From a virus, in the IMG/VR virus record IMGVR_UViG_3300022934_000025, positions 1-55,753 of that record: a stretch of 55,753 bases of DNA. The stretch is one strand, 5' to 3'. A model generated the notes under the pieces. That model was not told the origin of the DNA, did not search any database, and worked only from the letters and a program-made list of their open reading frames with translations. Positions 1 to 55,753 of this stretch are shown one piece after another. The position numbers and the translations under genes are program-made. Numbering within the stretch: position 1 is the first letter of the stretch; the number at the start of each line of letters is the position of its first letter.

Positions 1-185
1 CCGAACTCCCGCGCCGCTTCCACTAGACCTTTTTCCGACTTAACTTTTCCCAAGTGGTCGTAAGCTAGAGAGTTCAGGCTGTAGCTAAATCTGTTTTCAT
101 CAAGCAGTGATGCGATGACCATGGTGTCTATGATGCGGCCTTTGACATCGAAGCCCATGGCTTTGATCCAACCCAAGTCATACTG
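1..185. repeat. Left copy of 185-bp terminal overlap
   Basis: Bases 1-185 match 55569-55753 except at positions 33, 69 and 171. All three differences fall at third codon positions of the DNA polymerase gene and are synonymous (GAA/GAG, TCT/TCA, GGT/GGC). Joining the two ends restores one continuous polymerase reading frame of 632 codons, so the molecule closes into a circle or is circularly permuted. The unit genome is therefore about 55,568 bp. The mismatches look like natural strain variation in a mixed population rather than random error. Confidence 0.95.
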
Positions 186-494
186 CGCGTTGTGCATGAT
201 CTTGTCGGCAGGACACTCAAACACTTTCTTTAGCCAGCGGTTGACGATCTTCTCATCAAGGTTGCCGCCGCCGAAGTGTCGGATCGGTATGTAGCCGGAC
301 CACTCATCTACTGCGATTGCGTAGCCCACCACTTCGCCGTCACCTGTTGGCCATCCGGGGCCGTTGCTCTTCAGGTTGGGGTCCTTGGTTTCTACGTCGA
401 TTGCTATCTTTTTGGCTGACGTTATGTCAGGCAATTCGATAGGTGGTATCCATTCACTTTTTGGGGCGAACATGCTCATTTGAAGCTTTGCCAT
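1..494 (-). CDS. polA: DNA polymerase I (family A), N-terminal part; 3'-5' exonuclease motifs
   Basis: This is the start of the replicative polymerase, cut by the window edge and continued at 55568-54167. Start ATG at 494 follows GGAG at a good distance and overlaps the end of the upstream gene by 41 nt. Residues 33-35 (D-V-E) form exonuclease motif I and residues 102-106 (NAQYD) form motif II, both metal-ligand motifs of proofreading domains. The joined protein is 631 residues, similar to other phage family A polymerases and lacking a 5'-3' exonuclease domain. It acts with the primase and helicases encoded just upstream. Confidence 0.93.
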   Translation of the reverse strand, partial: MAKLQMSMFAPKSEWIPPIELPDITSAKKIAIDVETKDPNLKSNGPGWPTGDGEVVGYAIAVDEWSGYIPIRHFGGGNLDEKIVNRWLKKVFECPADKIMHNAQYDLGWIKAMGFDVKGRIIDTMVIASLLDENRFSYSLNSLAYDHLGKVKSEKGLVEAAREF

Positions 495-747
495 TACCTT
501 CTCCACCCAATGCACCATACCCGCAGATGTCGAGCCACGAGTCCTCGTGCGTTGGGCTTACTATTAATCGTGAGAGCTTAACAGCGATCATGCACTGATA
601 AACTTGTTCAGGGGTTACGTCAGTATCAAGAATGACCTTCCATAAATTAGCGATGCGCTGGTGGTTCTCGTAGGCATCGCCGTATTCTTCGGCCCGCTTT
701 CCGTTGATAGTCTGCTCGGCCTTCTTGAGGATTTGTTCCCGCTTCAT
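454..747 (-). CDS. DUF6378-like small phage protein
   Basis: 97 residues. The central part has the pattern YGDAYENHQRIANLW, then a run like CMIAVKLSRL, then DSWLDICGYGAL. This arrangement resembles the DUF6378 family of small phage proteins, which are helical and have no established function; I name the family from memory. The ATG directly follows the stop of the upstream gene (TGAATG), and its 3' end overlaps the polymerase start, so it is translated as part of the replication operon. That context suggests a role in DNA or nucleotide metabolism, but the sequence shows no catalytic signature I can name. Confidence 0.75.
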   Translation of the reverse strand: MKREQILKKAEQTINGKRAEEYGDAYENHQRIANLWKVILDTDVTPEQVYQCMIAVKLSRLIVSPTHEDSWLDICGYGALGGEGNGKASNEHVRPKK

Positions 748-954
748 TCAATGTACCGTTTGGTTAAGGGGGCCATAGACACACCACTCTTGGAGTTCCA
801 TGTCCCACGTTAAGGTAAGGCCCGGTAAATCCTCGTCTTTAATGAGAGGATTGTTCCAGTCTTTTTCTGAGATTTCGTTTTCAAACAACGCACCATGTTT
901 CTCTTCTGCTTCGTGCATCATCTCCATATATTTCTTAAAGGTTATTCTGGTCAT
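748..954 (-). CDS. Hypothetical acidic protein in replication operon
   Basis: 68 residues, rich in Glu, Asp and aromatic residues, with the C-terminal part LTWDMELQEWCVYGPLNQT. No family is recognised and there is no signal peptide or membrane segment. The start overlaps the end of the SF1 helicase gene by 4 nt (ATGA) and the stop abuts the next ATG, so it is almost certainly translated within the operon. It may be an accessory of the helicase or polymerase, but that is only inferred from position. Confidence 0.7.
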   Translation of the reverse strand: MTRITFKKYMEMMHEAEEKHGALFENEISEKDWNNPLIKDEDLPGLTLTWDMELQEWCVYGPLNQTVH

Positions 955-2468
955 AGGTCGTAACTCCTTGATACGTCTTCCGCGTCTACTATGTACAAGT
1001 TCTTTCTAGCACGAGTTACCCCCACATAGAAAACACGATGTGTGTCATCCGGACTCTGTTGAAACTGTACGTCCGCCGCCGGACTTAAATCAGTAAAGAG
1101 TACAACGTTATCTGCTTCACCGCCCTTTGATCCGTGGATCGTGGACGCCGTAATCCGGGGAATCCCATTAAACTTCTCTCCTCTTCGAAGGAGAGCCGTG
1201 ATATAGGCACGGTCGGTGGAGGGTAATTTGTCCATGGCTTCGGACCAGATCATTTCCTTGGTCGCCAGCAAGCCGTGATGCTCCGCTAAATCATCAAACG
1301 TTACGAGGTCGTTATCATCAATTCCCGGCAGCTTTTTAAAGCCACGGGTTAAGCGTTCACCAATGGACATGTAGCTATATATTATACGCGCTACTTTGCC
1401 CGATACTTCTTTTCCCTTGCGCATTTGTTCCCAACCGTTGACCGCTTCGCTGATCTTTTCAGAGATGGACCGTCGTCCGCGGTAGTTGAACAGGTAGCCG
1501 TTTGACTTTAGGTCGTTGGCTACGGGTGTCAGTTGGTATCCAGCCTGCGACAAAATCAACCAATCCCCTTGTGCCATGTCGAGGGAGTTGATAGTTGTGA
1601 TTCGCGTCACGTTGCCGGGTTCCTCACGAGGCAGGTATTTCTTCGGAAATCGTCTGGCAATGCGACGCACGACATTCTCAGCTACTTCATGGACTCTACG
1701 TGGTATGCGGTAAGACTTGGATAGCGTTTCGCTACCGCCCGGTAAGTTGATGAAGTGGTCTACGTCGGCACCGGCCCAGCGGTAAATGGCTTGGTCATCA
1801 TCACCCGCGCAGTACATTTTCTTGGACCGACGGTCGAGCAGGTGGGCGATGTCCCACTGGAGCGGGGACAGGTCTTGTGCCTCATCTAAAAAGCAAAGCT
1901 CAAACTCAGGGCAGTAACGTGCGTCACCGTTGGCAAAGTGTTCGAGCATGTCGGTGAAGTCAAAAAGCCCCATGGCTTCTTTGTATTCTTTCAAACTGTT
2001 GGCGACAAAGTTAACTGTATTCCAGTCTTGTTCGATGTCGCTGATATTGTATTGGTCCCGCAGTGGGACCTTGCGCAGTCTCGCCAAGTTAATCAGGCCA
2101 AGGACCGGATCGCTACTTGCCACCATGCTAGGCACGTCATCATCTATCGACGTATTCTTTTGTCCGCCTAGTTCGACACCAATCGTGCGACTAAGCTCAC
2201 GATAGTTTTCTTCCTGCATTACCTGCTCTGGTCGGATGTCCGACATGGTGAGCGCCAGACTGTGTAGCGTCCGGAAGAACAACAGGTCTTCTTTGGGGTC
2301 CAAGTTAAACCGTGCGGCTGCACGTTCTTTTGCCTCATTTGCCGCTTTTCGAGTGAACGCCAAGAAGGCTATGCGAGTTGGTTCGACACCTTCTTCTAAA
2401 GCTTTGTCCACCATGTTGAGGAGCGTGGTTGTTTTACCAGTTCCGGGTGGACCGAAAATCCTAAACAT
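951..2468 (-). CDS. UvrD/Rep-like superfamily 1 DNA helicase
   Basis: 505 residues from ATG 2468. An upstream TTG at 2522 would add 18 residues but lies inside the preceding gene. The chosen ATG overlaps that gene's stop (ATGTTTAG), typical of coupled translation. Motifs in order: Walker A GPPGTGKTTT near residue 6, motif Ia FTRKAANEAKER, motif II LDEAQDLSPLQ, motif III AGDDDQAIYRWAGA, motif IV/V region STIHGSKGGEADNVVL, and motif VI YVGVTRARKN. These are the full SF1A helicase set, so it should be an ATP-driven 3'-5' DNA helicase for replication or repair. It is shorter than cellular UvrD (about 700 residues), as is usual in phages. Confidence 0.93.
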   Translation of the reverse strand: MFRIFGPPGTGKTTTLLNMVDKALEEGVEPTRIAFLAFTRKAANEAKERAAARFNLDPKEDLLFFRTLHSLALTMSDIRPEQVMQEENYRELSRTIGVELGGQKNTSIDDDVPSMVASSDPVLGLINLARLRKVPLRDQYNISDIEQDWNTVNFVANSLKEYKEAMGLFDFTDMLEHFANGDARYCPEFELCFLDEAQDLSPLQWDIAHLLDRRSKKMYCAGDDDQAIYRWAGADVDHFINLPGGSETLSKSYRIPRRVHEVAENVVRRIARRFPKKYLPREEPGNVTRITTINSLDMAQGDWLILSQAGYQLTPVANDLKSNGYLFNYRGRRSISEKISEAVNGWEQMRKGKEVSGKVARIIYSYMSIGERLTRGFKKLPGIDDNDLVTFDDLAEHHGLLATKEMIWSEAMDKLPSTDRAYITALLRRGEKFNGIPRITASTIHGSKGGEADNVVLFTDLSPAADVQFQQSPDDTHRVFYVGVTRARKNLYIVDAEDVSRSYDL

Positions 2469-2604
2469 TCTTTGTCTTTTCCCTGTAATAGATTTGCTGC
2501 ACACGTTGCTTGGTGATGCCAAACAACTTCGCCACCGCCGTCATTGTCATTCGTTCTTTGTCGATTAACCGAACGATTTCTGTGTCACGGTCCTTCTTCG
2601 ACAT
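2461..2604 (-). CDS. 47-residue HTH protein resembling sigma70 region 4
   Basis: A short gene of 48 codons from ATG 2604 to TAG 2461. Residues 18-42 read TMTAVAKLFGITKQRVQQIYYRE, split here as TMTAVAKLFGITKQ and RVQQIYYRE. This is very close in pattern to the helix-turn-helix of sigma70 region 4.2, where a G-(I/V)-T-(R/K)-x-R-(V/I)-x-Q-I motif contacts the -35 element. The rest is a short charged N-terminus. It starts 5 nt after the primase stop and its stop overlaps the helicase ATG, so it is embedded in the replication operon. It may bind DNA at promoters or at an origin. Function is inferred from the motif only. Confidence 0.78.
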   Translation of the reverse strand: MSKKDRDTEIVRLIDKERMTMTAVAKLFGITKQRVQQIYYREKTKNV

Positions 2605-2609
2605 ACTGC

Positions 2610-4148
2610 TCAAAATGGTGCCTCCTCTTGGTTTCCGAACGACGGGGTTTTTAGTTCAACATCTGCGCTTTCGAACGCAGGGATTTTCCAAACTCGTACA
2701 GCGCGGCCTTTGATCTTCAAGACCATACTGTCGCCATTAATATCACGCAGACGCTGCGCGATCTTGTGAGACTTATATTCGAAAAACTTATTCTTTTTGA
2801 GATAGCTTTCAAAGTCTTTGAGACGGAAGTAAGTGACCTCCTCCTCTTCATCAGTCCATGGGCGACGGAGCAGGATTTCTTCTTTGTCCTGCGCTTGCTG
2901 TAGGTGACTGCAAAATTCTTCAAGGTAATCGTAAAACTGTCCGCTGATGCTGGCGTCCTGCGCCACTTCAATAATGGCGCTTTCGTTGTCACGCATCTCA
3001 GTCATCAGGGTGCTAATGCGGCTTTCCCATTGTGCCTTCTGCACGGACCGCGGCATGAAGTTAAGTTGCTCCATGCAGGATTTCTGGAACATGGGCTGGC
3101 TCATCAAAGCGTCCGTGTCTAGCTCCAGAGGTTCGCCGTTAACGTCCATAAACCATACAGGTGGGGTGGAGTTATACTTGCGTAGGTTCGCTATCGTAGC
3201 GCCCGCTACAGCGGCTCCTATGCCAAATTTACGGGTACGACACAGTTCTTTGTTGCAGTGTGCGCTAATCGGCGCGTCAGAGCATTTGTATGCGTAGTCT
3301 TTGCGGTCTAGTTGCTTGGCAACTATGTTGACCTCCGGTAATGGCAATGGCGGAGATAGGAACTCCATGTTGTATCGTAGTATTTCTGACTCCCAACTAT
3401 CCGGGTACGCTTTTCGTAAGTACACCCCAATGTTGAATAGACCATTATTTCTGCCCCCTTCGCTGATGCGTTGCTTACAAAGTATCTGTAAACAGGGCGG
3501 TCCGTCCTTCATTAAGTCCGTTTCACCGCTGTCTACTATCTGTAGCTTAACAACCTCTTCTGGGGTTTGAGCGTATTTTTCGTATAGCTCTATGAACTCA
3601 TTTAGATCAGCGGATGTACCATCATCCAAGAATGCGTAACGCAAGCCGTTTTCGTGATCGTAGTATGGAAGGTTGAGAAAGTTTCCAACGTCACCCCGGT
3701 CGAGATGCAGCTTTACCTGCTTTGGGAATATCTCACTCTCGCCATAACCAAGCGCCGCGGACATGTGTTGCAGAGCCTTCTGCATGTCTTTCGCTTCAAC
3801 CCATTCTTTTGAGAACAGAAAGCAGTGCGCACCGCCAGACTTACTGCGGCACACTACTAAAGGTAACTTTAACTTTCTAATCTTTTGTACAAGTAGCTTG
3901 TGGTCGAGCGGATACTGGTCCACGTCGATGCAACCCCACTTGCACATGTTGTCTTCATTGATCGGGATGATACCCAATCCGTTGCCCTTGCCGGACAGAT
4001 GGTTTTCCCAAAGCTTCTTAGTCCGGGGTTCGCGTGTGACCCCCGCCTTGCCTTGCGCTTTACCGTTAGCTGCGGTCTTTTCAATCTTGAAGTAACCGTG
4101 TGCTTCTTTCAGGCCATCGAAGATAGCCATAAATTTCTCTAATGACAT
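2610..4148 (-). CDS. Archaeo-eukaryotic-type primase (TOTE/AEP-like)
   Basis: 512 residues from ATG 4148, which follows GGGGG at good spacing; earlier in-frame starts (4160, 4181) fall in or next to a terminator hairpin and are unlikely. CKWGCIDVDQYP near residues 69-80 supplies the D-x-D metal motif. SKSGGAHCF near 103-110 is the S-x-H motif, and GESEIFPKQ follows, as in AEP primases of the TOTE type. A downstream segment with CSDAPISAHCNKELC is a probable metal-binding knuckle, and the C-terminal half is a primase-associated helical region. It should lay primers for the polymerase encoded in the same operon. Confidence 0.87.
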   Translation of the reverse strand: MSLEKFMAIFDGLKEAHGYFKIEKTAANGKAQGKAGVTREPRTKKLWENHLSGKGNGLGIIPINEDNMCKWGCIDVDQYPLDHKLLVQKIRKLKLPLVVCRSKSGGAHCFLFSKEWVEAKDMQKALQHMSAALGYGESEIFPKQVKLHLDRGDVGNFLNLPYYDHENGLRYAFLDDGTSADLNEFIELYEKYAQTPEEVVKLQIVDSGETDLMKDGPPCLQILCKQRISEGGRNNGLFNIGVYLRKAYPDSWESEILRYNMEFLSPPLPLPEVNIVAKQLDRKDYAYKCSDAPISAHCNKELCRTRKFGIGAAVAGATIANLRKYNSTPPVWFMDVNGEPLELDTDALMSQPMFQKSCMEQLNFMPRSVQKAQWESRISTLMTEMRDNESAIIEVAQDASISGQFYDYLEEFCSHLQQAQDKEEILLRRPWTDEEEEVTYFRLKDFESYLKKNKFFEYKSHKIAQRLRDINGDSMVLKIKGRAVRVWKIPAFESADVELKTPSFGNQEEAPF

Positions 4149-4164
4149 CTGTGCCCCCATACGG

Positions 4165-4193
4165 AAAAAACGACGGGGCACAAGGCCCCGTCG
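4165..4193 (-). terminator. Rho-independent terminator after the SSB-like gene
   Basis: On the minus strand a 9-bp stem (arms 4185-4193 and 4171-4179, loop CTTGT) is followed by six T residues (4170-4165). It lies 10 bp past the stop of the 4203-4982 gene and just before the primase start. It should attenuate transcription from the first two operon genes into the primase and polymerase genes, giving more SSB-like protein than replication enzymes. Confidence 0.88.
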
Positions 4194-4202
4194 CGTGACT
4201 AA

Positions 4203-4982
4203 TTAAAACGGTGTTGATTGGTCGCCGTTTTCGTCGTCCGTATGTTTCACCACAACATCGCCTGCGGTGATGCTCTCTGCAAAGTTCTTCGCTCTCATAT
4301 ACAGATCGCCATCTTCGATAATGCCTTCGCAGGACATCTCCCACCCATGCCAAGAACCTTTTGAGTTCTCTTCGGCAATGGTTTTCAGGTGATAGATGTG
4401 GCTAAAACGGGGCGGGGTAAACGGCCCGTTCTTACCCTGTATCGAACGAGACGCCATCATACTGTTCCACTTACGGCTCTTTTTAAGCTGCGTGGATTTC
4501 ATTGCGATGAGGGCGGTCTCGGCTGACCCATCATCGTTGAGAAGGAGTACGAAGTGCTGGTGGGTTTCTTCGATGTAGTCACCCTCCCCACCGACAACAT
4601 ATTCTTTGTTGTCGTCGGGGCTACGCTCCGTCTTTGGCCGCTCTTCTCCCGGCTCGTAAATTGCCATGGGCGCACCGCTTCCGCTGCCACGCGGAGCCCA
4701 CTGGATAAACCTACGCTGGTAAGCACAAGGAATCACGCGGACACCTTCCTTACCTTTGTACGCCAACCCAGTAACGGTGTTGTAAATATCGCCCTTACGA
4801 GCATCGACAGTATCGTCGTCCAATACAGGATCGTTACCAGACAAGACTTTTAGAAACGGAAGAGCTAAGTCTTCAGTTCCCATATTCTCCATGCCTGCTC
4901 CGGCATCCTGCTCCATTAAGGCAGCATCAAATACTGCCACTTCGTTTTTGCCAGCTTTGGCAACAGCTTTTTTATCGCTCAT
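4203..4982 (-). CDS. Putative single-stranded DNA-binding protein
   Basis: 259 residues, acidic. The N-terminal region contains AGAGMENMGTEDLALPFLKV, a block I associate with a marine phage family linked to replication genes. The last residues are HTDDENGDQSTPF: an acidic tail ending in Pro-Phe, the hallmark by which SSB and T7 gp2.5-type proteins contact partner proteins. The ATG overlaps the upstream stop (ATGA), and a strong terminator follows, so this gene and its upstream neighbour form the most highly transcribed unit of the replication module. The SSB role is inferred from tail and position; an OB fold cannot be confirmed by eye. Confidence 0.6.
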   Translation of the reverse strand: MSDKKAVAKAGKNEVAVFDAALMEQDAGAGMENMGTEDLALPFLKVLSGNDPVLDDDTVDARKGDIYNTVTGLAYKGKEGVRVIPCAYQRRFIQWAPRGSGSGAPMAIYEPGEERPKTERSPDDNKEYVVGGEGDYIEETHQHFVLLLNDDGSAETALIAMKSTQLKKSRKWNSMMASRSIQGKNGPFTPPRFSHIYHLKTIAEENSKGSWHGWEMSCEGIIEDGDLYMRAKNFAESITAGDVVVKHTDDENGDQSTPF

Positions 4983-5563
4983 TTTTTACCTCTCTTGATA
5001 ACTGCGCGTTGACCTACCCATGCCCCAAACAATTCCATAGGAAACTCATCTCCTGCTTCGCAACGTTCTTTAACGAACGCACGTAGCGTTTGAGGGTGTA
5101 CCTCTGTTTTTTGATCGGGGACATATCCTTGCTGTTGCGCGAAGGCAGCAAAGGCACTCGCTTGATCGTCCTCGCCACGGCCAAACTGACAGGCGACAGT
5201 ATTCTTGATAATGTCGTCGTATCCGTTATCGCGCAGCCACTCGAAAGCCTCTGGACGTTTCTCAACGAGAATGGATGCACCATAGGTTTGTTTAACCTCG
5301 ACGGTTGATCCGTCATCAAGTGCGAAGTGGGACATGCCTATCTCTGCAAGCATCGCAGGCATTTCCTCATCCGTTAATTTAAGAAGCTCTTTCTTCTCAT
5401 CTTTAAGACGTTGCTCAAGATCAGAAATGGTCGCCTCCTTATCACGGATTGTTCTGGCCAACGCAGCTACCGAAGTAAGTCCTTGCTGGTCAATTTTCTC
5501 AACGGATGAAGCTTGATTTTCTTCAAAATCCTGCTCCATCAGTTTTGCTAGGTCATCACTCAT
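4979..5563 (-). CDS. Coiled-coil replication-module protein of unknown function
   Basis: 194 residues from ATG 5563, preceded by AAAGGAG at 7-nt spacing; the longer frame to 5599 lacks a ribosome site. Residues about 45-75 form a charged coiled coil, followed by an alpha/beta region (SHFALDDGSTVEVKQTYGAS) and a basic C-terminus ending KRGKK. It is the first gene of the leftward early operon, overlaps the SSB-like gene by 4 nt and sits right behind the divergent promoter. I recognise it as a type often found next to phage replication genes but cannot name its activity. Confidence 0.78.
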   Translation of the reverse strand: MSDDLAKLMEQDFEENQASSVEKIDQQGLTSVAALARTIRDKEATISDLEQRLKDEKKELLKLTDEEMPAMLAEIGMSHFALDDGSTVEVKQTYGASILVEKRPEAFEWLRDNGYDDIIKNTVACQFGRGEDDQASAFAAFAQQQGYVPDQKTEVHPQTLRAFVKERCEAGDEFPMELFGAWVGQRAVIKRGKK

Positions 5564-5609
5564 CGTATTTCTCCTTTCGTGTGACGTGGTTAAAGGCACC
5601 TTTCGGGCC

Positions 5610-5650
5610 TTGACAATTTAAGATAATATCTTATACACTGAGTATGTCAA
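5610..5650. promoter_or_regulatory. Symmetric divergent sigma70-like promoters with central palindrome
   Basis: Rightward promoter: TTGACA at 5610-5615, 16-bp spacer, TATACA at 5632-5637, driving the SNF2 helicase. Leftward promoter: TTGACA read on the minus strand at 5650-5645, 16-bp spacer, TATTAT at 5628-5623, driving the replication operon. The two -10 regions interlock on a perfect 6+3+6 palindrome, TAAGAT-AAT-ATCTTA (5619-5633), which could be an operator. A protein bound there would shut or balance both directions. Promoter calls are by consensus match only. Confidence 0.75.
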
Positions 5651-5674
5651 GCGTTTTTAAAAAATAGGTTCAAA

Positions 5675-7123
5675 ATGATCGGCTACGAATACGAGACCCA
5701 ACCCTACGACCACCAACGTAAAGCGTTCGAAGACTCGTGGGCCGCGGAGTTTTATGCGCTTCTTATGGAGATGGGCACAGGCAAATCAAAGGTTGCCATT
5801 GATACCATGGGGGCATTGTTCGAGGCAGGAAAAATCAAAGCTGCGCTGATCGTTGCGCCGAAAGGGGTCTACGACAACTGGGTCAAAGGCGAAGTGCCGC
5901 TTCACCTCCCGAAGCGGATCGACCGTAGCATTATGCGATGGACGCCAGCAAAAACCCAGCGTTATGAAAATGACCTGAAAGATTTTATCGTGGACCGTGA
6001 TCCGAAGTTGAAGGTCTTCGTAATGAACATCGAAGCGTTCTCCTCTCAACGTGGCACCGAAGCTGCTACGGCATTCCTATACCAGAATCCCGACAACATT
6101 GTGATTGTCGATGAATCAACTACAATAAAGAATAGAAAGGCTGCGAGGACGAAGAACATTATCGCGTTGCAGGCACGGGCTAAATACCGCCGGATATTGA
6201 CCGGCTCCCCTATAACCAAGAGCCCTATGGACCTGTTCAGCCAATGTAACTTCCTTGCCGAAAAGGCGCTCGGCTTCAATAGCTACTACGCATTTCAAGC
6301 GCGTTACGCCAATGTTCAGAAACGGACCATGGGTCATCGCAGTTTTCAACAGATCGTGGGCTATCGACGGTTAGACGAACTATCTGAAAAGTTAGATCGG
6401 TTTAGTAGTCGAGTTCTAAAAGTCGATTGCCTTGATCTTCCGGTCAAAGTCTACACTCGTAGAGAAGTCCACCTTACACCAGAGCAAACCCGCCTGTATG
6501 TGCAGATGAAAAAGCTGGCGCTTGCCAAGCTTGAAAGCGGGGAACTAGCAACCACGGCTAGTGTGCTGACACAGATTATGCGGTTACAACAGATTTGCTG
6601 CGGACATTTGCAGCCAGACGACGGCGAGATACAGACCATTAAAAGCAACCGTTTGAACGAATTACTCGACGTGACTGAAGAGCTTCAGGGAAAAGCCATC
6701 ATTTGGGCGACGTATACACACGACATCCAACAGATAGCTTCTGCCCTGCGCGACCGTTTCGGGCCCGATTCGGTCGCAACCTATTACGGAGCAACACCAC
6801 AAGATGAGCGCCAAGAGATCGTTGAGAGGTTTCAAAACCCCTCTGATCCATTGCGCTTTTTTGTGGGGCAGCCCAAGACTGGTGGTTATGGCATTACGCT
6901 AACCGCTGCCAATACCGTAGTTTACTACAGCAACAGCTACGACCTAGAAATTAGATTGCAGTCAGAAGACCGTGCGCATCGTATTGGTCAGACCAACAAG
7001 GTAACGTACATCGACCTTGTGTCACCGGGCACGATAGATGAAAAGATACTAGAAGCGTTACGCAGTAAGATTGATATAGCCGGTAAGGTGCTTAACGAAG
7101 AAGTACAGGAATGGTTGCGCTAG
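5675..7123 (+). CDS. SNF2-type superfamily 2 helicase/ATPase
   Basis: 482 residues. The N-terminal lobe has Walker A MEMGTGKSKVA (residues 31-41), motif II VDESTTIKN and motif III LTGSPITKSP. The C-terminal lobe has the block IIWATYTHDI, then GGYGITLTAANTVVYY and the motif VI stretch QSEDRAHRIGQTNKV, the signature of SNF2/Rad54-like enzymes. Such phage proteins are dsDNA translocases or helicases in replication, recombination or host takeover. It is the only gene on the plus strand, with its own promoter at 5610-5637, and its stop overlaps that of the convergent small gene. The ribosome site is weak (TAGG). Confidence 0.93.
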   Translation: MIGYEYETQPYDHQRKAFEDSWAAEFYALLMEMGTGKSKVAIDTMGALFEAGKIKAALIVAPKGVYDNWVKGEVPLHLPKRIDRSIMRWTPAKTQRYENDLKDFIVDRDPKLKVFVMNIEAFSSQRGTEAATAFLYQNPDNIVIVDESTTIKNRKAARTKNIIALQARAKYRRILTGSPITKSPMDLFSQCNFLAEKALGFNSYYAFQARYANVQKRTMGHRSFQQIVGYRRLDELSEKLDRFSSRVLKVDCLDLPVKVYTRREVHLTPEQTRLYVQMKKLALAKLESGELATTASVLTQIMRLQQICCGHLQPDDGEIQTIKSNRLNELLDVTEELQGKAIIWATYTHDIQQIASALRDRFGPDSVATYYGATPQDERQEIVERFQNPSDPLRFFVGQPKTGGYGITLTAANTVVYYSNSYDLEIRLQSEDRAHRIGQTNKVTYIDLVSPGTIDEKILEALRSKIDIAGKVLNEEVQEWLR

Positions 7124-7269
7124 TCTTTGTTATTCCAGAGATCGAAAAGGACTTTAATTTTTTCTTTTATAGTTTCGATGTCCGCGTGCATTTTGGCAAG
7201 CACAATCACTAGCGTTACAAACGCCAGTCCAATGGGGAACAAAACTCCAACTAGGCTTACTACATCCAT
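7120..7269 (-). CDS. Small single-span membrane protein (49 aa)
   Basis: A 50-codon frame from ATG 7269 to TAG 7120. Residues about 4-25 (VSLVGVLFPIGLAFVTLVIV) form one transmembrane helix, followed by a charged helix MHADIETIKEKIKVLFDLW. It is the last gene of the leftward virion operon, and its stop overlaps the stop of the convergent SNF2 gene by two bases. Its size and topology resemble small phage holin- or antiholin-like proteins, but the ribosome site is poor and function is unproven. Confidence 0.62.
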   Translation of the reverse strand: MDVVSLVGVLFPIGLAFVTLVIVLAKMHADIETIKEKIKVLFDLWNNKD

Positions 7270-7284
7270 AATCGAACACTATCT

Positions 7285-7743
7285 TTAGCGCAAAAGTAAG
7301 AATAAATACAAGCCTGCAAAACACACAAGCAAACAACAAAAGCCAATGCCAACAAGCTGGCCTAGCTCCCGATACAGTTTACGACGTTCTGCTTTTTTCT
7401 TTTTTATTTTTGCAAGTTCTTTTTCGTGTTGTATACGGCTTTCTTCTACGCGGTTCATGATTTCGTTGTAGTCAGAAGCCAGTCCCTGCATCAGCATCAT
7501 GTCTTTCAATTGTTGGTTAAACGTTTGTAGCTGTTTTTTAGCCACCTGCATCTGCATGGAGTCTTGTAGGGATAACTTACCTACATGTTTAGATTCAGCT
7601 TCTTGAAGCTTTTCGTTCGCGGTCGCGTACTTCTGGATGATGCTTCCCAAGTCGCTCGCGTGTCCGCCTGCGGTTTTTACGGCGGATATAGCGTCATTGA
7701 TACCCTTGACTGCGGCAATGACCGCAGCGACTTCGGCTAACAT
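7285..7743 (-). CDS. Coiled-coil protein with C-terminal membrane anchor
   Basis: 152 residues: an amphipathic Ala/Val-rich N-terminus (LAEVAAVIAAVKGINDAIS), a long charged coiled coil (about 45-125), then a C-terminal membrane helix (IGFCCLLVCFAGLYLFLLL). The same layout, length and N-terminal pattern occur in the protein at 38427-38882 beside the lysis genes, so the two look like distant paralogs. The start overlaps the stop of the next gene upstream (TAATG at 7743). A virion-associated or lysis role is possible; no family name is known to me. Confidence 0.75.
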   Translation of the reverse strand: MLAEVAAVIAAVKGINDAISAVKTAGGHASDLGSIIQKYATANEKLQEAESKHVGKLSLQDSMQMQVAKKQLQTFNQQLKDMMLMQGLASDYNEIMNRVEESRIQHEKELAKIKKKKAERRKLYRELGQLVGIGFCCLLVCFAGLYLFLLLR

Positions 7744-8111
7744 TATTTTGCACCGTCTTCTTCTTTTTGTCGTTGCTCATAGAGCGCCTCTAACGTACCC
7801 ACACGGATGGTTAGTTCATGCACTTTATCTTGCATTTCGCGCAGTTCGTGCAAGTCCCTTTCCAAGCCTTCAAGCAACATATCCTGACGAGCATCTGCCG
7901 GAAGCGAACCAAGCTGTCCTCTAGGCCAGAGGATTCGAAACTCACTGTTGGCTTTGATTTCAATGTCGGTCATCTCGATGTTATGTTCGAGAGCCGTGAG
8001 GCGTGATTCGATGGTAAAGTATGCCATCGTGGCTACCGCGGTCAGAGCTATCATGCCCAAGATATTCTTGAGCGGGATGGTTAAATTAGTGTCTTCTGAT
8101 ACTCTGGCCAT
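7743..8111 (-). CDS. N-terminally anchored coiled-coil membrane protein
   Basis: 122 residues. After a short polar start, residues about 15-32 (ILGMIALTAVATMAYFTI) form a membrane helix, followed by a long coiled coil rich in Leu, Glu and Arg that ends with EQRQKEEDGAK. The topology resembles i-spanin or virion membrane proteins with a periplasmic coiled coil, but there is no lipoprotein partner that I can see. It lies between the large internal-virion genes and the membrane protein at 7285-7743. Confidence 0.72.
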   Translation of the reverse strand: MARVSEDTNLTIPLKNILGMIALTAVATMAYFTIESRLTALEHNIEMTDIEIKANSEFRILWPRGQLGSLPADARQDMLLEGLERDLHELREMQDKVHELTIRVGTLEALYEQRQKEEDGAK

Positions 8112-8127
8112 AGCATTGAATTAATCC

Positions 8128-9060
8128 TTAAAACGCCGCAGGCAAAGATGCTATACCCCGATCCATGGGAGTCTGTGCCTGTGGTTGTGGCATATATTGT
8201 TGAGCCATGGGTCCGCCACCATACCCAAAGCTTTCTTCTGCGCCAAAATGGGCGCGTTCCGCCTGATCGACTAGATCAAGGAAGTGATCGACTTTTTGTT
8301 GTTGCGCCTGCATTTCAGGCTGCGCATAAGTCTGCATTAAATAATTTTGATAAACACGTAATGGTGACGCTTGCATCATCCCCATTTGTTGCCCGAATTT
8401 TTGTTGTAGGCTTTCAAAAGCCCCGCCAATACCGGGTGATGGCATAGGACCACGATCTACCTGAATTACTGGCGCTGGCATTGGCCCACTTAACACTGGT
8501 ATGGGCTCAGGAGCGTTCATTTTTATCTGCCCCACTGGCATAGTTGAATATACTTTTTCCGGCGGAGGTGCCACTGAGTAACTTGATTTCATTGGGTCCG
8601 CGTATGGCGATTTAATCATTCCGCCCTCCTGCATATATTGAATTACACCTCCTTCTGCTCGGCGTTGTACATCTCTACCGTTACCGCCGCCACCGCCTCC
8701 ACCGCCGCCACCGCCGCCACCACCAGAAGTGGTGCTTGAGCTAGTTGATGTCCCAGTAGGGCTACCCGCTCCAGAAAATCCAGCTAACCCGGACGTTCCT
8801 CCAGAGGTGTGACCGCTAAACCCGCCAAAGCTAAAAGCAGGATTCGTGGACGCTGTACCGCGGCCCACGTAAGAATACGGAATGGCGTCCATCGCCGCCT
8901 CTTCCGCTTTTGCTCTACTATCGGCTTTCTTTTGTACCTGTGCCGAAAACGCGTCATACGTTTCCTGCGTGTAGTTGTACTTTTCAGGATTCTGTAAACG
9001 ATCTAACTCGTCTGCCGTGTAGTAAGAGCCTCTTCCCCCGTATTCTGCAAATATACTCAT
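8128..9060 (-). CDS. Virion-type protein with polyglycine tract
   Basis: 310 residues. The N-terminus has YYTADELDRLQNPEKYNYTQ. A Ser/Thr/Gly-rich middle leads to 14 consecutive glycines encoded at 8683-8724, followed by the motif EGGVIQYMQEGGMIKSPYAD and a Pro/Gln/Met-rich C-terminus. The GG-x-V...GG motif recurs in several other proteins of this phage. Low complexity and position in the virion block suggest a structural or minor virion protein. The start overlaps the upstream stop (ATGA). Confidence 0.75.
   Translation of the reverse strand: MSIFAEYGGRGSYYTADELDRLQNPEKYNYTQETYDAFSAQVQKKADSRAKAEEAAMDAIPYSYVGRGTASTNPAFSFGGFSGHTSGGTSGLAGFSGAGSPTGTSTSSSTTSGGGGGGGGGGGGGGNGRDVQRRAEGGVIQYMQEGGMIKSPYADPMKSSYSVAPPPEKVYSTMPVGQIKMNAPEPIPVLSGPMPAPVIQVDRGPMPSPGIGGAFESLQQKFGQQMGMMQASPLRVYQNYLMQTYAQPEMQAQQQKVDHFLDLVDQAERAHFGAEESFGYGGGPMAQQYMPQPQAQTPMDRGIASLPAAF
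8683..8724. repeat. Glycine-codon microsatellite
   Basis: Fourteen consecutive glycine codons (GGN) on the minus strand, as nearly pure GGC/GGT triplets. Such triplet runs can change length by slippage, so the linker length of this protein may vary between phage variants. Confidence 0.9.
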
Positions 9061-12000
9061 CCTGCTTGCCCCATCAAACTAGCAATACCCAAAAGTTCGC
9101 GGTCTTCGGGAAATAAAGCTGCAAACCTAGCCCTATCAACTTGCCCTGAAGGGGTATTAGTTGGCTGGGGAGCCGCAGACGCAAGTTGCGTGGGCATAGG
9201 CGCAGCACCGCCGCCCTGAGTGGGAGGTTGGGCAGGTGGTACGAGAGCCCCTTGCTGGTTAGCAGGAGGCAAATTCTGTGGAAGATTTATTGGACGACTT
9301 GCTGGTTCTGGCGCTTCGTAATCGTCTTCTTCGATTACTGGTCTTGTGCCAAGTGGTATACGTCTTCCAGTTTGTCGAGCCAATGGTTCAAATACTTTTT
9401 CGAGAGCAGACATAGCGGCGTCTGCTTGTTTCTTGTCGTTAATTTCTTTCATCATCGCAGCAAGCAACTTAGGGTTAGAGAACATTTCTGTCATAACCTT
9501 TATACGTTGCGTCTCTGGTCCGCGAAGCAAGACACGCTGCACAAGCTCAGAACCGGTTTGTTCCGCGATAAGACCTCCGCTCATTCCGGGCATACCAAGA
9601 AACTTTTTCAATTGTTGTTGCGCCGCCGCACCGGCAGTAGCACCACCAATTCGGACGTAAAACAACTTAGCCAAACTGGGGTTTTTAAACAGGACGTTTT
9701 CAAAATCACCCGTTGCAAAAGCTTCCTCTACGCCGCGTAGAGTTTTTACGGCCTTTTGTACTTCGTCCATTTCGTCTTCAGTAGAAAGACCCTTCCGTAT
9801 CAGGAAGTCTTTCATAGAAAACTTAACGTCGGGTTGCACACCTTCTAATTGCCCAAACAAGGATTTTTGTAAGGCGTCACCATTCGGCAATCCTGCGGTG
9901 TTGTTAGCCTTACGAAGCGCATTGTTGAAAATAGCGGATTTCAAACCCTGCATCGCTTGACTGCGTGTATATTCACTACCAGCGTAATCAGCTTCGTCTA
10001 CCATTTGGTAGAGCTTGTTAAGTGCTAACGTTGGACGCTCTGACGCCAGTGCTTTCGCAACAGCTTTTCCGGGGTCCTCAAATTCAAGGACGCTTTGAAA
10101 TGCTTTAGTTGCATACAATCTGTCTATCTGGTCGGGCGTAAATCCTGCCTGCTTGGCCCGTGACGGGCTCATCATGTTGGAGGCATCGACTAACATGTTG
10201 TCAAAGGCCTTTTGAGCAGAAACGGCATCAGTTAGATCGACCTCTAAATCCGGTATTAGCGCGAAGAGTTCTTTCGTTCCCGGCTGATCTTTGAATGTAT
10301 CTAGTTTTCTTTGGTTAACTTGAAACGTCTCAATAATTTCATTTGGATTAGCGGGGTTCGGTATGGACTTTTTATCCATAATCTTGCTTAACGAATCTCG
10401 TAGCGCGGCACTCATTAATTCATCAGCGTCCATTACCAAAGCCTCTGCTTCAGTTAATCCGCCTTCATCAACAAGGAATCTACCTGCGGCACGAATTTGG
10501 TCAAACCGTTTGGCCGTGCTTAGATTACCGCCTCTAAAAACAGTATCCAGTAGGTTTTGAGGGTCAAGTATTAATCCTCTGTTTCTATCAGTAGCTGTAA
10601 GATCGCTTAAAAAACTACGCGTAAAGACGTTATTTCTAGCAAAGGTATATGCGCGGGCCGCGTTGTAAGCCTCAGAAGCCCCGTCTTGTTGACCAGTCAA
10701 ATCGCGCAGTAAAGCGTCGCTAATTTTGTCCAAACGTCCAGCATTTACGGTGTCGCCGGTTTTACGCAATTGTGCGGCACGGTTCAGTAAGCCTGAACGC
10801 ATTTCAAAAAACTTTTGCGCGGTTGCGGGGTTACGTCCTGTTTGGTTTTGGAAGTAATCTCGCAAATCATCAATATCTTTTTGGTAACCCGACAAAGCAC
10901 TTTCTAAGTCTCTTTGAGCGCCTTTTGATGCAAAGTTCAAACCACCGTCTCTTGAAGGACGGTCTAACAATTGCAGCACATTGGGTTGTTGAATTTCTCG
11001 ACCATTCTTCGCAAAAAACTGAGTTAATGGGTAGCTGCCGACTTCTTTCCAGAGCCGTTGTTCGCGGACTTTGCTTAAATCAATTTGATTTTTAAGCACG
11101 TCATACAGTTTTTCTGACAGGTTTACTCTGTCGGACGCTGCCGTTACATCACGTCCTATAACCGTTGACGCGGAGTCCATCAGCTTTGCTACGGAAGCAT
11201 CAACGTTATCTAAAATGTTTTGTTCAAACAGCCCTTGTTGGATTCGCGCCGCATAAGCTAGGGCCAATGGGTCTCCAGTCGCAGTCAAAGCACGAATGGC
11301 GTTGATTGCGCCAGCTTGCATTTCTTCTCGACCACGGCCTGTGGCTACTTTTAAGTCTTCGCTTGATTTAGCTAATTCGTTTTGAATGGTGCGCAGTGTA
11401 GGAGAAAAATCTAAACCCGCCATCTGGGCCAAATCAGCAACCGTTGGCGTGACTTCTTGGCCGTCAGCGCCTTTACGAACAACATCGGCTTCTTTACCAA
11501 GCTCTTCAATAAACTTGGCTAGTTTTTCATCTGCCGTAATGACACGCCCATCTGGGCCTACTGATTCAGCAAATTCTTCAGAGCGTTCCAAAGCCTGAAT
11601 AATACGTTTTGCACTGTCTTTTCTTAACGCGTCTGAAAGCAAGCCATCACGTTTTTCAGCGTTACTGGTGTTACCCCACCAGTTGCGCATAGTTCTAAAC
11701 AAGGCTTTACCGGCATCCGGGCCACTATCTACGAGGATTTGTGCAGGTATAGGAATAATCAACGAGCCTGCAAGCTCATAACCTACTCTTGCCCCTTCGT
11801 CATAAGGAGACATCTCTTGCGCAATGTAGGCCCCTGTTCCGGCCCCGCCTGCAACTAAACCTTCTGCGCCTAAAAATTTACCGGGATTTTCTCTAGCAAA
11901 CCGCATTGAACGATCAATGCCGCCTTCAATACCCGCGACTACTCTGGTGCCCACCGGTCCTTTTCTAGGATCAAAAACGTAACCCGCTGGATTAAATCTG

Positions 12001-12857
12001 CCGATACCAAGGTCTACACCAAGACCACCACCAAACATTTTGCCACGCTCGGAAGCTACGGCTCTGGCCCGTGAGGCGCGTTCAAATAACTTTGTAGCAG
12101 CCTTTTCGCTCAAACCTGCGTTTTTTGCGGCAAGCTGAAAAGCTTCGTCGGCCACGTCAACGTATTTGCCGTTCGAAACCTGTTTAAAGTTCTCAAGGAA
12201 CTCAATAGCACCTGTTTTGGCTTTGGGTATTGTGGGGGCCAGTTTCCATGGTGACGCCAACATTGACAACGCAAACATGCCTGTCTCACCGCCACGATAA
12301 GCAGGTTCAAGTGAAGGCACGACTGGAGCAGCTTCTCCAAGCACGGCGTCTTCTACTTCACCTGCACCGAGAGCGCCCAAAATAGCGCCGCCGATACCGC
12401 CGATACCGTAAACAATACCTTTTGCGGCTAGTCCGGGTAATCCAACCGGAGGAATCATGGCAGCTACAGGCGTTACAGCAGCGAGACCAGCCTTAAAACC
12501 AAGGCCGCCACCAACAGTTTCCGGAATCATACGAGCCGCGCCGCTTCCAGCGGCTTTTAAACCCGAAAAGCTGCCTTTTTCTGGGTCGTATTTACCGTAA
12601 TCTTCGACGTTGGTAAAAATAGTAAGCATTTCTTCTGGAGAAATGTTGCGTTCTTCGGGCGCAATACCTTTATACCGGTCCAGTTTGTCCAATATAGGGT
12701 GTGTACCATTAGCCAAGCTTTCTCGCGTAAGGGGTGCGTCTAACTCAAGTTCCTCATTGGCAATGGACAAGATGCCGTCAACGGTCTTGTCCAAACCTTG
12801 AGTTTCCATCAAGTTTTCAAACTGCGGCCTTGTAAGTTGAACTAACGCATCTGCCAT
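9057..12857 (-). CDS. Large internal virion-like protein
   Basis: 1266 residues. Residues about 115-166 form a Gly/Ala/Pro-rich hydrophobic segment with glycine-zipper spacing (GIVYGIGGIGGAILGALGAG), and a second apolar stretch lies near residues 330-380. Most of the rest is helical. The C-terminus is a Pro/Gln-rich linker ending with RARFAALFPEDRELLGIASL, a block that recurs in marine phage structural proteins. Size, membrane-active segments and place in the late operon suit a protein ejected with the DNA, like the T7 gp14-16 group, but no enzymatic domain is visible. Coupled to both neighbours by overlapping start and stop codons. Confidence 0.72.
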   Translation of the reverse strand: MADALVQLTRPQFENLMETQGLDKTVDGILSIANEELELDAPLTRESLANGTHPILDKLDRYKGIAPEERNISPEEMLTIFTNVEDYGKYDPEKGSFSGLKAAGSGAARMIPETVGGGLGFKAGLAAVTPVAAMIPPVGLPGLAAKGIVYGIGGIGGAILGALGAGEVEDAVLGEAAPVVPSLEPAYRGGETGMFALSMLASPWKLAPTIPKAKTGAIEFLENFKQVSNGKYVDVADEAFQLAAKNAGLSEKAATKLFERASRARAVASERGKMFGGGLGVDLGIGRFNPAGYVFDPRKGPVGTRVVAGIEGGIDRSMRFARENPGKFLGAEGLVAGGAGTGAYIAQEMSPYDEGARVGYELAGSLIIPIPAQILVDSGPDAGKALFRTMRNWWGNTSNAEKRDGLLSDALRKDSAKRIIQALERSEEFAESVGPDGRVITADEKLAKFIEELGKEADVVRKGADGQEVTPTVADLAQMAGLDFSPTLRTIQNELAKSSEDLKVATGRGREEMQAGAINAIRALTATGDPLALAYAARIQQGLFEQNILDNVDASVAKLMDSASTVIGRDVTAASDRVNLSEKLYDVLKNQIDLSKVREQRLWKEVGSYPLTQFFAKNGREIQQPNVLQLLDRPSRDGGLNFASKGAQRDLESALSGYQKDIDDLRDYFQNQTGRNPATAQKFFEMRSGLLNRAAQLRKTGDTVNAGRLDKISDALLRDLTGQQDGASEAYNAARAYTFARNNVFTRSFLSDLTATDRNRGLILDPQNLLDTVFRGGNLSTAKRFDQIRAAGRFLVDEGGLTEAEALVMDADELMSAALRDSLSKIMDKKSIPNPANPNEIIETFQVNQRKLDTFKDQPGTKELFALIPDLEVDLTDAVSAQKAFDNMLVDASNMMSPSRAKQAGFTPDQIDRLYATKAFQSVLEFEDPGKAVAKALASERPTLALNKLYQMVDEADYAGSEYTRSQAMQGLKSAIFNNALRKANNTAGLPNGDALQKSLFGQLEGVQPDVKFSMKDFLIRKGLSTEDEMDEVQKAVKTLRGVEEAFATGDFENVLFKNPSLAKLFYVRIGGATAGAAAQQQLKKFLGMPGMSGGLIAEQTGSELVQRVLLRGPETQRIKVMTEMFSNPKLLAAMMKEINDKKQADAAMSALEKVFEPLARQTGRRIPLGTRPVIEEDDYEAPEPASRPINLPQNLPPANQQGALVPPAQPPTQGGGAAPMPTQLASAAPQPTNTPSGQVDRARFAALFPEDRELLGIASLMGQAG

Positions 12858-15754
12858 TATTCTGCACCGTTGTTTTGTTTACGCATGTCCAAAATTTGCT
12901 GACGCGCTGTGTCAGTGCTTTGATCCTGTCCTTCGACGTTACTTGTCCTTACAGTCGGCTTGAAGTTAAAACCCTCTTGGAATTTAAGCACTTCGTTATA
13001 CAAAACCTTCAGCTTCTGCATATCTCTTCTAGCGCCAGTAAGCTGTTTTTCGGTGTACATACCCGGACGACCACCATATTCAGGTAGGATACTTGCACCC
13101 AATTGCAGTTGCTGTTTCAGCGTAGACTCAATTCCGGCCAGAGCGGCTTCAGCATCGGCGTCTGTTTTTAAGAACAATCCACCGGGACGTATATTGGTAG
13201 TTTCACGTTCAATAAGCTCTTGAACAAACTTTAGGATTCGACCGCTATCCGTGTCAGAGGTGTTATACTGCAAAATGTCGTTAGCCAAGTTATCTAAGCT
13301 AGTTGCTGCCTTTGCAATGTTCTTAGCACGTGGGCTGGCGTCTCCGCCAAACAATTCTGCGGAACCCTCTGAGAACAATCGGCCAATACCCGGAATTACT
13401 CTTGAAGCACCTATTACTTCTCTGTAATCCAACTCCGGATCAAACAAATAAGCAGGTGTGGTGTTCCAAACTGGCGATTCGGTATTAATAGAGCCATCCG
13501 CATTCACAATTTCTGTTGTGGCGGTCATCACATTTGCTTCTGGCTCTGGCATCGGTTGCCCGTCTTCGCCTAGTTCAATGCTCGTGATCCGTGTGTAGAG
13601 GTTCGGGTTACCCTGACGAACAGCATCAAGAACAACATCACTTAGTTTACCCGCAGAACCTTGGACATAACGCCCAGAGGTATCGTCCCAAACATCCTTG
13701 GCTGACGTATAGTCAAGTAAAGCTTGCTCATAAAGCGCGGTTTCGTCACCCAGAGTGCCTTCTGCAAACGCTTTCATACGCTCTGGGTTTGTGATGTAAG
13801 TCAATTCGTCGGTTTTAGCTTTGCTACCTACCTTAGTTGCATTTGCCACCATTCGGTCAATAGCCAAAGAGCCCAGCTTGTAAGCCTCGTCCAGAGCCTG
13901 CGCTCTTTCTGCAAGGCCAAGCGACACATCTTTTTGATCCGCGCCGCGTACTGCGAGAGCTTCATCAAAGGCTCTGTTAGTTTTGGCAATCGCTCTATCA
14001 ATCTCAGCTTGATCGGACGTAAATTGCTGCATTTCTTCTTGCATAAGCCTACGGAAGGCTTGATCGCTAAGTTGCAGATTTTCTCTTTGCGCACGGTTAA
14101 GAGCATTTTCCGCCGCAGTAAATGCGTTTTGAAGCTCTTGGTTTTCGCGCTCAATCGCACCGCGATGACTGGCAAGAGCAAGGTTTTGCTCATGCCCGCG
14201 TTCCATCTTGGAAATATCATTGATATGCAAGATATTGTCGCGTTGAAGCGTATTTTCGAAGGAAATCTGATTTTCAGCGATACGCAATTCACTACCCAGA
14301 CGCATGTTTTCTTTCTGAAGCTGGTCTTTGAGTAATGTGGCTTGTTGCGAGTTATCAAACTCAAGCGCGATAAGAGCTTGTTGGTTAGCAAACTGTTGTT
14401 CACGCACCGTGTCTTGATAGGCTTGTGTGTCCAACCGCTCTGACGTAGTAAAGTCAAAACGCTCTTGCTGCATCTGTCTGTTAAAGGCGTTGTTAATCTG
14501 TGCCAGTTCTTGTTGAAGCTGACCACGTAAGGTGATGTCTGCTTGGCTTTGTGCGCCTCGTAATTGTTGCAACAAGTTTTGAGCTTCAATTTTGCGGTTT
14601 GCCAGACGCATTTGGAAACTTTGGTTAGATTCGTTTTCTTCTCGGTTAAAAGCAAACGTTCTATCCATTTTCAAAAGTTCATGCGCTCGGTCTTCTGCTT
14701 TTTCTTTAGATTTCCAAGCACGTTCTGCCGCGGCAGCCTTATTGTCAGCATCTACTTTAAGCTCAAAAGCTAATTGATTTTCGGCAGCACCTAAAGCTGA
14801 CAGGTTTAGTGCCCGCTTTTCTTTCTTCTGGTCTTGTTTAAATTTCTGAAGCTCACCCGCACGGGCACTAATGTTACCCAATACCGGAGTAAACGCTTGA
14901 GCTAACCGCTCTGCGGGACTCATACGGGTTTCACCGGGCGTTGCAAACATCAAAGCGCCTTGTGCTACATCAAATAGCATTTGCGCTCTTGTCGTTTGTT
15001 GCTGGTCAGCAAATTCTGCTTCTTGATCGGCAAGTCCTAAAATGTCTCCATAAACCGCCTGTTTATCCTGATATATTTGTCCAAGGCGGCTATCACCACC
15101 GTTTGCCATGTAAGCTACGGAACCGCCTTGGTTAAAATTTACGGGAGCAGGCCCTCCTTGAGCCTGATCCGGACCGCCCATATTGACGGTGGACATAATG
15201 CCTTCTGCCATAGCTCCTTCGATTGGAGCGTTCATCTCTTCGGCAGCCAAACCGCCGATCCCTTGATCGACCGCTGCCATCATCATGACGGGCTGTACCA
15301 GTGCCAGCACTGATTCAGGAGTTTGTTGAGCATCTTCCTGTCCAACGACACTAGCCAGTTCTTGGTAGCGTTGTTCGATAGGCTGGTCATCACCTCGAAT
15401 ACCGTTCATTACGGTTTCGTAATCTTCGGCGTTTTCAAGATCGTCCATACCTTGCGCGTATTGAGTCAACATGCCTTCGAGCATTGCGGGGTCAATGCCA
15501 TTTTGCATAGCGCCTTGCGCTGCTTGATTGATGTCTACGCTGTTGGGATCAATCGCGGGCATACTCTGCGGACTCATCTGTGGTCCGGGTGCCGCGGGTG
15601 CTGGCATGGGAGCCATGCCCCCATCCTGCATTTCGATCACACCGCGACCAATCAATATATCTTTCTGGGTAACATTCCCATCCCCGCTAAGGTCGGGAAA
15701 GGCTGCACCCCCTTTAGCAAACATCTGTCTGCTCATAACTTCTCTATTCATCAT
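12857..15754 (-). CDS. Large coiled-coil virion protein with dockerin/EF-hand-like loop
   Basis: 965 residues. Residues 21-32 (DLSGDGNVTQKD) match a calcium-binding EF-hand or dockerin loop (ligands D, S, D, G, V, D), inside a block FPDLSGDGNVTQKDILIGRG common in marine phages. It is flanked by KGGAAF and QDGGM, and NQGGSVAYMANGGD follows near residue 210. From about 240 to 640 a very long Gln/Glu/Arg-rich coiled coil dominates, then a globular C-terminal part. Probably an internal or tail-associated virion protein; the calcium loop could stabilise the particle in seawater. Coupled to its neighbours through TAATG overlaps. Confidence 0.72.
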   Translation of the reverse strand: MMNREVMSRQMFAKGGAAFPDLSGDGNVTQKDILIGRGVIEMQDGGMAPMPAPAAPGPQMSPQSMPAIDPNSVDINQAAQGAMQNGIDPAMLEGMLTQYAQGMDDLENAEDYETVMNGIRGDDQPIEQRYQELASVVGQEDAQQTPESVLALVQPVMMMAAVDQGIGGLAAEEMNAPIEGAMAEGIMSTVNMGGPDQAQGGPAPVNFNQGGSVAYMANGGDSRLGQIYQDKQAVYGDILGLADQEAEFADQQQTTRAQMLFDVAQGALMFATPGETRMSPAERLAQAFTPVLGNISARAGELQKFKQDQKKEKRALNLSALGAAENQLAFELKVDADNKAAAAERAWKSKEKAEDRAHELLKMDRTFAFNREENESNQSFQMRLANRKIEAQNLLQQLRGAQSQADITLRGQLQQELAQINNAFNRQMQQERFDFTTSERLDTQAYQDTVREQQFANQQALIALEFDNSQQATLLKDQLQKENMRLGSELRIAENQISFENTLQRDNILHINDISKMERGHEQNLALASHRGAIERENQELQNAFTAAENALNRAQRENLQLSDQAFRRLMQEEMQQFTSDQAEIDRAIAKTNRAFDEALAVRGADQKDVSLGLAERAQALDEAYKLGSLAIDRMVANATKVGSKAKTDELTYITNPERMKAFAEGTLGDETALYEQALLDYTSAKDVWDDTSGRYVQGSAGKLSDVVLDAVRQGNPNLYTRITSIELGEDGQPMPEPEANVMTATTEIVNADGSINTESPVWNTTPAYLFDPELDYREVIGASRVIPGIGRLFSEGSAELFGGDASPRAKNIAKAATSLDNLANDILQYNTSDTDSGRILKFVQELIERETTNIRPGGLFLKTDADAEAALAGIESTLKQQLQLGASILPEYGGRPGMYTEKQLTGARRDMQKLKVLYNEVLKFQEGFNFKPTVRTSNVEGQDQSTDTARQQILDMRKQNNGAE

Positions 15755-18700
15755 TAAAATAACCCCGCTTGTTTAGCACCTGCCGCTGCCGACAAGCCTG
15801 CTACACCCAAGCCTAAGATAGACTGGGCTGGTGATACACTTCCGCCAGATGCTTGGGTAACGCCCATCTGACTAGACGGCGCACCCTTATAAATGTCGGA
15901 GAGGAAGCCCACACGTTGGTAAGGCTCGTACATCTGCTCGACTTGCGTCTTACGTTCTGCTTCAAGAACCGCTTGATCTTGTGCTTGCTGTTGCTTACCA
16001 ACATCGAACAAGAAGCCTGCTTCTTTCTGACCCAAGTTTTGTTGCAGTTCGCCAAGAGCGCCCTGACGTAGGCCAAGCTGGCTAAGAGCGTCACCTTGTT
16101 GCAATGCAAGCTGACCGTATTGAGTACCAAGAGAACCAAGTCCCTCGCCCAAACGACCTTGTAGCTCTGATCCTTGCAAGCCAAGAGCGCCCGCCTGTTG
16201 AGAACCCTGCATAGCCATCTGAGCTTGGCCTTGACCAAGCTGACCAGATTGACTTGCCAATTGTCCTGCAAGCTGTTCGGCAGATATACCAAGTTGTGCA
16301 GCTTGACGTGCGATGTCGGCTTGTTGGCCGACGCCTTGCATGGCTAACGCACCCGTTTGCTGGTTCAATTGACCCGCTAACTGCGCTTGATTCATGCCTG
16401 TCTGGGCTGCAAGTTGTTGTAAATTCATTCCGGTGTTGGCCAAAGCTTGAGCGTTTGCAGAAGCCATTTGTTCTGCACTCATCCCTAGCTGTCCTGCTTG
16501 CTGCAACGCTGCTAGACCAAGCTGACCACCTTGTTGTGCAGCCTGTTGCTGCATTTGAGCGGCACTCATACCCAGACCAGCGGCTTGTCCAGCCAACTGA
16601 CCTTGTAGTTGAGACGCACTCATACCTAATTGTCCAGCCAATTGCTCTGCCGAAATACCGGTTTGAGCTTGTTGCTGGGCCGTCTGCGCGGCTAATTGCT
16701 CTGCGCTTAATCCTAGCTGACCGGCCTGTTGAGCGGTCTGGGCTAGAAGTTGTTGTGCAGACATACCAGTCTGGGCTTGCTGCCCGATCAAACGACCAGC
16801 CAATTCTTCTGCACTCATGCCCATCTGAGCCGCTTGACCCGCGAGTTGACCTTGCAATTGAGCAGAGGAGATGCCCAATTGTCCGGCCAACTGTTCTGCG
16901 GATTGACCTAATTGCCCTGCTTGCGCCAAGTTCGAAGCAGCTAATTGCTCCGCGGACAAAGCTTGTTGTCCCGCACTCAGTGAACCTTGCTGGGCCATTT
17001 GCTCTGCGGAAAGCCCTAGCTGTCCTGCTTGCGCCAGATTTGAAGCAGCTAATTGCTCCGCCGACAATCCAAGCTGTCCTGCTTGGTTGAAAGCAGACAA
17101 CCCTAACTGACCACCTTGTAATGCGCCTTGCTGGGCTAGTTGTTCTGCGGACATTCCCGTCTGAGCCGCTAACTGCTCTGCGGAAAGTCCTAGTTGTCCT
17201 TGTTGTTGCGCGGTCCGTGCAGCGAGTTCTTCTGCCGACAAACCAAGTTGTCCGGCAGCTTGTGCTGCTTGCATTCCGGCTTGCGAACCTTGAGCGCCCA
17301 ATGCCCCAGTAAGCTGTGCAGCCTGTTGCGCACGAGCTTGTTGAGATTCAAATGCTTGTTGTGCCCGTTGAGCCGCGCTTTCGAAGCCTTGCTGACGCAT
17401 ACCTGCGGCAGTTCTGGCCTGTTGTTCTAAGATATTTCTGCCTAATTCTTGTTCGGCAACAGCTTGTCTTGAGCCACCAAACGCTCCGGCGCTTACCGCT
17501 TGTGCGGCTAATTGATCGCCTTGAATTTGACCCGCTCTAGCGATGTCTTGCAAAGCTTGCTGAACCGCAGCATCTTCATACTGGTTCATAAATGCGCCAG
17601 ATGAAGCGGGGTCAAATCCGCCAGTCGTACCGGCCAAACCTGCAATACCTTGCTGGGCCGTCTGTGTTCCTAACGCACCCGCCGCTTGTAAGGCTTGAGC
17701 GGCATCACCTGTGATACCCCTAGCGCCGGAAATCGCGGCTTGAGTCTGTTGTGCAGCTTGTTGCGCTGCCGTTTGTCCGCCTGTTCTAGCTTGACCTGCA
17801 ACGTTTCGAGCCGCTTGCGCAATATCATCAACTCCGCCAATAGCTCTTTCATAAGCACCTAACCCACCAGCGGCAGCCGTTTGAGCCGCGGTCCGCGCTG
17901 CGCCACTTACGCCGCCTAAACCTTGGCCAGTCTGTTGTGCGGCTAACCGTGCTGCGGCAGTAGCGTCCGCTACACCAGCACCTGTTTGTTGTGCAGCTAA
18001 TCGTGCAGCATCACTTACACCACCCAATCCTTGAGCAGTGCCAGCGGCACCCATTCTTGCACCGAGACCAGCTTGAGAAGCAGCATCTGCGCCCGCCAAA
18101 CCTGCGGCGGCTAACGCTTGCTGGCCACCTGCGGCCTGCGCTCTGGCAGCATCAATTGCGCCTTGAGTCGCGGTCCCTGCCTCTTGAGCAGCTTGTAACG
18201 CGCCAATACCAGCTTGTTGTAATCCTGTTCCTGCACCCTGAACAGCACCTCGTGCAGCTTGAATAGCTGCGGCAGTGTCCGTTCCGGCTTGTTGTGCCGC
18301 GGCCCGCGCTCCGGTGCCCGCTTCTGTAGCAAAAGCTTGGCCTTGACCGGCAGCCGTGCCTAAATCGGCTTGTCCCGTGGCTGCGGCTTGTTGAGCAGCT
18401 AACGTAGCAGCATCCAAACCAGCTTGTGTGGTGTCCGCTTGCGTCAGGGCACCTTGTCCAAGATTGGCGGCAAGGTTTCGTGCAGCGGTATCTGCCGTGG
18501 CTAACCCTGTGCCAAGAGCATCTACACGCCCTGTAGCCGCGGCATCTTGAGCGGCTTGCGCAGCAATAAGATTTGCAGCCTGATTACCGGCAGCAACATC
18601 TTGTACTACGCCGGGAATGTTTGCAGCGGCAGTACCTAACGCTTGTTGACCACCGCCAGCGGCAGTTCTAGCACCAACAGCGGCAGTATCTAGTGCGCCT

Positions 18701-19092
18701 TGGGCCGCGGTCGTTGATGCGCCACCCGCGTCGATTGCACTTTGAATACCTTGTTGAGCCGCTTCTACCGCACCGGGTACATTAGCCAGACCCGCCTGCA
18801 TTGCAGCGGCAGCGTCTCGTTGAAAAGGTTCAGCCGCGGCCATCGCGCCGCCAATAGCGGTTTGGGCGTCGCCTAGTGTGTATCCAGCTTCTTGTAAATA
18901 AGGTTGGTATCCGCCGATCCCAGCTTCTGCCAGTTCGGTCGCTTTAATCTGTAGACCAGACATTTCCGCGACCATATAGGGCGGAATAGTCAGTCCTTGG
19001 TCGGCAAGAGCTTTAGCAGATTGGAGTAAGCCTATCTTATAGGCTTCAATTTCCGGGGCTTCGCGGACAATACTTGTTGTTTGTTCAGCCAT
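15754..19092 (-). CDS. Giant Ala/Gln-rich hendecad-repeat protein
   Basis: 1112 residues, almost free of aromatic and charged residues. The N-terminal half consists of degenerate Ala/Gly/Gln/Thr repeats (for example AARLAAQQTGQGLGGVSGAA). The C-terminal half is built from 11-residue units such as QLGLSAEQLAA, repeated more than twenty times (DNA about 16220-17265). Eleven-residue repeats form slightly right-handed helical coils, so an extended alpha-helical rod or channel is expected. In a short-tailed phage this could be a tape-measure-like or ejected tube-forming protein. The last residues (SGGSVSPAQSILGLGVAGLSAAAG) are hydrophobic. Function is inference from composition. Confidence 0.75.
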   Translation of the reverse strand: MAEQTTSIVREAPEIEAYKIGLLQSAKALADQGLTIPPYMVAEMSGLQIKATELAEAGIGGYQPYLQEAGYTLGDAQTAIGGAMAAAEPFQRDAAAAMQAGLANVPGAVEAAQQGIQSAIDAGGASTTAAQGALDTAAVGARTAAGGGQQALGTAAANIPGVVQDVAAGNQAANLIAAQAAQDAAATGRVDALGTGLATADTAARNLAANLGQGALTQADTTQAGLDAATLAAQQAAATGQADLGTAAGQGQAFATEAGTGARAAAQQAGTDTAAAIQAARGAVQGAGTGLQQAGIGALQAAQEAGTATQGAIDAARAQAAGGQQALAAAGLAGADAASQAGLGARMGAAGTAQGLGGVSDAARLAAQQTGAGVADATAAARLAAQQTGQGLGGVSGAARTAAQTAAAGGLGAYERAIGGVDDIAQAARNVAGQARTGGQTAAQQAAQQTQAAISGARGITGDAAQALQAAGALGTQTAQQGIAGLAGTTGGFDPASSGAFMNQYEDAAVQQALQDIARAGQIQGDQLAAQAVSAGAFGGSRQAVAEQELGRNILEQQARTAAGMRQQGFESAAQRAQQAFESQQARAQQAAQLTGALGAQGSQAGMQAAQAAGQLGLSAEELAARTAQQQGQLGLSAEQLAAQTGMSAEQLAQQGALQGGQLGLSAFNQAGQLGLSAEQLAASNLAQAGQLGLSAEQMAQQGSLSAGQQALSAEQLAASNLAQAGQLGQSAEQLAGQLGISSAQLQGQLAGQAAQMGMSAEELAGRLIGQQAQTGMSAQQLLAQTAQQAGQLGLSAEQLAAQTAQQQAQTGISAEQLAGQLGMSASQLQGQLAGQAAGLGMSAAQMQQQAAQQGGQLGLAALQQAGQLGMSAEQMASANAQALANTGMNLQQLAAQTGMNQAQLAGQLNQQTGALAMQGVGQQADIARQAAQLGISAEQLAGQLASQSGQLGQGQAQMAMQGSQQAGALGLQGSELQGRLGEGLGSLGTQYGQLALQQGDALSQLGLRQGALGELQQNLGQKEAGFLFDVGKQQQAQDQAVLEAERKTQVEQMYEPYQRVGFLSDIYKGAPSSQMGVTQASGGSVSPAQSILGLGVAGLSAAAGAKQAGLF
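16220..17265. repeat. Tandem 33-bp-type coding repeats (hendecads)
   Basis: Many degenerate copies of a roughly 33-bp unit encode (Q/T)-(L/M)-G-(L/M/I)-S-A-(E/A)-Q-L-A-(A/G). Some neighbouring copies are nearly identical over about 50 bp, for example around 16915-16965 and 17030-17085, suggesting expansion by recombination or slippage. Confidence 0.85.
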
Positions 19093-20900
19093 TACGCCAT
19101 TGCCCTCCCGCGGCGTTCAAGATTGCGCATAACTGAGTACATGTTCTTGATGCCGTTGTTAAGATTTCCGTTGCCTAAGCCACGTACTGCGTCGGTGGTC
19201 ATAACAAACTCACCGGGCATTAGCATGGCTCGAACGCTATCTTCACCCGGAGTACCCTCGTTAGGCATAATGCCGCCGTTGCGGCGCGGGAACATAGCTC
19301 CACCCTCTGCGGCCTGTGTCACGTAAGGACGTGCAAACGGTCCGCCGGGGTTGCTGGCCATCAGATAGCCAGACTCATTAACCGGAGGTGGTGCAATCAC
19401 CGGTTGGAATGCTGGAGGAAGATAAGCCGCTTCCTCTTCAGTCGTTGTTTCTTGTCCTACAGGCTCGTATTCGCCTGTTTCTTCGTTTAGCTGAATTTGA
19501 CCAAGGTTCTTAACGAGATACTTGCCGGGGTCTTGTGCGATCAAATCGGTTCCAGTAACCGGGCTGCCATCTGGGTTGTAATCCAAAAAGTTGGCTTGCT
19601 CGATTTCGGGTGTATCGAAGAAGCCTGCTCCTGCGGCTACAGCGGTTCCTGCTAGTGCAGTAGGACCATATCGTGTCAATATGCCCGGACCTGCGGCAGC
19701 TTGAGCCGCTTTTAATCCCGCTTCAGTAGGAGCAATTCCGGCTGCCGCCATGTCCGATAGATAAGTTTGACCTGCCGTGCTTTGTAATTTTGCAATTTCT
19801 TCAGGCGTTTTACCCCCTCGGAACATCACGTCACCGGTCTTTTCAAGGAAGCTTCTTTCCGCACCTTCACTCGCTACATTTTCTGCGGTTTCTTTCACTA
19901 CATTTTCTGTGACTGTAGTGCCAGTAGCTGCGCCACCTGCGGGCGGCGGAATGGTTAAAGATTCGCCCGCAATAATCATATTGGGGTCAGTGATTTGTGG
20001 GTTAGCCGCCATAAGAGCATCGACTGTCGTGCCATTTTTAGCAGCAATCTGGCTTAACGTATCACCCGATTGAATGACTTGAGACGTTGGGACCGCAGAA
20101 CCTGTCACATCGGTGACTGCTTGGAAATCTTTGCCAATAGCGTCTCTAAATCCTTGGAAAGAACCGCTTTGCAATCCTTCACCTATGTTACTGAATGCTT
20201 GTGAGAACCGTGCGCCGGGATTCGAGGCTGCTTCACCGACTTTCTGGAAGAAACCCTTACTTGGATCACCTGTAAATCCGGCGGTTACACCACCAATCGC
20301 GCCAGAAACAAGCGCAGACTTCAATGCGTCCTTAATACTACCGCCGCCTATGAGCGTTCCGATACCAGAACCTAATGCGGCTCCGTACATTGGGCCCAAA
20401 GCAGGTAGCAAGAAAGGCATTGCAATAGGCAAGATGATCGGCGCGACCTTCTTGACCACTTTAACAACGGCCTTAACTACCTTTTTTATGCCCTTAACTA
20501 CTTTCTTAAATAATTTCTTGAGGAAAAACTCTGGTAATCCAGTGGTAGGGTTGAGATCGTTTGATTCAGAACCGACAACGTAAGCTTCAGGGTCCTCTAC
20601 ACCAGCTTCTTCAAGCATTTCGAAGATGCGCTGCTTCATTACCTCGTCTTCGAGGAATTGAGCAGGAATAACTAATTCGCCCTCTGCAACGTGGGCCAGC
20701 ATGTTGTCTTCATTACGGCCATATTTGGCCATGCGCTCTGCAAGCGCAGGAAACTGGGCTATACCATCGTCACCAAAGTCTTCAGCTTTATCAGCATATA
20801 CCTCATCCGCCTCGTCATCTTCCATGACGAAATCGCCAATACCACCGGTCGGGACTTCCAATTCTTCATTTTCTTCAATTTTTAACGCTTCTTCAGCCAT
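19092..20900 (-). CDS. LysM protein with cationic membrane-active helix
   Basis: 602 residues. An acidic N-terminus precedes a marine phage block (MLAHVAEGELVIPAQFLED, residues 67-85). Residues 127-153 are a lysine-rich amphipathic helix with about eleven Lys and almost only Val, Phe, Ile and Ala otherwise. It is followed by a hydrophobic, glycine-zipper stretch (154-187). Residues 273-318 form a LysM domain (SQVIQSGDTLSQIAAKNGTT onward), which binds peptidoglycan. The C-terminus has EGGAMFPRRNGGIMPNEG and PGEFVMTTDAVRG, seen in phage tail proteins. This combination suits a virion protein that docks on the wall and perturbs the membrane during DNA entry. Confidence 0.8.
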   Translation of the reverse strand: MAEEALKIEENEELEVPTGGIGDFVMEDDEADEVYADKAEDFGDDGIAQFPALAERMAKYGRNEDNMLAHVAEGELVIPAQFLEDEVMKQRIFEMLEEAGVEDPEAYVVGSESNDLNPTTGLPEFFLKKLFKKVVKGIKKVVKAVVKVVKKVAPIILPIAMPFLLPALGPMYGAALGSGIGTLIGGGSIKDALKSALVSGAIGGVTAGFTGDPSKGFFQKVGEAASNPGARFSQAFSNIGEGLQSGSFQGFRDAIGKDFQAVTDVTGSAVPTSQVIQSGDTLSQIAAKNGTTVDALMAANPQITDPNMIIAGESLTIPPPAGGAATGTTVTENVVKETAENVASEGAERSFLEKTGDVMFRGGKTPEEIAKLQSTAGQTYLSDMAAAGIAPTEAGLKAAQAAAGPGILTRYGPTALAGTAVAAGAGFFDTPEIEQANFLDYNPDGSPVTGTDLIAQDPGKYLVKNLGQIQLNEETGEYEPVGQETTTEEEAAYLPPAFQPVIAPPPVNESGYLMASNPGGPFARPYVTQAAEGGAMFPRRNGGIMPNEGTPGEDSVRAMLMPGEFVMTTDAVRGLGNGNLNNGIKNMYSVMRNLERRGRAMA

Positions 20901-21133
20901 TATCCCGCTCCGCCGGTTATGCTTTCAGGCATAGTTACTTGTATCATTGTACTTCTGTTCTCAGTTCCAGTCCATGAAGAACCACACTGGGGACAGTTTC
21001 CATCCGGATAAGATGCAATCTCCTCTGGAGTATCAACCTCATTAGTACACGTAGCACAATGCACCACGTCTCGGCTAGTAGAAGGTTTCCATTGACTGCC
21101 GTCCGGCATATTAATAATTGTTCCATCACTCAT
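20900..21133 (-). CDS. Small zinc-ribbon protein
   Basis: 77 residues with two paired cysteine knuckles, CATC near residue 26 and CPQC near residue 47, forming a C-x2-C...C-x2-C zinc ribbon. The first 20 residues (MSDGTIINMPDGSQWKPSTS) are polar. It sits between the nozzle-associated genes and the LysM protein and overlaps both neighbours, so it belongs to the late operon. Possibly a small structural protein stabilised by zinc; no further function can be read. Confidence 0.72.
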   Translation of the reverse strand: MSDGTIINMPDGSQWKPSTSRDVVHCATCTNEVDTPEEIASYPDGNCPQCGSSWTGTENRSTMIQVTMPESITGGAG

Positions 21134-21426
21134 GATATTGTCACCGTTACGCTACCTACGCCGCCAGATGCTTGTGATCCTCGCAAGTAAGGCTTATTAG
21201 CTACAGTTATGCGTAACTCATCGCCATATTGGAAAATACCGCCGATAGGAAGGTTATAATTGTCGGTCTGCAAGTCAGGCAAAGTTAAAGCTGATGCCTG
21301 CCAAGGACCGGGGTTGTTAACTTGTTGTAGAAAAACAGAAAAGGCGCGGACAACCTCCGCCATGTACTGAGCGTCATACTCAGTAGGCGCGTTAGGAAAG
21401 AGTGGTTGTACTAAGCCTCTACTCAT
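21130..21426 (-). CDS. Small conserved virion protein
   Basis: 98 residues, with an N-terminal helical half (YDAQYMAEVVRAFSVFLQQV) and a beta-rich C-terminal half (GIFQYGDELRITVANKPYLR). I recognise this as a type common beside the nozzle gene in marine podovirus genomes but know no function. It overlaps the nozzle gene by 4 nt (ATGA) and the zinc-ribbon gene likewise. A tail or neck role is inferred from position. Confidence 0.7.
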   Translation of the reverse strand: MSRGLVQPLFPNAPTEYDAQYMAEVVRAFSVFLQQVNNPGPWQASALTLPDLQTDNYNLPIGGIFQYGDELRITVANKPYLRGSQASGGVGSVTVTIS

Positions 21427-23348
21427 CTACGCCCATCCGGTCTAAGTTCTACACGTGGTGTCCCTAATCTCCATTCGACGCCTGTCGTATCGGACTCAAT
21501 CTTGAGCGCAAACGAGCGTCCTCGCATTCGTAATCGCACCTGATCTGTAAATTGCTCAACAGGGACGGTTGAGCTACGAATAACGTTGCTGCTTACGGTT
21601 TGGCTGTAATCTGTACCCGGAAAACGTCTGGTTTCGAGTGTGAAATCCACGTTTGGCGACGGTGAAGTCGAGCCATCAAACGTTACGTCAGGTATCAGTT
21701 TGCTCAAGAATACGAAGTTATCGCCTGCCCCCATCGACATCTGACTGCTCTCAATATAGGAGCTAATAGCGGCTGGAGGGTTAACACTGCCGTCGTCTGT
21801 ACCAAACTCGTGGTAGTACAAATAACCGTCAGTGCTGGCTGCAATAGGATATTGCTGAATACCTCGGTCAATCCAAGCAGTTCTTGTCAGATTGCCGTAG
21901 TACCAAACCTGCTCTTGGTAGTTGTAGCACACATACTTGTCGATAGTGTCGGAATCGGCAGAGGGGTAGAACCACCAAATCTCTGAATACGAAGAGTTAA
22001 CCGCAGCCGTGACTTTTTCAGCTTGGTCTTGGTTAAAGTCGTTGAAAACATAGGCCCTTACAGAACAAGGTAGCTTCTGCACTTGACCGGTGTAGATATA
22101 AAACTCTTCCTCACCCATCCACATAACCATATCGTCTACCGCAATAGCGGCTAACGGGCTGGCAATCGTGATGTTTTCCGAAATCATCGAAATACCGAAG
22201 GTAAACGGAGGCCCTAAATACTGCATCGCGTGGAGCGATCTATCAGTAAATACAAGGATTTGCTGCCTTGTTTCGAGGGCCGTGATGATTTCAGAACCCG
22301 TGCCGATCCGCAAATCACCAGCCGTATTGGTAGCTTGGGCTGACCAGACTAAGGGGTTTTCCTGATCCGAAAAGCGGATCAGCAACGGGTCTTGTGTGCC
22401 AATATCGTCTTGGGGGTCGCAACCAAACACAATGACGTGTCTGTCACGATCCGAAATCATGACCTGTTTTGCGATAGTAGGCGTTGTAGTGTCTGCGCCC
22501 GCAAGGTCTTTGAGTTCTACTGCACGAGCAAAAGGTGCTGAACTGGTCGATTTATCCCAGTAGTAGATACCACCGTTGCGAACGTTAATAATTAAGTCTT
22601 CACCAAAGTTGTCATGGCTCCAAATACGCAGGATGTCGCCTACCGCAGTCAAGCTGGCGGCAGAGCCCCACGCTCCACGGGACCACGTACCTGCACCCCA
22701 ACCAGTCCCAGCAACCGTAGTATCCAAACCACTTTGGATTTGATACGCGCCGACGACAGACGCTCCGCCGTTACCGGTGTCTGAGCTATTAGCAAGTACA
22801 GGGGTAGGTGTGTAAGTACCGTCAATGGTAATGTCGTTCAGAGAGGCAACTTCTCTTGCAACGACCTCATACGAGTTTGTATTGACGATACGAGATATTT
22901 GATATTCTTGGTTGAGAACATCTGCCGTAATGTTACCCCCAAGCGATGCAGCGCCACTAAAAGTAACAAAATCGTTTTCTAACGCGCCATGGCCAGTATC
23001 GGTAACAGTCAGTGTGGATGAGCCGTTGGTCGCGGAAAACGTTACGTCGCCCGCGCTAGTCGTCTCACGGATTGGAGTGATGTCGTTATAGCCACCACCT
23101 TCGTTGATGTAGTATTTTAGATGCGTTCCGACACCCAGATAACTTTCGCCAGCAAGAGCAACAAAAGGTTTTATAGCACGGCATGTGCCTAAGAAGCTTT
23201 TACCGGAATACTTGGACCAGCCGCCTATCTTTTCTGGGGTGCCGAAACGAAACCTTACTTTGTCACAGTCAAACCAACCGCCCTCGTTTGTGTACGAAGT
23301 GGTCTCTCGGTTTACTCCGGGTCTAAACTGTAACTTTTGTAAAGGCAT
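21423..23348 (-). CDS. Tail nozzle / DNA stabilisation protein (P22 gp10-like)
   Basis: 641 residues. The N-terminus LQFRPGVNRETTSYTNEGGW, then DCDKVRFRFGTPEKIGGW, is typical of gp10-like proteins that form a beta-propeller nozzle below the adaptor ring and hold packaged DNA. Later blocks (RIWSHDNFGEDLIINVRNGG, VFGCDPQDD, LVWSAQATNTAGDL, VFTDRSLHAMQYLGPPFTF, VDDMVMWMGEEEFYIYTG) are propeller blades. The length (472 residues in P22 gp10) is extended by an inserted Ser/Thr/Gly-rich beta domain near 100-220. Together with the P22-type portal it identifies a short-tailed particle. Confidence 0.85.
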   Translation of the reverse strand: MPLQKLQFRPGVNRETTSYTNEGGWFDCDKVRFRFGTPEKIGGWSKYSGKSFLGTCRAIKPFVALAGESYLGVGTHLKYYINEGGGYNDITPIRETTSAGDVTFSATNGSSTLTVTDTGHGALENDFVTFSGAASLGGNITADVLNQEYQISRIVNTNSYEVVAREVASLNDITIDGTYTPTPVLANSSDTGNGGASVVGAYQIQSGLDTTVAGTGWGAGTWSRGAWGSAASLTAVGDILRIWSHDNFGEDLIINVRNGGIYYWDKSTSSAPFARAVELKDLAGADTTTPTIAKQVMISDRDRHVIVFGCDPQDDIGTQDPLLIRFSDQENPLVWSAQATNTAGDLRIGTGSEIITALETRQQILVFTDRSLHAMQYLGPPFTFGISMISENITIASPLAAIAVDDMVMWMGEEEFYIYTGQVQKLPCSVRAYVFNDFNQDQAEKVTAAVNSSYSEIWWFYPSADSDTIDKYVCYNYQEQVWYYGNLTRTAWIDRGIQQYPIAASTDGYLYYHEFGTDDGSVNPPAAISSYIESSQMSMGAGDNFVFLSKLIPDVTFDGSTSPSPNVDFTLETRRFPGTDYSQTVSSNVIRSSTVPVEQFTDQVRLRMRGRSFALKIESDTTGVEWRLGTPRVELRPDGRR

Positions 23349-23349
23349 A

Positions 23350-23589
23350 TCATCCGTTCACTACTTCAGCTTCTTCAGGTGCGTCAGACGCGGCTAACGA
23401 GTCTTTTAGCATTTGAAAGAAAGCTTGGCGACCTACATCAAGCTGATCTAGGTTGAAGCGTAGGCTTCCCATCTTTTTGTCCAAGTCCGCTATGTGATTA
23501 ACCATAGCTACTTGCTGTTCCGTTAAGTCTTCAACGTTGTACTCAACATCATCGACAGTAATGGTTTTCTTTTCATTTTTCGCCATCAT
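23350..23589 (-). CDS. DUF6447-like small protein
   Basis: 79 residues: an N-terminal beta hairpin (KTITVDDVEYNVEDLTEQ) followed by a helical region (HIADLDKKMGSLRFNLDQLD, then VGRQAFFQMLKDSL) and an acidic end. The order matches the DUF6447 family of small phage and bacterial proteins, whose role is unknown; the family name is from memory. It lies just upstream of the nozzle gene with a 1-bp gap. Possibly a tail assembly chaperone or virion component. Confidence 0.72.
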   Translation of the reverse strand: MMAKNEKKTITVDDVEYNVEDLTEQQVAMVNHIADLDKKMGSLRFNLDQLDVGRQAFFQMLKDSLAASDAPEEAEVVNG

Positions 23590-23611
23590 AAGTCTCCTTG
23601 TCGGTTAAAAT

Positions 23612-23965
23612 TTATTCAGAATCCCAAGGCAGTCCGCCGGACTCCGAGTTTGCACGATCAATCTGACCTTGTACTTTTGCAGTACGGTCAGCTTCAACAC
23701 GAGCTTTTGCTTCGTCGGCAGTTTCGTCGCCTTCAATTAGGCTGTTGTAAACCCAACCAAGCACATCGGCTTCAGTCAGATCAGCATACGGAATAAAGTC
23801 CGGTGCTGATGCGTCGTAGGTAAGACGGAGTTTCCCGCCCTCTGTAGCTGTATAAGACGGAGTTCCGTCGCTTGCAGCTACGCAGGACCAATAAACAAGG
23901 ATAACGCCCCCGTCTGAATCTTTATGCGTCATTTCTTTGACGCTCCAAGTTGTAGTAATTGCCAT
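23612..23965 (-). CDS. Conserved small marine phage protein (fibre-associated)
   Basis: 117 residues beginning MAITTTWSVKEMTHKDSDGG and including a beta strand region (VILVYWSCVAASDG), a central PDFIPYADLTEADVLGWVYN block and an acidic helical end. This family is frequent next to tail fibre genes in marine phages; I recall it as DUF7936 but am not certain. A good ribosome site (GGAGAAAG) precedes the ATG. Probably a fibre chaperone or small structural protein, inferred from position. Confidence 0.75.
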   Translation of the reverse strand: MAITTTWSVKEMTHKDSDGGVILVYWSCVAASDGTPSYTATEGGKLRLTYDASAPDFIPYADLTEADVLGWVYNSLIEGDETADEAKARVEADRTAKVQGQIDRANSESGGLPWDSE

Positions 23966-23992
23966 GTTTCTTTCTCCTTTAATGACAGTTGG

Positions 23993-26900
23993 TTAAAATT
24001 GTGTACCACCACCAGTAAACCAAGCACTGATGCCAGTGCTTACTCCGCTAGTGTTTGTGATGCGAATAGTGCCTGTTGCAACATAAGTCACGGTAAAACT
24101 CGCCGCTGAACTGCCGTCCGCTGTATGTAGCACAGATGTGTTAAATCCGGGAAATTGGTTGTTAGCCAAAATCGAAATAAGAGATTGTGTTCTTTGAGAA
24201 CCGTTTGCCATCGAGGAGTTATTAACCCCCAACATTCCTGTCCAGTAGTTAATGCTACTGTTACCAATGTTTACATCAATGTATGACCCGGATGCGACGT
24301 TAACTTCCTCGACATAAGCAACTAATCCGCCTCCGTTCTCAGCGCCGCCTAACTTTACAGTGGTGTCGAATCCACTTGCTTGAGTGTTGTCGTCATTAAT
24401 TGCGATGCCTTTTTTAGAGGCCTCGACGAAAAGCGCATGAGTATTGCTATCAGACTCAACGCGGAAGTCTTGGTCGTAACTATCCTCGTTAAAAATTGTT
24501 ACGCCATCGTAGTCAAAAGACATGACGGGCTTTTCGGTAGTGCCGTTATCTGTGTAAATCGAGGCTCGCGTAATTGGACTACCGCTGTTGTAGTCTCTTT
24601 TGATCCCAAACTGAACGCCGTCGTTATCCGTTAAAGCTATGTGGGAACCACGAGCTGTATTAGTATTTACGTTTATGTAACCTACATGATTTCCAGACCC
24701 GTCATTTGTAGCGTCTAATGTAAGCGTGGTAGTAGCCCCATTTTGTAGAATAGAAGTTCCATCAATCTGAAGCGTGGCTGTCGGTGACGAGGTTCCAACC
24801 CCGACCCGATTATTGCCAGCATCAACAAACAACATCGCGCTGTTTGCGTTAGACTCAACGCGGAAGTCTACGTCGGCACTGTTGTCATTAATTGTAACCC
24901 CACCCTCAAGTTGAGAGGCATTGTTTGCCTTGAAAAGACCGGATACGCCAACAATCTGCACGGTGTTTGCGGCGTTATAGGTATCAAAACAAAAGGCGTC
25001 TCCGCGCACTGCTAGTTTTGACGTTGAGTTTCCTTGGTCAATAAAAGTAAGTGTCGGGTTTTCAAAGCCACTTGTCGAACCATTGTGAATGGTAATGCCT
25101 TTATCTGAAGCAGAACTAAAAACTGTTAAGGTGTCACTCGTTGATGCGCTGTTTATTCCAACAGTTGACGTGCCTGCATCCATATAAATTGCATGAGTAT
25201 TGCTGTCAGACTCAACGCGGAAGTCTTGGTCGTTACTGCTTTCGTTAAAGACAATTTGGTCACGCTCAAACCTAGCGCGTTCAGCACCCATCGTATGGAT
25301 TTCAAAACGTCCACCCGTAGACTCTGTGTCCTGAGCATCAATGATAGCTACACCATCGTTTTGACCGCTACGGGACGCAGTAGATAAAGCAAGACCGCGA
25401 TTGTTGGTGCTTGTAAATACTGCTTGCTTGCTGTTTAAGCCGCCATTGACATTAAGAATGCCGCCAAAGTCTGTTGTGTTGCCGATATTTACGGTGTCTG
25501 CGGAGGCATCGATAAACAATATGTTGGAGTTGTTGTCAGACTCTACTCTAAAGTCAGCACTAGCGCCTTGTTCGTTAAAAATTGCAGCCCCGTCGCCAGC
25601 AATCCTATGAACAAGATTGCCATCAGTGTTCGTAACATCAAAACGACTGTTATAGGTATTTGAAGAATCTGCGGCTAGTTCAAAAACACCAATCGCTCCG
25701 GTAGAGCCTATCTTAAACGTGTTGCTTTGCCACCGCATCTCTCTTGAGGAATCAAAATACAGATCGCCTGCAACGTTTAGGAAACCGCCCAGATCAGAAG
25801 ACGTACCGATGTTTACATGGTTGCTTCCGCCGTCAATGTACAACATATTAGGGTTGCCACTGGTCTCAACGCGGAAATCTAGGTCTCTTGCCGATTCATT
25901 GAATACTGTTTCGCTTGAGTTAAAGGTTTGGACTATTTTGCTATCAGGAGTTTCGCTAGATGTGTTTCTACCGTGATAAAAATTCCAAATTGTCCCACTG
26001 GTAATTTGATACCAGCCACTTTCTAAAGTATCTAAACTTGCAATACCTCCACCGTAAGAGCCTCTTCCCAAAATAGCTGGCCTATGAGCGGCTGATGCGG
26101 CGTTTGCTGATCCTGTAACAATTAAATTTCCTGCACTTAGGTCAGAAGCCCCCGCTATGTTTACTGAATCATTACCAGCATCAACAAACAGCATATTAGC
26201 GTTGTTGTCAGACTCAACACGGAAGTCTAAATCAACGCTTGTATTGTTTATGACAATTTCTTTACCAGTCAATCCGTTAATAGAAAGGTTTTCTGAACTG
26301 TCTTCTACAATAACAAAATCATCTGACGTTGATCTGCGGAAGATAAGGCTTTTGGAGTTCGATCCGCCAGAGGCAATGGCTATGGCTCTGTCAGAGGAAT
26401 CGTTTTGGTTGCCAACTTGAAAGTCCACATTTATTGAACTTGTGTTTACGCCTACCCTATTATTCGTGCTATCGACTTTTAGGGTGTCAGTGTCTACGGT
26501 TAAGTCGCCCGAGGCAGTGAGCGTTGTAAACGCGCCTGTTCCAGCACTTGACGCACCAATGTTGGTGCCATCAATTGAACCGCCGTTGATGTCCGTGGTG
26601 GTTAACACAGACGACGCAATAGTCATTACGCCTGTACTATTAGCCAAAGTAGCGGCTTCAGTGCCGTCATTAGCAGAAATACTGCTTACTTCAATATCGG
26701 TAGCGTTAACAACGTCATCTTTAAGCAAAACGCTGTCAATTGTGACTCCGCTGCCCGCAGTCGTTTCGTTAATCGTATTGGTTTTAAGTGCCTGACCAGA
26801 GTCTATCTCTGGGTTGGTTGATCCAGACGTAGCTCCGTTAGCTAGAACCTCGGCCCATGTATCGACCGTGCCTACCTGAGAGTCAACGTAAGCTTTAATG

Positions 26901-27586
26901 GATTGTTGCGTAGCAAGCTTGGTTGGGCTGTTTGAAGACATATCGTCTTCATCTTTAATGCCCGTAACCGTTGCGCCATCACCAGCAATGTTAAGGCTGG
27001 TGTTTGCAACAATAGTTGTACCTGTAATGGCCGCTGCGGTAGTGCCGCCAATAACAGAGTTATCTAGCGTACCGCCGTTGATGTCGGCAGTCGTCGCAGT
27101 AAGCGTGGGTGTAGTTAGTTCAGTGACACGTAGCTTGGTGTATACGTCAGTTACAGTAGCCGCAGAAGCGCCGCCACCGTCAAATTTGACCACCATGTCA
27201 ACGCCCGCAGGAACTTCTAGGTCACGCGCTGCGTCATAAGTGCCTTGAAAAAGCAGAATAGACTGGCTTCCTGCCAGACTATTTCTAATAAAAAGAATTT
27301 TTTCTGCGTCGTTAGGATCAAGCTGCAAGTAAGCCGACCCACCAAGGTCGCTTGCGCTATAGATTTCAATCCACTTATTGCGCCCGTCAGAGGCTGCACC
27401 GTTCGTGATTTGAAGCTGATTGGGTGAACCAGAAGTGCCCGCGCTGGTTAGGGTAACCCGTACCGCGCCGTTGATTGCTTGATCCAGAATATCGAAATTG
27501 GTGTTTGTAGTATCGCCCCATGTACCCGACTGCTCACCAGTAGCCGGTTTTTCAATACCGAGGTTAACTGTATAGGTACTTGGCAT
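23993..27586 (-). CDS. Long tail fibre with repeated receptor-binding modules
   Basis: 1197 residues. The N-terminal virion-anchoring domain starts STYTVNLGIEKPATGEQSGT and continues with a TWGDTTNTNFDILDQAINGA block seen in many marine phage fibres. The rest is beta-rich with low charge. A module containing DFRVESxxNxxM(L/I)(F/Y)(V/I)D occurs about seven times between DNA 24430 and 26440, spaced by fibre-like segments. The fibre should bind the host surface. Repeat modules invite recombination and receptor switching. No autoproteolytic chaperone (Peptidase_S74) is evident at the C-terminus (ISAWFTGGGTQF). Confidence 0.85.
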   Translation of the reverse strand: MPSTYTVNLGIEKPATGEQSGTWGDTTNTNFDILDQAINGAVRVTLTSAGTSGSPNQLQITNGAASDGRNKWIEIYSASDLGGSAYLQLDPNDAEKILFIRNSLAGSQSILLFQGTYDAARDLEVPAGVDMVVKFDGGGASAATVTDVYTKLRVTELTTPTLTATTADINGGTLDNSVIGGTTAAAITGTTIVANTSLNIAGDGATVTGIKDEDDMSSNSPTKLATQQSIKAYVDSQVGTVDTWAEVLANGATSGSTNPEIDSGQALKTNTINETTAGSGVTIDSVLLKDDVVNATDIEVSSISANDGTEAATLANSTGVMTIASSVLTTTDINGGSIDGTNIGASSAGTGAFTTLTASGDLTVDTDTLKVDSTNNRVGVNTSSINVDFQVGNQNDSSDRAIAIASGGSNSKSLIFRRSTSDDFVIVEDSSENLSINGLTGKEIVINNTSVDLDFRVESDNNANMLFVDAGNDSVNIAGASDLSAGNLIVTGSANAASAAHRPAILGRGSYGGGIASLDTLESGWYQITSGTIWNFYHGRNTSSETPDSKIVQTFNSSETVFNESARDLDFRVETSGNPNMLYIDGGSNHVNIGTSSDLGGFLNVAGDLYFDSSREMRWQSNTFKIGSTGAIGVFELAADSSNTYNSRFDVTNTDGNLVHRIAGDGAAIFNEQGASADFRVESDNNSNILFIDASADTVNIGNTTDFGGILNVNGGLNSKQAVFTSTNNRGLALSTASRSGQNDGVAIIDAQDTESTGGRFEIHTMGAERARFERDQIVFNESSNDQDFRVESDSNTHAIYMDAGTSTVGINSASTSDTLTVFSSASDKGITIHNGSTSGFENPTLTFIDQGNSTSKLAVRGDAFCFDTYNAANTVQIVGVSGLFKANNASQLEGGVTINDNSADVDFRVESNANSAMLFVDAGNNRVGVGTSSPTATLQIDGTSILQNGATTTLTLDATNDGSGNHVGYINVNTNTARGSHIALTDNDGVQFGIKRDYNSGSPITRASIYTDNGTTEKPVMSFDYDGVTIFNEDSYDQDFRVESDSNTHALFVEASKKGIAINDDNTQASGFDTTVKLGGAENGGGLVAYVEEVNVASGSYIDVNIGNSSINYWTGMLGVNNSSMANGSQRTQSLISILANNQFPGFNTSVLHTADGSSAASFTVTYVATGTIRITNTSGVSTGISAWFTGGGTQF

Positions 27587-27597
27587 CTAATTTATCC

Positions 27598-28302
27598 TCA
27601 CGCTGCTATTTGCGTCCAATTTGCGCTCTGGCTTGGTTCTTCCTCCGACCACGATGGCGACTGGTTAACATTAATCTCACTATAACTCGGATTTTGATCC
27701 GGCACAATGTTTCCGTAAACCAGTACAGTACCAACACTACCTGTTGCGCTGACTCCTATTACATTTACTAAAGCGTCTCCATTAATAGAAACGCTACCTA
27801 CCTGACCCGTCCCAGCGACTCCGCCAACGTTGATGGTTTGACCTGTGCTTACAGATACTGATCCAACGTTGCCTGTCGCAGACAAGCCTGTTACTGGCGC
27901 GTTAGCTTCGGCAATTACTGTTACCGAGCCCACTGAACCAGTAGCTTCAAGACCTGTTGGGAATACGTTTGCTGCCGCGTCTACAGTTACGGAACCAACG
28001 GACCCAGTGGCCTCTAATCCTGTGACGGGAACATTTGCTGTACCGGTAACGGTAACTGAGCCTACGGCTCCTGTTCCTGACACACCCGTAACATTAACGT
28101 TTGCATCTGCGGTAACCGTTACGGAGCCTACGGCTGCCGTCGCGGATAATCCGGTTACAGGAACGTTTGCATCTGCGTTTACAGTTACAGAACCTACGTT
28201 CCCGGTTGCGCCGGGGAGACCCTCGTCTTCGCCCCACGCTCCACCGCCCCAACCTTGGCTAGAAGAGTTCCAGCCCTTAAATGCGACGGTGATGTCCGCC
28301 AT
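27598..28302 (-). CDS. Tandem beta-repeat virion protein
   Basis: 234 residues. After a short N-terminus (KGWNSSSQGWGGGAWGED) come about eight repeats of 22-23 residues of the form ATGSVGSVTVxAxANVxVTGL. They are followed by a C-terminus with repeated SYSEIN, SWSEEE and ANWTQ segments. The regular Val/Gly/Thr alternation predicts a beta-solenoid or Ig-like stack, fitting a fibre-associated or surface decoration protein. It lies between the fibre and a small head/tail gene, with coupled starts. Confidence 0.75.
   Translation of the reverse strand: MADITVAFKGWNSSSQGWGGGAWGEDEGLPGATGNVGSVTVNADANVPVTGLSATAAVGSVTVTADANVNVTGVSGTGAVGSVTVTGTANVPVTGLEATGSVGSVTVDAAANVFPTGLEATGSVGSVTVIAEANAPVTGLSATGNVGSVSVSTGQTINVGGVAGTGQVGSVSINGDALVNVIGVSATGSVGTVLVYGNIVPDQNPSYSEINVNQSPSWSEEEPSQSANWTQIAA
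27730..28200. repeat. Degenerate ~69-bp coding tandem repeats
   Basis: About eight in-frame repeats, each encoding a G(S/N)VGSVTV-centred unit. The plus-strand sequence shows repeated words such as GTTACGGAACC or GTTACCGAGCC at near-regular intervals. Copies have drifted at third positions, so this is an old expansion under protein-level selection. Confidence 0.8.
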
Positions 28303-28754
28303 TACGCTATCCGTATAATGGCATTACTTGCATCAGCGGTTGGAAAAACAATCGTAAAATCACCTGCGGTGGATGTTTTGTCGCCGCCGAAATCCAAAAC
28401 TACGACAGTCGGGTTAGTTACCGACAAAGAGGTAGTGTTTGGAGTTGTATTATAAATAAGTGCCCCACGTGCAGTTATTGTTGCCGTGGAGAAAGTTTCG
28501 TCTTGGAAGTCGGTCAAAGCCGTCGTACCAGACGAGGTTGGGTCTACGTTTGTCAACGCGCCGCCACCCGCGGTGTATCCCGTGCCGCTCACCTCATTAG
28601 AGGTTGTATAAGCAGTCGTAGACGCATCAAACGAGGCGTTGTTGTCATAGAGAGCAATTTTAAAAGTATCGCCGTTGGCGAGATCAAAATCGTGGACACC
28701 GTACAATAGCTCCTTCTTGAACGATGTACACATGAAGTTTCCACTGAAAGCCAT
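28302..28754 (-). CDS. Conserved virion protein, beta-rich
   Basis: 150 residues beginning AFSGNFMCTSFKKELLYGVH, followed by DTFKIALYDNNASFDASTTA, a Gly/Thr-rich core and a C-terminal strand region (VVVLDFGGDKTSTAGDFTIV). This family is widespread in marine phages of several morphologies and is annotated as structural. The start has a good ribosome site (GGAGACTG), and the stop overlaps the next ATG. Probably a tail or fibre accessory protein. Confidence 0.75.
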   Translation of the reverse strand: MAFSGNFMCTSFKKELLYGVHDFDLANGDTFKIALYDNNASFDASTTAYTTSNEVSGTGYTAGGGALTNVDPTSSGTTALTDFQDETFSTATITARGALIYNTTPNTTSLSVTNPTVVVLDFGGDKTSTAGDFTIVFPTADASNAIIRIA

Positions 28755-28756
28755 GG

Positions 28757-29056
28757 TTACAGTCTCCTAATTAATTCTGCGAGTTCAAGATTCCCAGAAT
28801 CCTTTATCGCGTTGTACACTGTGGTTCTATCACTTTTTATCGCTTCGCGCATGTAAAATTCCAGAACCTTGACAATGTGCTTACGAAAGGCATGTGCTTG
28901 TGCCTGTATCGCAGGGTTTGCCGAATCGCTAATTGAGATAATCTTATCCGCGCAACGCTCCGCCACCTCCTCCGGGGTAAAACCACGGTTTTGGGTGGTG
29001 TGTACTTCCACCTTAAAATCCGGGTTTAAATCTAACTCTAACGCTGGGAAGCTCAT
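28757..29056 (-). CDS. Small conserved helical protein
   Basis: 99 residues. It starts SFPALELDLNPDFKVEVHTT, followed by RGFTPEEVAERCADKIISIS and a helical region through the C-terminus (LEFYMREAIKSDRTTVYNAI). I recognise the pattern from marine phage neck/tail gene clusters, but the function is unknown to me. It overlaps the adaptor gene by 4 nt, so it is expressed with neck and tail proteins. Confidence 0.72.
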   Translation of the reverse strand: MSFPALELDLNPDFKVEVHTTQNRGFTPEEVAERCADKIISISDSANPAIQAQAHAFRKHIVKVLEFYMREAIKSDRTTVYNAIKDSGNLELAELIRRL

Positions 29057-29703
29057 TGTTTCGGCCTCACTAGCATTCCTGTGCGATAATCATCGGTGAC
29101 TTCTTTGTTTTCACCCAGCATCTTCATGCCTGTCATCGCTTCTGCAAATCTTTTTTCATACTGCGCCATTATATCTTGTTCGCCCTTCATATAGATATAA
29201 GCTTCGATCAAGCTGCCATAAAGCATGGCCATTTGGGCGTTTTCGCTCAACCAAGTAGTGCCGCTGTCTGCTCCTGCGGTCAAACTTGCTGGACGATAGA
29301 AATAATGTAGTTCTACAGCCCGCGCCGCGTTAGGCGTCGGACCAATAATAAAGTTGTCTACGTCAAAAACCGCGTAATAACGCGGATTACCTGTCGTAGC
29401 AGGGTTCGGATTAAAACTTTGCACGAAATCAGTGTCTTTGAACTCCAAAAACACCTTGTTGCTGTCTGCATCCGTGAAAGAAAGCGAAAAAGGGGCCAAA
29501 AAGTCGCTTGGACACGCCAAATACTGGTTGTCCTGCGTCATTGTGCCACTGACATTCTTTCTAAACAGGCTTAATTGAACGTTTTTAAGGATTCTTTCCT
29601 CTGCCTGACGTATAAACACAGGCAAATTGGTTACGAAAGAGCTTTCATCGTTCTCTGCGTAGTCTTGAATTGCTGTTTTTAGCTGTGCGTATGTAAAACT
29701 CAT
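29053..29703 (-). CDS. Head-tail adaptor / tail tubular-like protein
   Basis: 216 residues: MSFTYAQLKTAIQDYAENDE, then PVFIRQAEERILKNVQLSLF, DNQYLACPSDFLAPFSLSFT, PTPNAARAVELHYFYRPASL and a helical C-terminus. This is the layout of phage adaptor proteins (gatekeeper or tail-tube-A type, DUF6682-like) that form a ring beneath the portal. Its relative at 30059-30727 has a similar order of helices and strands, so the two may form successive rings. Ring assembly is inferred from the family. Confidence 0.72.
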   Translation of the reverse strand: MSFTYAQLKTAIQDYAENDESSFVTNLPVFIRQAEERILKNVQLSLFRKNVSGTMTQDNQYLACPSDFLAPFSLSFTDADSNKVFLEFKDTDFVQSFNPNPATTGNPRYYAVFDVDNFIIGPTPNAARAVELHYFYRPASLTAGADSGTTWLSENAQMAMLYGSLIEAYIYMKGEQDIMAQYEKRFAEAMTGMKMLGENKEVTDDYRTGMLVRPKQ

Positions 29704-30059
29704 GGCGTCACCACCGATACTGTGCCCACCGCACCTTGCAAAGCCGGGGTGTTTTCTAATTCTGTAGGCAGTTCCGCTGTTCCACCGGTACTCCAGTTGC
29801 CATTACCCAAGTAAGTGATGCCGTTCGTGGTAATGACCAAAAAGGCGCTTGTAGGGTTGTCTGGCTGGGGCCTAGCATTCATCAAAGCTTGCGGATCAAC
29901 CACTTTGCGAAAAGGTCCTAGCTGCGGATGCTTTGGTTCGTATTCATCAGGACCCACAAGCAAGCCATTCCACTCCTTTTTCATTACCTTGTACTGATAA
30001 CGAAAGCCAGAGCGGTCCGAAATTGCGTATGAGTTTTTACCTGTTGCGAACTTAGCCAT
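29700..30059 (-). CDS. Small conserved structural protein
   Basis: 119 residues. The N-terminal half (KNSYAISDRSGFRYQYKVMK, then EWNGLLVGPDEYEPKHPQL) matches a family common in marine T4-like and podovirus genomes, where it is annotated as virion structural. The C-terminal half is low complexity (Thr, Gly, Asn). Both ends overlap neighbouring adaptor genes by a few bases. Probably a neck-region component. Confidence 0.72.
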   Translation of the reverse strand: MAKFATGKNSYAISDRSGFRYQYKVMKKEWNGLLVGPDEYEPKHPQLGPFRKVVDPQALMNARPQPDNPTSAFLVITTNGITYLGNGNWSTGGTAELPTELENTPALQGAVGTVSVVTP

Positions 30060-30727
30060 TATCCCGTCCTGTAATACTCATACTTAGGAACAACGTTGAA
30101 AGACGACCGATCACGGTCCTCTGTCGCAGCACGATCAAACTCTTCTTCGTAAACAGCTTTTAACATCTGCACCCTGTTTGGAGCCCTTTTTAGAGCAATG
30201 TAATATGCCAATCCCGCTGCAAGGCAAGGATAAAATCTAAACGGCATATCCATGGTATTGGTGTAAATGTCGGCGTCGTCCATGCGCGTCAACGCGTCAT
30301 AGTACAGAACGTCAGTGCTGTTTTCGGGGACAGGCCAAATTTTTAAGTTTGGCGTCAATTGACGGTCTAAAAAGAACTGGTTGGGCCTACTTTGTGTCGT
30401 TTTTGTCGGAATTGTCAGATATTCATCCCGACTCAAGCGTTCTAACGAGTAATCCGTGCCATCTCTGCGTAAAACAACAGACAATACGTCGATAATGTCT
30501 GCATTTAAGGCGTATTCACCGGTTCCTTGCGTCAACGCTTGCGAACGCTGCTTGATTGTCCACTGGTTCAAGCCACGGTTAGCCCAATCTGCCAGCAATA
30601 GATTAAGCGAACGTTTAGCCGTCTTGAGGTCGTAACCAGTACGCACCTCAAGACCACATCGCTCGAATGCCTCTTCGACGTAATCTGCTACGTCTAACTC
30701 AAAATCTTTGCTGTTAGATACAGTCAT
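30059..30727 (-). CDS. Head-tail adaptor-like protein (P22 gp4-like position)
   Basis: 222 residues. The first half (EEAFERCGLEVRTGYDLKTA, then LNLLLADWANRGLNQWTIKQ) is the helical part typical of portal-binding adaptors. The middle is beta-rich (LNADIIDVLSVVLRRDGTDY), and DMPFRFYPCLAAGLAYYIAL closes a helical bundle. P22 gp4 and similar proteins bind the portal and close the capsid after packaging. The ATG directly follows the stop of the small KKMRGGG gene (TAAATG). Confidence 0.72.
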   Translation of the reverse strand: MTVSNSKDFELDVADYVEEAFERCGLEVRTGYDLKTAKRSLNLLLADWANRGLNQWTIKQRSQALTQGTGEYALNADIIDVLSVVLRRDGTDYSLERLSRDEYLTIPTKTTQSRPNQFFLDRQLTPNLKIWPVPENSTDVLYYDALTRMDDADIYTNTMDMPFRFYPCLAAGLAYYIALKRAPNRVQMLKAVYEEEFDRAATEDRDRSSFNVVPKYEYYRTG

Positions 30728-30868
30728 TTACTTTTTCTTCTTTTTTACCGCGCCGCCGCCACGCATCTTCTTAACCATGCCGCCACCGCGCATCTTCTTA
30801 ACCATGCCGCCGCCACGCATCTTCTTAGCAGCACCACCTTTACGCATTTTTTTAGGTTTCATTGCCAT
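30728..30868 (-). CDS. 46-aa basic repeat peptide (KKMRGGG)
   Basis: A 47-codon frame from ATG 30868 to TAA 30728, with GGAG eight bases upstream of the start. The protein is lysine/glycine-rich, with three copies of KKMRGGG(M/A)V and a KKKKK end. It overlaps the upstream gene by 17 nt, and its stop touches the next ATG, so it is translated in the operon. Similar short GG/basic peptides are common in marine phage genomes. A DNA-binding or capsid-internal role is plausible from charge alone. Confidence 0.75.
   Translation of the reverse strand: MAMKPKKMRKGGAAKKMRGGGMVKKMRGGGMVKKMRGGGAVKKKKK
30752..30826. repeat. 27-bp coding tandem repeat
   Basis: Two full 27-bp units (30752-30778 and 30779-30805) and most of a third (from 30806) encode the nine-residue unit MVKKMRGGG. 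The copies differ only at a few third positions. Confidence 0.85.
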
Positions 30869-31436
30869 TTTTCAGTCTCCTATAAAGTTCAGTCCGTTTT
30901 GCATAGATGTCTGACGCATTATATTCGCCATCATAACTATCATAATATCCTTTTTTGTCCAACTTGTCTGCCGCTTCTTGCAGCTTTGACAATCGTTGAA
31001 CAAATATCATGGAGTATTCGGTATCAGTCTCGTAGTCAAAAGTAACTTCTTGTACAAAGTCACTAGGCTCATCATTAGGGTGAAAACCCATGAGCCAAAT
31101 ATCTTTATCAATAAACATGCCCTCTGCAATCACGTCATTTAGTTGATCTAAATACTCATGAAATGCGTCGGAGTCCTCGTCGGGATTGATGTCTACAATA
31201 ATGGCTAGGTCAAATGCGTCGTCAAAGCGTGAAATGCACGAGTACAAAACCTGATAAGACGGCTCGTATTTGAAAAGAATAGAGATTTTGTTGTCTAGCC
31301 AACCAGCACGGGCATACGGACATGGCGGTAAATTATTAAAATAAGGGCTTGGTTTTTCTAACACCTCTGCCGACCATTGCATAATTTCCTCTACAACGGC
31401 TTTTTCTATCGGCTGGTTATAGAAAGCTAAGTTCAT
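30852..31436 (-). CDS. Conserved acidic phage protein of unknown function
   Basis: 194 residues. The N-terminal block EKPSPYFNNLPPCPYARAGW is a recognisable motif of an uncharacterised phage protein family found beside structural genes. The middle is alpha/beta (DAFDLAIIVDINPDEDSDAF), and the C-terminus is a charged helix (SKLQEAADKLDKKGYYDSYD). Strongly acidic overall. Its ATG overlaps the upstream stop. No catalytic signature is evident, although the Cys-Pro in LPPCPYA is well conserved in the family as I recall it. Confidence 0.7.
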   Translation of the reverse strand: MNLAFYNQPIEKAVVEEIMQWSAEVLEKPSPYFNNLPPCPYARAGWLDNKISILFKYEPSYQVLYSCISRFDDAFDLAIIVDINPDEDSDAFHEYLDQLNDVIAEGMFIDKDIWLMGFHPNDEPSDFVQEVTFDYETDTEYSMIFVQRLSKLQEAADKLDKKGYYDSYDGEYNASDIYAKRTELYRRLKNGNET

Positions 31437-31816
31437 GATTGCGTAACCGCCCCTTTTGTTCTTTTGCGTCGGTTGCTCATGATCGCGCCGCAGCCTCTAG
31501 CTACGGCAGTTCCGGGTTGTGATTTACCGCGGAAAGGTCTTTTAGGCTTGGTGCTTGGAACCGCGCCACCCGCCTCCATCTTTCTTACTTTGGCGGCTTT
31601 TGTGTTCGAAACAACTTGCTTTCCCTTAGAGCCTTCGCGCTTTTTCTTACGTGCAGTCGCAGCCCTTTCAGACTTACTGAGACTCTGTGCTTTAGATCGT
31701 GGTAGGCATCGGTCAGGATTTTTCTTATTTTTTGACGTGCCACATTTACCTGCGATATTACCTGAGCTATCAATTCTGACCCAATCTTCATCTACCCAAT
31801 CCTGTAGCTTGCCCAT
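31433..31816 (-). CDS. DUF5872-like basic protein
   Basis: 127 residues, strongly basic. MGKLQDWVDEDWVRIDSSGN, then KCGTSKNKKNPDRCLPRSKA and SLSKSERAATARKKKREGSK follow the layout of DUF5872-like proteins: an N-terminal W-x4-W block, a cysteine pair and a Lys/Arg-rich tail. The C-terminus carries MEAGGAVPSTKPKRPFRG and MSNRRKRTKG. It may bind packaged DNA or RNA. Overlaps its neighbours by 1-4 nt. Confidence 0.72.
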   Translation of the reverse strand: MGKLQDWVDEDWVRIDSSGNIAGKCGTSKNKKNPDRCLPRSKAQSLSKSERAATARKKKREGSKGKQVVSNTKAAKVRKMEAGGAVPSTKPKRPFRGKSQPGTAVARGCGAIMSNRRKRTKGAVTQS

Positions 31817-32058
31817 TACTTGCCCTTCCTTTTGCCACCTTTTGACTTCTTAGCATAGTTAGGGTCTTTGCAATACTTTGATGCAGCTAAATTAGCGTAT
31901 GCGGAAGGATATGTATCGAAGGTTCTTTTGGCCCAAGCTTTTCCTTCTGGGCAAATTTTACTGCCTTTAGATTTTTTGGAAACCTTACCACCCTTGCGGT
32001 AGTAGGTTACATCGGGGCACTTAGTCTTCTTTGGCCCTGTTCTGACTCGTGCGCCCAT
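31816..32058 (-). CDS. Small basic cysteine-containing phage protein
   Basis: 80 residues, lysine-rich. The block ICPEGKAWAKRTFDTYPSAY, then ANLAASKYCKDPNY, is a recognisable module of marine phages that often accompanies DUF5872-like genes. The ends are poly-basic (KKSKGGKRKGK). The YYRKGGKV segment again contains the GG-x-V motif. Likely nucleic-acid-binding; function unknown. Confidence 0.72.
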   Translation of the reverse strand: MGARVRTGPKKTKCPDVTYYRKGGKVSKKSKGSKICPEGKAWAKRTFDTYPSAYANLAASKYCKDPNYAKKSKGGKRKGK

Positions 32059-32061
32059 GCC

Positions 32062-32244
32062 TCACCCCAAAAATCTCTGCACAAATGGTGCAATTAAAAT
32101 TAACACTGCCAGCGCCCAGAGTTTGACATCAAGGGCTTTTAACGAACTTTTATGATCGTCAAGACGCTCCTCAATCCGTTGGTATCGAAGATTACACTCA
32201 GCCTCGTGTTTTTCTAACTTGGCTAATACTTCTTCCACCTTCAT
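32062..32244 (-). CDS. Small coiled-coil membrane protein
   Basis: 60 residues: a charged N-terminal coiled coil (EEVLAKLEKHEAECNLRYQR, IEERLDDHKSSLKALDVKLW) and one C-terminal membrane helix (ALAVLILIAPFVQRFL). The coil-then-membrane layout resembles the haemolysin-XhlA or small lysis/holin class. It stands in the virion block between two small basic protein genes. Confidence 0.65.
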   Translation of the reverse strand: MKVEEVLAKLEKHEAECNLRYQRIEERLDDHKSSLKALDVKLWALAVLILIAPFVQRFLG

Positions 32245-32251
32245 CTAACCC

Positions 32252-32536
32252 TCACCACGCCTTACAACTCCAGTACCGAGCCGAAAATTTATCTTTCGCC
32301 GTATCACAAGAGTGTCTGGCACGAAAATTCTTACGACGACCCGGTTGATCTTTTTTGATCGACATCTTCGGGTCCCCGAATCTCACTAACTTGACTTCAT
32401 TGCCTTTTTTGGCAAGGACAGCACTTTTCTTTGCTTTACCGGGCGTCCTTTTCGGCTTGTTATACCCCGAAAAGGTTTCGCCTCGGTATTTTATGCGTCC
32501 TGACGGCAACCTCTTTACATCTTTAGTTGTTGCCAT
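32252..32536 (-). CDS. DUF6321-like basic protein
   Basis: 94 residues. The C-terminal block GRRKNFRARHSCDTAKDKFS, ARYWSCKAW matches a small basic family I recall as DUF6321, with a conserved Cys pair and aromatic end. The N-terminal half (LPSGRIKYRGETFSGYNKPK) is Lys/Gly-rich. The third of three successive small basic genes between decoration and adaptor genes; these may be capsid-internal DNA-binding proteins. Confidence 0.75.
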   Translation of the reverse strand: MATTKDVKRLPSGRIKYRGETFSGYNKPKRTPGKAKKSAVLAKKGNEVKLVRFGDPKMSIKKDQPGRRKNFRARHSCDTAKDKFSARYWSCKAW

Positions 32537-32543
32537 GGCTCAC

Positions 32544-32816
32544 CTAGCTATAAAAAATCGTCACCGAAGTACACGCTGTAAAGGTAGCGATATAAATATC
32601 ACTAACCCTGATGCCTTCGTCCGGAATGTTTACAGAGTGAGTATCAGACGCATCCAAGTCCATGTCCAACACAGTTTCACCACCGTCGCCATCACTGATG
32701 GTAAGCCGCGGTGATCCTGTTGTCGTCTTTACCTGCACCTGACGAATACGTGCAACACCGACACCGGCAGAGCCGGTGGCAGTTAAACGTTTCGCCTTTA
32801 CATCAGAACCAGCCAT
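32544..32816 (-). CDS. Small beta-rich virion protein
   Basis: 90 residues, beta-strand rich: ARIRQVQVKTTTGSPRLTIS, DGDGGETVLDMDLDASDTHS, VNIPDEGIRVSDIYIATFTA. The alternating pattern suggests a beta-sandwich of decoration or neck type. A good ribosome site (AGGAGATAGCT) lies in the 13-bp gap to the upstream gene. Structural role inferred. Confidence 0.68.
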   Translation of the reverse strand: MAGSDVKAKRLTATGSAGVGVARIRQVQVKTTTGSPRLTISDGDGGETVLDMDLDASDTHSVNIPDEGIRVSDIYIATFTACTSVTIFYS

Positions 32817-32829
32817 AAGCTATCTCCTA

Positions 32830-33303
32830 TTACGAGTCAGCGAATGGAGTGGCTAACGTGCCAGAACCAAGCAAAGTACCTGTTACTAGATATTCATCTG
32901 CGGCAATTGCAGTGACTTCTACATAGGAACCCTCAATACCGCCAGTAGTAGTTCCATTCATAGAAATTACATCGTTTGTTGCAGCGGGCGCGAAGCCACG
33001 AGCCTGTGACGTAGCAGCCGCCGCCAACACCAGATTGCCAACAAACTTGTCAGTGCCGTCTGTTTTGATGTCTAAATCAGACGCTGTAGTGCCAATGAAA
33101 AACACATACTTTGCACCAATAGTGTCGGTAGAAGCAGATGGAAGCGTAACCGCGCCGTCAGCATCGTTGATTTCAATGATGCGACCAACATGGTCAGCAT
33201 ACGTGAGAGTGGTTTCCGCAGTAATGTTTACCACGGCAGTAGAACCTACCGAGGTGAACCCGCGTTCGGACCGTACTGGTCCTGAAAAAGTTGTTTGTCC
33301 CAT
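32830..33303 (-). CDS. Capsid decoration-like protein
   Basis: 157 residues beginning MGQTTFSGPVRSERGFTSVG, with a Thr/Ala/Gly-rich beta domain (HVGRIIEINDADGAVTLPSA, YVFFIGTTASDLDIKTDGTD). I recognise this start as common among marine phage proteins encoded next to the major capsid gene. It has its own position after the capsid gene terminator, so it may be produced in lower amounts. A surface decoration or fibre-like function is inferred. Confidence 0.7.
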   Translation of the reverse strand: MGQTTFSGPVRSERGFTSVGSTAVVNITAETTLTYADHVGRIIEINDADGAVTLPSASTDTIGAKYVFFIGTTASDLDIKTDGTDKFVGNLVLAAAATSQARGFAPAATNDVISMNGTTTGGIEGSYVEVTAIAADEYLVTGTLLGSGTLATPFADS

Positions 33304-33381
33304 ATCTATCTCCTGTCTTGGGTTATGTCAGTCGCAACATGCAACTGTCAGGGATAGGATCAGGATACATTAGAAACAAAT

Positions 33382-33414
33382 AAAAAGAAAGGGGCAACTT
33401 TCGTTACCCCTTTC
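33382..33414 (-). terminator. Terminator downstream of the major capsid gene
   Basis: On the minus strand a 12-bp stem with one mismatch (arms 33403-33414 and 33387-33398, loop GAAA) is followed by TCTTTTTA. It lies about 50 bp past the capsid stop. It probably trims or partly ends the abundant capsid transcript ahead of the decoration, tail and internal-virion genes. The gap 33304-33465 contains nothing else that I can see. Confidence 0.8.
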
Positions 33415-33465
33415 CAGTCTTCAGGGAGGGTCAATATGAAATCGACACCTTCCTTATAGCACGAT

Positions 33466-34374
33466 TTACGCTCCGGGTGTACCGAAAACGCAACGCCAGT
33501 CGGATACACCAAAGCTGTAACGCTCACGCGCCTTGAAGCGCATGTTGCCGGTGTCAAAGTCACCTTCCATTGCCGTTTTAATGGGCGAACGGTTGAAGAA
33601 TTTGAAGCCGTTAGGTGCGTCAGTCTTGATGAAGAATGCGTCAGTATCCGTCAGGAAGTGGTTAACAACCGCTCCTTCTGGAAGCATTCCCATGCTCTTC
33701 ATAGCGTTCAGATCGTTGTCTGCGGTGCCCGAACGCAGGTTAGAGTTGATAACTCTTTCTGCGATGAACTGAAGCTCTTTAGGGATAATAAGCTTCATAC
33801 CACGAACAGCAATCTTCAGACCACGCTCATCAGTCAGACCAGCAATGTCAATCAACATCTGCTCAAGCGAAGTCTCATTGAGGTCCGCAGCAGTTGCCAG
33901 AATGTTAGTCTGGTTGCCTGAAAGGCTTGGGTGTGACGAGGAGCAAAGCGCCGCGCCGTCACCAATAGCAGAAGCACCCGCAGTGAACGCATTGTTCAAG
34001 ATAGCGGCAGCTTTAATCTGCTTGGTCTGAGCCATTGAACGAGCCAAGGCTTTCGTGTAGCGCGATGCGAGACGGTCATAAAGATTATCTTCAATCGCTT
34101 CCTCAGTGATTGAGAACGCAAGCGCAATGGTTTCGTGTGTGTAACGAGCAGTGTAAGTTTCCTGTGCATCGTCAAAGCTGATGGCAGTGCCTTCACCTTT
34201 TACGGGTGCCGTGGAAAAACCACCCAGCATCACTTCCTCTTCAAAGGCTCTGTCCGAAGACTCCTCTTCAAAGATTTCGCTATGCTCATTCTCGTAACGG
34301 TTGTATTCCAGCCCAAACAAAGCATTAAGGCCGGGTTCTAGCTCTTTAGCTAGTTGACTTCTAGAAATAGCCAT
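33466..34374 (-). CDS. Major capsid protein (Mu gpT-like)
   Basis: 302 residues. It begins ISRSQLAKELEPGLNALFGL and continues YTARYTHETIALAFSITEEA, then LARSMAQTKQIKAAAILNNA, GDGAALCSSSHPSLSGNQTN, GLKIAVRGMKLIIPKELQFI and YSFGVSDWRCVFGTPGA. These blocks match phage capsid proteins of the Mu-like gpT group with an HK97-type fold. The length fits a mature capsid protein without a long N-terminal delta domain; a separate scaffold lies upstream. A terminator follows. It should be the most abundant virion protein. Confidence 0.87.
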   Translation of the reverse strand: MAISRSQLAKELEPGLNALFGLEYNRYENEHSEIFEEESSDRAFEEEVMLGGFSTAPVKGEGTAISFDDAQETYTARYTHETIALAFSITEEAIEDNLYDRLASRYTKALARSMAQTKQIKAAAILNNAFTAGASAIGDGAALCSSSHPSLSGNQTNILATAADLNETSLEQMLIDIAGLTDERGLKIAVRGMKLIIPKELQFIAERVINSNLRSGTADNDLNAMKSMGMLPEGAVVNHFLTDTDAFFIKTDAPNGFKFFNRSPIKTAMEGDFDTGNMRFKARERYSFGVSDWRCVFGTPGA

Positions 34375-34387
34375 TATCTAACCCTCC

Positions 34388-35038
34388 TTAAATGCCTGTG
34401 GAATCCGCAGTGGTCTGAGAATCAAACCTACGGGTTCCGGCGTTAAAGTGTGCATTCAGACGAACGATAAGCGGAATGCCAGCGGCAGTGAAGTCGCTGT
34501 TTCCTGCGTCGTCCATGATACCAACAATACGAAGTGGCAAAGTTGCCGTCGTATTTACAGAGGACACGCTCAAGGCACCGCTTGACGAGCCCGTGTCAGT
34601 AGAGCCGGAACGAGCCGACGTACCGAGTGAGGCATTCGCAAACACGGTTGCAAGAGCAGTAGCGCGGTCTGTCAGAGACGCATCAGATGCGACTTTGAAC
34701 AGTTGGTCAGGGCTATCGGCCACAAACGCCTTTACAGGGTGGTTTGTGTCCACACTTACTGAACCCGAACCGGGCCAGTAGTTAATGAAGACCGGCTTTT
34801 TAGAAACCGAATCAACGTACTCTACCCCCATCAGGACACCCAATGCTTGAGTTGTTCCACCGGCAGTGTCGCCAGCTTGGTCAATAACACCTGCGGCCAA
34901 AGGTACGCAGATAGCATATTGATAAATAGCATTAGTGTTGTTGGACGCGATTTCGTACTGAGTTACCCCAGTTGAGTTTGCACCGCTACCAACAAGCCCG
35001 ATAGGACGTAGACCATAGGCAGTATTTGAATTTGCCAT
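34388..35038 (-). CDS. Capsid-associated decoration-like protein
   Basis: 216 residues starting ANSNTAYGLRPIGLVGSGAN, a recognisable start of a marine phage head-protein family. It is beta-rich, with a Ser/Thr linker (SARSGSTDTGSSSGALSVSS) and the C-terminal block AAGIPLIVRLNAHFNAGTRR. The position between scaffold-side genes and the major capsid gene fits a decoration or cement protein. The ribosome site AGGAGAAAAC is strong. Confidence 0.75.
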   Translation of the reverse strand: MANSNTAYGLRPIGLVGSGANSTGVTQYEIASNNTNAIYQYAICVPLAAGVIDQAGDTAGGTTQALGVLMGVEYVDSVSKKPVFINYWPGSGSVSVDTNHPVKAFVADSPDQLFKVASDASLTDRATALATVFANASLGTSARSGSTDTGSSSGALSVSSVNTTATLPLRIVGIMDDAGNSDFTAAGIPLIVRLNAHFNAGTRRFDSQTTADSTGI

Positions 35039-35066
35039 AATAGTTTTCTCCTATTGGGGCAGTCCT

Positions 35067-35552
35067 TTATTTTTTAGGACCACCGAAGGTTACACGAGAT
35101 TGACGATCAGCATTGCTGATCCTCATGGTTGAGTGTGCATTCTCGCGCATCATATCGGTATCAACTGCTTCCATCTGGTCTCGACTACGTTGGTTAAAGT
35201 AGTCAGTCCGTTCTTGGACAGTTTCAATCGGTATTCTTGCGAGAAGCAATCCGCCTACTCCAAACACACCTTCGTATTTACCTGATTCGACAACTGGCGA
35301 TTCAAAGTCAGGGTATTCATCCTTACGGACCAATTCCCAACCCTCTCGCATTTTGGCACTGATGTTCTTCGTATCATCAAATCCACGCGTCTCGGCACGA
35401 ATCCAACGATGCTTGAAACCATCAGGGGCAGGTGGTGCATCTAACATTGACGGGGGAGCCCATGGCTTACGAATAGCCTGTTTTTCCCTAGATTCATTTG
35501 CGCGAGAAGTACGTTTCATGCCGGAACTTGTTTCTTTCATTTGTTCTGTCAT
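35067..35552 (-). CDS. Conserved head-module protein
   Basis: 161 residues. A basic, Pro-containing N-terminus (REKQAIRKPWAPPSMLDAPP) is followed by DGFKHRWIRAETRGFDDTKN, REGWELVRKDEYPDFESPVV, GVFGVGGLLLARIPIETVQE and an end AHSTMRISNADRQSRVTFGG. This family regularly sits next to the scaffold gene in marine phages with Mu-like capsids. A role in capsid assembly is inferred from position; no enzyme motif is visible. Confidence 0.75.
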   Translation of the reverse strand: MTEQMKETSSGMKRTSRANESREKQAIRKPWAPPSMLDAPPAPDGFKHRWIRAETRGFDDTKNISAKMREGWELVRKDEYPDFESPVVESGKYEGVFGVGGLLLARIPIETVQERTDYFNQRSRDQMEAVDTDMMRENAHSTMRISNADRQSRVTFGGPKK

Positions 35553-35557
35553 TTCAT

Positions 35558-36418
35558 TTACTCCTTCACGTATTTCGCATATTCTTCAAGCGGCACACCC
35601 AATTTTTTCGCTATCGCGACTTGGCTAGGGGTGAGTCTAACCTTTTTCCCACTGCGCCCAGATGTGTTTCTTGTGGCTCCAACAACCGTCTGAGCGGGTC
35701 GTTTATTGGTAGCCGTAGCACCCGTATTAAACTTAGAAGCAATACGGTTGTCTAGTTCAGTATAGTAGTCATCGCTCTGAGGGTCAAATCCTTCTTCCTC
35801 AACGAGTTTTTTATGAATACCAAATGCTGCGTAGGTCATGGCCTCATCGGACCCAAACCAGCTATTTCGTAAAGCCCACTCTTCGGCTTTCTTATCAGGC
35901 CGTTTGGGTTGTTGAGCAGGCATCGGCTGACGAGCTTGATACTGCGCCGCCGCAGCTTGTTGCTGCCTAGCGCGTTCAGATTGCGCTTTTGCTTGCGCTG
36001 CCCTATCCGCCTGAATAGCTAAATTAGTTAAAGCACGTTGCGCCTCTACAGTAGCCGCGGAATCGCCAATTTCAATGGCTCGCGCCAAAGCGGCTTCGGC
36101 TTGCTGCATCTGAGTGCTAACGCGGTTGGAATACTCGGACACGTAATTAGTGTCTAAATTCTGAATGCGCTGCTTGAGTTGATTGGACTCTTGTTGCACA
36201 CCTTGAGCATACTTAATAGCTTCTTGCTCACGGCGCTCTGCTTCACGCATTTTCTTGGTAAGCCGGTCAATACGCTTCTGTGTTGCGCTTTCGGCTTTTT
36301 GAAACTGATCTTCACCAGAGTCAGCTTCTTGAACATCTTTGGACTCTTCAACCTCAACTTCGGTTTCTTGGTTATCGCCCAAATCAAGCTCGACTTGTTC
36401 CTTTTCGGCTTCAGCCAT
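35558..36418 (-). CDS. Scaffolding protein
   Basis: 286 residues. An acidic N-terminus (LDLGDNQETEVEVEESKDVQ), a long coiled coil (RIDRLTKKMREAERREQEAI and onward), a Gln/Ala-rich linker and a basic C-terminal helix (KKVRLTPSQVAIAKKLGVPL, EEYAKYVKE) form the classic layout of podoviral scaffolds: acidic and helical, with a C-terminal capsid-binding segment. It is encoded two genes upstream of the major capsid gene. It would direct procapsid assembly and then leave or be degraded. Confidence 0.82.
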   Translation of the reverse strand: MAEAEKEQVELDLGDNQETEVEVEESKDVQEADSGEDQFQKAESATQKRIDRLTKKMREAERREQEAIKYAQGVQQESNQLKQRIQNLDTNYVSEYSNRVSTQMQQAEAALARAIEIGDSAATVEAQRALTNLAIQADRAAQAKAQSERARQQQAAAAQYQARQPMPAQQPKRPDKKAEEWALRNSWFGSDEAMTYAAFGIHKKLVEEEGFDPQSDDYYTELDNRIASKFNTGATATNKRPAQTVVGATRNTSGRSGKKVRLTPSQVAIAKKLGVPLEEYAKYVKE

Positions 36419-36430
36419 AATTAATTCTCC

Positions 36431-36904
36431 TTACAAATGATGAATGTCTTCAGGGTCAAGAATAGTGGCTAGGATTTCGTCATCGTTCAAAATCCTGACC
36501 TCCCCACCGTCTATTTGGAAACGAGACCCGGCGTAACGAGCAAACATTACCCACTGTTTTTCTTCGCACCATGGGCCAGAAGGGAACTTTTCTTTGTCTT
36601 GGTAAGCCAAAGGGCCAACCTTGAGGACATAACCTACTTGTGTAGAGACTTGGCTTTTTTCCTGAACCTCGTTTGGTAAGAAAATACCGCCCGCGGTTTT
36701 AGATTTGCCTTGATAAGGAAGGATCAGAATACGCCACCCTGTAGGTGCTGGCATTCTGTCTAGTAAAGAAGAACCGATAGCTTCTGGATTAAGCTTTGGC
36801 TTTTCTACATATACATCCGCAAGCGATTGCGGGTCTTTTTCTGCTTGCATCTTATCCACAGCTTCTTTTGCAGCGGATAGATCAAGCTTTGCGCTATCAG
36901 TCAT
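36431..36904 (-). CDS. Phage GroES-like co-chaperonin
   Basis: 157 residues. After a 50-residue N-terminal extension, PTGWRILILPYQGKSKTAGG onward follows the GroES fold: a first strand, a mobile-loop region with T-A-G-G-I-F-L-P, the roof VGYVLKVGPLAYQD, then VMFARYAGSRFQIDGGEVRI and LNDDEILATI, the normal C-terminal end. It likely caps host GroEL to fold the capsid protein, as T4 gp31 does. Its place right before scaffold and capsid genes supports this. The start overlaps the upstream gene by 8 nt. Confidence 0.85.
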   Translation of the reverse strand: MTDSAKLDLSAAKEAVDKMQAEKDPQSLADVYVEKPKLNPEAIGSSLLDRMPAPTGWRILILPYQGKSKTAGGIFLPNEVQEKSQVSTQVGYVLKVGPLAYQDKEKFPSGPWCEEKQWVMFARYAGSRFQIDGGEVRILNDDEILATILDPEDIHHL

Positions 36905-37094
36905 TTGATCGCTCCTGTTTATCTAGCAGGCTCTTGAGTTCCTGTTCCACGTGATTTAGGCATTCTAAATTGCCCATAAGCTCACGATATTGCTCCATAG
37001 ATTTGACGTTTCCATAAATCATCAAATCTGTAACCGCTTGTCGCCGTTCTCTCAAGATTCTTAGTACGGCTTCGGTAACGTAAATGTCATCCAT
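36897..37094 (-). CDS. Small helical protein of unknown function
   Basis: 65 residues, mostly charged helix (VLRILRERRQAVTDLMIYGN, YRELMGNLECLNHVEQELKS). It is the first gene after an intergenic spacer with two inverted repeats. It overlaps the GroES-like gene, so it may be its translational leader or partner. Similar small proteins occur next to phage head genes. Its coding region contains a 13/16 match to the parS box at 36943-36958. Confidence 0.68.
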   Translation of the reverse strand: MDDIYVTEAVLRILRERRQAVTDLMIYGNVKSMEQYRELMGNLECLNHVEQELKSLLDKQERSND

Positions 37095-37105
37095 TCACCC
37101 CTCGC

Positions 37106-37162
37106 ATAATATCAAACATATTCTGATATTATCCTAGCACAAGTTGTATAGGATGTGCTAGG
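37106..37162. promoter_or_regulatory. Two perfect inverted repeats in the spacer before the head genes
   Basis: ATAATATCA (37106-37114) pairs with TGATATTAT (37124-37132), and CCTAGCACA (37133-37141) pairs with TGTGCTAGG (37154-37162); the two elements abut. The second loop contains TTGTATAGG. They lie between the endolysin stop and the head operon start at 37094. They could be an operator, an RNA processing hairpin or a weak terminator for lysis genes; no T-run follows the stems, so a simple terminator is less likely. Confidence 0.6.
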
Positions 37163-37178
37163 AGAAAGTGTGATTTTA

Positions 37179-37652
37179 TCAGACAGATCGCAGTTCAAAG
37201 TGCGGACCATCAATAAATGGCCGTCTTCCTTGGCTCCTTCGTAAATCAACGTAACTATTCATGGCCTCTTCCATTGTGCCGTCCCAGTCCCGTAAATCAT
37301 CTACGGTCCATGCAGCGCCCCAACGGATATGAGCCCCGGTTTCAATAGCCGCCGCCTTCATTGCGTCAGCTAGATCATCATACAAATTTAGCTCCCACGA
37401 TCCGCGAGAACCCACATACGCCATTAGATCGACGGCGTGGCCATAGCCATCATCCTGCTTGAGATGATATGACTTCATAGTTTTTGAAGCACCTTTTTCA
37501 AACAGTGCTTTTTGCTCTTCGATTGTCCTAACGCCATAGATAACACCAAAGTCCGTCTTGGTTAGTTCGATAGCGCGTGTAACTGTCTCAACAAGCTTTG
37601 GATGTACCCCATCCATTTTGCTCAAACTGCGTTGTGATAATTTGAAGCTCAT
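37179..37652 (-). CDS. Endolysin, M15-type peptidase (L-Ala-D-Glu or VanY-like)
   Basis: 157 residues. DFGVIYGVRTIEEQKALFEK is the usual start of M15C phage peptidases. SYH at 61-63 and GHAVDL at 71-76 provide the first two zinc ligands (His63, Asp75), with a six-residue insertion between them relative to the common SRHLTGHAVD form. DGPHFEL near the end gives His152. There is no signal peptide, so export depends on the holin encoded next to it (4-nt overlap). It cleaves peptidoglycan stem peptides at lysis. Confidence 0.87.
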   Translation of the reverse strand: MSFKLSQRSLSKMDGVHPKLVETVTRAIELTKTDFGVIYGVRTIEEQKALFEKGASKTMKSYHLKQDDGYGHAVDLMAYVGSRGSWELNLYDDLADAMKAAAIETGAHIRWGAAWTVDDLRDWDGTMEEAMNSYVDLRRSQGRRPFIDGPHFELRSV

Positions 37653-38056
37653 TTGGACAACCCTTTTGACTTTTCATACGTGCGTAACGTACCAAGGCCC
37701 AAAAGTCCACCAAGAACAGTCAACAACGTAGACATGTCAAACTCAGGCAAAGGGGGTAATTGTGTACCCGTAGCCGCCATGCCAAAGATTAGCAACGGCT
37801 GAAGGATGAAGTGATATGCAAAAGCTACTCCGCAGACCCATCCGATAAAGGGTCTCCACGACGATTTAAAGAAACTAGACGATTGAGCTTCAATCTTATT
37901 GACTTCAATTTGCGCAAGCGCGACAGCGTGTGCTTGCTTTTCGGCCATCGTCGCGATTTCGTGCGCCAGCTTGGCTTTTTCATCTTTATCTTCGATAACC
38001 TTGTCAAGCAAGCCTGTAACCGGTCCGACAAGATTACCCACTATTTGTTGTAGCAT
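37649..38056 (-). CDS. Holin, 3TM family (GTA-type)
   Basis: 135 residues. An amphipathic N-terminal region (VGNLVGPVTGLLDKVIEDKD) and a charged helix are followed by WRPFIGWVCGVAFAYHFILQ, a second membrane helix LLIFGMAATG, and LTVLGGLLGLGTLRTYEKSK. This is the signature of the three-TM holin family first described for gene-transfer agents of alphaproteobacteria. It should open the inner membrane for the endolysin. The ribosome site AGGAGG is ideal. Confidence 0.88.
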   Translation of the reverse strand: MLQQIVGNLVGPVTGLLDKVIEDKDEKAKLAHEIATMAEKQAHAVALAQIEVNKIEAQSSSFFKSSWRPFIGWVCGVAFAYHFILQPLLIFGMAATGTQLPPLPEFDMSTLLTVLGGLLGLGTLRTYEKSKGLSK

Positions 38057-38124
38057 AGTAACCTCCTAAGATTTACCGCATTTAATCTTATACCGATTTT
38101 GATAATTTATAAAGTAAAAACACC

Positions 38125-38442
38125 TTACTTGCGTGACATCCATGCCGAAACGCCCATGTAACTACCTATAATGCCAGCTACACTGATATAAAAAATATCG
38201 GAAACGTCTTTAAGTAACTCTATCCTAGAATCAGGAATAAAGGGCATAAATAAGGTAGCAGTAAATATCGCTCCACCAATCATAGCCCACCTAGCAATAC
38301 GAAGCTGCGCCATGTGTTTACGAGACTGGTCTTCAAACTCTCTTATTTCACGAGCGCGGTCTATTTCTGCGTCGCTTACCACGCCATCTTGATCCAAATC
38401 ATATTGCTCGTATGAGGACTGTTCTTCTAGCTGCTTAACCAT
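38125..38442 (-). CDS. Two-TM membrane protein with EF-hand calcium loop
   Basis: 105 residues from ATG 38442; a TTG at 38451 would add three residues. Residues 15-26 (DLDQDGVVSDAE) are a canonical EF-hand loop with ligands D, D, D, G, V and E. A helix with many charged residues follows, then two membrane segments (WAMIGGAIFTATLFMPFIP and ISVAGIIGSYMGVSAWM). Encoded between the holin and a coiled-coil TM protein that it overlaps. It may be a calcium-responsive holin or holin regulator; this is inference from motif and position. Confidence 0.75.
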   Translation of the reverse strand: MVKQLEEQSSYEQYDLDQDGVVSDAEIDRAREIREFEDQSRKHMAQLRIARWAMIGGAIFTATLFMPFIPDSRIELLKDVSDIFYISVAGIIGSYMGVSAWMSRK

Positions 38443-38882
38443 TTGGCCCAAACCATTATCAAAATAAAGCCGACCACAAACAAAGTTGCGCCTACAAAGT
38501 AGCCAAAATACTCCCAGTTTTTTGCAGCCTGCTGTTTCCTTTTTAATTCAGCTTCACGTCGCTGTTTTCTAGCTTGCCCTAGAAACCTTTGCCAGTCATC
38601 CCACATTCCGGGGCGACCGTAAAGCTTCATCATAGATTCTAGTTCTTTTTCGGTCTCTCGTATCTTTTCAAGAGCCATAAACTCTTCAAAATCGTTTTCG
38701 GTTTTACCACCAAGAACAGATAGGACACTTTTCTTTCTTTTTTCTCCACGGCGCTTTAGGTCTTCTTTGGCACCGACCATCTGTCCGATAGCGCCCATGG
38801 CGTCAGACAAATCGCGACCGTTAGCAATAAATTGCTTTACTACAGAAAACCCAGCATTGAATGCGGCTAATTCAGCTATCAA
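38427..38882 (-). CDS. Coiled-coil lysis-module protein with C-terminal TM helix
   Basis: 151 residues, starting with TTG at 38882. It has an apolar N-terminal helix (IAELAAFNAGFSVVKQFIAN), a basic/acidic coiled region (EDLKRRGEKRKKSVLSVLGG, LEKIRETEKELESMMKLYGR) and a C-terminal membrane helix (FVGATLFVVGFILIMVWAKW). Its layout and length match those of the 7285-7743 protein, suggesting duplication. It lies at the head of the lysis cassette. Spanin-like or holin-associated roles are possible. Confidence 0.72.
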   Translation of the reverse strand: MIAELAAFNAGFSVVKQFIANGRDLSDAMGAIGQMVGAKEDLKRRGEKRKKSVLSVLGGKTENDFEEFMALEKIRETEKELESMMKLYGRPGMWDDWQRFLGQARKQRREAELKRKQQAAKNWEYFGYFVGATLFVVGFILIMVWAKWLSS

Positions 38883-38906
38883 TGGTCGTTGCCCCCGTGT
38901 TTTACA

Positions 38907-40910
38907 TTAGCCGCCGCCAGCGAGTGACCCAATGCCTCCTTGAGTTTCAGGTCTGCGGAAAGGATTGTCAGATACGGGCATTGTTTGTTGTGCCCCTGTC
39001 AAACCGTAAGAACTTGCGGATCGAACGTTCACTGGACCCGGTGCCGGTGCTGGACCACCCGTATTGTCCAAATCGCCTACAGGACCGACCGGGATAACGG
39101 AGTAACCGCCTTGTCCATCTGGAACAGTTCCTGACGGAATGCTACCAAAAGCACCCATACCAGCGTTTTGCCCAAACGGATTAAACCCTAGTAGATCAAC
39201 ATTAATACCACCGGGGTTACTTGCAAGATATTGATCTAACGCAGCTTGTTGTTCTGGCGTAAGTCCTGTGTTTGTCGGGTTAGTTGGAATAGGCGTTCCG
39301 GGCTCCAGATCACCATACTCGGCTAATTGACCGTCGGTTAAAAACTCTCCCGCAGGCGTCACATAATCTTCTGGATTAAAGCTGCCCATAAAATCAGAAG
39401 GCGAAGTACCTTGCGCTTCATTTATAGCACTTTGAGGCAAACCCGCGGGTTGCTGACCGGGTGTATATACACCTGTTTCAGGTTCCACAAACCCTCCAGC
39501 ATCCTGACCTAAACTGACCAGATCATCCAAAGTCAGGCCCCTACCAGTAGGTAGGCTTGGCGCTGGTTCTGGCGTGGGTTCCGGTGTTGGTCCGGGCGGT
39601 GTTGGTCCGGGCATTGTTGGCATTTCAAAATCGAAGCCTTCTCCGGGTAAACCGGTGAGGTCCAACGTGCTAAGGTCAAAAGAGCTACCGTCCGGTAAGG
39701 AAATAGTGTTTTCTGCTTCGACAACATCCCTACGGCCACCAAGAGATGCCATTTGCTCTGGTGTTGGAGCTACGGGTTCCCCAAGGTTTGGCAAAGCGGC
39801 TTGACCACGCCCCGGACCCTCAAGGTTTAATGTTGTTTGAGGCGGACCTGAAGGAGCAACAAACTCTTCTACCATAGGAAATTGATCGGCTAATGTCTCA
39901 ATACCTGATGTATCAATGTTTTGGAGAGCAGCAGCAATTTCAGGAGCGGGCTCCGGTGCTGGTTGCATTACCGGTGGCGGAACTTCCACAGGGGGAGGTG
40001 CCACGGGTCCAACTGTCCCACGTGAAAGAATATCTTCCGGAAGAGTAAAGTCCGCAGGTAAATCTATTGGTTCAGGCGTCATTACTGGGGGTGCCACAGG
40101 CTCTGGCGTAGGCTCTGGACCCGGTAAAACACCTTGAAAAGAACCCGGTGCCATAGGGGTTGGGACACCGGGCTGGCTAGGTGCCAAGGGAATAGGTGGT
40201 GCTACAGGCTCTGGTGTGGGCTGCATAACAGGCGGTGGAACCTCCACGGGTGGGGGTGCTACAGGCCCGACTGTTCCACGTGAAACAATGTCGTCTGGTG
40301 GAGCAGGTAAGTTAATCGGTGGTGGCACCTGTACCGGAGGTGGTAATTCATTGACCGGCGGAGCAGGTGGTAAAGGTGCCGCAACTGGGGGAGGCGGTGG
40401 AGGTGGAGGCGGCAATATCGGCTCAGGTACTGGCTGCGGTACTGGCGTAGGAATAGAAAATACAGGCTCTGGCGTAGGAGCAGGCATCGGCATCGGTTCC
40501 GGTACTTGCGGCATCGGTGCAGGCATGGGCGGCTCTGGAATTGGCAGAGGCGCAGGTTGTGGCACGGGCACTGGCGCAGGTACTTGAGGTACTGGCGCAG
40601 GCATAGGAATCTGCGGCTCCATTGGCGGCATAGGAATTGGTGGCACACCGGGGTTCGCAATAATCGGGCCAGATTCACCGGGTAAAGGCAGCGGCGGCTG
40701 CTTGATAGGAACCTTAACAGGCTCTGCTCTAGGAGGTTTTACAGGCAAGGGAGGCTGCTTGATAGGTACTTTAACAGGCTCTGCTCTAGGGGGTTTCACT
40801 GGTGCAGGCTGAACCGCGGGTGGAGGAGAAACCCCAACAGGAACTGGTGTAGGAAACTTAATGTCGAGCGGTAAGCCTCCGGGTGGCATAAATCTTGTAA
40901 AATCAACCAT
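38907..40910 (-). CDS. Proline-rich low-complexity virion protein
   Basis: 667 residues, over a quarter proline. The first 60 residues contain two copies of KPPRAEPVKVPIKQPPLP. Two further repeats centre on SRGTVGPVAPPPVEVPPPVM (DNA near 39970-40045 and 40228-40305). The C-terminal third is less biased (GLTPEQQAALDQYLASNPGG; VRSASSYGLTGAQQTMPVSD, NPFRRPET). An extended polyproline rod or flexible linker is expected, possibly a surface fibre or internal virion protein. An exact parS box (40272-40287) is contained in the coding sequence. Position between portal and lysis genes. Confidence 0.72.
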   Translation of the reverse strand: MVDFTRFMPPGGLPLDIKFPTPVPVGVSPPPAVQPAPVKPPRAEPVKVPIKQPPLPVKPPRAEPVKVPIKQPPLPLPGESGPIIANPGVPPIPMPPMEPQIPMPAPVPQVPAPVPVPQPAPLPIPEPPMPAPMPQVPEPMPMPAPTPEPVFSIPTPVPQPVPEPILPPPPPPPPPVAAPLPPAPPVNELPPPVQVPPPINLPAPPDDIVSRGTVGPVAPPPVEVPPPVMQPTPEPVAPPIPLAPSQPGVPTPMAPGSFQGVLPGPEPTPEPVAPPVMTPEPIDLPADFTLPEDILSRGTVGPVAPPPVEVPPPVMQPAPEPAPEIAAALQNIDTSGIETLADQFPMVEEFVAPSGPPQTTLNLEGPGRGQAALPNLGEPVAPTPEQMASLGGRRDVVEAENTISLPDGSSFDLSTLDLTGLPGEGFDFEMPTMPGPTPPGPTPEPTPEPAPSLPTGRGLTLDDLVSLGQDAGGFVEPETGVYTPGQQPAGLPQSAINEAQGTSPSDFMGSFNPEDYVTPAGEFLTDGQLAEYGDLEPGTPIPTNPTNTGLTPEQQAALDQYLASNPGGINVDLLGFNPFGQNAGMGAFGSIPSGTVPDGQGGYSVIPVGPVGDLDNTGGPAPAPGPVNVRSASSYGLTGAQQTMPVSDNPFRRPETQGGIGSLAGGG
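40272..40287. promoter_or_regulatory. Exact parS-like ParB box inside a coding region
   Basis: TGTTCCACGTGAAACA is identical to the classic ParB-binding parS sequence known from B. subtilis and is close to the alphaproteobacterial TGTTTCACGTGAAACA. It overlaps codons for V-S-R-G-T in the proline-rich protein. The sister repeat at 40014-40029 keeps 14 of 16 positions. Whether ParB binds it is untested. Confidence 0.6.
40696..40799. repeat. Tandem 57-bp coding repeat
   Basis: Two copies with a 57-bp period (from 40696 and from 40753) encode the 19-residue proline/lysine unit at the N-terminus of the proline-rich protein. They differ at a few bases. Confidence 0.85.
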
Positions 40911-41113
40911 CAGAAAACTCCTTGAAATCGTTGTGGTCTCGCTATTGGGCTGAAACCTTTAACCACACCACCACGTTTCATTCGCTTGGCAGGCGTTTCA
41001 CCAGCCTTAGACAAGGCAATAGCCACCGCTTGGTTTTGTTCATAACCTTCGTCACGCAGCTTGCTTATGTTGCTGCTAATCGTTTTGCGGCTTTTGCCTT
41101 TCTTCAGTGGCAT
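40910..41113 (-). CDS. Small basic phage protein (DUF6496-like)
   Basis: 67 residues. [20 protein letters not shown], then [20 protein letters not shown] is the pattern of a very common small phage protein (DUF6496-like as I recall it), often beside portal genes. The C-terminus [20 protein letters not shown] includes the GG-x-V motif seen across the virion block. Overlaps the proline-rich gene start by 1 nt (TGATG). Confidence 0.78.
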
Positions 41114-41114
41114 A

Positions 41115-41333
41115 TCAGCACCCTATGTAATCGCCGCCCTTCTTGGCCGCACCCATTCCACGTGCAGTAAGCTTGGAACCGGGTCCTTTGCCATACTCCA
41201 TGCGCTTATCAGAGTATGGAGCTTCAGCTGTCTTGCCGTAAGGAATACGACCTTGGTCATCAATCTGTGCATACTCTACTGGCTTCGGCGCATTTTTCGG
41301 CGCGGAACCCATATATTTTACTCTACCTTTCAT
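41115..41333 (-). CDS. Small conserved portal-adjacent protein
   Basis: 72 residues from ATG 41333, which has a perfect AGGAGG ribosome site; longer in-frame readings to 41567 lie inside the portal gene and are discarded. It contains [54 protein letters not shown]. The polar, glycine-rich composition resembles small virion proteins of marine phages. Function unknown; the C-terminal Cys is notable. Confidence 0.75.
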
Positions 41334-41334
41334 T

Positions 41335-43770
41335 CTAACCTCCTTGGTTTTTAAGTAGCTCACGCTGCATTGCAGCGTCGATACGTGCTTGCGTCTGACG
41401 CTCTTGCGAAGCCAATCGCTGGTCAAACTGCGCACTACGCATCTGTTGGTTCTGTGCATCCAACTGTACTTTAGCTTGGTCAATCGCTTGATCGGCCTGA
41501 TCGGCTTGAGCCCGAATCTGAAGCTCTTGCTCTTTAAGCTGTACCAACGGATCAGGCGCACCAGCACCCGACAACTGGCCAGACAGTTCTTTCACTTGCT
41601 GCAAGCCTTCTGCTACAAACTGCGCGGTCAAACGCTCAATCTCTAGCATCTCGTCATCACTAGCAGGCTGACCACCTTTTTGCTGCATCTGTTGTAGATA
41701 AGCAACAGCGGCCTGTTCTTTAGCAGCAATCTGGACGTGTTCCATAACGTGCTTTTGCAAAGACATAGCAACCGGAGGCAAGCCGCCAACCATAGGCGAC
41801 GAACCGAATACCAAGTGCGCTTGTATGTGCGCTTGGTGGTTTTGTCCCTCAAAAGCATGAAGCTCTAACATATCCAACGCGTTGATATTTTCTTGCGCGG
41901 GGTCGAGAGGCACGGGCTCCTCATCAGGAACCGACTTCATAATACGATCAACGTCAGTCACACCCAACGCTTCATACATATCTCTAAACACTTCAGCTAA
42001 ATTGTGAAGCTCTGGAGCCTGCGTCGCTAATTGAAGCTTAGTCTGTGCCAGCATAATACGTTGTGCTTGGCTAAATACATTTGGATTACTAACAGGTACG
42101 ACATCAACACGATCATCAAAGTCGCTCTGCATAATTTTTTTGTCACCACCAGCAACCGTATACGGGTATTGCTGTGGCAAACTCTCTGACATCACACGTG
42201 CCAGAATCTTAAACTCTTGGCGCATTGCATAATGCAACCGCTTATGTACAGCACTCATCACACGAGTGCCTTGCTCCATCATTGCTATGGTTGTACCAAC
42301 AGGAGCTTGTTGATTCCCATCACCTACCTTGAGGTCCGTGATCGTCGCAAAACGCTGACCGGCCTGCACCACAAAACCCAATAGATTGAACAATGTTTGA
42401 TCGGGCCCCTTAAACGGCAGCGGCATGAGGCTATCGCGAATAGCCCCACCCGGAGCGTCCACGTCGCGGAACTCACCGGGCTGCAAAGGATCGTCATCAT
42501 CCCTGATCCGTAGTCCACGGGCCTTGAAACCCGCAGGGAGATTGGACAACGTACCAGCGTCGATCAACTGTCGCAGTGCCGCCGTGGCGGTCCTCGATAG
42601 ACCACCAATCGTATGAATCAGACCTAGCCCATAGAAACCAAAACCGGGTAGGAATTTGAAATGCGTGAAGTATTGTATCTTCTTGCGTAGCTCGTCATCT
42701 TCGCGGTAATTACGGCGAATCGACAGTATCTGTCCGTTGTCTTCTGAAATTGTGACAATGTAAGGAATTTTAATGCCGGTAGGCTCACCGTCACTATCCA
42801 TGTCCTCATAACCTTCTAGGTCAAGATCAACATGGCATTCCAAAATTGTGCAGTCGTAATCAATCTGATTAGGTTCCAGACCCTCAATGCGGTCCATCTC
42901 ACCATCTAAATCAGACATTTCTTTCTGTGCAGGAATCACCTCAACGTCTAGGTAAGTGCCTGCAATCTGCCTCTTACGCAAATCGTTGAGCGACATGCGC
43001 ACAACCTGCGTAATGTTAGGACATGTTTCGAGGTCCGCGGTCTCATAAGGAACAACCAAGTTCTCCGCAGGGACAAACTTGGATACCGCACGGCCTAGCG
43101 TTTCATCGTAATACGTCTTCTTAAACGTAGAGCCCGCCAGCGGGAGATAAAACAACATCTGATCCATGTCAGGCGTGTATTCTTCCATCACATTCGTGAT
43201 GTAGTAGTTCATGAACTGACGAACACGAGCCGCTTGCTGCGTCTTAGATACCGTGTCCTTACCCATTACTACGGTGCGCACGGGCCCCGAAGCAGGTAAC
43301 AATTCATTAAAAGCTTGTGCTTGGAACTGCGTTGCAGCTTCTGCAAGCAGCGGATGCGTTACTCCGGAGGCTCCACGGAAAGGCTGAGTACGCTCATCGT
43401 AAGTAAAGCCCAAAAGCTCCAAACCGTTAGTGTAAGCATCTTCCCATTCTTGTCGGCTTGCTTTGTTAGCATCAAACTCACCAATCAAGTCGCTCGAAAT
43501 ACGAGCCAACTCACGATCAGGAATCTCTTCAGCTAGGTTTGCATAAAAATCGTCGCTGGTGCCGCGCTGATCCTGCGGATCAAAGTCGATTACAACACCA
43601 CCATCATCTTCGGGCTTGATCTCAATGGAACCAACGTCAGTCGCCTCAATGTCTGCCATCACAACATTCGAACTATCTGGCAACTCAAGCTCAACTTCAG
43701 CCGCTAATTCATCATTGTCTAACTGCGATGGTACATCCATCAATCCTGCATTTGGTTTACCATTTGCCAT
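41335..43770 (-). CDS. Portal protein (P22-like family)
   Basis: 811 residues. Key blocks are EIPDRELARISSDLIGEFDA, EDAYTNGLELLGFTYDERTQ, PFRGASGVTHPLLAEAATQF, MDQMLFYLPLAGSTFKKTYY, FHFKFLPGFGFYGLGLIHTI-type wing/stem residues and VQAGQRFATITDLKVGDGNQ. These match large portal proteins of P22-like and related podoviruses (P22 gp1 is 725 residues). The C-terminal region is a long Gln-rich helix (LQQVKELSGQLSGAGAPDPL and QERQTQARIDAAMQRELLKN), like the P22 barrel. It forms the DNA entry ring with the terminase encoded upstream. Confidence 0.9.
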   Translation of the reverse strand: MANGKPNAGLMDVPSQLDNDELAAEVELELPDSSNVVMADIEATDVGSIEIKPEDDGGVVIDFDPQDQRGTSDDFYANLAEEIPDRELARISSDLIGEFDANKASRQEWEDAYTNGLELLGFTYDERTQPFRGASGVTHPLLAEAATQFQAQAFNELLPASGPVRTVVMGKDTVSKTQQAARVRQFMNYYITNVMEEYTPDMDQMLFYLPLAGSTFKKTYYDETLGRAVSKFVPAENLVVPYETADLETCPNITQVVRMSLNDLRKRQIAGTYLDVEVIPAQKEMSDLDGEMDRIEGLEPNQIDYDCTILECHVDLDLEGYEDMDSDGEPTGIKIPYIVTISEDNGQILSIRRNYREDDELRKKIQYFTHFKFLPGFGFYGLGLIHTIGGLSRTATAALRQLIDAGTLSNLPAGFKARGLRIRDDDDPLQPGEFRDVDAPGGAIRDSLMPLPFKGPDQTLFNLLGFVVQAGQRFATITDLKVGDGNQQAPVGTTIAMMEQGTRVMSAVHKRLHYAMRQEFKILARVMSESLPQQYPYTVAGGDKKIMQSDFDDRVDVVPVSNPNVFSQAQRIMLAQTKLQLATQAPELHNLAEVFRDMYEALGVTDVDRIMKSVPDEEPVPLDPAQENINALDMLELHAFEGQNHQAHIQAHLVFGSSPMVGGLPPVAMSLQKHVMEHVQIAAKEQAAVAYLQQMQQKGGQPASDDEMLEIERLTAQFVAEGLQQVKELSGQLSGAGAPDPLVQLKEQELQIRAQADQADQAIDQAKVQLDAQNQQMRSAQFDQRLASQERQTQARIDAAMQRELLKNQGG

Positions 43771-43778
43771 TGCCGCTC

Positions 43779-44507
43779 CTAATGATCCGCAATAAAGTAA
43801 CCATAAGAGTCACGAGGGAAATAAAGGTCCATGCCCTTCTCCCCACTCTCAAACCTGCGTTCATTTGCTGGTCGGTTCATAATTGCTTCTAATTGCTGGA
43901 ATATCTTTGCGTCAACCATTTTCGCTAACTGTGCAGGTGTTGCATTAATCCCAGCTTGTTTAAATATACTAACGCCCACTGCGTTATTACGCTTATCCAT
44001 AGCACGATGTAAGCGATTTGAGAAACCTATATCTTCTCCAAGGTTCCCAACAGTCATCGCGGTCTCTGGTCCGTAGTCCGCGGCTACTAAAGCAGTACCC
44101 AAGGCATGTCCACGGGCATCCGCTAGTTCTTGAGGCGTAGGCATGTCCTGTCTAGGTCTGCCAAAACGATTCTCCCCTTCAATGGGGTCTTGAACCAACG
44201 GATAACCGTACTCGCTTGAAAGCGTTTCGAAAAAGGTGTCACCTTCCGGATAGTATGTTTCGCGGGCCGCGGAGCCCGGATTGCCAGACGCTCTTATCTC
44301 TGATTGTTTATCAGCGTCGAACCTAGCTCCCTCCGGCGGATCGGCAAACGGCGTGTATTGTTCTGCAAAAAATGCTGCTACACCGCGTTCGTCAAAATCT
44401 TGCTCTTGAGCAGGGCTTGTAGTATCTTGTAAAACTACAGTAGCGCCCCCGTCCTCAAAGTAGGACACGAATCCGCCCGCTCCAAGATTTACCGCAGGAC
44501 TATTCAT
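43779..44507 (-). CDS. DUF6973-like protein between terminase and portal
   Basis: 242 residues. The N-terminus carries AGGFVSYFEDGGATVVLQD, the GG motif found in other virion proteins. The C-terminal half has DARGHALGTALVAADYGPET, then AMDKRNNAVGVSIFKQAG, which resembles the H...A...(M/A)D.(R/H)NNAVG pattern of DUF6973-type domains seen in phage and secreted bacterial proteins. Its role is unknown. Between the two DNA-packaging genes, it may be a minor head protein. Confidence 0.65.
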   Translation of the reverse strand: MNSPAVNLGAGGFVSYFEDGGATVVLQDTTSPAQEQDFDERGVAAFFAEQYTPFADPPEGARFDADKQSEIRASGNPGSAARETYYPEGDTFFETLSSEYGYPLVQDPIEGENRFGRPRQDMPTPQELADARGHALGTALVAADYGPETAMTVGNLGEDIGFSNRLHRAMDKRNNAVGVSIFKQAGINATPAQLAKMVDAKIFQQLEAIMNRPANERRFESGEKGMDLYFPRDSYGYFIADH

Positions 44508-44530
44508 TAGGCCGCCTTTCCATAAAAAAG

Positions 44531-45994
44531 TTAATAATACGCTTTCACTTTAACATGGTTTTCGTCATCTTCCCAGTCATCAGTTGGTAGCTGTACAAAA
44601 TTACCCTGCCTATATCGCATAAGTGCTTGCGTCATACTATCAACTAAGTCGTCATGCTCACCATTAGGAAAAGCCGCCACTTCTTCAATTAACTCGTCTG
44701 AAAAAGTTTCGTCGGGGGCCCAAACCATCCCTGCTTCAAACAATGGCGAGACACTATGTACTCGACTCACCTTATCGTTACCTCGACTCGGTGTAAAGTT
44801 AACAACGGGTATGCCCATGTTCCGTAATTCGTGCGTCAATGGCATACCGCTTGCTTTAGCCTCCACGATTACCGTGTCAGGCTCCCAAAACTTATAATTC
44901 TCAAGCGCAACTTGTTTTAACTCAGGGAAATCCCAGCGCCCTTTTTTGCTGTCAAGCAAAATCAAATTAGGACCCGATCCACCCTCGTTAGGATAAAATA
45001 CGCCCCACGTCGTTATCGCAGAATAGTCCGACGTTTCTCTTTTACTAAAAGCCGTATCGTAGCTCTGAATCACATATTCTAGCTGGGGGACCCTATCGCG
45101 ATCCCAACAGCGCCACCACTCGCGCTTAATAATCGCGTTCTCTTCACCCGTAGGATTTTGTTGATACTGCGCGTTCCACTTGGACGGAGGAATAGATGCG
45201 CGGACCGCGGTCAAATCGTCAAGAGACCAAAATTCTGGCCAGCACGGAGTCCCATCTTCAAAAATAGCGGGCAACTCCACAACTTCCCATTGATCGGCAA
45301 GCGGGTCTTTGGCCATCGCTTTCAATAATTGACCCGTCATGTCCTTCTCAGACCAACGTGTTTGAACCAAAACGATGCTGCCACCGGGCTGCAAACGCTG
45401 ACGAGGACCACCCGTGTACCAATCCCAAGCATCATCAAACCCAGAACTCGACATAGCCGTCTGCTCCGAGTGCGGGTCGTCAATGATTACCAAGTCACCT
45501 CCACGACCAGCCAAGTTACTGCCAACGCCAACAGCGTAATACATACCACCTTTGTTCGTGTCCCAACGACCAGACGCCTTACTATCCGCAGCAAGTTTCA
45601 CCTCCGGAAATATCTCTTTGAAATCATCACTCTCAATCAGGTTCTTGGTCTTCCTACCAAAATTCACAGCAAGTTCTGTCGTGTGCGTCGCCTGAATGAT
45701 CTTCTTGTTCGGCATACGGCCCATGAACCACGCAGGGAACAGATAGGACGCAAATTCGGACTTCGTGTGACGCGGTGCCATATTAATTATGAGCCGCTTC
45801 AATTCGCCCGTGGCTACCCGTTCAAGCTTTTCTGCAATGATCCGGTGATGACGGCCCGCGATGAACTCTGGCCAAACAGTTTTCACGAAAGTTAGAAAAT
45901 CATTTTGGCACTTTTCGTTCTTTTCAAGCTGCGCAAGCCGAAGCTCAAGCTTCAGTTTTTTCTCTTCTAGCAATGTATTTTGCGCTGCACTCAT
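44531..45994 (-). CDS. terL: Terminase large subunit
   Basis: 487 residues. The ATPase half has the Walker A-like APRHTKSEFAS (73-83), YAVGVGSNLAGRGGDLVIID with Walker B DLVIIDDPH (167-175), and VLVQTRWSEKDMTG as motif III. The nuclease half begins VIQSYDTAFSKRETSDYSAI (first catalytic Asp), continues VIVEAKASG (Glu) and ends GEHDDLVDSMTQALMRYRQG with the terminal Asp pair. This is the Terminase_6N/6C type. It cuts and pumps DNA into the capsid through the portal. The small subunit gene is 4.6 kb away (50637-51254). Confidence 0.94.
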   Translation of the reverse strand: MSAAQNTLLEEKKLKLELRLAQLEKNEKCQNDFLTFVKTVWPEFIAGRHHRIIAEKLERVATGELKRLIINMAPRHTKSEFASYLFPAWFMGRMPNKKIIQATHTTELAVNFGRKTKNLIESDDFKEIFPEVKLAADSKASGRWDTNKGGMYYAVGVGSNLAGRGGDLVIIDDPHSEQTAMSSSGFDDAWDWYTGGPRQRLQPGGSIVLVQTRWSEKDMTGQLLKAMAKDPLADQWEVVELPAIFEDGTPCWPEFWSLDDLTAVRASIPPSKWNAQYQQNPTGEENAIIKREWWRCWDRDRVPQLEYVIQSYDTAFSKRETSDYSAITTWGVFYPNEGGSGPNLILLDSKKGRWDFPELKQVALENYKFWEPDTVIVEAKASGMPLTHELRNMGIPVVNFTPSRGNDKVSRVHSVSPLFEAGMVWAPDETFSDELIEEVAAFPNGEHDDLVDSMTQALMRYRQGNFVQLPTDDWEDDENHVKVKAYY

Positions 45995-46031
45995 AGGGGT
46001 CCCTAGCTAATTTTTCACACGCAGTTTTCAA

Positions 46032-46047
46032 TGTTCCACGTGGAACA
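46032..46047. promoter_or_regulatory. parS-like palindrome 1 upstream of terL
   Basis: TGTTCCACGTGGAACA is a perfect 16-bp palindrome with 15 of 16 positions identical to TGTTCCACGTGAAACA parS. It is one of two such boxes centred 24 bp apart in the leader between a promoter (46080-46108) and terL. The phage encodes no ParA or ParB that I can recognise, so host ParB is the likely ligand. Confidence 0.75.
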
Positions 46048-46055
46048 TTTCACGT

Positions 46056-46071
46056 TGTTTCACGTGAAACA
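46056..46071. promoter_or_regulatory. parS-like palindrome 2 upstream of terL
   Basis: TGTTTCACGTGAAACA is a perfect palindrome identical to the parS consensus used by alphaproteobacteria such as Caulobacter. Between this box and the first lies an extra half-site, TTTCACGT (46048-46055). Binding of host ParB here, directly downstream of the late promoter, could tether the phage genome to the host segregation machinery or block transcription. Confidence 0.8.
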
Positions 46072-46079
46072 TAGCACCA

Positions 46080-46108
46080 ATTATATGCGATTTTAAGCAC
46101 AAATATAA
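46080..46108 (-). promoter_or_regulatory. Probable promoter of the terL late operon
   Basis: Minus-strand CGCATATAAT carries a consensus -10 (46085-46080), with TTATAT as -35 at 17-bp spacing (46108-46103). The same CGCATATAAT core occurs in the promoters at 47039 and 47581. Transcription would pass over both parS boxes before terL. The -35 is weak, so an activator may be needed for late expression. Confidence 0.6.
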
Positions 46109-46109
46109 G

Positions 46110-46537
46110 ACAGTTAATTCTGGTTCGAAATAACTGGTGATTATTTGCGAAAAACATGGCTCAAGCCCCCGCTTCGTAAACACGGGGCCGTGCGCGGTGG
46201 ATCGCGGTTTTTGGCTCCCGCTCCGTGCCATTTGACCCGATACGCTGGGGCCCCTGCCGACGGTTCGCGGCGCTTGGACCATGACCCGCGGCGCTTGGTC
46301 CAGCGGCCATGGCCGCGGATAACTGGCAGCGGCTGGGGTGCATCGTCCGCGGTTTAATTTTCACGGGCTGGGGTTCGGGGTTCGGGGATCGCGCAGCGCG
46401 GCCCGCTGCCGACGGCCTGCCGCCCGCTAACTTTTGCCAACTGGGCACGGCCTGCGGCCATGGGATCGCGGCCCGTAGGTTTTGGGAAGGGAGCGCGGGG
46501 CGGGGCCCGCCTTGTTTAACTGGGAAACACTAGGCAC
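46110..46537. other. GC-rich non-coding island
   Basis: About 430 bp without a convincing gene. After about 40 AT-rich bases the sequence becomes very GC-rich with recurring words such as CCGCGG, GCGGCC and CGGCGCTTGG (twice, near 46269 and 46291), and a CGGCCATGGCCG palindrome near 46302. Open frames on both strands are Ala/Pro/Arg-rich, lack ribosome sites and contradict the codon use of their neighbours. It may hold a structured RNA, a packaging or origin site, or acquired DNA. Confidence 0.5.
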
Positions 46538-46563
46538 AAAAAAAGGCCCGCACGGGGCGGGCC
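46538..46563 (-). terminator. Terminator after the 46584-46985 gene
   Basis: Minus-strand GGCCCGC stem (arms 46557-46563 and 46545-46551, 5-nt loop) followed by seven T (46544-46538). A clear rho-independent terminator that isolates this small operon from the GC-rich island and the late operon. Confidence 0.9.
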
Positions 46564-46583
46564 TTCGGTTTGCTGGGGACGGT

Positions 46584-46985
46584 TTAGACGTTGATCGACA
46601 AATCCAGTTCGATGTTCGAATAGTCGACTTCAACGGATATATCCCCGTCGCGGATCATATCTTTGACGGTTTCGCGGATTTTGTCGTCGGTCGCGTCGTC
46701 GGTCTCGTCTTCGCGATCTGCTAGCGTTCGGTCGATATGCTGCCCGATGCGGTCGCGCATCAAATCAAAAAGAACATCCGCCAACTGCTGGCGCTGTTCG
46801 GCGGCGGCTTGTATCTCCGCGCTCATTTTCTGGATGTTCAGTTCCAATCGCTCCGCGTATTCCTGCAAGTTTTTATGATCCAACGCGGCGGCTTTCAAAT
46901 CCGATCCGGTCGCGTCGCGTCCGTCTTGGATATGATCGGCGGCTAATTGGTCCAGATATTCGACGTTCGTTTTAAGTTCAATCAT
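46584..46985 (-). CDS. Acidic coiled-coil accessory protein
   Basis: 133 residues. A helical N-terminal and central part (AADHIQDGRDATGSDLKAAA; LQEYAERLELNIQKMSAEIQ) leads to an acidic stretch (REDETDDATDDKIRETVKDM) and an alternating beta-like end (ISVEVDYSNIELDLSINV). No family recognised. It is a single-gene transcription unit with its own promoter, leader hairpin and terminator in an island of similar cassettes, so it is probably an early accessory protein. Confidence 0.75.
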   Translation of the reverse strand: MIELKTNVEYLDQLAADHIQDGRDATGSDLKAAALDHKNLQEYAERLELNIQKMSAEIQAAAEQRQQLADVLFDLMRDRIGQHIDRTLADREDETDDATDDKIRETVKDMIRDGDISVEVDYSNIELDLSINV

Positions 46986-46995
46986 GGTTCAGTTT

Positions 46996-47068
46996 CTCCG
47001 TTGTTAAAGTTGCGACGGCTTGCCCGCCGTCGTATGCGATTATATGCGCTAACTTTTCAAAAAGTAAA
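46996..47068 (-). promoter_or_regulatory. Promoter-hairpin-leader cassette of the 46584 gene
   Basis: TTTACT (47068-47063), 18-bp spacer, TATAAT (47044-47039). The transcript then forms a 6-bp hairpin with loop GGGCAA (47031-47014), followed by the leader variant AACAACGGAG (47005-46996), which includes the ribosome site. The -35 region is embedded in an ACTTTT-TG-AAAAGT inverted repeat. Confidence 0.75.
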
Positions 47069-47073
47069 CCCGC

Positions 47074-47099
47074 AAAAAAAAGGCCGCCCGAAGGCGGCC
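47074..47099 (-). terminator. Terminator after the 47119-47532 gene
   Basis: Minus-strand stem GGCCGCC/GGCGGCC (arms 47093-47099 and 47082-47088, loop TTCG) followed by eight T (47081-47074). The next promoter starts only 6 bp further on. Confidence 0.92.
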
Positions 47100-47118
47100 C
47101 GATGCGGCGCGGTTGCGC

Positions 47119-47532
47119 CTAGTCAAATCTGGCGATTTTGGTTTGACGGGTTGCGCGGTCGCGTATGGCGGTAATCCCGTATTCATATACGAAACACTCG
47201 AAACCCTCAAAGATGAAACGCGCCAGCGGTGCCAGTGCTGGATCGTCGTCGTGTTCGCTTTGGTATGTCCCGTTGTGATCGTCAACGGTCCCGCTGAATG
47301 GATAACAAAAGCCGCCAAATTGATAAGCGTCATCCATGCCCGCCGCGATATTGTCCAGCGTCAACGGGTCCGCCGTCATGCAAGCTTGGCAGAAAAAGTC
47401 GGGAATGATCCCGCAAGCTTCCGCCAATTGTGCAGGCGTTGCCCCGCCTAGCTGTTTATCCTGCGCAGGATTGAAAACCCGATCCAGTAATAAGTCGGAC
47501 GGGCGCACATTTAAAGTTCTAACGTTTTCCAT
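47119..47532 (-). CDS. Accessory protein of unknown function
   Basis: 137 residues. Blocks include LGGATPAQLAEACGIIPDFF, CMTADPLTLDNIAAGMDDAY, FGGFCYPFSGTVDDHNGTYQ and EGFECFVYEYGITAIRD. Cysteines and aromatic residues are frequent. The pattern resembles a small family that travels with DUF932-type genes in phages and plasmids; no activity is known to me. It is transcribed as a single-gene unit in the accessory island. Confidence 0.75.
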   Translation of the reverse strand: MENVRTLNVRPSDLLLDRVFNPAQDKQLGGATPAQLAEACGIIPDFFCQACMTADPLTLDNIAAGMDDAYQFGGFCYPFSGTVDDHNGTYQSEHDDDPALAPLARFIFEGFECFVYEYGITAIRDRATRQTKIARFD

Positions 47533-47541
47533 GGTTTTTTA

Positions 47542-47610
47542 CTCCGTAGTAATGCGGCGCTTTATTGCCCCGCGTATGTGATTATATGCGATAACTTTTG
47601 AAAAAGTAAA
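47542..47610 (-). promoter_or_regulatory. Promoter-hairpin-leader cassette of the 47119 gene
   Basis: TTTACT (47610-47605), 18-bp spacer, TATAAT (47586-47581), then a 7-bp hairpin with one mismatch and a six-base loop AATAAA (47573-47554), then leader TACTACGGAG (47551-47542) with the ribosome site. About 40 bases upstream of and including the -10 are nearly identical to the cassette at 47039-47068, showing duplication or strong constraint. Confidence 0.78.
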
Positions 47611-47618
47611 GTAGAAAC

Positions 47619-47643
47619 AAAAAGGCCCGCACATTGGCGGGCC
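47619..47643 (-). terminator. Terminator after the DUF932 gene
   Basis: Minus-strand stem GGCCCGC/GCGGGCC (arms 47637-47643 and 47624-47630, six-base loop) followed by five T (47623-47619). It abuts the following promoter. Confidence 0.9.
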
Positions 47644-47666
47644 TTCGGTTTGCGTTGTCGCTGGTT

Positions 47667-48857
47667 TTATGCGGCGACTTTATCCAGTAACGCGCCCGCC
47701 TTTCGTTCGATTTCAATGCGGGCATCTTGGTGCGGTATGTCCCGCGCAATTGCGGTAATAGCCTGCGCCGCGTCCCAAACTGTTTCAACGGGTCGGCCTT
47801 CTTCTTTTAAATGCCTAGCGTTCGCGGCCTTGGCCATGCGGCCAGATAATCCCGCCCGCTTACTTAGGAAATCAAAACGGCTTTCATCATCGTGCGCAAT
47901 CTTGGCGGCCTTGGCAGCTTGGACGCCTTCAATAAATGTAGACGTTGCACCATGCGCGAAGCTTTCCAAAGCTGGCCGCGCTTCCATCGCGAAACGATCG
48001 GGCGCGAATTTGGTATGCCTAATCTTAATTTCTTGGAAGTTTTCCACGCCCCAAAGATTTCGATTCATACAAACCCCGCGCAGATACATCGCGGCGATGC
48101 CTGCGGTTTTGCTGCCCGTTTCACTGTTCCATGCGTAAAAGCCGCGGAACATCAAATCGGGTTCGCCGTTCGGCAGCTTACCGACTTCGATAGGGTTGCG
48201 GTCGTCAACTAGGAAAACGAAAACGTCGCGGTCGCTGGCGAATAGCGTGGTCGTTTCCATTGTTACTGGCACGTCGGGATCGTAAACGGCTAAACCGTCG
48301 CGGCTTCCCGTCATCATGCCCGGCACTTTCCAACGTCCGCCGCTGGCGTCAACTAGGTTTTTCACTGGTTCCAAAATTTCCCAGTCAAAAATTCGCCCGT
48401 AGTCTGGACCCGTTGCGGCGCGTAAATCCCCGCCGTCGGTTTGGCTACCGTATACCTTGACCAGTTCCCGCCCGCGGTTATAGCGCAAACCCCATTGAAT
48501 ACAGTCCGCCGCCAATGGTGCAGGCAAGTCGCGCAGGTAACCAGCGGGTGCGCCAGATAGCTGGGACAATTGGCCAAAACTCCAATTGGTCGGGGTGTTC
48601 ACGTGGTCGCGGTAATTGTCGTCTTGGTATTCAACGCGCAAATCCCCGCGGCTGGGGTTGCTTTCATCCAGTTCGCCAATGATCTGGATTTTGTGAGTAT
48701 CAACGGTGCGGCTTGTCATCCGCTGGGCGTCAATCTTTTTTGTGGCCAGCATATCATCCAGCGTCAAAAACTTTTGATCGTCGGGACGGCTGAACCATTG
48801 TGATGAAACCGCGCTATTTCCAATGCCATGCGCGAAGGCGTTAGTTGTATAAGTCAT
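47667..48857 (-). CDS. DUF932 phage/plasmid-like protein
   Basis: 396 residues. The layout THKIQIIGELDESNPSRGDL, FGQLSQLSGAPAGYLRDLPA, YGSQTDGGDLRAATGPDYGR, IFDWEILEPVKNLVDASGG, FVFLVDDRNPIEVG, FRGFYAWNSETGSKTAGIAA, MYLRGVCMNRNLWG matches DUF932 (the TIGR03299 phage/plasmid family). Such proteins occur in large phages and plasmids; the biochemical role is not established. It is the largest gene of the accessory island and has its own promoter, hairpin leader and terminator. The leader has the longest match to the candidate sRNA seed. Confidence 0.88.
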   Translation of the reverse strand: MTYTTNAFAHGIGNSAVSSQWFSRPDDQKFLTLDDMLATKKIDAQRMTSRTVDTHKIQIIGELDESNPSRGDLRVEYQDDNYRDHVNTPTNWSFGQLSQLSGAPAGYLRDLPAPLAADCIQWGLRYNRGRELVKVYGSQTDGGDLRAATGPDYGRIFDWEILEPVKNLVDASGGRWKVPGMMTGSRDGLAVYDPDVPVTMETTTLFASDRDVFVFLVDDRNPIEVGKLPNGEPDLMFRGFYAWNSETGSKTAGIAAMYLRGVCMNRNLWGVENFQEIKIRHTKFAPDRFAMEARPALESFAHGATSTFIEGVQAAKAAKIAHDDESRFDFLSKRAGLSGRMAKAANARHLKEEGRPVETVWDAAQAITAIARDIPHQDARIEIERKAGALLDKVAA

Positions 48858-48865
48858 ATTTTTTA

Positions 48866-48941
48866 CTCCGTAGTTAAAAGTTAAGGGCCGATCATTTCTG
48901 ACCAGCCCCTATAATATCCCATATTATTGTATATGGTGCAA
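48866..48941 (-). promoter_or_regulatory. Promoter-hairpin-leader cassette of the DUF932 gene
   Basis: A possible promoter is TTGCAC (48941-48936) with TATTAT (48916-48911) at 19 bp; alternative -10 choices overlap it. The transcript forms a 9-bp stem with loop AGAAAT (48908-48885), then TTTTAACTACGGAG (48879-48866) with the ribosome site. These 14 bases are the exact complement of the sRNA candidate at 53632-53645. Confidence 0.65.
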
Positions 48942-48943
48942 GC

Positions 48944-48962
48944 TAATTTTTTAGAAAGTTAT
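48944..48962. repeat. 19-bp repeat TAATTTTTTAGAAAGTTAT (copy 1)
   Basis: Identical to 52180-52198; lies across the stop of the cysteine-rich protein gene and runs into the DUF932 promoter region. The matching placement at two gene ends suggests that cassettes were joined at this sequence. Confidence 0.85.
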
Positions 48963-49672
48963 TCCAGCCCAATGTCGCCCGCAACATGATGCCGAATGAT
49001 CGAACGCGGCGGGAGTGATTTCGCAAACCGCAAAAGCTTTTCCCCGTCCGTTTCATCCGGTTGCGATTGGTTTGAAGTATCGCGCCAATGCAATGCAACG
49101 TTTCCGCCGTCGGCATAACATCCGCCGCGCACGTCGGGATCGGCGGCTTTTTTCTTGCTGGCACCATGCGCGGTAAATCCGATCACATAATCCCTATCAA
49201 GTCGGGCGCACAATGGCAGGCCGTTGCCACAATCGCGGCAGCTAAACCCGTCACGATATTCGGCGGGACATCTAACGACCCGAACACCCCAGCCAGCGGG
49301 TTGGGTTTTTTTACCTTCCCAGCTATCTGGCGAAACGACAGTAACCGACGGGACGCCATTAATAATTGACGCCGCTGCGGCGGCTTTGTTTTCCGTCGAG
49401 AAATTTATGACGGTTTTACCTTCGGCCAATTTACGGTCCCAGCCATATTGGCGCGGATCGAAATGCGAGTAAGTAAACGAGACGCCTTTACGCGGAACCG
49501 CGTCCAATAATGCGTCCAAATAATCTGGATCAATTTTTTGCGATCCCTTCCCGCTGCAATTCATTTTGCAGGCGGCTGGGCAGGTCGCATATTTTTCACC
49601 ATTGCCAGCGCGATAGGTTACCGCGATGCCTTTGGTTTTTTCTGCCCGACTCATTTCTACTGTTTTAAGCAT
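48959..49672 (-). CDS. Cysteine-rich phage/plasmid-type protein
   Basis: 237 residues. KGIAVTYRAGNGEKYATCPA, ACKMNCSG opens with a Cys cluster. A central alpha/beta part (KTVINFSTENKAAAAASIIN; SVTVVSPDSWEG) precedes VRCPAEYRDGFSCRDCGNGL, PLCARLDRDYVIGFTAHG and GGCYADGGN. About nine cysteines suggest a metal site, perhaps an Fe-S or zinc cluster. I have seen such CPxxC...C...GCYA proteins near DUF932 genes, but no reaction is known to me. Overlaps the upstream small gene by 8 nt. Confidence 0.72.
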   Translation of the reverse strand: MLKTVEMSRAEKTKGIAVTYRAGNGEKYATCPAACKMNCSGKGSQKIDPDYLDALLDAVPRKGVSFTYSHFDPRQYGWDRKLAEGKTVINFSTENKAAAAASIINGVPSVTVVSPDSWEGKKTQPAGWGVRVVRCPAEYRDGFSCRDCGNGLPLCARLDRDYVIGFTAHGASKKKAADPDVRGGCYADGGNVALHWRDTSNQSQPDETDGEKLLRFAKSLPPRSIIRHHVAGDIGLE

Positions 49673-49916
49673 GGAACATTTCCCCCAATTTGCAGCCCTG
49701 CATTAATCGGGAACGAATAAAGCAAAAATCATATATGTGTTTATTCCAGTAAAAATCGCCGTTGTGAAACATGCGGATCAATTCCCATTCACCCGTTTTA
49801 CTATCCAAAAATTGGATACCATCCCCGCACGGTTCGATCACGTCGGCCTTAATCCAACATTGTGGGACGGTCATGGTGTCACTTATCGCTTCGCGTAGTT
49901 GAATGTATATCGTCAT
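49665..49916 (-). CDS. Small accessory protein
   Basis: 83 residues: TIYIQLREAISDTMTVPQCW, IKADVIEPCGDGIQFLDSKT, WELIRMFHNGDFYWNKHIYD, FCFIRSRLMQGCKLGEMFHA. Beta-rich with four cysteines, possibly a partner of the cysteine-rich protein that it overlaps. First gene of a two-gene operon with the AACTACGGAGGG leader. Confidence 0.68.
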   Translation of the reverse strand: MTIYIQLREAISDTMTVPQCWIKADVIEPCGDGIQFLDSKTGEWELIRMFHNGDFYWNKHIYDFCFIRSRLMQGCKLGEMFHA

Positions 49917-49925
49917 CGGTTTGCC

Positions 49926-49981
49926 CTCCGTAGTTATAAGATATATCGCATACTATACGACATAAAAAAGCCCGCGGTCAA
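49926..49981 (-). promoter_or_regulatory. Promoter and leader of the 49916-48959 operon
   Basis: TTGACC (49981-49976), 18-bp spacer, TATAGT (49957-49952), then leader AACTACGGAG (49935-49926). No hairpin lies between promoter and leader here. The -35 hexamer is the loop of the terminator at 49964-49988, so promoter and terminator share DNA. Confidence 0.65.
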
Positions 49982-49988
49982 GCGGGCT
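49964..49988 (-). terminator. Terminator after the small 50003-50092 gene
   Basis: Minus-strand arms AGCCCGC/GCGGGCT (49988-49982 and 49975-49969, six-base loop) are followed by six T (49969-49964). The opposite strand also has a T-rich tail, so it could act in both directions. It overlaps the next promoter. Confidence 0.85.
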
Positions 49989-50002
49989 AAATTTTTATTT
50001 TT

Positions 50003-50092
50003 TTATCGTCGCCTTCGCTTCGGCTTTGGCCGTAAATCGTCGGCGGCATCTTCCCCAAACAAAAGTTTATAAAGCCATTCGATCAAACCCAT
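50003..50092 (-). CDS. 29-aa peptide with basic tail
   Basis: A 30-codon frame from ATG 50092, overlapping the upstream stop (TAATG), which supports coupled translation. The peptide MGLIEWLYKLLFGEDAADDL continues with RPKPKRRRR: an amphipathic hydrophobic helix, an acidic turn and an Arg-rich end. This layout could give a membrane-binding micropeptide or host-directed toxin, but there is no homology evidence. Confidence 0.5.
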   Translation of the reverse strand: MGLIEWLYKLLFGEDAADDLRPKPKRRRR

Positions 50093-50262
50093 TACACGGC
50101 CTCCACGGTTACGTCGTCATGATAATCGCCGTCATAACTGTTAATAAAATAATCTTCGTCGCCTGCCTTCAATTTTCTTAAAGCATCGTCTTCATCAACA
50201 GCATCAACGTGGTGAACTTCCACGACCGTATAGCTGAACATCACTTTATATTTCTGCGCCAT
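50092..50262 (-). CDS. Small acidic protein (56 aa)
   Basis: A 57-codon frame from ATG 50262 with a strong ribosome site in AACTACGGAGGTAAAACG. It contains YKVMFSYTVVEVHHVDAVDE, DDALRKLKAGDEDYFINSYD and an acidic end. The beta-alpha pattern with about one third acidic residues resembles DNA-mimic or small inhibitor proteins in charge, but no family is recognised. It shares a leader with the other accessory cassettes. Confidence 0.68.
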   Translation of the reverse strand: MAQKYKVMFSYTVVEVHHVDAVDEDDALRKLKAGDEDYFINSYDGDYHDDVTVEAV

Positions 50263-50270
50263 CGTTTTAC

Positions 50271-50326
50271 CTCCGTAGTTAAATTAATGACTATGGGATT
50301 GTATGCGATGTTGTGGGACTAATCAA
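50271..50326 (-). promoter_or_regulatory. Promoter and leader of the 50262-50003 operon
   Basis: TTGATT (50326-50321), 17-bp spacer, TACAAT (50303-50298), then TTTAACTACGGAGG (leader core 50280-50271). The promoter lies within the last codons of the nuclease gene. The leader matches 13 consecutive bases of the sRNA seed. Confidence 0.68.
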
Positions 50327-50683
50327 GCCAAAAACTTTTTGCCAGTCAAGTGCACCAGCTGCGTGATAATGCGCGGGGACCTTCAACCCTTCCAGCTTCA
50401 GATCAACAGCGTCCGCTCCGCGGTATAAAAAAATTTGCTCAGGTTGATTTTTGGTTTTGTGTTTTTTAACCAAGACCCAAACGCTGGCGTGACCATGATT
50501 GGTTAGCCAAGCCACTTGGTGAGGCCGTAGGTCCACCGCATTACCTGCGGTCGCTTTCAGTTCAATAAAATGAAACTGACCAAACTCGTCACACAAAACA
50601 ACATCGGGCACACCGGGCATCGCCCACGTTTCAAGCCTAGTCGCTTTCAGATTCCTGCCAGTCTTCTCCATCCCCGTTTTCAT
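50291..50683 (-). CDS. PD-(D/E)XK nuclease (VRR-NUC-like)
   Basis: 130 residues from ATG 50683 (GGAGG just upstream); the longer frame to 50770 runs inside the small terminase gene. ETWAMPGVPDVVLCDEFGQF, then HFIELKAT provides the PD...ExK catalytic set (Asp in GVPDV, Glu and Lys in IELKA), followed by LRPHQVAWLTNHGHASVWVL, the helical end usual in VRR-NUC and Holliday-junction resolvase-like nucleases. It overlaps the small terminase gene by 47 nt and may resolve or trim DNA before packaging. Confidence 0.82.
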   Translation of the reverse strand: MKTGMEKTGRNLKATRLETWAMPGVPDVVLCDEFGQFHFIELKATAGNAVDLRPHQVAWLTNHGHASVWVLVKKHKTKNQPEQIFLYRGADAVDLKLEGLKVPAHYHAAGALDWQKVFGLISPTTSHTIP

Positions 50684-51254
50684 CTGCCTCCAAAAGTCGG
50701 CTTCTCGCTTTGTCGCGGTTCTGGGGATTGCTCTCTCCTTCGGGAGTAACGTCGATAGTGATCGGGGCATAACTTTGTTTAATCTCCTTGAGCGCCCTCA
50801 ACACTTCATCCTTGCTCATACTGTCAATGCTGCCAGTGCGGATTTCGCTCTTGTTTACATAAATGTCACCTTGCGCTTGCCCGCGCCTGTATTCTGCCTG
50901 AACGGCTGCGCTGTATGCGCCGTTGTTTAATGCCATGTCGCGGATGACCTGAAGGTCCCGCAAATGGCGTTGGTAGTTCACACCAAACTTTTCATCCAGT
51001 TCTGCACGATAAGCTTGGATCGCTGCCACAACATGAGGGCTGATGTTTGGGTTGGTTAGTTCATACGCTCTGGTGTGAGCAGACCCTGCGGGATAGCCAG
51101 CATTGATTGCTGCCTCTCGCATTGTGATCTGACCATCCTTCGATACCAGTTCTTTAACAAACAGTTCTTGCTTTCGCGTTAGCTGCTGGGCTTTGGTTGC
51201 CTTGGGTCGTCCTACCCTTTTCTTTGGGGCAGGAGCTACTGATTTACTTGGCAT
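50637..51254 (-). CDS. terS: Terminase small subunit (Terminase_2-like)
   Basis: 205 residues. A basic N-terminus (PAPKKRVGRPKATKAQQLTR) leads to LTRKQELFVKELVSKDGQIT, MREAAINAGYPAGSAHTRAY and ELTNPNISPHVVAAI, the DNA-binding HTH region of Terminase_2 small subunits. A helical oligomerisation part (EKFGVNYQRHLRDLQVIRDM) and an acidic C-terminus (ADENGDGEDWQESESD) follow. It recognises the packaging site and delivers DNA to TerL. The ribosome site GGAGAATTAA precedes the ATG. Confidence 0.85.
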   Translation of the reverse strand: MPSKSVAPAPKKRVGRPKATKAQQLTRKQELFVKELVSKDGQITMREAAINAGYPAGSAHTRAYELTNPNISPHVVAAIQAYRAELDEKFGVNYQRHLRDLQVIRDMALNNGAYSAAVQAEYRRGQAQGDIYVNKSEIRTGSIDSMSKDEVLRALKEIKQSYAPITIDVTPEGESNPQNRDKARSRLLEADENGDGEDWQESESD

Positions 51255-51671
51255 TTAATTCTCCAGTTATTTGGCGATAGTTTGCCATAAAACTAACCCG
51301 CTTTGAATATATAGACAAGAAATCAAAAAAAAATAAAAAACGATCTGACCTCCCTATACGCAATCTTGCCCTTTCTGGTTACACAAACTCGGATACGGTT
51401 ACTTTTTTGTTTTTCACTTATGTAACTTAAAATCTCTTTATATAACAAGAGCTTGCTTGCTTCGGTTACACGGTTACACCGGTTACGGCTATTTTACCGA
51501 AAAAATTTATTTTTTATTTTTACTGTCTATATAAGTAAACGCCGTTTACTTGTACCGTGCGCCGCGGCCCCTGATTCCTGTATACTGCCCCTCGGCCCGT
51601 CCCTGTTCACTCCTAGTGGGGGAGTTATGACCCCTGCATCAAACGGCGGGGGCGGGCCACCTCCCTCGCAT
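51255..51671. other. Non-coding region with GGTTAC repeats; origin or control candidate
   Basis: About 420 bp without a credible gene. It has A/T tracts (51305-51345, 51500-51530), five GGTTAC copies on the plus strand (51377, 51397, 51464, 51472, 51481; the last three spaced 8-9 bp as CGGTTACA-type repeats) and an 8+3+8 palindrome at 51533-51551. Iterons, AT-rich DNA and a palindrome together suit a replication origin, a TerS-binding site or a promoter control region for the small terminase. Confidence 0.55.
51533..51551. promoter_or_regulatory. Perfect palindrome AAGTAAAC-GCC-GTTTACTT
   Basis: Two 8-bp arms separated by three bases, in a spacer free of genes, next to an AT-rich stretch. 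Such an element usually is an operator for a dimeric regulator. The ribbon-helix-helix and HTH proteins encoded at 53-54 kb are candidate ligands, without direct evidence. Confidence 0.6.
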
Positions 51672-51700
51672 AAAAAAACCCCCGATCCGAAGACCGGGGG
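51672..51700 (-). terminator. Terminator after the 51711-52025 gene
   Basis: Minus-strand 9-bp stem with one G-T pair (arms 51692-51700 and 51679-51687, loop TTCG) followed by seven T (51678-51672). A strong rho-independent terminator. Confidence 0.93.
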
Positions 51701-51710
51701 CCGTGTTTAA

Positions 51711-52025
51711 CTACTCAGTGTAGACTTCATACCATTCGTCTTCCCCGTCTTTCGCTTTGTGCGTTATGACATGTGGATCGAATGGAAACCCGTAGCTATG
51801 TCCGACGCGGCCTTGGATGGAGTCACGCATTGCGTGACACTCCGCAGCTAAAAGGTCGGTATAACCATATCGGCAAAGATTGAAACCGATGTAAGCCCCA
51901 CCGTCAAAGTAGTCTTGCTTACGTTTCGATTCGAGTCCGTCGGGAAACTTCTCTTTGATGAATCTTTCGATGTCTTCAAGATTGTTAATGACGACCTTGC
52001 CGTCCTTGAGTTCAAAGTCACTCAT
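51711..52025 (-). CDS. Accessory protein of unknown function
   Basis: 104 residues from ATG 52025, preceded by AACTACGGAGG; the longer frame to 52178 covers the leader and promoter and is rejected. It contains FELKDGKVVINNLEDIERFI, KEKFPDGLESKRKQDYFDGG, YIGFNLCRYGYTDLLAAECH and GHSYGFPFDPHVITHKAKDG. Mixed alpha/beta; no family recognised. Single-gene unit with a strong promoter, two leader hairpins and a terminator, implying abundant controlled expression. Confidence 0.75.
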   Translation of the reverse strand: MSDFELKDGKVVINNLEDIERFIKEKFPDGLESKRKQDYFDGGAYIGFNLCRYGYTDLLAAECHAMRDSIQGRVGHSYGFPFDPHVITHKAKDGEDEWYEVYTE

Positions 52026-52032
52026 GGTGAAC

Positions 52033-52136
52033 CTCCGTAGTTTTTCAATTGTTAAAGAACGTGGGGCTTGCCCGCCCCGCCAACTGGAACTCCCAGTTGG
52101 TAAAAATAGTTTACCACGGGTATGCGATAATGTCAA
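52033..52136 (-). promoter_or_regulatory. Promoter with two-hairpin leader of the 51711 gene
   Basis: TTGACA (52136-52131), 17-bp spacer, TAAACT (52113-52108). The transcript has a 7-bp hairpin CCAACTG/CAGTTGG (52100-52080), then a 5-bp GC hairpin with loop GGGCAA (52078-52063), then the leader AACTACGGAG (52042-52033). The GGGCAA loop is the same as in the 47014-47031 hairpin. The stretch 52143-52194 upstream shows nothing else apart from a repeat at 52180-52198. Confidence 0.75.
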
Positions 52137-52179
52137 GTCCAATAATGAAGGGAAAGTGGAGAGGTGGTGGAAATCCACT

Positions 52180-52198
52180 TAATTTTTTAGAAAGTTAT
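52180..52198. repeat. 19-bp repeat TAATTTTTTAGAAAGTTAT (copy 2)
   Basis: Identical to 48944-48962. In both places the repeat covers the stop codon and the first bases after it of a minus-strand gene (48959-49672 and 52195-52500) and precedes a promoter cassette. Related sequence (ACTTTTT-GAAAAGTTA) forms the -35 region at 47045-47068 and 47587-47610. Confidence 0.85.
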
Positions 52199-52500
52199 AT
52201 CGTCGCGGATGGGTGAACGGCGAAGTAGTCCATTCGGTCGTCCCATTGGAAGGTATGTTCTTGCCACTTGGCTGCTTCTTCAGCAAGGCGGTCTTCGATG
52301 GCGGGTGATGAGGTCCACGCCTTGAGGTTCATCTTCAGACTCCACTTAAACTCGTCGGCTTTCTCTTTCCAGTAGTTGGCTTCGTGCGTTCGGCCTTCCC
52401 AGTCGTCTTCCTCTGCCCAAAAGGAGCAGAGGTCGAAGCAAGCCTGATCGCTCAGTGAGCCGTCTCTCATGCGCAGGATCGCGGGCCGTTTACCGTTCAT
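52195..52500 (-). CDS. Hypothetical helical protein
   Basis: 101 residues, Trp- and Glu-rich (SFWAEEDDWEGRTHEANYWK, EKADEFKWSLKMNLKAWTSS, EEAAKWQEHTFQWDDRMDYF). No family recognised; no membrane or metal motif. Last gene of a four-gene operon and coupled to the gene before it by a 4-nt overlap. Confidence 0.72.
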   Translation of the reverse strand: MNGKRPAILRMRDGSLSDQACFDLCSFWAEEDDWEGRTHEANYWKEKADEFKWSLKMNLKAWTSSPAIEDRLAEEAAKWQEHTFQWDDRMDYFAVHPSATI

Positions 52501-52715
52501 AGCCTGTCCTCGTATTCTTCAACGGATGGGACGGCACCTTCTTCGTCGTCCACTTCTGCATGGATCAAGGCAATGACGTAGGTCGGGTTGATCTGGACGA
52601 TCTTGCCGTTGTCGAGCTTTAGCTCAATCATGTCTTTGCCCCACTTCCATGATGTGACGCTGTAGTTAAGTTGCGTCCCGACGGACGGGTGCATATCAAT
52701 GGTTAGTATTTTCAT
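52497..52715 (-). CDS. Small acidic accessory protein
   Basis: 72 residues from ATG 52715, which follows GAGGAACGTG; the frame extending to 52742 has no ribosome site. It contains ILTIDMHPSVGTQLNYSVTS, KWGKDMIELKLDNGKIVQIN and an acidic end (EVDDEEGAVPSVEEYEDRL). Predicted as a small beta-barrel-like or SH3-like fold by strand pattern, without family assignment. Overlaps both neighbours. Confidence 0.7.
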   Translation of the reverse strand: MKILTIDMHPSVGTQLNYSVTSWKWGKDMIELKLDNGKIVQINPTYVIALIHAEVDDEEGAVPSVEEYEDRL

Positions 52716-53016
52716 CACGTTCCTCCTCTGCGATGTAGACACGCTTCATTGGTTTAGTGCGAAAGAACCCTTTGTAGTCTGGGTACTCGTGCATGAACAA
52801 CCGAGCGTAAAGCGCAATGAAGTCGTTAGAGATTTTGTATTCGTTACCGGTGGTTACGATCATCGTTTCCCACCGAATCCTGTTGACGATAAGCCATGCT
52901 GAAAGTCTACGGTGCCCTTTCTGGATAGCTTGAAAGGTGAACTTTTTAAATAGCTCATAGAACTCTGGGTTCTCTTTGTGCCACGCCCACCATTTATCTT
53001 TGAGATCGTCTGTCAT
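52696..53016 (-). CDS. Conserved phage protein of unknown function
   Basis: 106 residues. The core RRLSAWLIVNRIRWETMIVT, then YKISNDFIALYARLFMHEYP, YKGFFRTKPMKR is a recognisable family spread through phages of many bacteria, usually in early or accessory regions. It is helical with conserved Trp, Arg and Phe residues. No function is established to my knowledge. The ATG overlaps the stop of the HTH gene. Confidence 0.8.
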   Translation of the reverse strand: MTDDLKDKWWAWHKENPEFYELFKKFTFQAIQKGHRRLSAWLIVNRIRWETMIVTTGNEYKISNDFIALYARLFMHEYPDYKGFFRTKPMKRVYIAEEERDENTNH

Positions 53017-53351
53017 CCAAATAACGCGAACGCGATAGCTGCAAGGAATCCGCCAACAGCGGCTTGCAGGATGAACTTATGCTTGACGTACCATGGCTCG
53101 TGGTCCGCGTCCCAATGCGCGTCAGTCTCTTCGTAGGTGACATCGACTGCGGTTCGTTCGGCGTTGTTTTTAAAGCACCAAGCTAGGATAGCGCCGCGTT
53201 CCCAACGGTTAACCATCTTTGGCCCGCGGGTCGCGGTGGTTGGAACTTTGACGGGGGATGGAAATTCACCCACCTTTACCTTTCGGTAAACGGTGGGCTT
53301 GCTGACCTGCGCGAGGTCGCACACTTCTTCGATGGTAATCAAATCTTTCAT
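53013..53351 (-). CDS. AlpA/MerR-like HTH protein with C-terminal membrane helix
   Basis: 112 residues from ATG 53351 (GGAG six bases upstream); ATG 53363 is an alternative adding four residues. Residues 1-55 (LITIEEVCDLAQVSKPTVYR, KVKVGEFPSPVKV, VNRWERGAILAWCFKN) form an AlpA/excisionase-type winged HTH. The C-terminus (KHKFILQAAVGGFLAAIAFA, LFG) is a single membrane helix. A DNA-binding domain tethered to the membrane is unusual in phages and might localise the genome or sense the membrane. First gene of a four-gene operon. Confidence 0.8.
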   Translation of the reverse strand: MKDLITIEEVCDLAQVSKPTVYRKVKVGEFPSPVKVPTTATRGPKMVNRWERGAILAWCFKNNAERTAVDVTYEETDAHWDADHEPWYVKHKFILQAAVGGFLAAIAFALFG

Positions 53352-53379
53352 AACGTTCTCCATGTAGACTTACATAGAG

Positions 53380-53409
53380 ATTGTATGGGATTTTATATAG
53401 AAAAGTCAA
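53380..53409 (-). promoter_or_regulatory. Promoter of the HTH-TM operon
   Basis: TTGACT (53409-53404), 18-bp spacer, TACAAT (53385-53380), in the context CCCATACAATC. The -35 overlaps the stop of the upstream gene. There is no AACTACGGAG leader here; the ATG lies about 17-29 bp downstream. Confidence 0.65.
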
Positions 53410-53576
53410 CCCTGAAGGATACGTTGCCAGCACTTCTCAAGCTCCGCACTGCGTTGCTTGTCTTCTTCGCTGCCGCTTTCTTCGAGTTGTTTTTGGAAGT
53501 CGGTGACGGCTTTGTTCACCTGATTGACTGCGTAAGGCCAAGGTATTTCTGATACGCGTAGGTTTAGTTCGTCCAT
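53406..53576 (-). CDS. Small acidic protein (56 aa)
   Basis: A 57-codon frame from ATG 53576 with an excellent ribosome site (TTAGGAGGATAACC). It contains LNLRVSEIPWPYAVNQVNKA, VTDFQKQLEESGSEEDKQRS and AELEKCWQRILQG: a short N-terminal segment and a charged helix. No family recognised. Transcription from the promoter at 53670-53699 must pass the terminator at 53594-53629 to reach it, so expression may depend on read-through. Confidence 0.7.
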   Translation of the reverse strand: MDELNLRVSEIPWPYAVNQVNKAVTDFQKQLEESGSEEDKQRSAELEKCWQRILQG

Positions 53577-53593
53577 GGTTATCCTCCTAAGAT

Positions 53594-53629
53594 AAAAAAG
53601 CCCCAGCCGGGGGCAACCGTACTGGGGCT
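53594..53629 (-). terminator. Terminator / sRNA 3' hairpin
   Basis: Minus-strand arms 53629-53622 and 53606-53599 (AGCCCCAG/CTGGGGCT), a 15-base loop containing TTGCCC, and six T (53599-53594). It lies between a promoter and the next gene, so it acts as an sRNA terminator, an attenuator, or both. Confidence 0.85.
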
Positions 53630-53663
53630 GGTTTTAACTACGGAGAACATGTTCACCATGTTC
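53594..53663 (-). ncRNA. Candidate trans-acting small RNA with anti-leader seed
   Basis: A promoter at 53699-53670 would start RNA near 53663. The predicted ~70-nt RNA opens with a perfect 7-bp hairpin (GAACAUG/CAUGUUC, 53663-53645). A mostly unpaired segment CUCCGUAGUUAAAACC (53645-53630) follows. It ends with an 8-bp stem AGCCCCAG/CUGGGGCU (53629-53599) and six U. The middle segment is complementary to the AACUACGGAG leaders of six phage operons, covering their ribosome sites (9-14 contiguous pairs, plus a one-mismatch case). This is the layout of bacterial antisense sRNAs. The alternative is that the hairpin only ends the upstream operon. Confidence 0.6.
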
Positions 53664-53669
53664 AAGCGT

Positions 53670-53699
53670 AGTATAACCCCACCAATATGGGATATGCAA
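53670..53699 (-). promoter_or_regulatory. Promoter of the small RNA candidate
   Basis: TTGCAT (53699-53694), 18-bp spacer, TATACT (53675-53670). The start point predicted seven bases downstream coincides with the first base of the 5' hairpin (53663). It overlaps no coding sequence except the flank of the zinc-ribbon gene stop at 53703. Confidence 0.68.
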
Positions 53700-53702
53700 C
53701 AC

Positions 53703-53903
53703 TTAATCGCATATCTCATTCAAGTTTTCTGGGTATTCCCCAGCTTCTAAGGGATCGACAATAGACAATTGGCAGGTCTTACACATACGAAAGAGATGGG
53801 TGTCCGATTTACCGGTCACCGTAAGGGGCTGCTCACACTTGGGGCACTTATTTTCCACCAGTCTTTTGTGGAACTGTCCCGTTTCCCCCGCTGCTTCCAT
53901 CAT
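53703..53903 (-). CDS. Small zinc-ribbon protein
   Basis: 66 residues from ATG 53903 (GGAG 7 bases upstream); an earlier ATG at 53927 lacks a ribosome site. CPKC and CKTC, about 25 residues apart, form a zinc ribbon (NKCPKCEQPLTVTGKSDTHL, FRMCKTCQLSIVDPLEAGEY). It overlaps the ribbon-helix-helix gene by 56 nt in another frame, a compact arrangement. Perhaps a regulator or RNA polymerase-binding protein; not assignable. Confidence 0.72.
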   Translation of the reverse strand: MMEAAGETGQFHKRLVENKCPKCEQPLTVTGKSDTHLFRMCKTCQLSIVDPLEAGEYPENLNEICD

Positions 53904-54039
53904 GTGCTGTCTCCATGTACCACTCAAAGACCAGACGTAATTGTCCGCCGATGGTTCGGCCTTCCTTTTTCGAAAGGGCCTTTATCTCTTCATACACTTC
54001 CCGCGGTACGAGACTGCTTTTCCAACGATCTGTATCCAT
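53848..54039 (-). CDS. Ribbon-helix-helix transcription factor
   Basis: 63 residues. RWKSSLVPREVYEEIKALSK, then KEGRTIGGQLRLVFEWYME gives a strand, helix and second helix in the Arc/CopG order (strand SSLVP, helix REVYEEIKALSKKEG, RTIGGQLRLVFEWY). The C-terminal tail is Gly/Thr-rich. It should bind DNA as a dimer and is a likely repressor of early genes, possibly of its own promoter at 54072-54100. Start preceded by CGGAGAT. Confidence 0.8.
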   Translation of the reverse strand: MDTDRWKSSLVPREVYEEIKALSKKEGRTIGGQLRLVFEWYMETAHDGSSGGNGTVPQKTGGK

Positions 54040-54071
54040 TAATCTATCTCCGATGCCCCCGGATGTCTACG

Positions 54072-54100
54072 ATAATATAGGAGATTATACAAGAATGCAA
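54072..54100 (-). promoter_or_regulatory. Promoter of the RHH/zinc-ribbon operon
   Basis: TTGCAT (54100-54095), 17-bp spacer, TATTAT (54077-54072). It lies directly behind the polymerase terminator. The hexamers and spacing are near consensus, so early constitutive expression is likely. Confidence 0.72.
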
Positions 54101-54101
54101 G

Positions 54102-54122
54102 AAAAACCCCGCCGAAGCGGGG
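54102..54122 (-). terminator. Terminator of the replication operon (after polA)
   Basis: Minus-strand CCCCGC-TTCG-GCGGGG stem (54122-54107) followed by five T (54106-54102). It lies 45 bp past the polymerase stop. The 54123-54166 stretch shows nothing further. Confidence 0.93.
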
Positions 54123-54166
54123 TAGTTGAGAGGCCACAGGCGTGGGCCACGAGCAGCATGGAGTTG

Positions 54167-55753
54167 CTATTTAGCTTCGCCCCATGAAGGTCCGATCTCG
54201 ACATCGCACTTACTGGGTACTTCAAGGGGGACAGCATCCTCCATGACCTTAGCGATTTCATGCGCTTCGTCAACACTTTTAACGGACATGGCTATTTCAT
54301 CGTGGATTTGAATCATGGGCAGCTTGCCCATCTTGTAGAGGTCCACCATCGCTTTTTTCGTCATATCCGCGGCAGATGCTTGGATTAAACGATTGAGCGC
54401 CTTATAGGTGTAGGCTCGTTTGAGACGGGTCGTGGGCCCATATTCGTCAACCGCTTCCCGGTAAGGCAGCGCCTTGTTCATGGCAAAGGTATCGGGCTCC
54501 CACAGATCGAAGCGACACTTACGGCCAAGCAGCGAGTGCAGCGAACCGCCCGACGATTTCTCGTTCAGTCGGTTCATGACGCCCGTCATCAGTCCTTTCA
54601 CAAACGGTACGCGGTCATGGTATTGCTTGGTTAGGCTTTTTGCTTCTTCGACCGACAGGTCCAGTTGCTCAGACAGTTTGTTCACACCCATGCCATACAT
54701 CATGCCAAGGTTAATTGTCTTAGCTTGCTTCCGCGGAATGTTAGCCATCTCCGCAACCATCGTATGGAAGTCAGTGTCCGGATCATCGTTGTATGCGTTG
54801 ACAAACTCCTTGGCTCCCTCCAGTTGAACGCCTCGCATTTTTCCGTATACATGCGCATAATGGACCAAGATGCGCGGTTCCTGTTGCGAGAAGTCAATGG
54901 CCGCCCACTGTTCACCTTCCTCTGGTAGGAACAACGAACGAATCATTGGTCCCAGTTCAGGGTCGCGGGCCGGGATTTGCTGTAGGTTAGGATTAGACAT
55001 GGAGATACGGCCCGATACGGTGCCTCCATCGTCAGAGCGGATTTGATTGATATGGGAGTGTATTCGACCATCAGCGTGGCAGTGCTTCATGATTGTATTG
55101 ATGAAGGTGCCGGATGTCTTGTTCAGGTTCCTAGCTTGGGTGACGAGTTGCGCGAGTGGATGCTCATGCTCTTGGAGGAAGAGTTTGGTGAACGACGGTG
55201 CGCCCTTTTCAGTGCGTGGATAGTTGACTCCGACTTTATCGAACGCTTTAGCGAGAGACTGTGCAGCCCAGATTTCGACATCCGTGCCGCTGATGCGCTT
55301 AATCTCCTTGAGGACTTCCCGTTCTCGCTTGAGCAAACCATCCCGCGTTCGCTCGACCTTATCCGTATCTACCCGGACACCCCGCATGGTCATATCGACC
55401 AGACATGGGAGGAGATCAAGTTCGAGATTGGCGATAGGCCACAAGCCTTCTTTGCCAAGTTGAACGGAGAAGTAATTCCAGAGTTCGAGGGTAAGTTCAG
55501 CATCACCCTCCGCATACGGTCCAACGTACATGGCGGGCATCTTCCACATCTCTGCTTTCGGATCGACTCCGAACTCCCGCGCCGCTTCCACTAGACCTTT
55601 CTCCGACTTAACTTTTCCCAAGTGGTCGTAAGCTAGTGAGTTCAGGCTGTAGCTAAATCTGTTTTCATCAAGCAGTGATGCGATGACCATGGTGTCTATG
55701 ATGCGGCCTTTGACATCGAAGCCCATGGCTTTGATCCAGCCCAAGTCATACTG
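54167..55753 (-). CDS. polA: DNA polymerase I (family A), exonuclease III motif and polymerase domain
   Basis: This is the 3' part of the polymerase gene; its 5' part is at 1-494. In joined numbering, exonuclease motif III is YAEGD at 183-187. Motif A is AAIDFSQQE with catalytic Asp390. The O-helix is RKQAKTINLGMMYG, in which Leu452 sits where E. coli Pol I has Phe762. Motif C is IHDE with Asp588. The fold is template-directed DNA synthesis with proofreading. Leucine at the 762 position is found in a distinct class of marine phage polymerases that has been associated with slower or temperate replication. No DnaJ-like zinc insert is visible, unlike the polymerase reported for SAR116 phage HMO-2011. 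A terminator follows at 54102-54122. Confidence 0.96.
   Translation of the reverse strand, partial: QYDLGWIKAMGFDVKGRIIDTMVIASLLDENRFSYSLNSLAYDHLGKVKSEKGLVEAAREFGVDPKAEMWKMPAMYVGPYAEGDAELTLELWNYFSVQLGKEGLWPIANLELDLLPCLVDMTMRGVRVDTDKVERTRDGLLKREREVLKEIKRISGTDVEIWAAQSLAKAFDKVGVNYPRTEKGAPSFTKLFLQEHEHPLAQLVTQARNLNKTSGTFINTIMKHCHADGRIHSHINQIRSDDGGTVSGRISMSNPNLQQIPARDPELGPMIRSLFLPEEGEQWAAIDFSQQEPRILVHYAHVYGKMRGVQLEGAKEFVNAYNDDPDTDFHTMVAEMANIPRKQAKTINLGMMYGMGVNKLSEQLDLSVEEAKSLTKQYHDRVPFVKGLMTGVMNRLNEKSSGGSLHSLLGRKCRFDLWEPDTFAMNKALPYREAVDEYGPTTRLKRAYTYKALNRLIQASAADMTKKAMVDLYKMGKLPMIQIHDEIAMSVKSVDEAHEIAKVMEDAVPLEVPSKCDVEIGPSWGEAK
55569..55753. repeat. Right copy of 185-bp terminal overlap
   Basis: This repeats bases 1-185 with three synonymous substitutions (see the left copy). 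A true short terminal repeat of T7 type would also place identical sequence at both ends. The unbroken polymerase gene across the junction fits circular permutation and headful packaging better, but I cannot separate the two from one sequence. Confidence 0.95.

Follow-up and report, generated by a model that had tools for sequence, protein, structure and literature searches.

The ParABS systems of P1, N15 and the mycobacteriophages encode their own ParA and ParB together with their own site. Like them, the phage lineage described here carries a centromere-like site on its genome; unlike them, it lacks ParA and ParB genes and uses the consensus of the bacterial chromosome. In the virulent phage phi29, host Spo0J is needed for spore entrapment, as summarized in PMC9437464 (citing Meijer 2005). 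The phi29 genome contains four perfect parS sites, and phi29 resembles the present lineage in being a phage without ParB or integrase that bears perfect host-type parS. The phi29 sites are scattered and largely coding, whereas those of the present lineage, a different phage family with marine hosts and no known spore to enter, cluster at one putative late promoter.

KorB, a ParB-family clamp of plasmid RK2, silences promoters from sites that lie between 4 bp and more than 1 kb away (PMC11790492). The parS sites analyzed here, at +1, at the -10 position or 32-33 bp upstream of a predicted promoter, fall within this operator range. KorB and KorA are both plasmid-encoded, whereas the clamp here would be host chromosomal ParB, and no KorA-like locking partner was identified in the phage studied here. 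A second parallel is CtrA-dependent 'lytic deferment', in which several unrelated alphaproteobacterial phages have sites for a host cell-cycle regulator in their promoters (PMC9437464). The shared feature is the placement of host-regulator binding sites in phage promoters; the difference is that CtrA is a response regulator, whereas ParB is a segregation clamp, and the text of PMC9437464 mentions neither ParB nor parS.

Chromosomal ParB has been considered as a gene regulator in several bacteria. In Pseudomonas aeruginosa, host ParB at the intergenic parS3/parS4 represses PA0011 and PA0013, and a test promoter with parS placed upstream shows lower expression (reviewed in PMC7022226). In Bacillus subtilis, loss of Spo0J leaves parS-adjacent genes unchanged, and in Vibrio cholerae and pneumococcus the effects of ParB on neighboring genes are small (reviewed in PMC7022226). 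The data from the latter three species suggest that ParB on its own may repress only weakly.

The window, by which we mean the whole stretch of 55,753 bases that was analyzed, is a single virus record. It encodes TerL, portal, TerS, a family A DNA polymerase, a UvrD-type helicase and a primase-like protein, along with many small genes without assigned function (Table 1). The polymerase is truncated at one end and the helicase and primase lie at the other, suggesting a near-complete genome cut inside the polymerase gene. The closest isolates are HTVC023P-type podoviruses (HTVC027P, HTVC023P and 023Pt_psg01), with TerL identities to the window of 55-63% (62.6% for Pelagibacter phage HTVC027P). 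These pelagiphages have the gene order primase, helicase, polymerase, terS, terL, portal in common with the window and differ from it in lacking perfect parS at terL. No perfect parS was found near terL in HTVC027P, HTVC023P, 023Pt_psg01 or DSL-LC04, and Roseobacter phage CRP-901 likewise has none in its terL region. HTVC027P, an isolate whose host is cultured, carries the sequence CGTTTCACGTGAAACA, a parS with one mismatch, in the intergenic region between gp31 and gp32 (15834-15849 of L201). Host assignment from bacterial bins was attempted and rejected: terL relatives are scattered over Verrucomicrobia, Rhodobacteraceae, Euryarchaeota and other bins, indicating that the binning is unreliable.

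Table 1. Positions of parS sites, leader elements and selected genes in the window.
Feature	Position	Strand	Remarks
parS site 1, promoter-proximal, TGTTTCACGTGAAACA	46056-46071	(-)	Exact match
parS site 2, terL-proximal, TGTTCCACGTGGAACA	46032-46047	(-)	Exact match; kept at -53 from terL in relatives
Spacer between parS sites, 8 bp	46048-46055	(-)	Not conserved; 7-9 bp in tandem leaders
Third perfect parS, TGTTCCACGTGAAACA	40272-40287		Inside codons of a proline-rich repeat (IVSRGTVG) of ORF 38907-40910
Putative late-promoter block, TTAACTGTCTTATA-N10-AAATCGCATATAAT	46080-46117	(-)	TATAAT at 46085-46080; single copy in window; promoter activity inferred
Upstream element, ATGTTTTTCGCAAATA	46142-46157	(-)	Found in the majority of the clade's terL leaders
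terL ribosome-binding region, AGGGACCCCT	45995-46004	(-)	Conserved GGGNCCC palindrome
terL, terminase large subunit	44531-45994	(-)	First gene of late operon; phrog_38, E 1.4e-112; ATG at 45994
Portal protein	41335-43770	(-)	Same gene cluster, downstream of terL; phrog_1216, E 3.9e-54
Proline-rich repeat protein, 667 aa	38907-40910	(-)	Without family match; GC skew opposite to surroundings
terS	50637-51254		About 5 kb from terL leader
HTH_17-like protein	53013-53363
Primase related to AEP-TOTE domain	2610-4181	(-)
SNF2-type helicase	5675-7123	(+)

The parS pattern was defined as the 16-bp palindrome TGTTNCACGTGNAACA, in which 14 bases are fixed. About 2e-4 perfect matches are expected by chance in 55.7 kb, and the window contains three. 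Sites 1 and 2 are spaced 24 bp apart, both between the conserved late-promoter block and terL, and by their sequence these two palindromes are genuine parS sites. The preliminary description had reported this pair between the terL promoter and terL, and both palindromes prove to be exact. Its statement that they equal the centromere sequence of bacterial chromosomes also holds, with the same sites present in 27 of 31 Rhodobacteraceae genomes. The half-site that it placed between the palindromes is not a conserved feature, as the spacer shows 13 sequences in 29 tandem leaders. The third site was rejected as a functional candidate; it falls within codons of the repeat, and the near-complete 55.7 kb record of the close relative L121 (G020) does not contain it, having the two leader sites only. 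It is therefore probably incidental.

Viral contigs were scanned for pairs of parS sites no more than 30 bp apart, which gave at least 119 stretches. Among the matches listed, 55 encode a more or less similar TerL homologue, and the majority of the 55 are close relatives in which the sites lie a short way upstream of terL. Because this set was chosen by parS itself, the unbiased test was run on relatives found by TerL alone. The 80 loci obtained in this way span 675 kb, in which 0.0025 perfect sites would be expected by chance. They contain 55 perfect parS sites, every one of them in the terL leader and no farther than 1.2 kb upstream of the gene; the remaining sequence has none, and a reversed-pattern control gave zero. 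Considering the 76 TerL-selected leaders of at least 100 bp, a perfect parS is present in 44 and a site with at most one mismatch in 47, within 1.2 kb upstream. Such a site is missing from the other 29 leaders (~40%). Most of these parS-less leaders retain the promoter block, indicating that late expression can do without parS. Gain or loss of parS accounts for at least 10 changes among the TerL-selected loci and thirteen in the full set.

The leader sites are also constrained in sequence. In the 29 tandem leaders, both 16-mers change at nothing but the two positions that the consensus does not fix, and the variation there is almost only T/C and G/A. When one mismatch is allowed, the leaders contain 107 sites, of which 104 are perfect. 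Variation at the two N positions together with a free spacer is the pattern that ParB contacts predict. As a separate observation, 28 of the 29 tandem leaders pair one TTTC/GAAA site with one TTCC/GGAA site, in either order, and the TerL tree requires seven or more switches of this order. One leader (L049) has two hybrid sites, as expected from an inversion between the palindromes.

Two adjacent palindromes might alternatively act in RNA: by pairing in the leader transcript they would form a hairpin that influences the translation of terL or the ends of the transcript. The folding of the leader RNA is better than that of shuffled sequences (z -2.7), with a centroid structure that pairs the two sites, and an RNA family search returned two sub-threshold matches only. 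Such a hairpin is impossible in lineages with a single site, and sites upstream of the promoter would not be transcribed from it. Changes in the stem sit at the two parS-degenerate positions, without compensatory changes along the stem. A role in RNA is therefore the least probable of the explanations considered here and can be given very little weight.

On the minus strand, the leader is ordered as promoter block (46117-46084), parS, parS, ribosome-binding site and terL start codon. We infer from its conservation that this block is the late promoter; it is conserved in leaders with parS and in many relatives without parS. Positions of parS relative to this block were read from the sequences themselves and fall into several arrangements. 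In the window, parS starts 8 nt after TATAAT, at approximately the predicted transcription start, and the offset from the CGCATA box to parS is fixed at 12 nt in the window and in L124, L125, L135 and L145. In L136, L140, L141, L173, L194 and L138, parS abuts CGCATA and overlaps the -10 position. In the L175/L178 group, parS lies 32-33 bp upstream of TTAACTG. More distant relatives (TerL identity 57-60%) have three or more parS sites 336-552 bp upstream. In some loci, parS and the promoter are together yet displaced from terL, by ~1.04 kb in L187, L190 and L197 and by 255 bp in L138. This joint movement indicates that the feature being kept is parS at the late promoter and not a set distance to terL.

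Other elements of the leader are conserved as well. The element ATGTTTCTCGCAAATA precedes the promoter block by ~25 bp. It is conserved also where parS is absent and faintly resembles half of a parS site (GAGAAACA); it is possibly a binding site for a late activator. Across the clade, the ribosome-binding site of terL keeps its GGGNCCC palindrome, in the forms AGGGACCCCT, AGGGGCCCCT and AGGGTCCCCC. In L175, L177, L178, L191, L192 and L213, where parS is upstream of the promoter, an extra inverted repeat of the form TTGCCTAATTATTAGGCA directly follows parS.

The placement of the sites bears on two explanations that do not involve transcription. In the first, when an infection is slow or has stalled, host ParB, with ParA and SMC, would tether or segregate phage genomes and thereby pass phage DNA to both daughter cells, the leader being a convenient non-coding spot. 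The Spo0J-dependent entrapment (Meijer 2005, through PMC9437464) of phi29, with its four perfect sites, is a precedent for this use, and the ~18 h latent period of HTVC027P (PMC12753301) makes slow infection possible. A centromere, however, would work anywhere in a 56 kb genome, yet 55 of 55 sites occupy one leader, at differing positions around the same promoter. The leader makes up ~6% (166 bp) of the non-coding DNA of the window, or 20% when doubtful small ORFs are counted as non-coding; by this rough estimate, repeated placement there is unlikely under random insertion into non-coding DNA. ParA, ParB and integrase were also not found in 12 records of the lineage. We consider segregation of this kind unlikely as the main role of the sites.

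In the second, parS would mark a start of packaging or replication next to terL, with ParB or SMC organizing the phage DNA. Chromosomal parS lies near the origin, and the phage sites lie just upstream of terL. Against this, terS is ~5 kb away, GC skew has no clear turning point at the site, and the sites follow the promoter where terL is displaced. A packaging or replication mark is very improbable on these grounds.

The protein that binds these sites is most likely supplied by the host. Domain searches of the window for the ParB N-domain, the ParB HTH, ParA and integrase were all without match, in agreement with the preliminary description of a phage without visible parA or parB. With positive controls in use, no match to ParB_N (PF02195) was obtained in 42 records of the lineage, and none to ParB HTH (PF17762) or ParA (PF13614) in 12 records. 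The absence of a phage ParB or ParA homologue from these searches makes host ParB the most likely ligand, and on sequence grounds host ParB, rather than a phage protein, very probably loads at the leader parS. The core proposal of the preliminary description, a loading site for host ParB in a ParB-less phage, is thus supported, at the level of sequence, by the strong conservation of parS in the terL leaders of related phages, a check that it had itself suggested.

A different DNA-binding protein, of phage or host, could use the same recognition sequence as an operator with no involvement of ParB. The link between the sites and a promoter is operator-like, and the window encodes an HTH_17-like protein in addition to its small genes of unassigned function. 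The sequence nevertheless equals the chromosomal parS consensus, down to which positions vary, and no ParB-HTH protein is encoded, leaving another binder quite improbable.

The leader parS has the sequence common to bacteria in general, and Rhodobacteraceae chromosomes serve here as a comparison; the family of the Rhodospirillales MAG contains a single genome and added nothing to it. The 27 genomes with perfect parS each have one to three sites, all of the TTTC/GAAA type. There are usually two, ~1.9 kb apart. The idea that the phage tandem was copied from a host was rejected on this basis: the 24-bp tandem is absent from all 31 sampled genomes. With one to three parS per chromosome, a single phage genome would equal the chromosome in number of sites and a replicating pool would far exceed it.

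The findings suggest that phages of this lineage use host ParB, and the most likely purpose is the timing of late gene expression. The best explanation, to which we assign a probability of roughly 0.4, is a gate of host ParB on the late promoter that is released by dilution as the phage replicates. When a single phage genome enters the cell, host ParB-CTP clamps would load at the leader parS, accumulate, and slide across the leader and the late promoter, so that expression of packaging and head genes stays low. Replication would then multiply parS, leaving fewer clamps per phage genome because chromosomal parS sites are few and the ParB pool is limited, and the late promoter would be released. 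Host ParB would in this way be the counter in a copy-number-sensitive gate. HTVC027P lacks its own RNA polymerase and uses that of the host (PMC12753301); if the window phage does the same, RNA polymerase and ParB clamps would meet at the late promoter.

The components of the ParB gate differ in strength. From position and precedent, we judge an effect of parS and ParB on late transcription to be slightly favored, and repression early in infection that is lifted by replication to be a tentative suggestion drawn from the same considerations. The fuller idea, that the virus gauges its own genome copy number by titrating host ParB and thereby couples its lytic program to chromosome segregation, is possible but doubtful. 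One finding against the gate is that the position of parS relative to the promoter varies by lineage, which a classical operator would not permit; a sliding clamp would, and because the clamp slides, sites downstream of the promoter, overlapping it or upstream of it would all be workable. The preliminary description had named three outcomes, hitch-hiking on host segregation, silencing of late genes and titration of ParB, without choosing between them; the link to the promoter favors control of late genes, possibly together with titration, and makes simple hitch-hiking less attractive.

Titration could also be an end in itself, with a replicating phage absorbing host ParB and upsetting segregation, SMC loading and ParA/DnaA control to its own benefit. 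Hosts of the Rhodobacteraceae type have about two parS sites, a number that tens of phage genomes, each with one or two, would exceed, and unrelated phages also have multiple sites, up to eight in ~320 bp. A weapon of this kind predicts many freely placed sites, whereas the number in most relatives is one or two, and these are confined to the late promoter. We regard it as improbable; titration may also be no rival to the ParB gate but a by-product of it.

If the ParB gate is correct, a widespread marine phage group regulates its genes through a segregation clamp found in nearly all bacteria, obtaining a simple copy-number timer for its late genes. It would also provide a defined, testable case in the debate on whether chromosomal ParB regulates genes. 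Bacteria differ very little in the sequence that ParB recognizes, suggesting that a host can hardly escape and that the same design is possible in many hosts. Phage use of host ParB has a precedent in phi29; placement of parS at a late promoter appears unreported, as no description of promoter-linked parS in phages was found in the literature searched, which covered few subscription journals.

About half of the at least 119 listed tandem-parS viral contigs lack a TerL like that of the window, and in unrelated contigs tandem parS occurs near terminase, portal or replication genes. ParB_N was unmatched in 45 of 50 tandem-parS records, many of which are fragments. If host ParB is used by these phages too, tandem parS in unrelated lineages would make such use a general viral strategy, and the yield of the pattern search suggests that phages exploiting host ParB can be flagged from sequence. 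In phi29-like contigs, tandem or triple parS lies between tail, head and connector genes (L005, 5525-5566; L028, 2842-2880; L072, 7933-7994). A low-GC viral contig (L107, 6137-6460) packs eight perfect parS sites into ~320 bp, with a spacing of 38 bp in most cases, and is unmatched by ParB_N. Xenohaliotis phage pCXc-HC2016 (L223; 35.7 kb), from an intracellular bacterium, has three perfect parS sites, at 15413, 15822 and 17747.

Follow-up and report, generated by a model that had tools for sequence, protein, structure and literature searches.

A predicted phage small RNA complementary to the ribosome sites of six accessory leaders, with seed and leaders that change together between phage lineages

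Several phage RNAs block a phage message at its ribosome site. c4 (P1/P7) and sar (P22) each act in this way on one antirepressor message (PMC12197685); c4 is encoded upstream of its target in the same transcript. Of the other phage-encoded small RNAs, PreS of lambda acts on host dnaN, VpdS of phage VP882 uses Hfq to act on RNAs of both host and phage, and AgvB is listed with these two as acting on host RNAs or on both (PMC12197685). Among the phage small RNAs covered by that review, the targets are either a single phage message or RNAs of the host. For the OxyS-fhlA pair, two kissing contacts have been proposed, and the ribosome site takes part in one of these (PMC2946933). In Staphylococcus, the long, bifunctional bacterial RNAIII uses C-rich exposed loops to reach the Shine-Dalgarno sequences (SDs) of several mRNAs, and the RegA protein of phage T4 acts at the ribosome sites of many phage mRNAs to repress their translation.

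The locus described here lies on the minus strand of IMG/VR virus record IMGVR_UViG_3300022934_000025, positions 1 to 55,753 of which make up the window. Like c4 and sar, it is proposed to encode a phage RNA that blocks phage mRNA translation by pairing with ribosome sites. Unlike them, it is a free-standing unit with at least six scattered targets and no C4 match, and unlike c4, it is not encoded upstream in its targets' transcript: the six leaders lie ∼1.6 to 6.7 kb away, with other open reading frames (ORFs) and terminator-like sequences in between. As with OxyS-fhlA, a second complementary loop is present in both RNA and target, although the contact itself has not been shown; OxyS, however, is a bacterial stress RNA of different sequence whose second contact in fhlA is in the coding region, whereas here it would be upstream of the SD. 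The resemblance to RNAIII lies in a C-rich exposed element facing several SDs; the sequences are unrelated. The resemblance to RegA lies in one phage factor acting on many phage mRNAs, the factor here being an RNA rather than a protein. VpdS and PreS are likewise phage-encoded and trans-acting, but PMC12197685 does not describe, for either, a leader tag that is shared and covaries. What sets the present RNA apart from known phage antisense RNAs is the number of self-targets, the shared two-part tag, and the joint divergence of tag and reader.

A sequence-only reading had proposed a promoter, a 5′ hairpin, an open segment, and a terminator with six U's at this position. These elements were confirmed as proposed, except for the extent of the open segment: C53645 of its CUCC belongs to the stem of the 5′ hairpin, and the open part therefore begins at UCCGUAG. 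The features of the unit are as follows.

53594 to 53663, minus strand: predicted small RNA (sRNA) of ∼70 nt, supported by promoter, fold (z = −4.3), and covariance-model matches in 64 loci, each on the same strand as polA.
53670 to 53699, minus strand: sigma70-like promoter by sequence reading, with TTGCAT (53699 to 53694), an 18-nt spacer, and TATACT (53675 to 53670).
53686 to 53713, minus strand: conserved operator-like element TATGCGAT...ATCCCATA around −35, also found in target-leader promoter regions.
53645 to 53663, minus strand: 5′ hairpin GAACAUG-GUGAA-CAUGUUC, with two-sided changes in 6 of 7 pairs.
53638 to 53645, minus strand: seed CUCCGUAG, complementary to the SD tags of the leaders; its columns are nearly invariant and its complement is present in leaders.
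53599 to 53629, minus strand: intrinsic terminator hairpin with a covarying upper stem, then a U-run (fold and covariation).
53611 to 53616, minus strand: hexaloop UUGCCC, the proposed second contact; each loop position is identical in 45 to 47 of 47 homologues, and the complement GGGCAA occurs in leaders.

The order of parts is thus 5′ hairpin, open segment UCCGUAGUUAAAACC (with CUCCGUAGUUAAAACC as the complementary part), and terminator hairpin with six U's. The folding energy is −30 kcal/mol, compared to −17.7 kcal/mol for shuffled sequences, none of which (0 of 200) was equally stable. A −10-like hexamer (at least 4 of 6 positions) precedes all 46 distinct homologues, a weak criterion given that the best match in a search window was taken. 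Judged by these sequence features and their conservation, the unit is a free-standing gene with its own promoter and terminator; its transcript has not been seen.

Searches with polA and terL yielded hundreds of related contigs, in which homologues with the same part order sit 0.3 to 2.4 kb downstream of polA. A covariance model built from 34 homologues recovered the 64 loci. Standard pairs fill 88.5% of pair cells (47 distinct rows), compared to 39 to 44% when the partners are slid by one to three columns, and 13 of 18 pairs change on both sides, with compensatory changes in both stems. This alignment had been fitted to the structure; an unfitted one gave 86.0% and 11 of 18 pairs. The upper terminator stem covaries (CGG-CCG, CGC-GCG, CUC-GAG) around the hexaloop UUGCCC, which together with the seed UCCGUAG makes up the nearly invariant unpaired parts. 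G-U cells outnumber A/C cells (34 versus 17), which favors the strand with the U-run, i.e., the sRNA strand, as the functional RNA.

Six leaders complementary to the open segment had also been proposed, and all six were confirmed at the positions below, each just upstream of a minus-strand ORF start.

46994 to 47008, minus strand: leader UUUAACAACGGAG of ORF 46584 to 46985, matching at 14 of 15 positions with one mismatch (CAACGGAG).
47013 to 47032, minus strand: leader hairpin CGACGGC-GGGCAA-GCCGUCG upstream of the SD of ORF 46584 to 46985 (sequence and fold).
47542 to 47550, minus strand: leader ACUACGGAG of ORF 47119 to 47532 (complementarity), with GGGCAA at 47565 to 47570.
48866 to 48879, minus strand: leader UUUUAACUACGGAG of the DUF932 gene at 47667 to 48857 (complementarity and duplex energy).
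49921 to 49936, minus strand: leader UAACUACGGAGGGCAA of ORF 49665 to 49916 and the downstream DUF7227 gene at 48959 to 49672 (complementarity), with GGGCAA overlapping the SD.
50271 to 50283, minus strand: leader UUUAACUACGGAG of ORF 50092 to 50262 (complementarity and duplex energy).
52033 to 52042, minus strand: leader AACUACGGAG of ORF 51711 to 52025 (complementarity and duplex energy).
52063 to 52078, minus strand: leader hairpin GGGGC-GGGCAA-GCCCC upstream of the SD of ORF 51711 to 52025 (sequence and fold).

When 221 candidate ORF starts were ranked by duplex energy with the open segment, these leaders took the first six places. At a threshold of −16 kcal/mol or lower there are six entries, which represent five distinct leaders, one being counted through two overlapping ORFs. 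Shuffled seeds (n = 300) gave a mean of 0.77 entries at this threshold, and only 2 of the 300 reached the observed number. We also ran an unbiased screen for pre-terminator segments that complement several SD windows. The sRNA unit ranked first in the window with eight hits (the runner-up had three). The screen is not fully sensitive: it missed the unit in one related contig (L106). DUF932 and DUF7227, both Pfam domains without a known function, are each encoded by one of the target transcripts, and no Pfam or PHROG family match was found for the remaining target ORFs.

In a sister set of contigs, the RNAs have unrelated hairpins and the seed UCCCGUAG, which contains one extra C (the CUCCCGUAG type). 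Counting leaders only when an ORF lies behind them, the ratio of CUACGGAG to CUACGGGAG leaders was 52:0 in CUCCGUAG contigs of the hairpin-plus-seed type and 9:0 in CUCCGUAG contigs with the seed in a hairpin loop (61:0 for both), compared to 1:36 in CUCCCGUAG contigs, where two of the 36 (in L075 and L082) are merely the sRNA itself read in antisense. Fisher's test gave P = 2 × 10−23 for this split, uncorrected for kinship. At least two switches of seed type are needed on the polA tree, because the loop-type CUCCGUAG contigs fall among CUCCCGUAG contigs; some of the forks are weak. The change is visible in orthologous genes: the DUF932 SD reads aactacggag in the window and in L115 but aactacgggag in L195 and L245, and the DUF7227 SD is ctacggag among kin of the window and ctacgggag in L061. 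Altogether, 41 distinct target proteins were found in CUCCGUAG phages, within which the tag varies (CUAC, UUAC, or CUAU before GGAG). The sequence-only reading had named independent change of leaders and segment in relatives as grounds for refutation; we looked for it and saw the opposite for the split between CUCCGUAG and CUCCCGUAG, for which seed and targets co-evolve.

This check was passed for the most part rather than throughout. In two small clades with variant seeds, CUUCGUAG and CUCUGUAG/CUCUAUAG, pairing is kept mostly through G-U wobble, and the leaders showed no clear preference for their own seed. In the CUUCGUAG clade, a single leader matches perfectly (CUACGAAG, in L122), and the tag is otherwise the wobble-paired CUAUGGAG. 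The CUCUGUAG/CUCUAUAG clade has no fully compensated leader; in CUCUAUAG phages, the DUF932 leader now reads CUAGGAG, so that both sides are altered without clean compensation. With a single perfect leader and no own-seed preference, we rejected these clades as further compensatory pairs. A variant CUCCGUUG with an altered terminator loop occurs in L132 and L339, and the accessory island is absent from the examined parts of the 48-kb contig. Separately, in CUCCCGUAG-type RNAs (L061, L173, L183, L237, and L244), GUAGAG and CUUUACA of the 5′ hairpin flank a loop, CCCCCAAG, that is conserved and C-rich; no loop complementary to it was noticed in the leaders of those contigs.

Two signals had escaped the sequence-only reading, namely, a proposed second contact between UUGCCC and GGGCAA and a promoter element, TATGNGAT, shared by the sRNA and its targets. 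For the first, two leaders in the window carry a hairpin with a GGGCAA loop upstream of the SD, and two more carry GGGCAA upstream of or overlapping the SD. GGGCAA is present in 24 of 43 leaders of phages whose RNA has UUGCCC (19 of 43 lack it) and in none of 45 where the RNA lacks UUGCCC (0/9 and 0/36). Among hexaloop hairpins upstream of an SD and ATG, GGGCAA is the commonest loop in UUGCCC phages (19 of 92), and it is not among the commonest listed in phages without UUGCCC. The seed precedes the loop in the sRNA and the loop precedes the SD in the leaders, an arrangement that would allow the two contacts to form simultaneously and antiparallel to the leader. The co-occurrence of the two motifs is shown by sequence; pairing at two sites is likely, with the loop-loop contact itself inferred.

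The TATGNGAT elements are found in the promoter regions of the sRNA and of all six leaders (one lies ∼80 nt upstream of its leader). Across 46 to 54 kb, almost every accessory-island promoter has such an element, as does that of the sRNA (e.g., 47575 to 47592, 49945, 50292 to 50309, and 53686 to 53713), and the elements are rare elsewhere in the window, which suggests that the sRNA and its targets may share transcriptional control. TATGNGAT could conceivably be the operator of a phage regulator. As a separate observation, a ribbon-helix-helix-like gene (below the Pfam cutoff) is located at 53848 to 54039.

The unit, its complementarity to leaders, the covariation of its stems, and the joint change of seed and tag between two lineages are established by sequence. 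The likely explanation is that the unit is a phage-encoded, trans-acting antisense RNA that represses translation of the phage's own accessory regulon. Downstream of polA, a sigma70-like promoter of its own would start the sRNA, and its own terminator would end it. Its exposed CUCCGUAG would pair with CUACGGAG at the ribosome sites of six or more accessory mRNAs of the phage itself, and in many targets the terminator loop UUGCCC would kiss the GGGCAA loop of the leader, colinear with and antiparallel to the first contact. Pairing would hide the SD and lower translation of the whole accessory set, which would either fix how strongly the set is expressed or shut it down. An antisense regulon had already been proposed from the sequence; the conserved unit and the joint seed and leader change support it, but transcription, repression rather than activation, and timing remain inferences, as there are no transcript or reporter data. 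Other points that count against this explanation are the two seed-variant clades, the leaders without GGGCAA, the variable tag within CUCCGUAG phages, and the restriction of the unit to uncultured contigs.

A bolder reading, toward which we lean only slightly, is that a large marine phage lineage runs its accessory genes as one posttranscriptional regulon. Exchangeable cassettes would join by carrying a two-part tag (a GGGCAA hairpin loop and CUACGGAG at the SD), which one phage RNA would read through two contacts, with tag and reader diverging together between lineages. If so, the regulons of different lineages would be mutually blind. A single RNA in charge of many accessory genes dispersed over the genome that encodes it would show how phages control newly acquired genes, and the tag offers a means of identifying regulon members across viromes, many of which have no known function. 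The lineage occurs in many marine metagenomes.

Of the alternatives, the one that survives best, though we consider it unlikely, is that pairing of the RNA with the leaders activates or stabilizes the messages, or that the leaders act as a sponge and the main targets are host mRNAs. Only pairing has been shown, and other phage sRNAs (VpdS, PreS, and AgvB) act on host targets or other sRNAs (PMC12197685). However, the SD, at which repression classically takes place, lies within the contact, and the joint change with the phage's own leaders marks those leaders as selected partners. A much weaker alternative is that the plus strand is functional, with CUACGGAG at 53638 to 53645 serving a small ORF (MFTMFKRSITPPIWDMQHLIAY...) as its ribosome site, the minus-strand unit being incidental. 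The plus strand does read UUUUAACUACGGAGAACAUG and gives a 33-amino-acid ORF, and similar short ORFs lie opposite several homologues. The ORF is not conserved, however: an ATG is missing at this position from several homologues (e.g., L109, L105, and L137), and the ACTATTGC promoter form in L092 and L094 introduces an in-frame stop. The U-run, the promoter, and the G-U excess favor the minus strand, and CUCCCGUAG phages retain the seed in unrelated hairpins. Finally, the leaders could be alike because accessory cassettes move with a shared promoter and SD module, the antisense copy being a functionless chance or decayed inverted leader, which would fit the common TATGNGAT elements and the seed-then-UUGCCC order that mirrors GGGCAA-then-SD (the RNA may indeed derive from an inverted leader), but this is very unlikely, as a functionless copy would not keep a promoter, two covarying stems, a terminator, and the seed in 64 loci, nor would it track the leader change from CUACGGAG to CUACGGGAG.

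The virus carrying the proposed antisense regulon is related to HTVC023P-type phages, its nearest cultured polA relatives being DSL-LC04 (57%), 023Pt_psg01 (56%), and HTVC023P (51%). The targets are located between terL and polA. polA is split over both ends of the window with an overlap, suggesting a circularly permuted genome; no exact terminal repeat was found in the window. Metagenome-assembled genome (MAG) contigs with related polA carry conflicting phyla and gave no host assignment.

The unit was detected only in uncultured contigs. No such unit was found when the unbiased screen, with its incomplete sensitivity, was applied to HTVC027P, DSL-LC04, and the examined parts of HTVC023P and 023Pt_psg01, and blastn of the unit against a phage collection gave no match. 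The unit matched no Rfam family at the gathering score; C4 in particular gave no match at that score anywhere in the window and was absent among matches up to an E value of 5 (53500 to 53760). In a literature search that mostly did not cover subscription papers, such an RNA was not described for HTVC023P-type phages or for any other phages of marine origin, and a full-text search of papers on HTVC023P-type phages (PMC9599517 and PMC12753301) found no mention of a small RNA.

Some further signals were noted elsewhere in the window. An Rfam Mu-gpT-DE RNA is located at 33301 to 33353 on the minus strand, and just upstream of it, at 33387 to 33402, is a hairpin, GAAAG-UUGCCC-CUUUC, with a hexaloop identical to that of the sRNA. 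Between terL and the accessory island (46160 to 46530) is a G+C-rich region with many short repeats of the GCGGCC/GGCCCG type and no clear gene. Just upstream of terL, at 46032 to 46071, are two sites, TGTTCCACGTGGAACA and TGTTTCACGTGAAACA, with a near match at 40272. We take them to be matches to the bacterial chromosome partition site parS. The window contains four parS-like matches with three or fewer mismatches, compared to 0.34 expected, and similar sites are present in 45 of 80 related terL loci.
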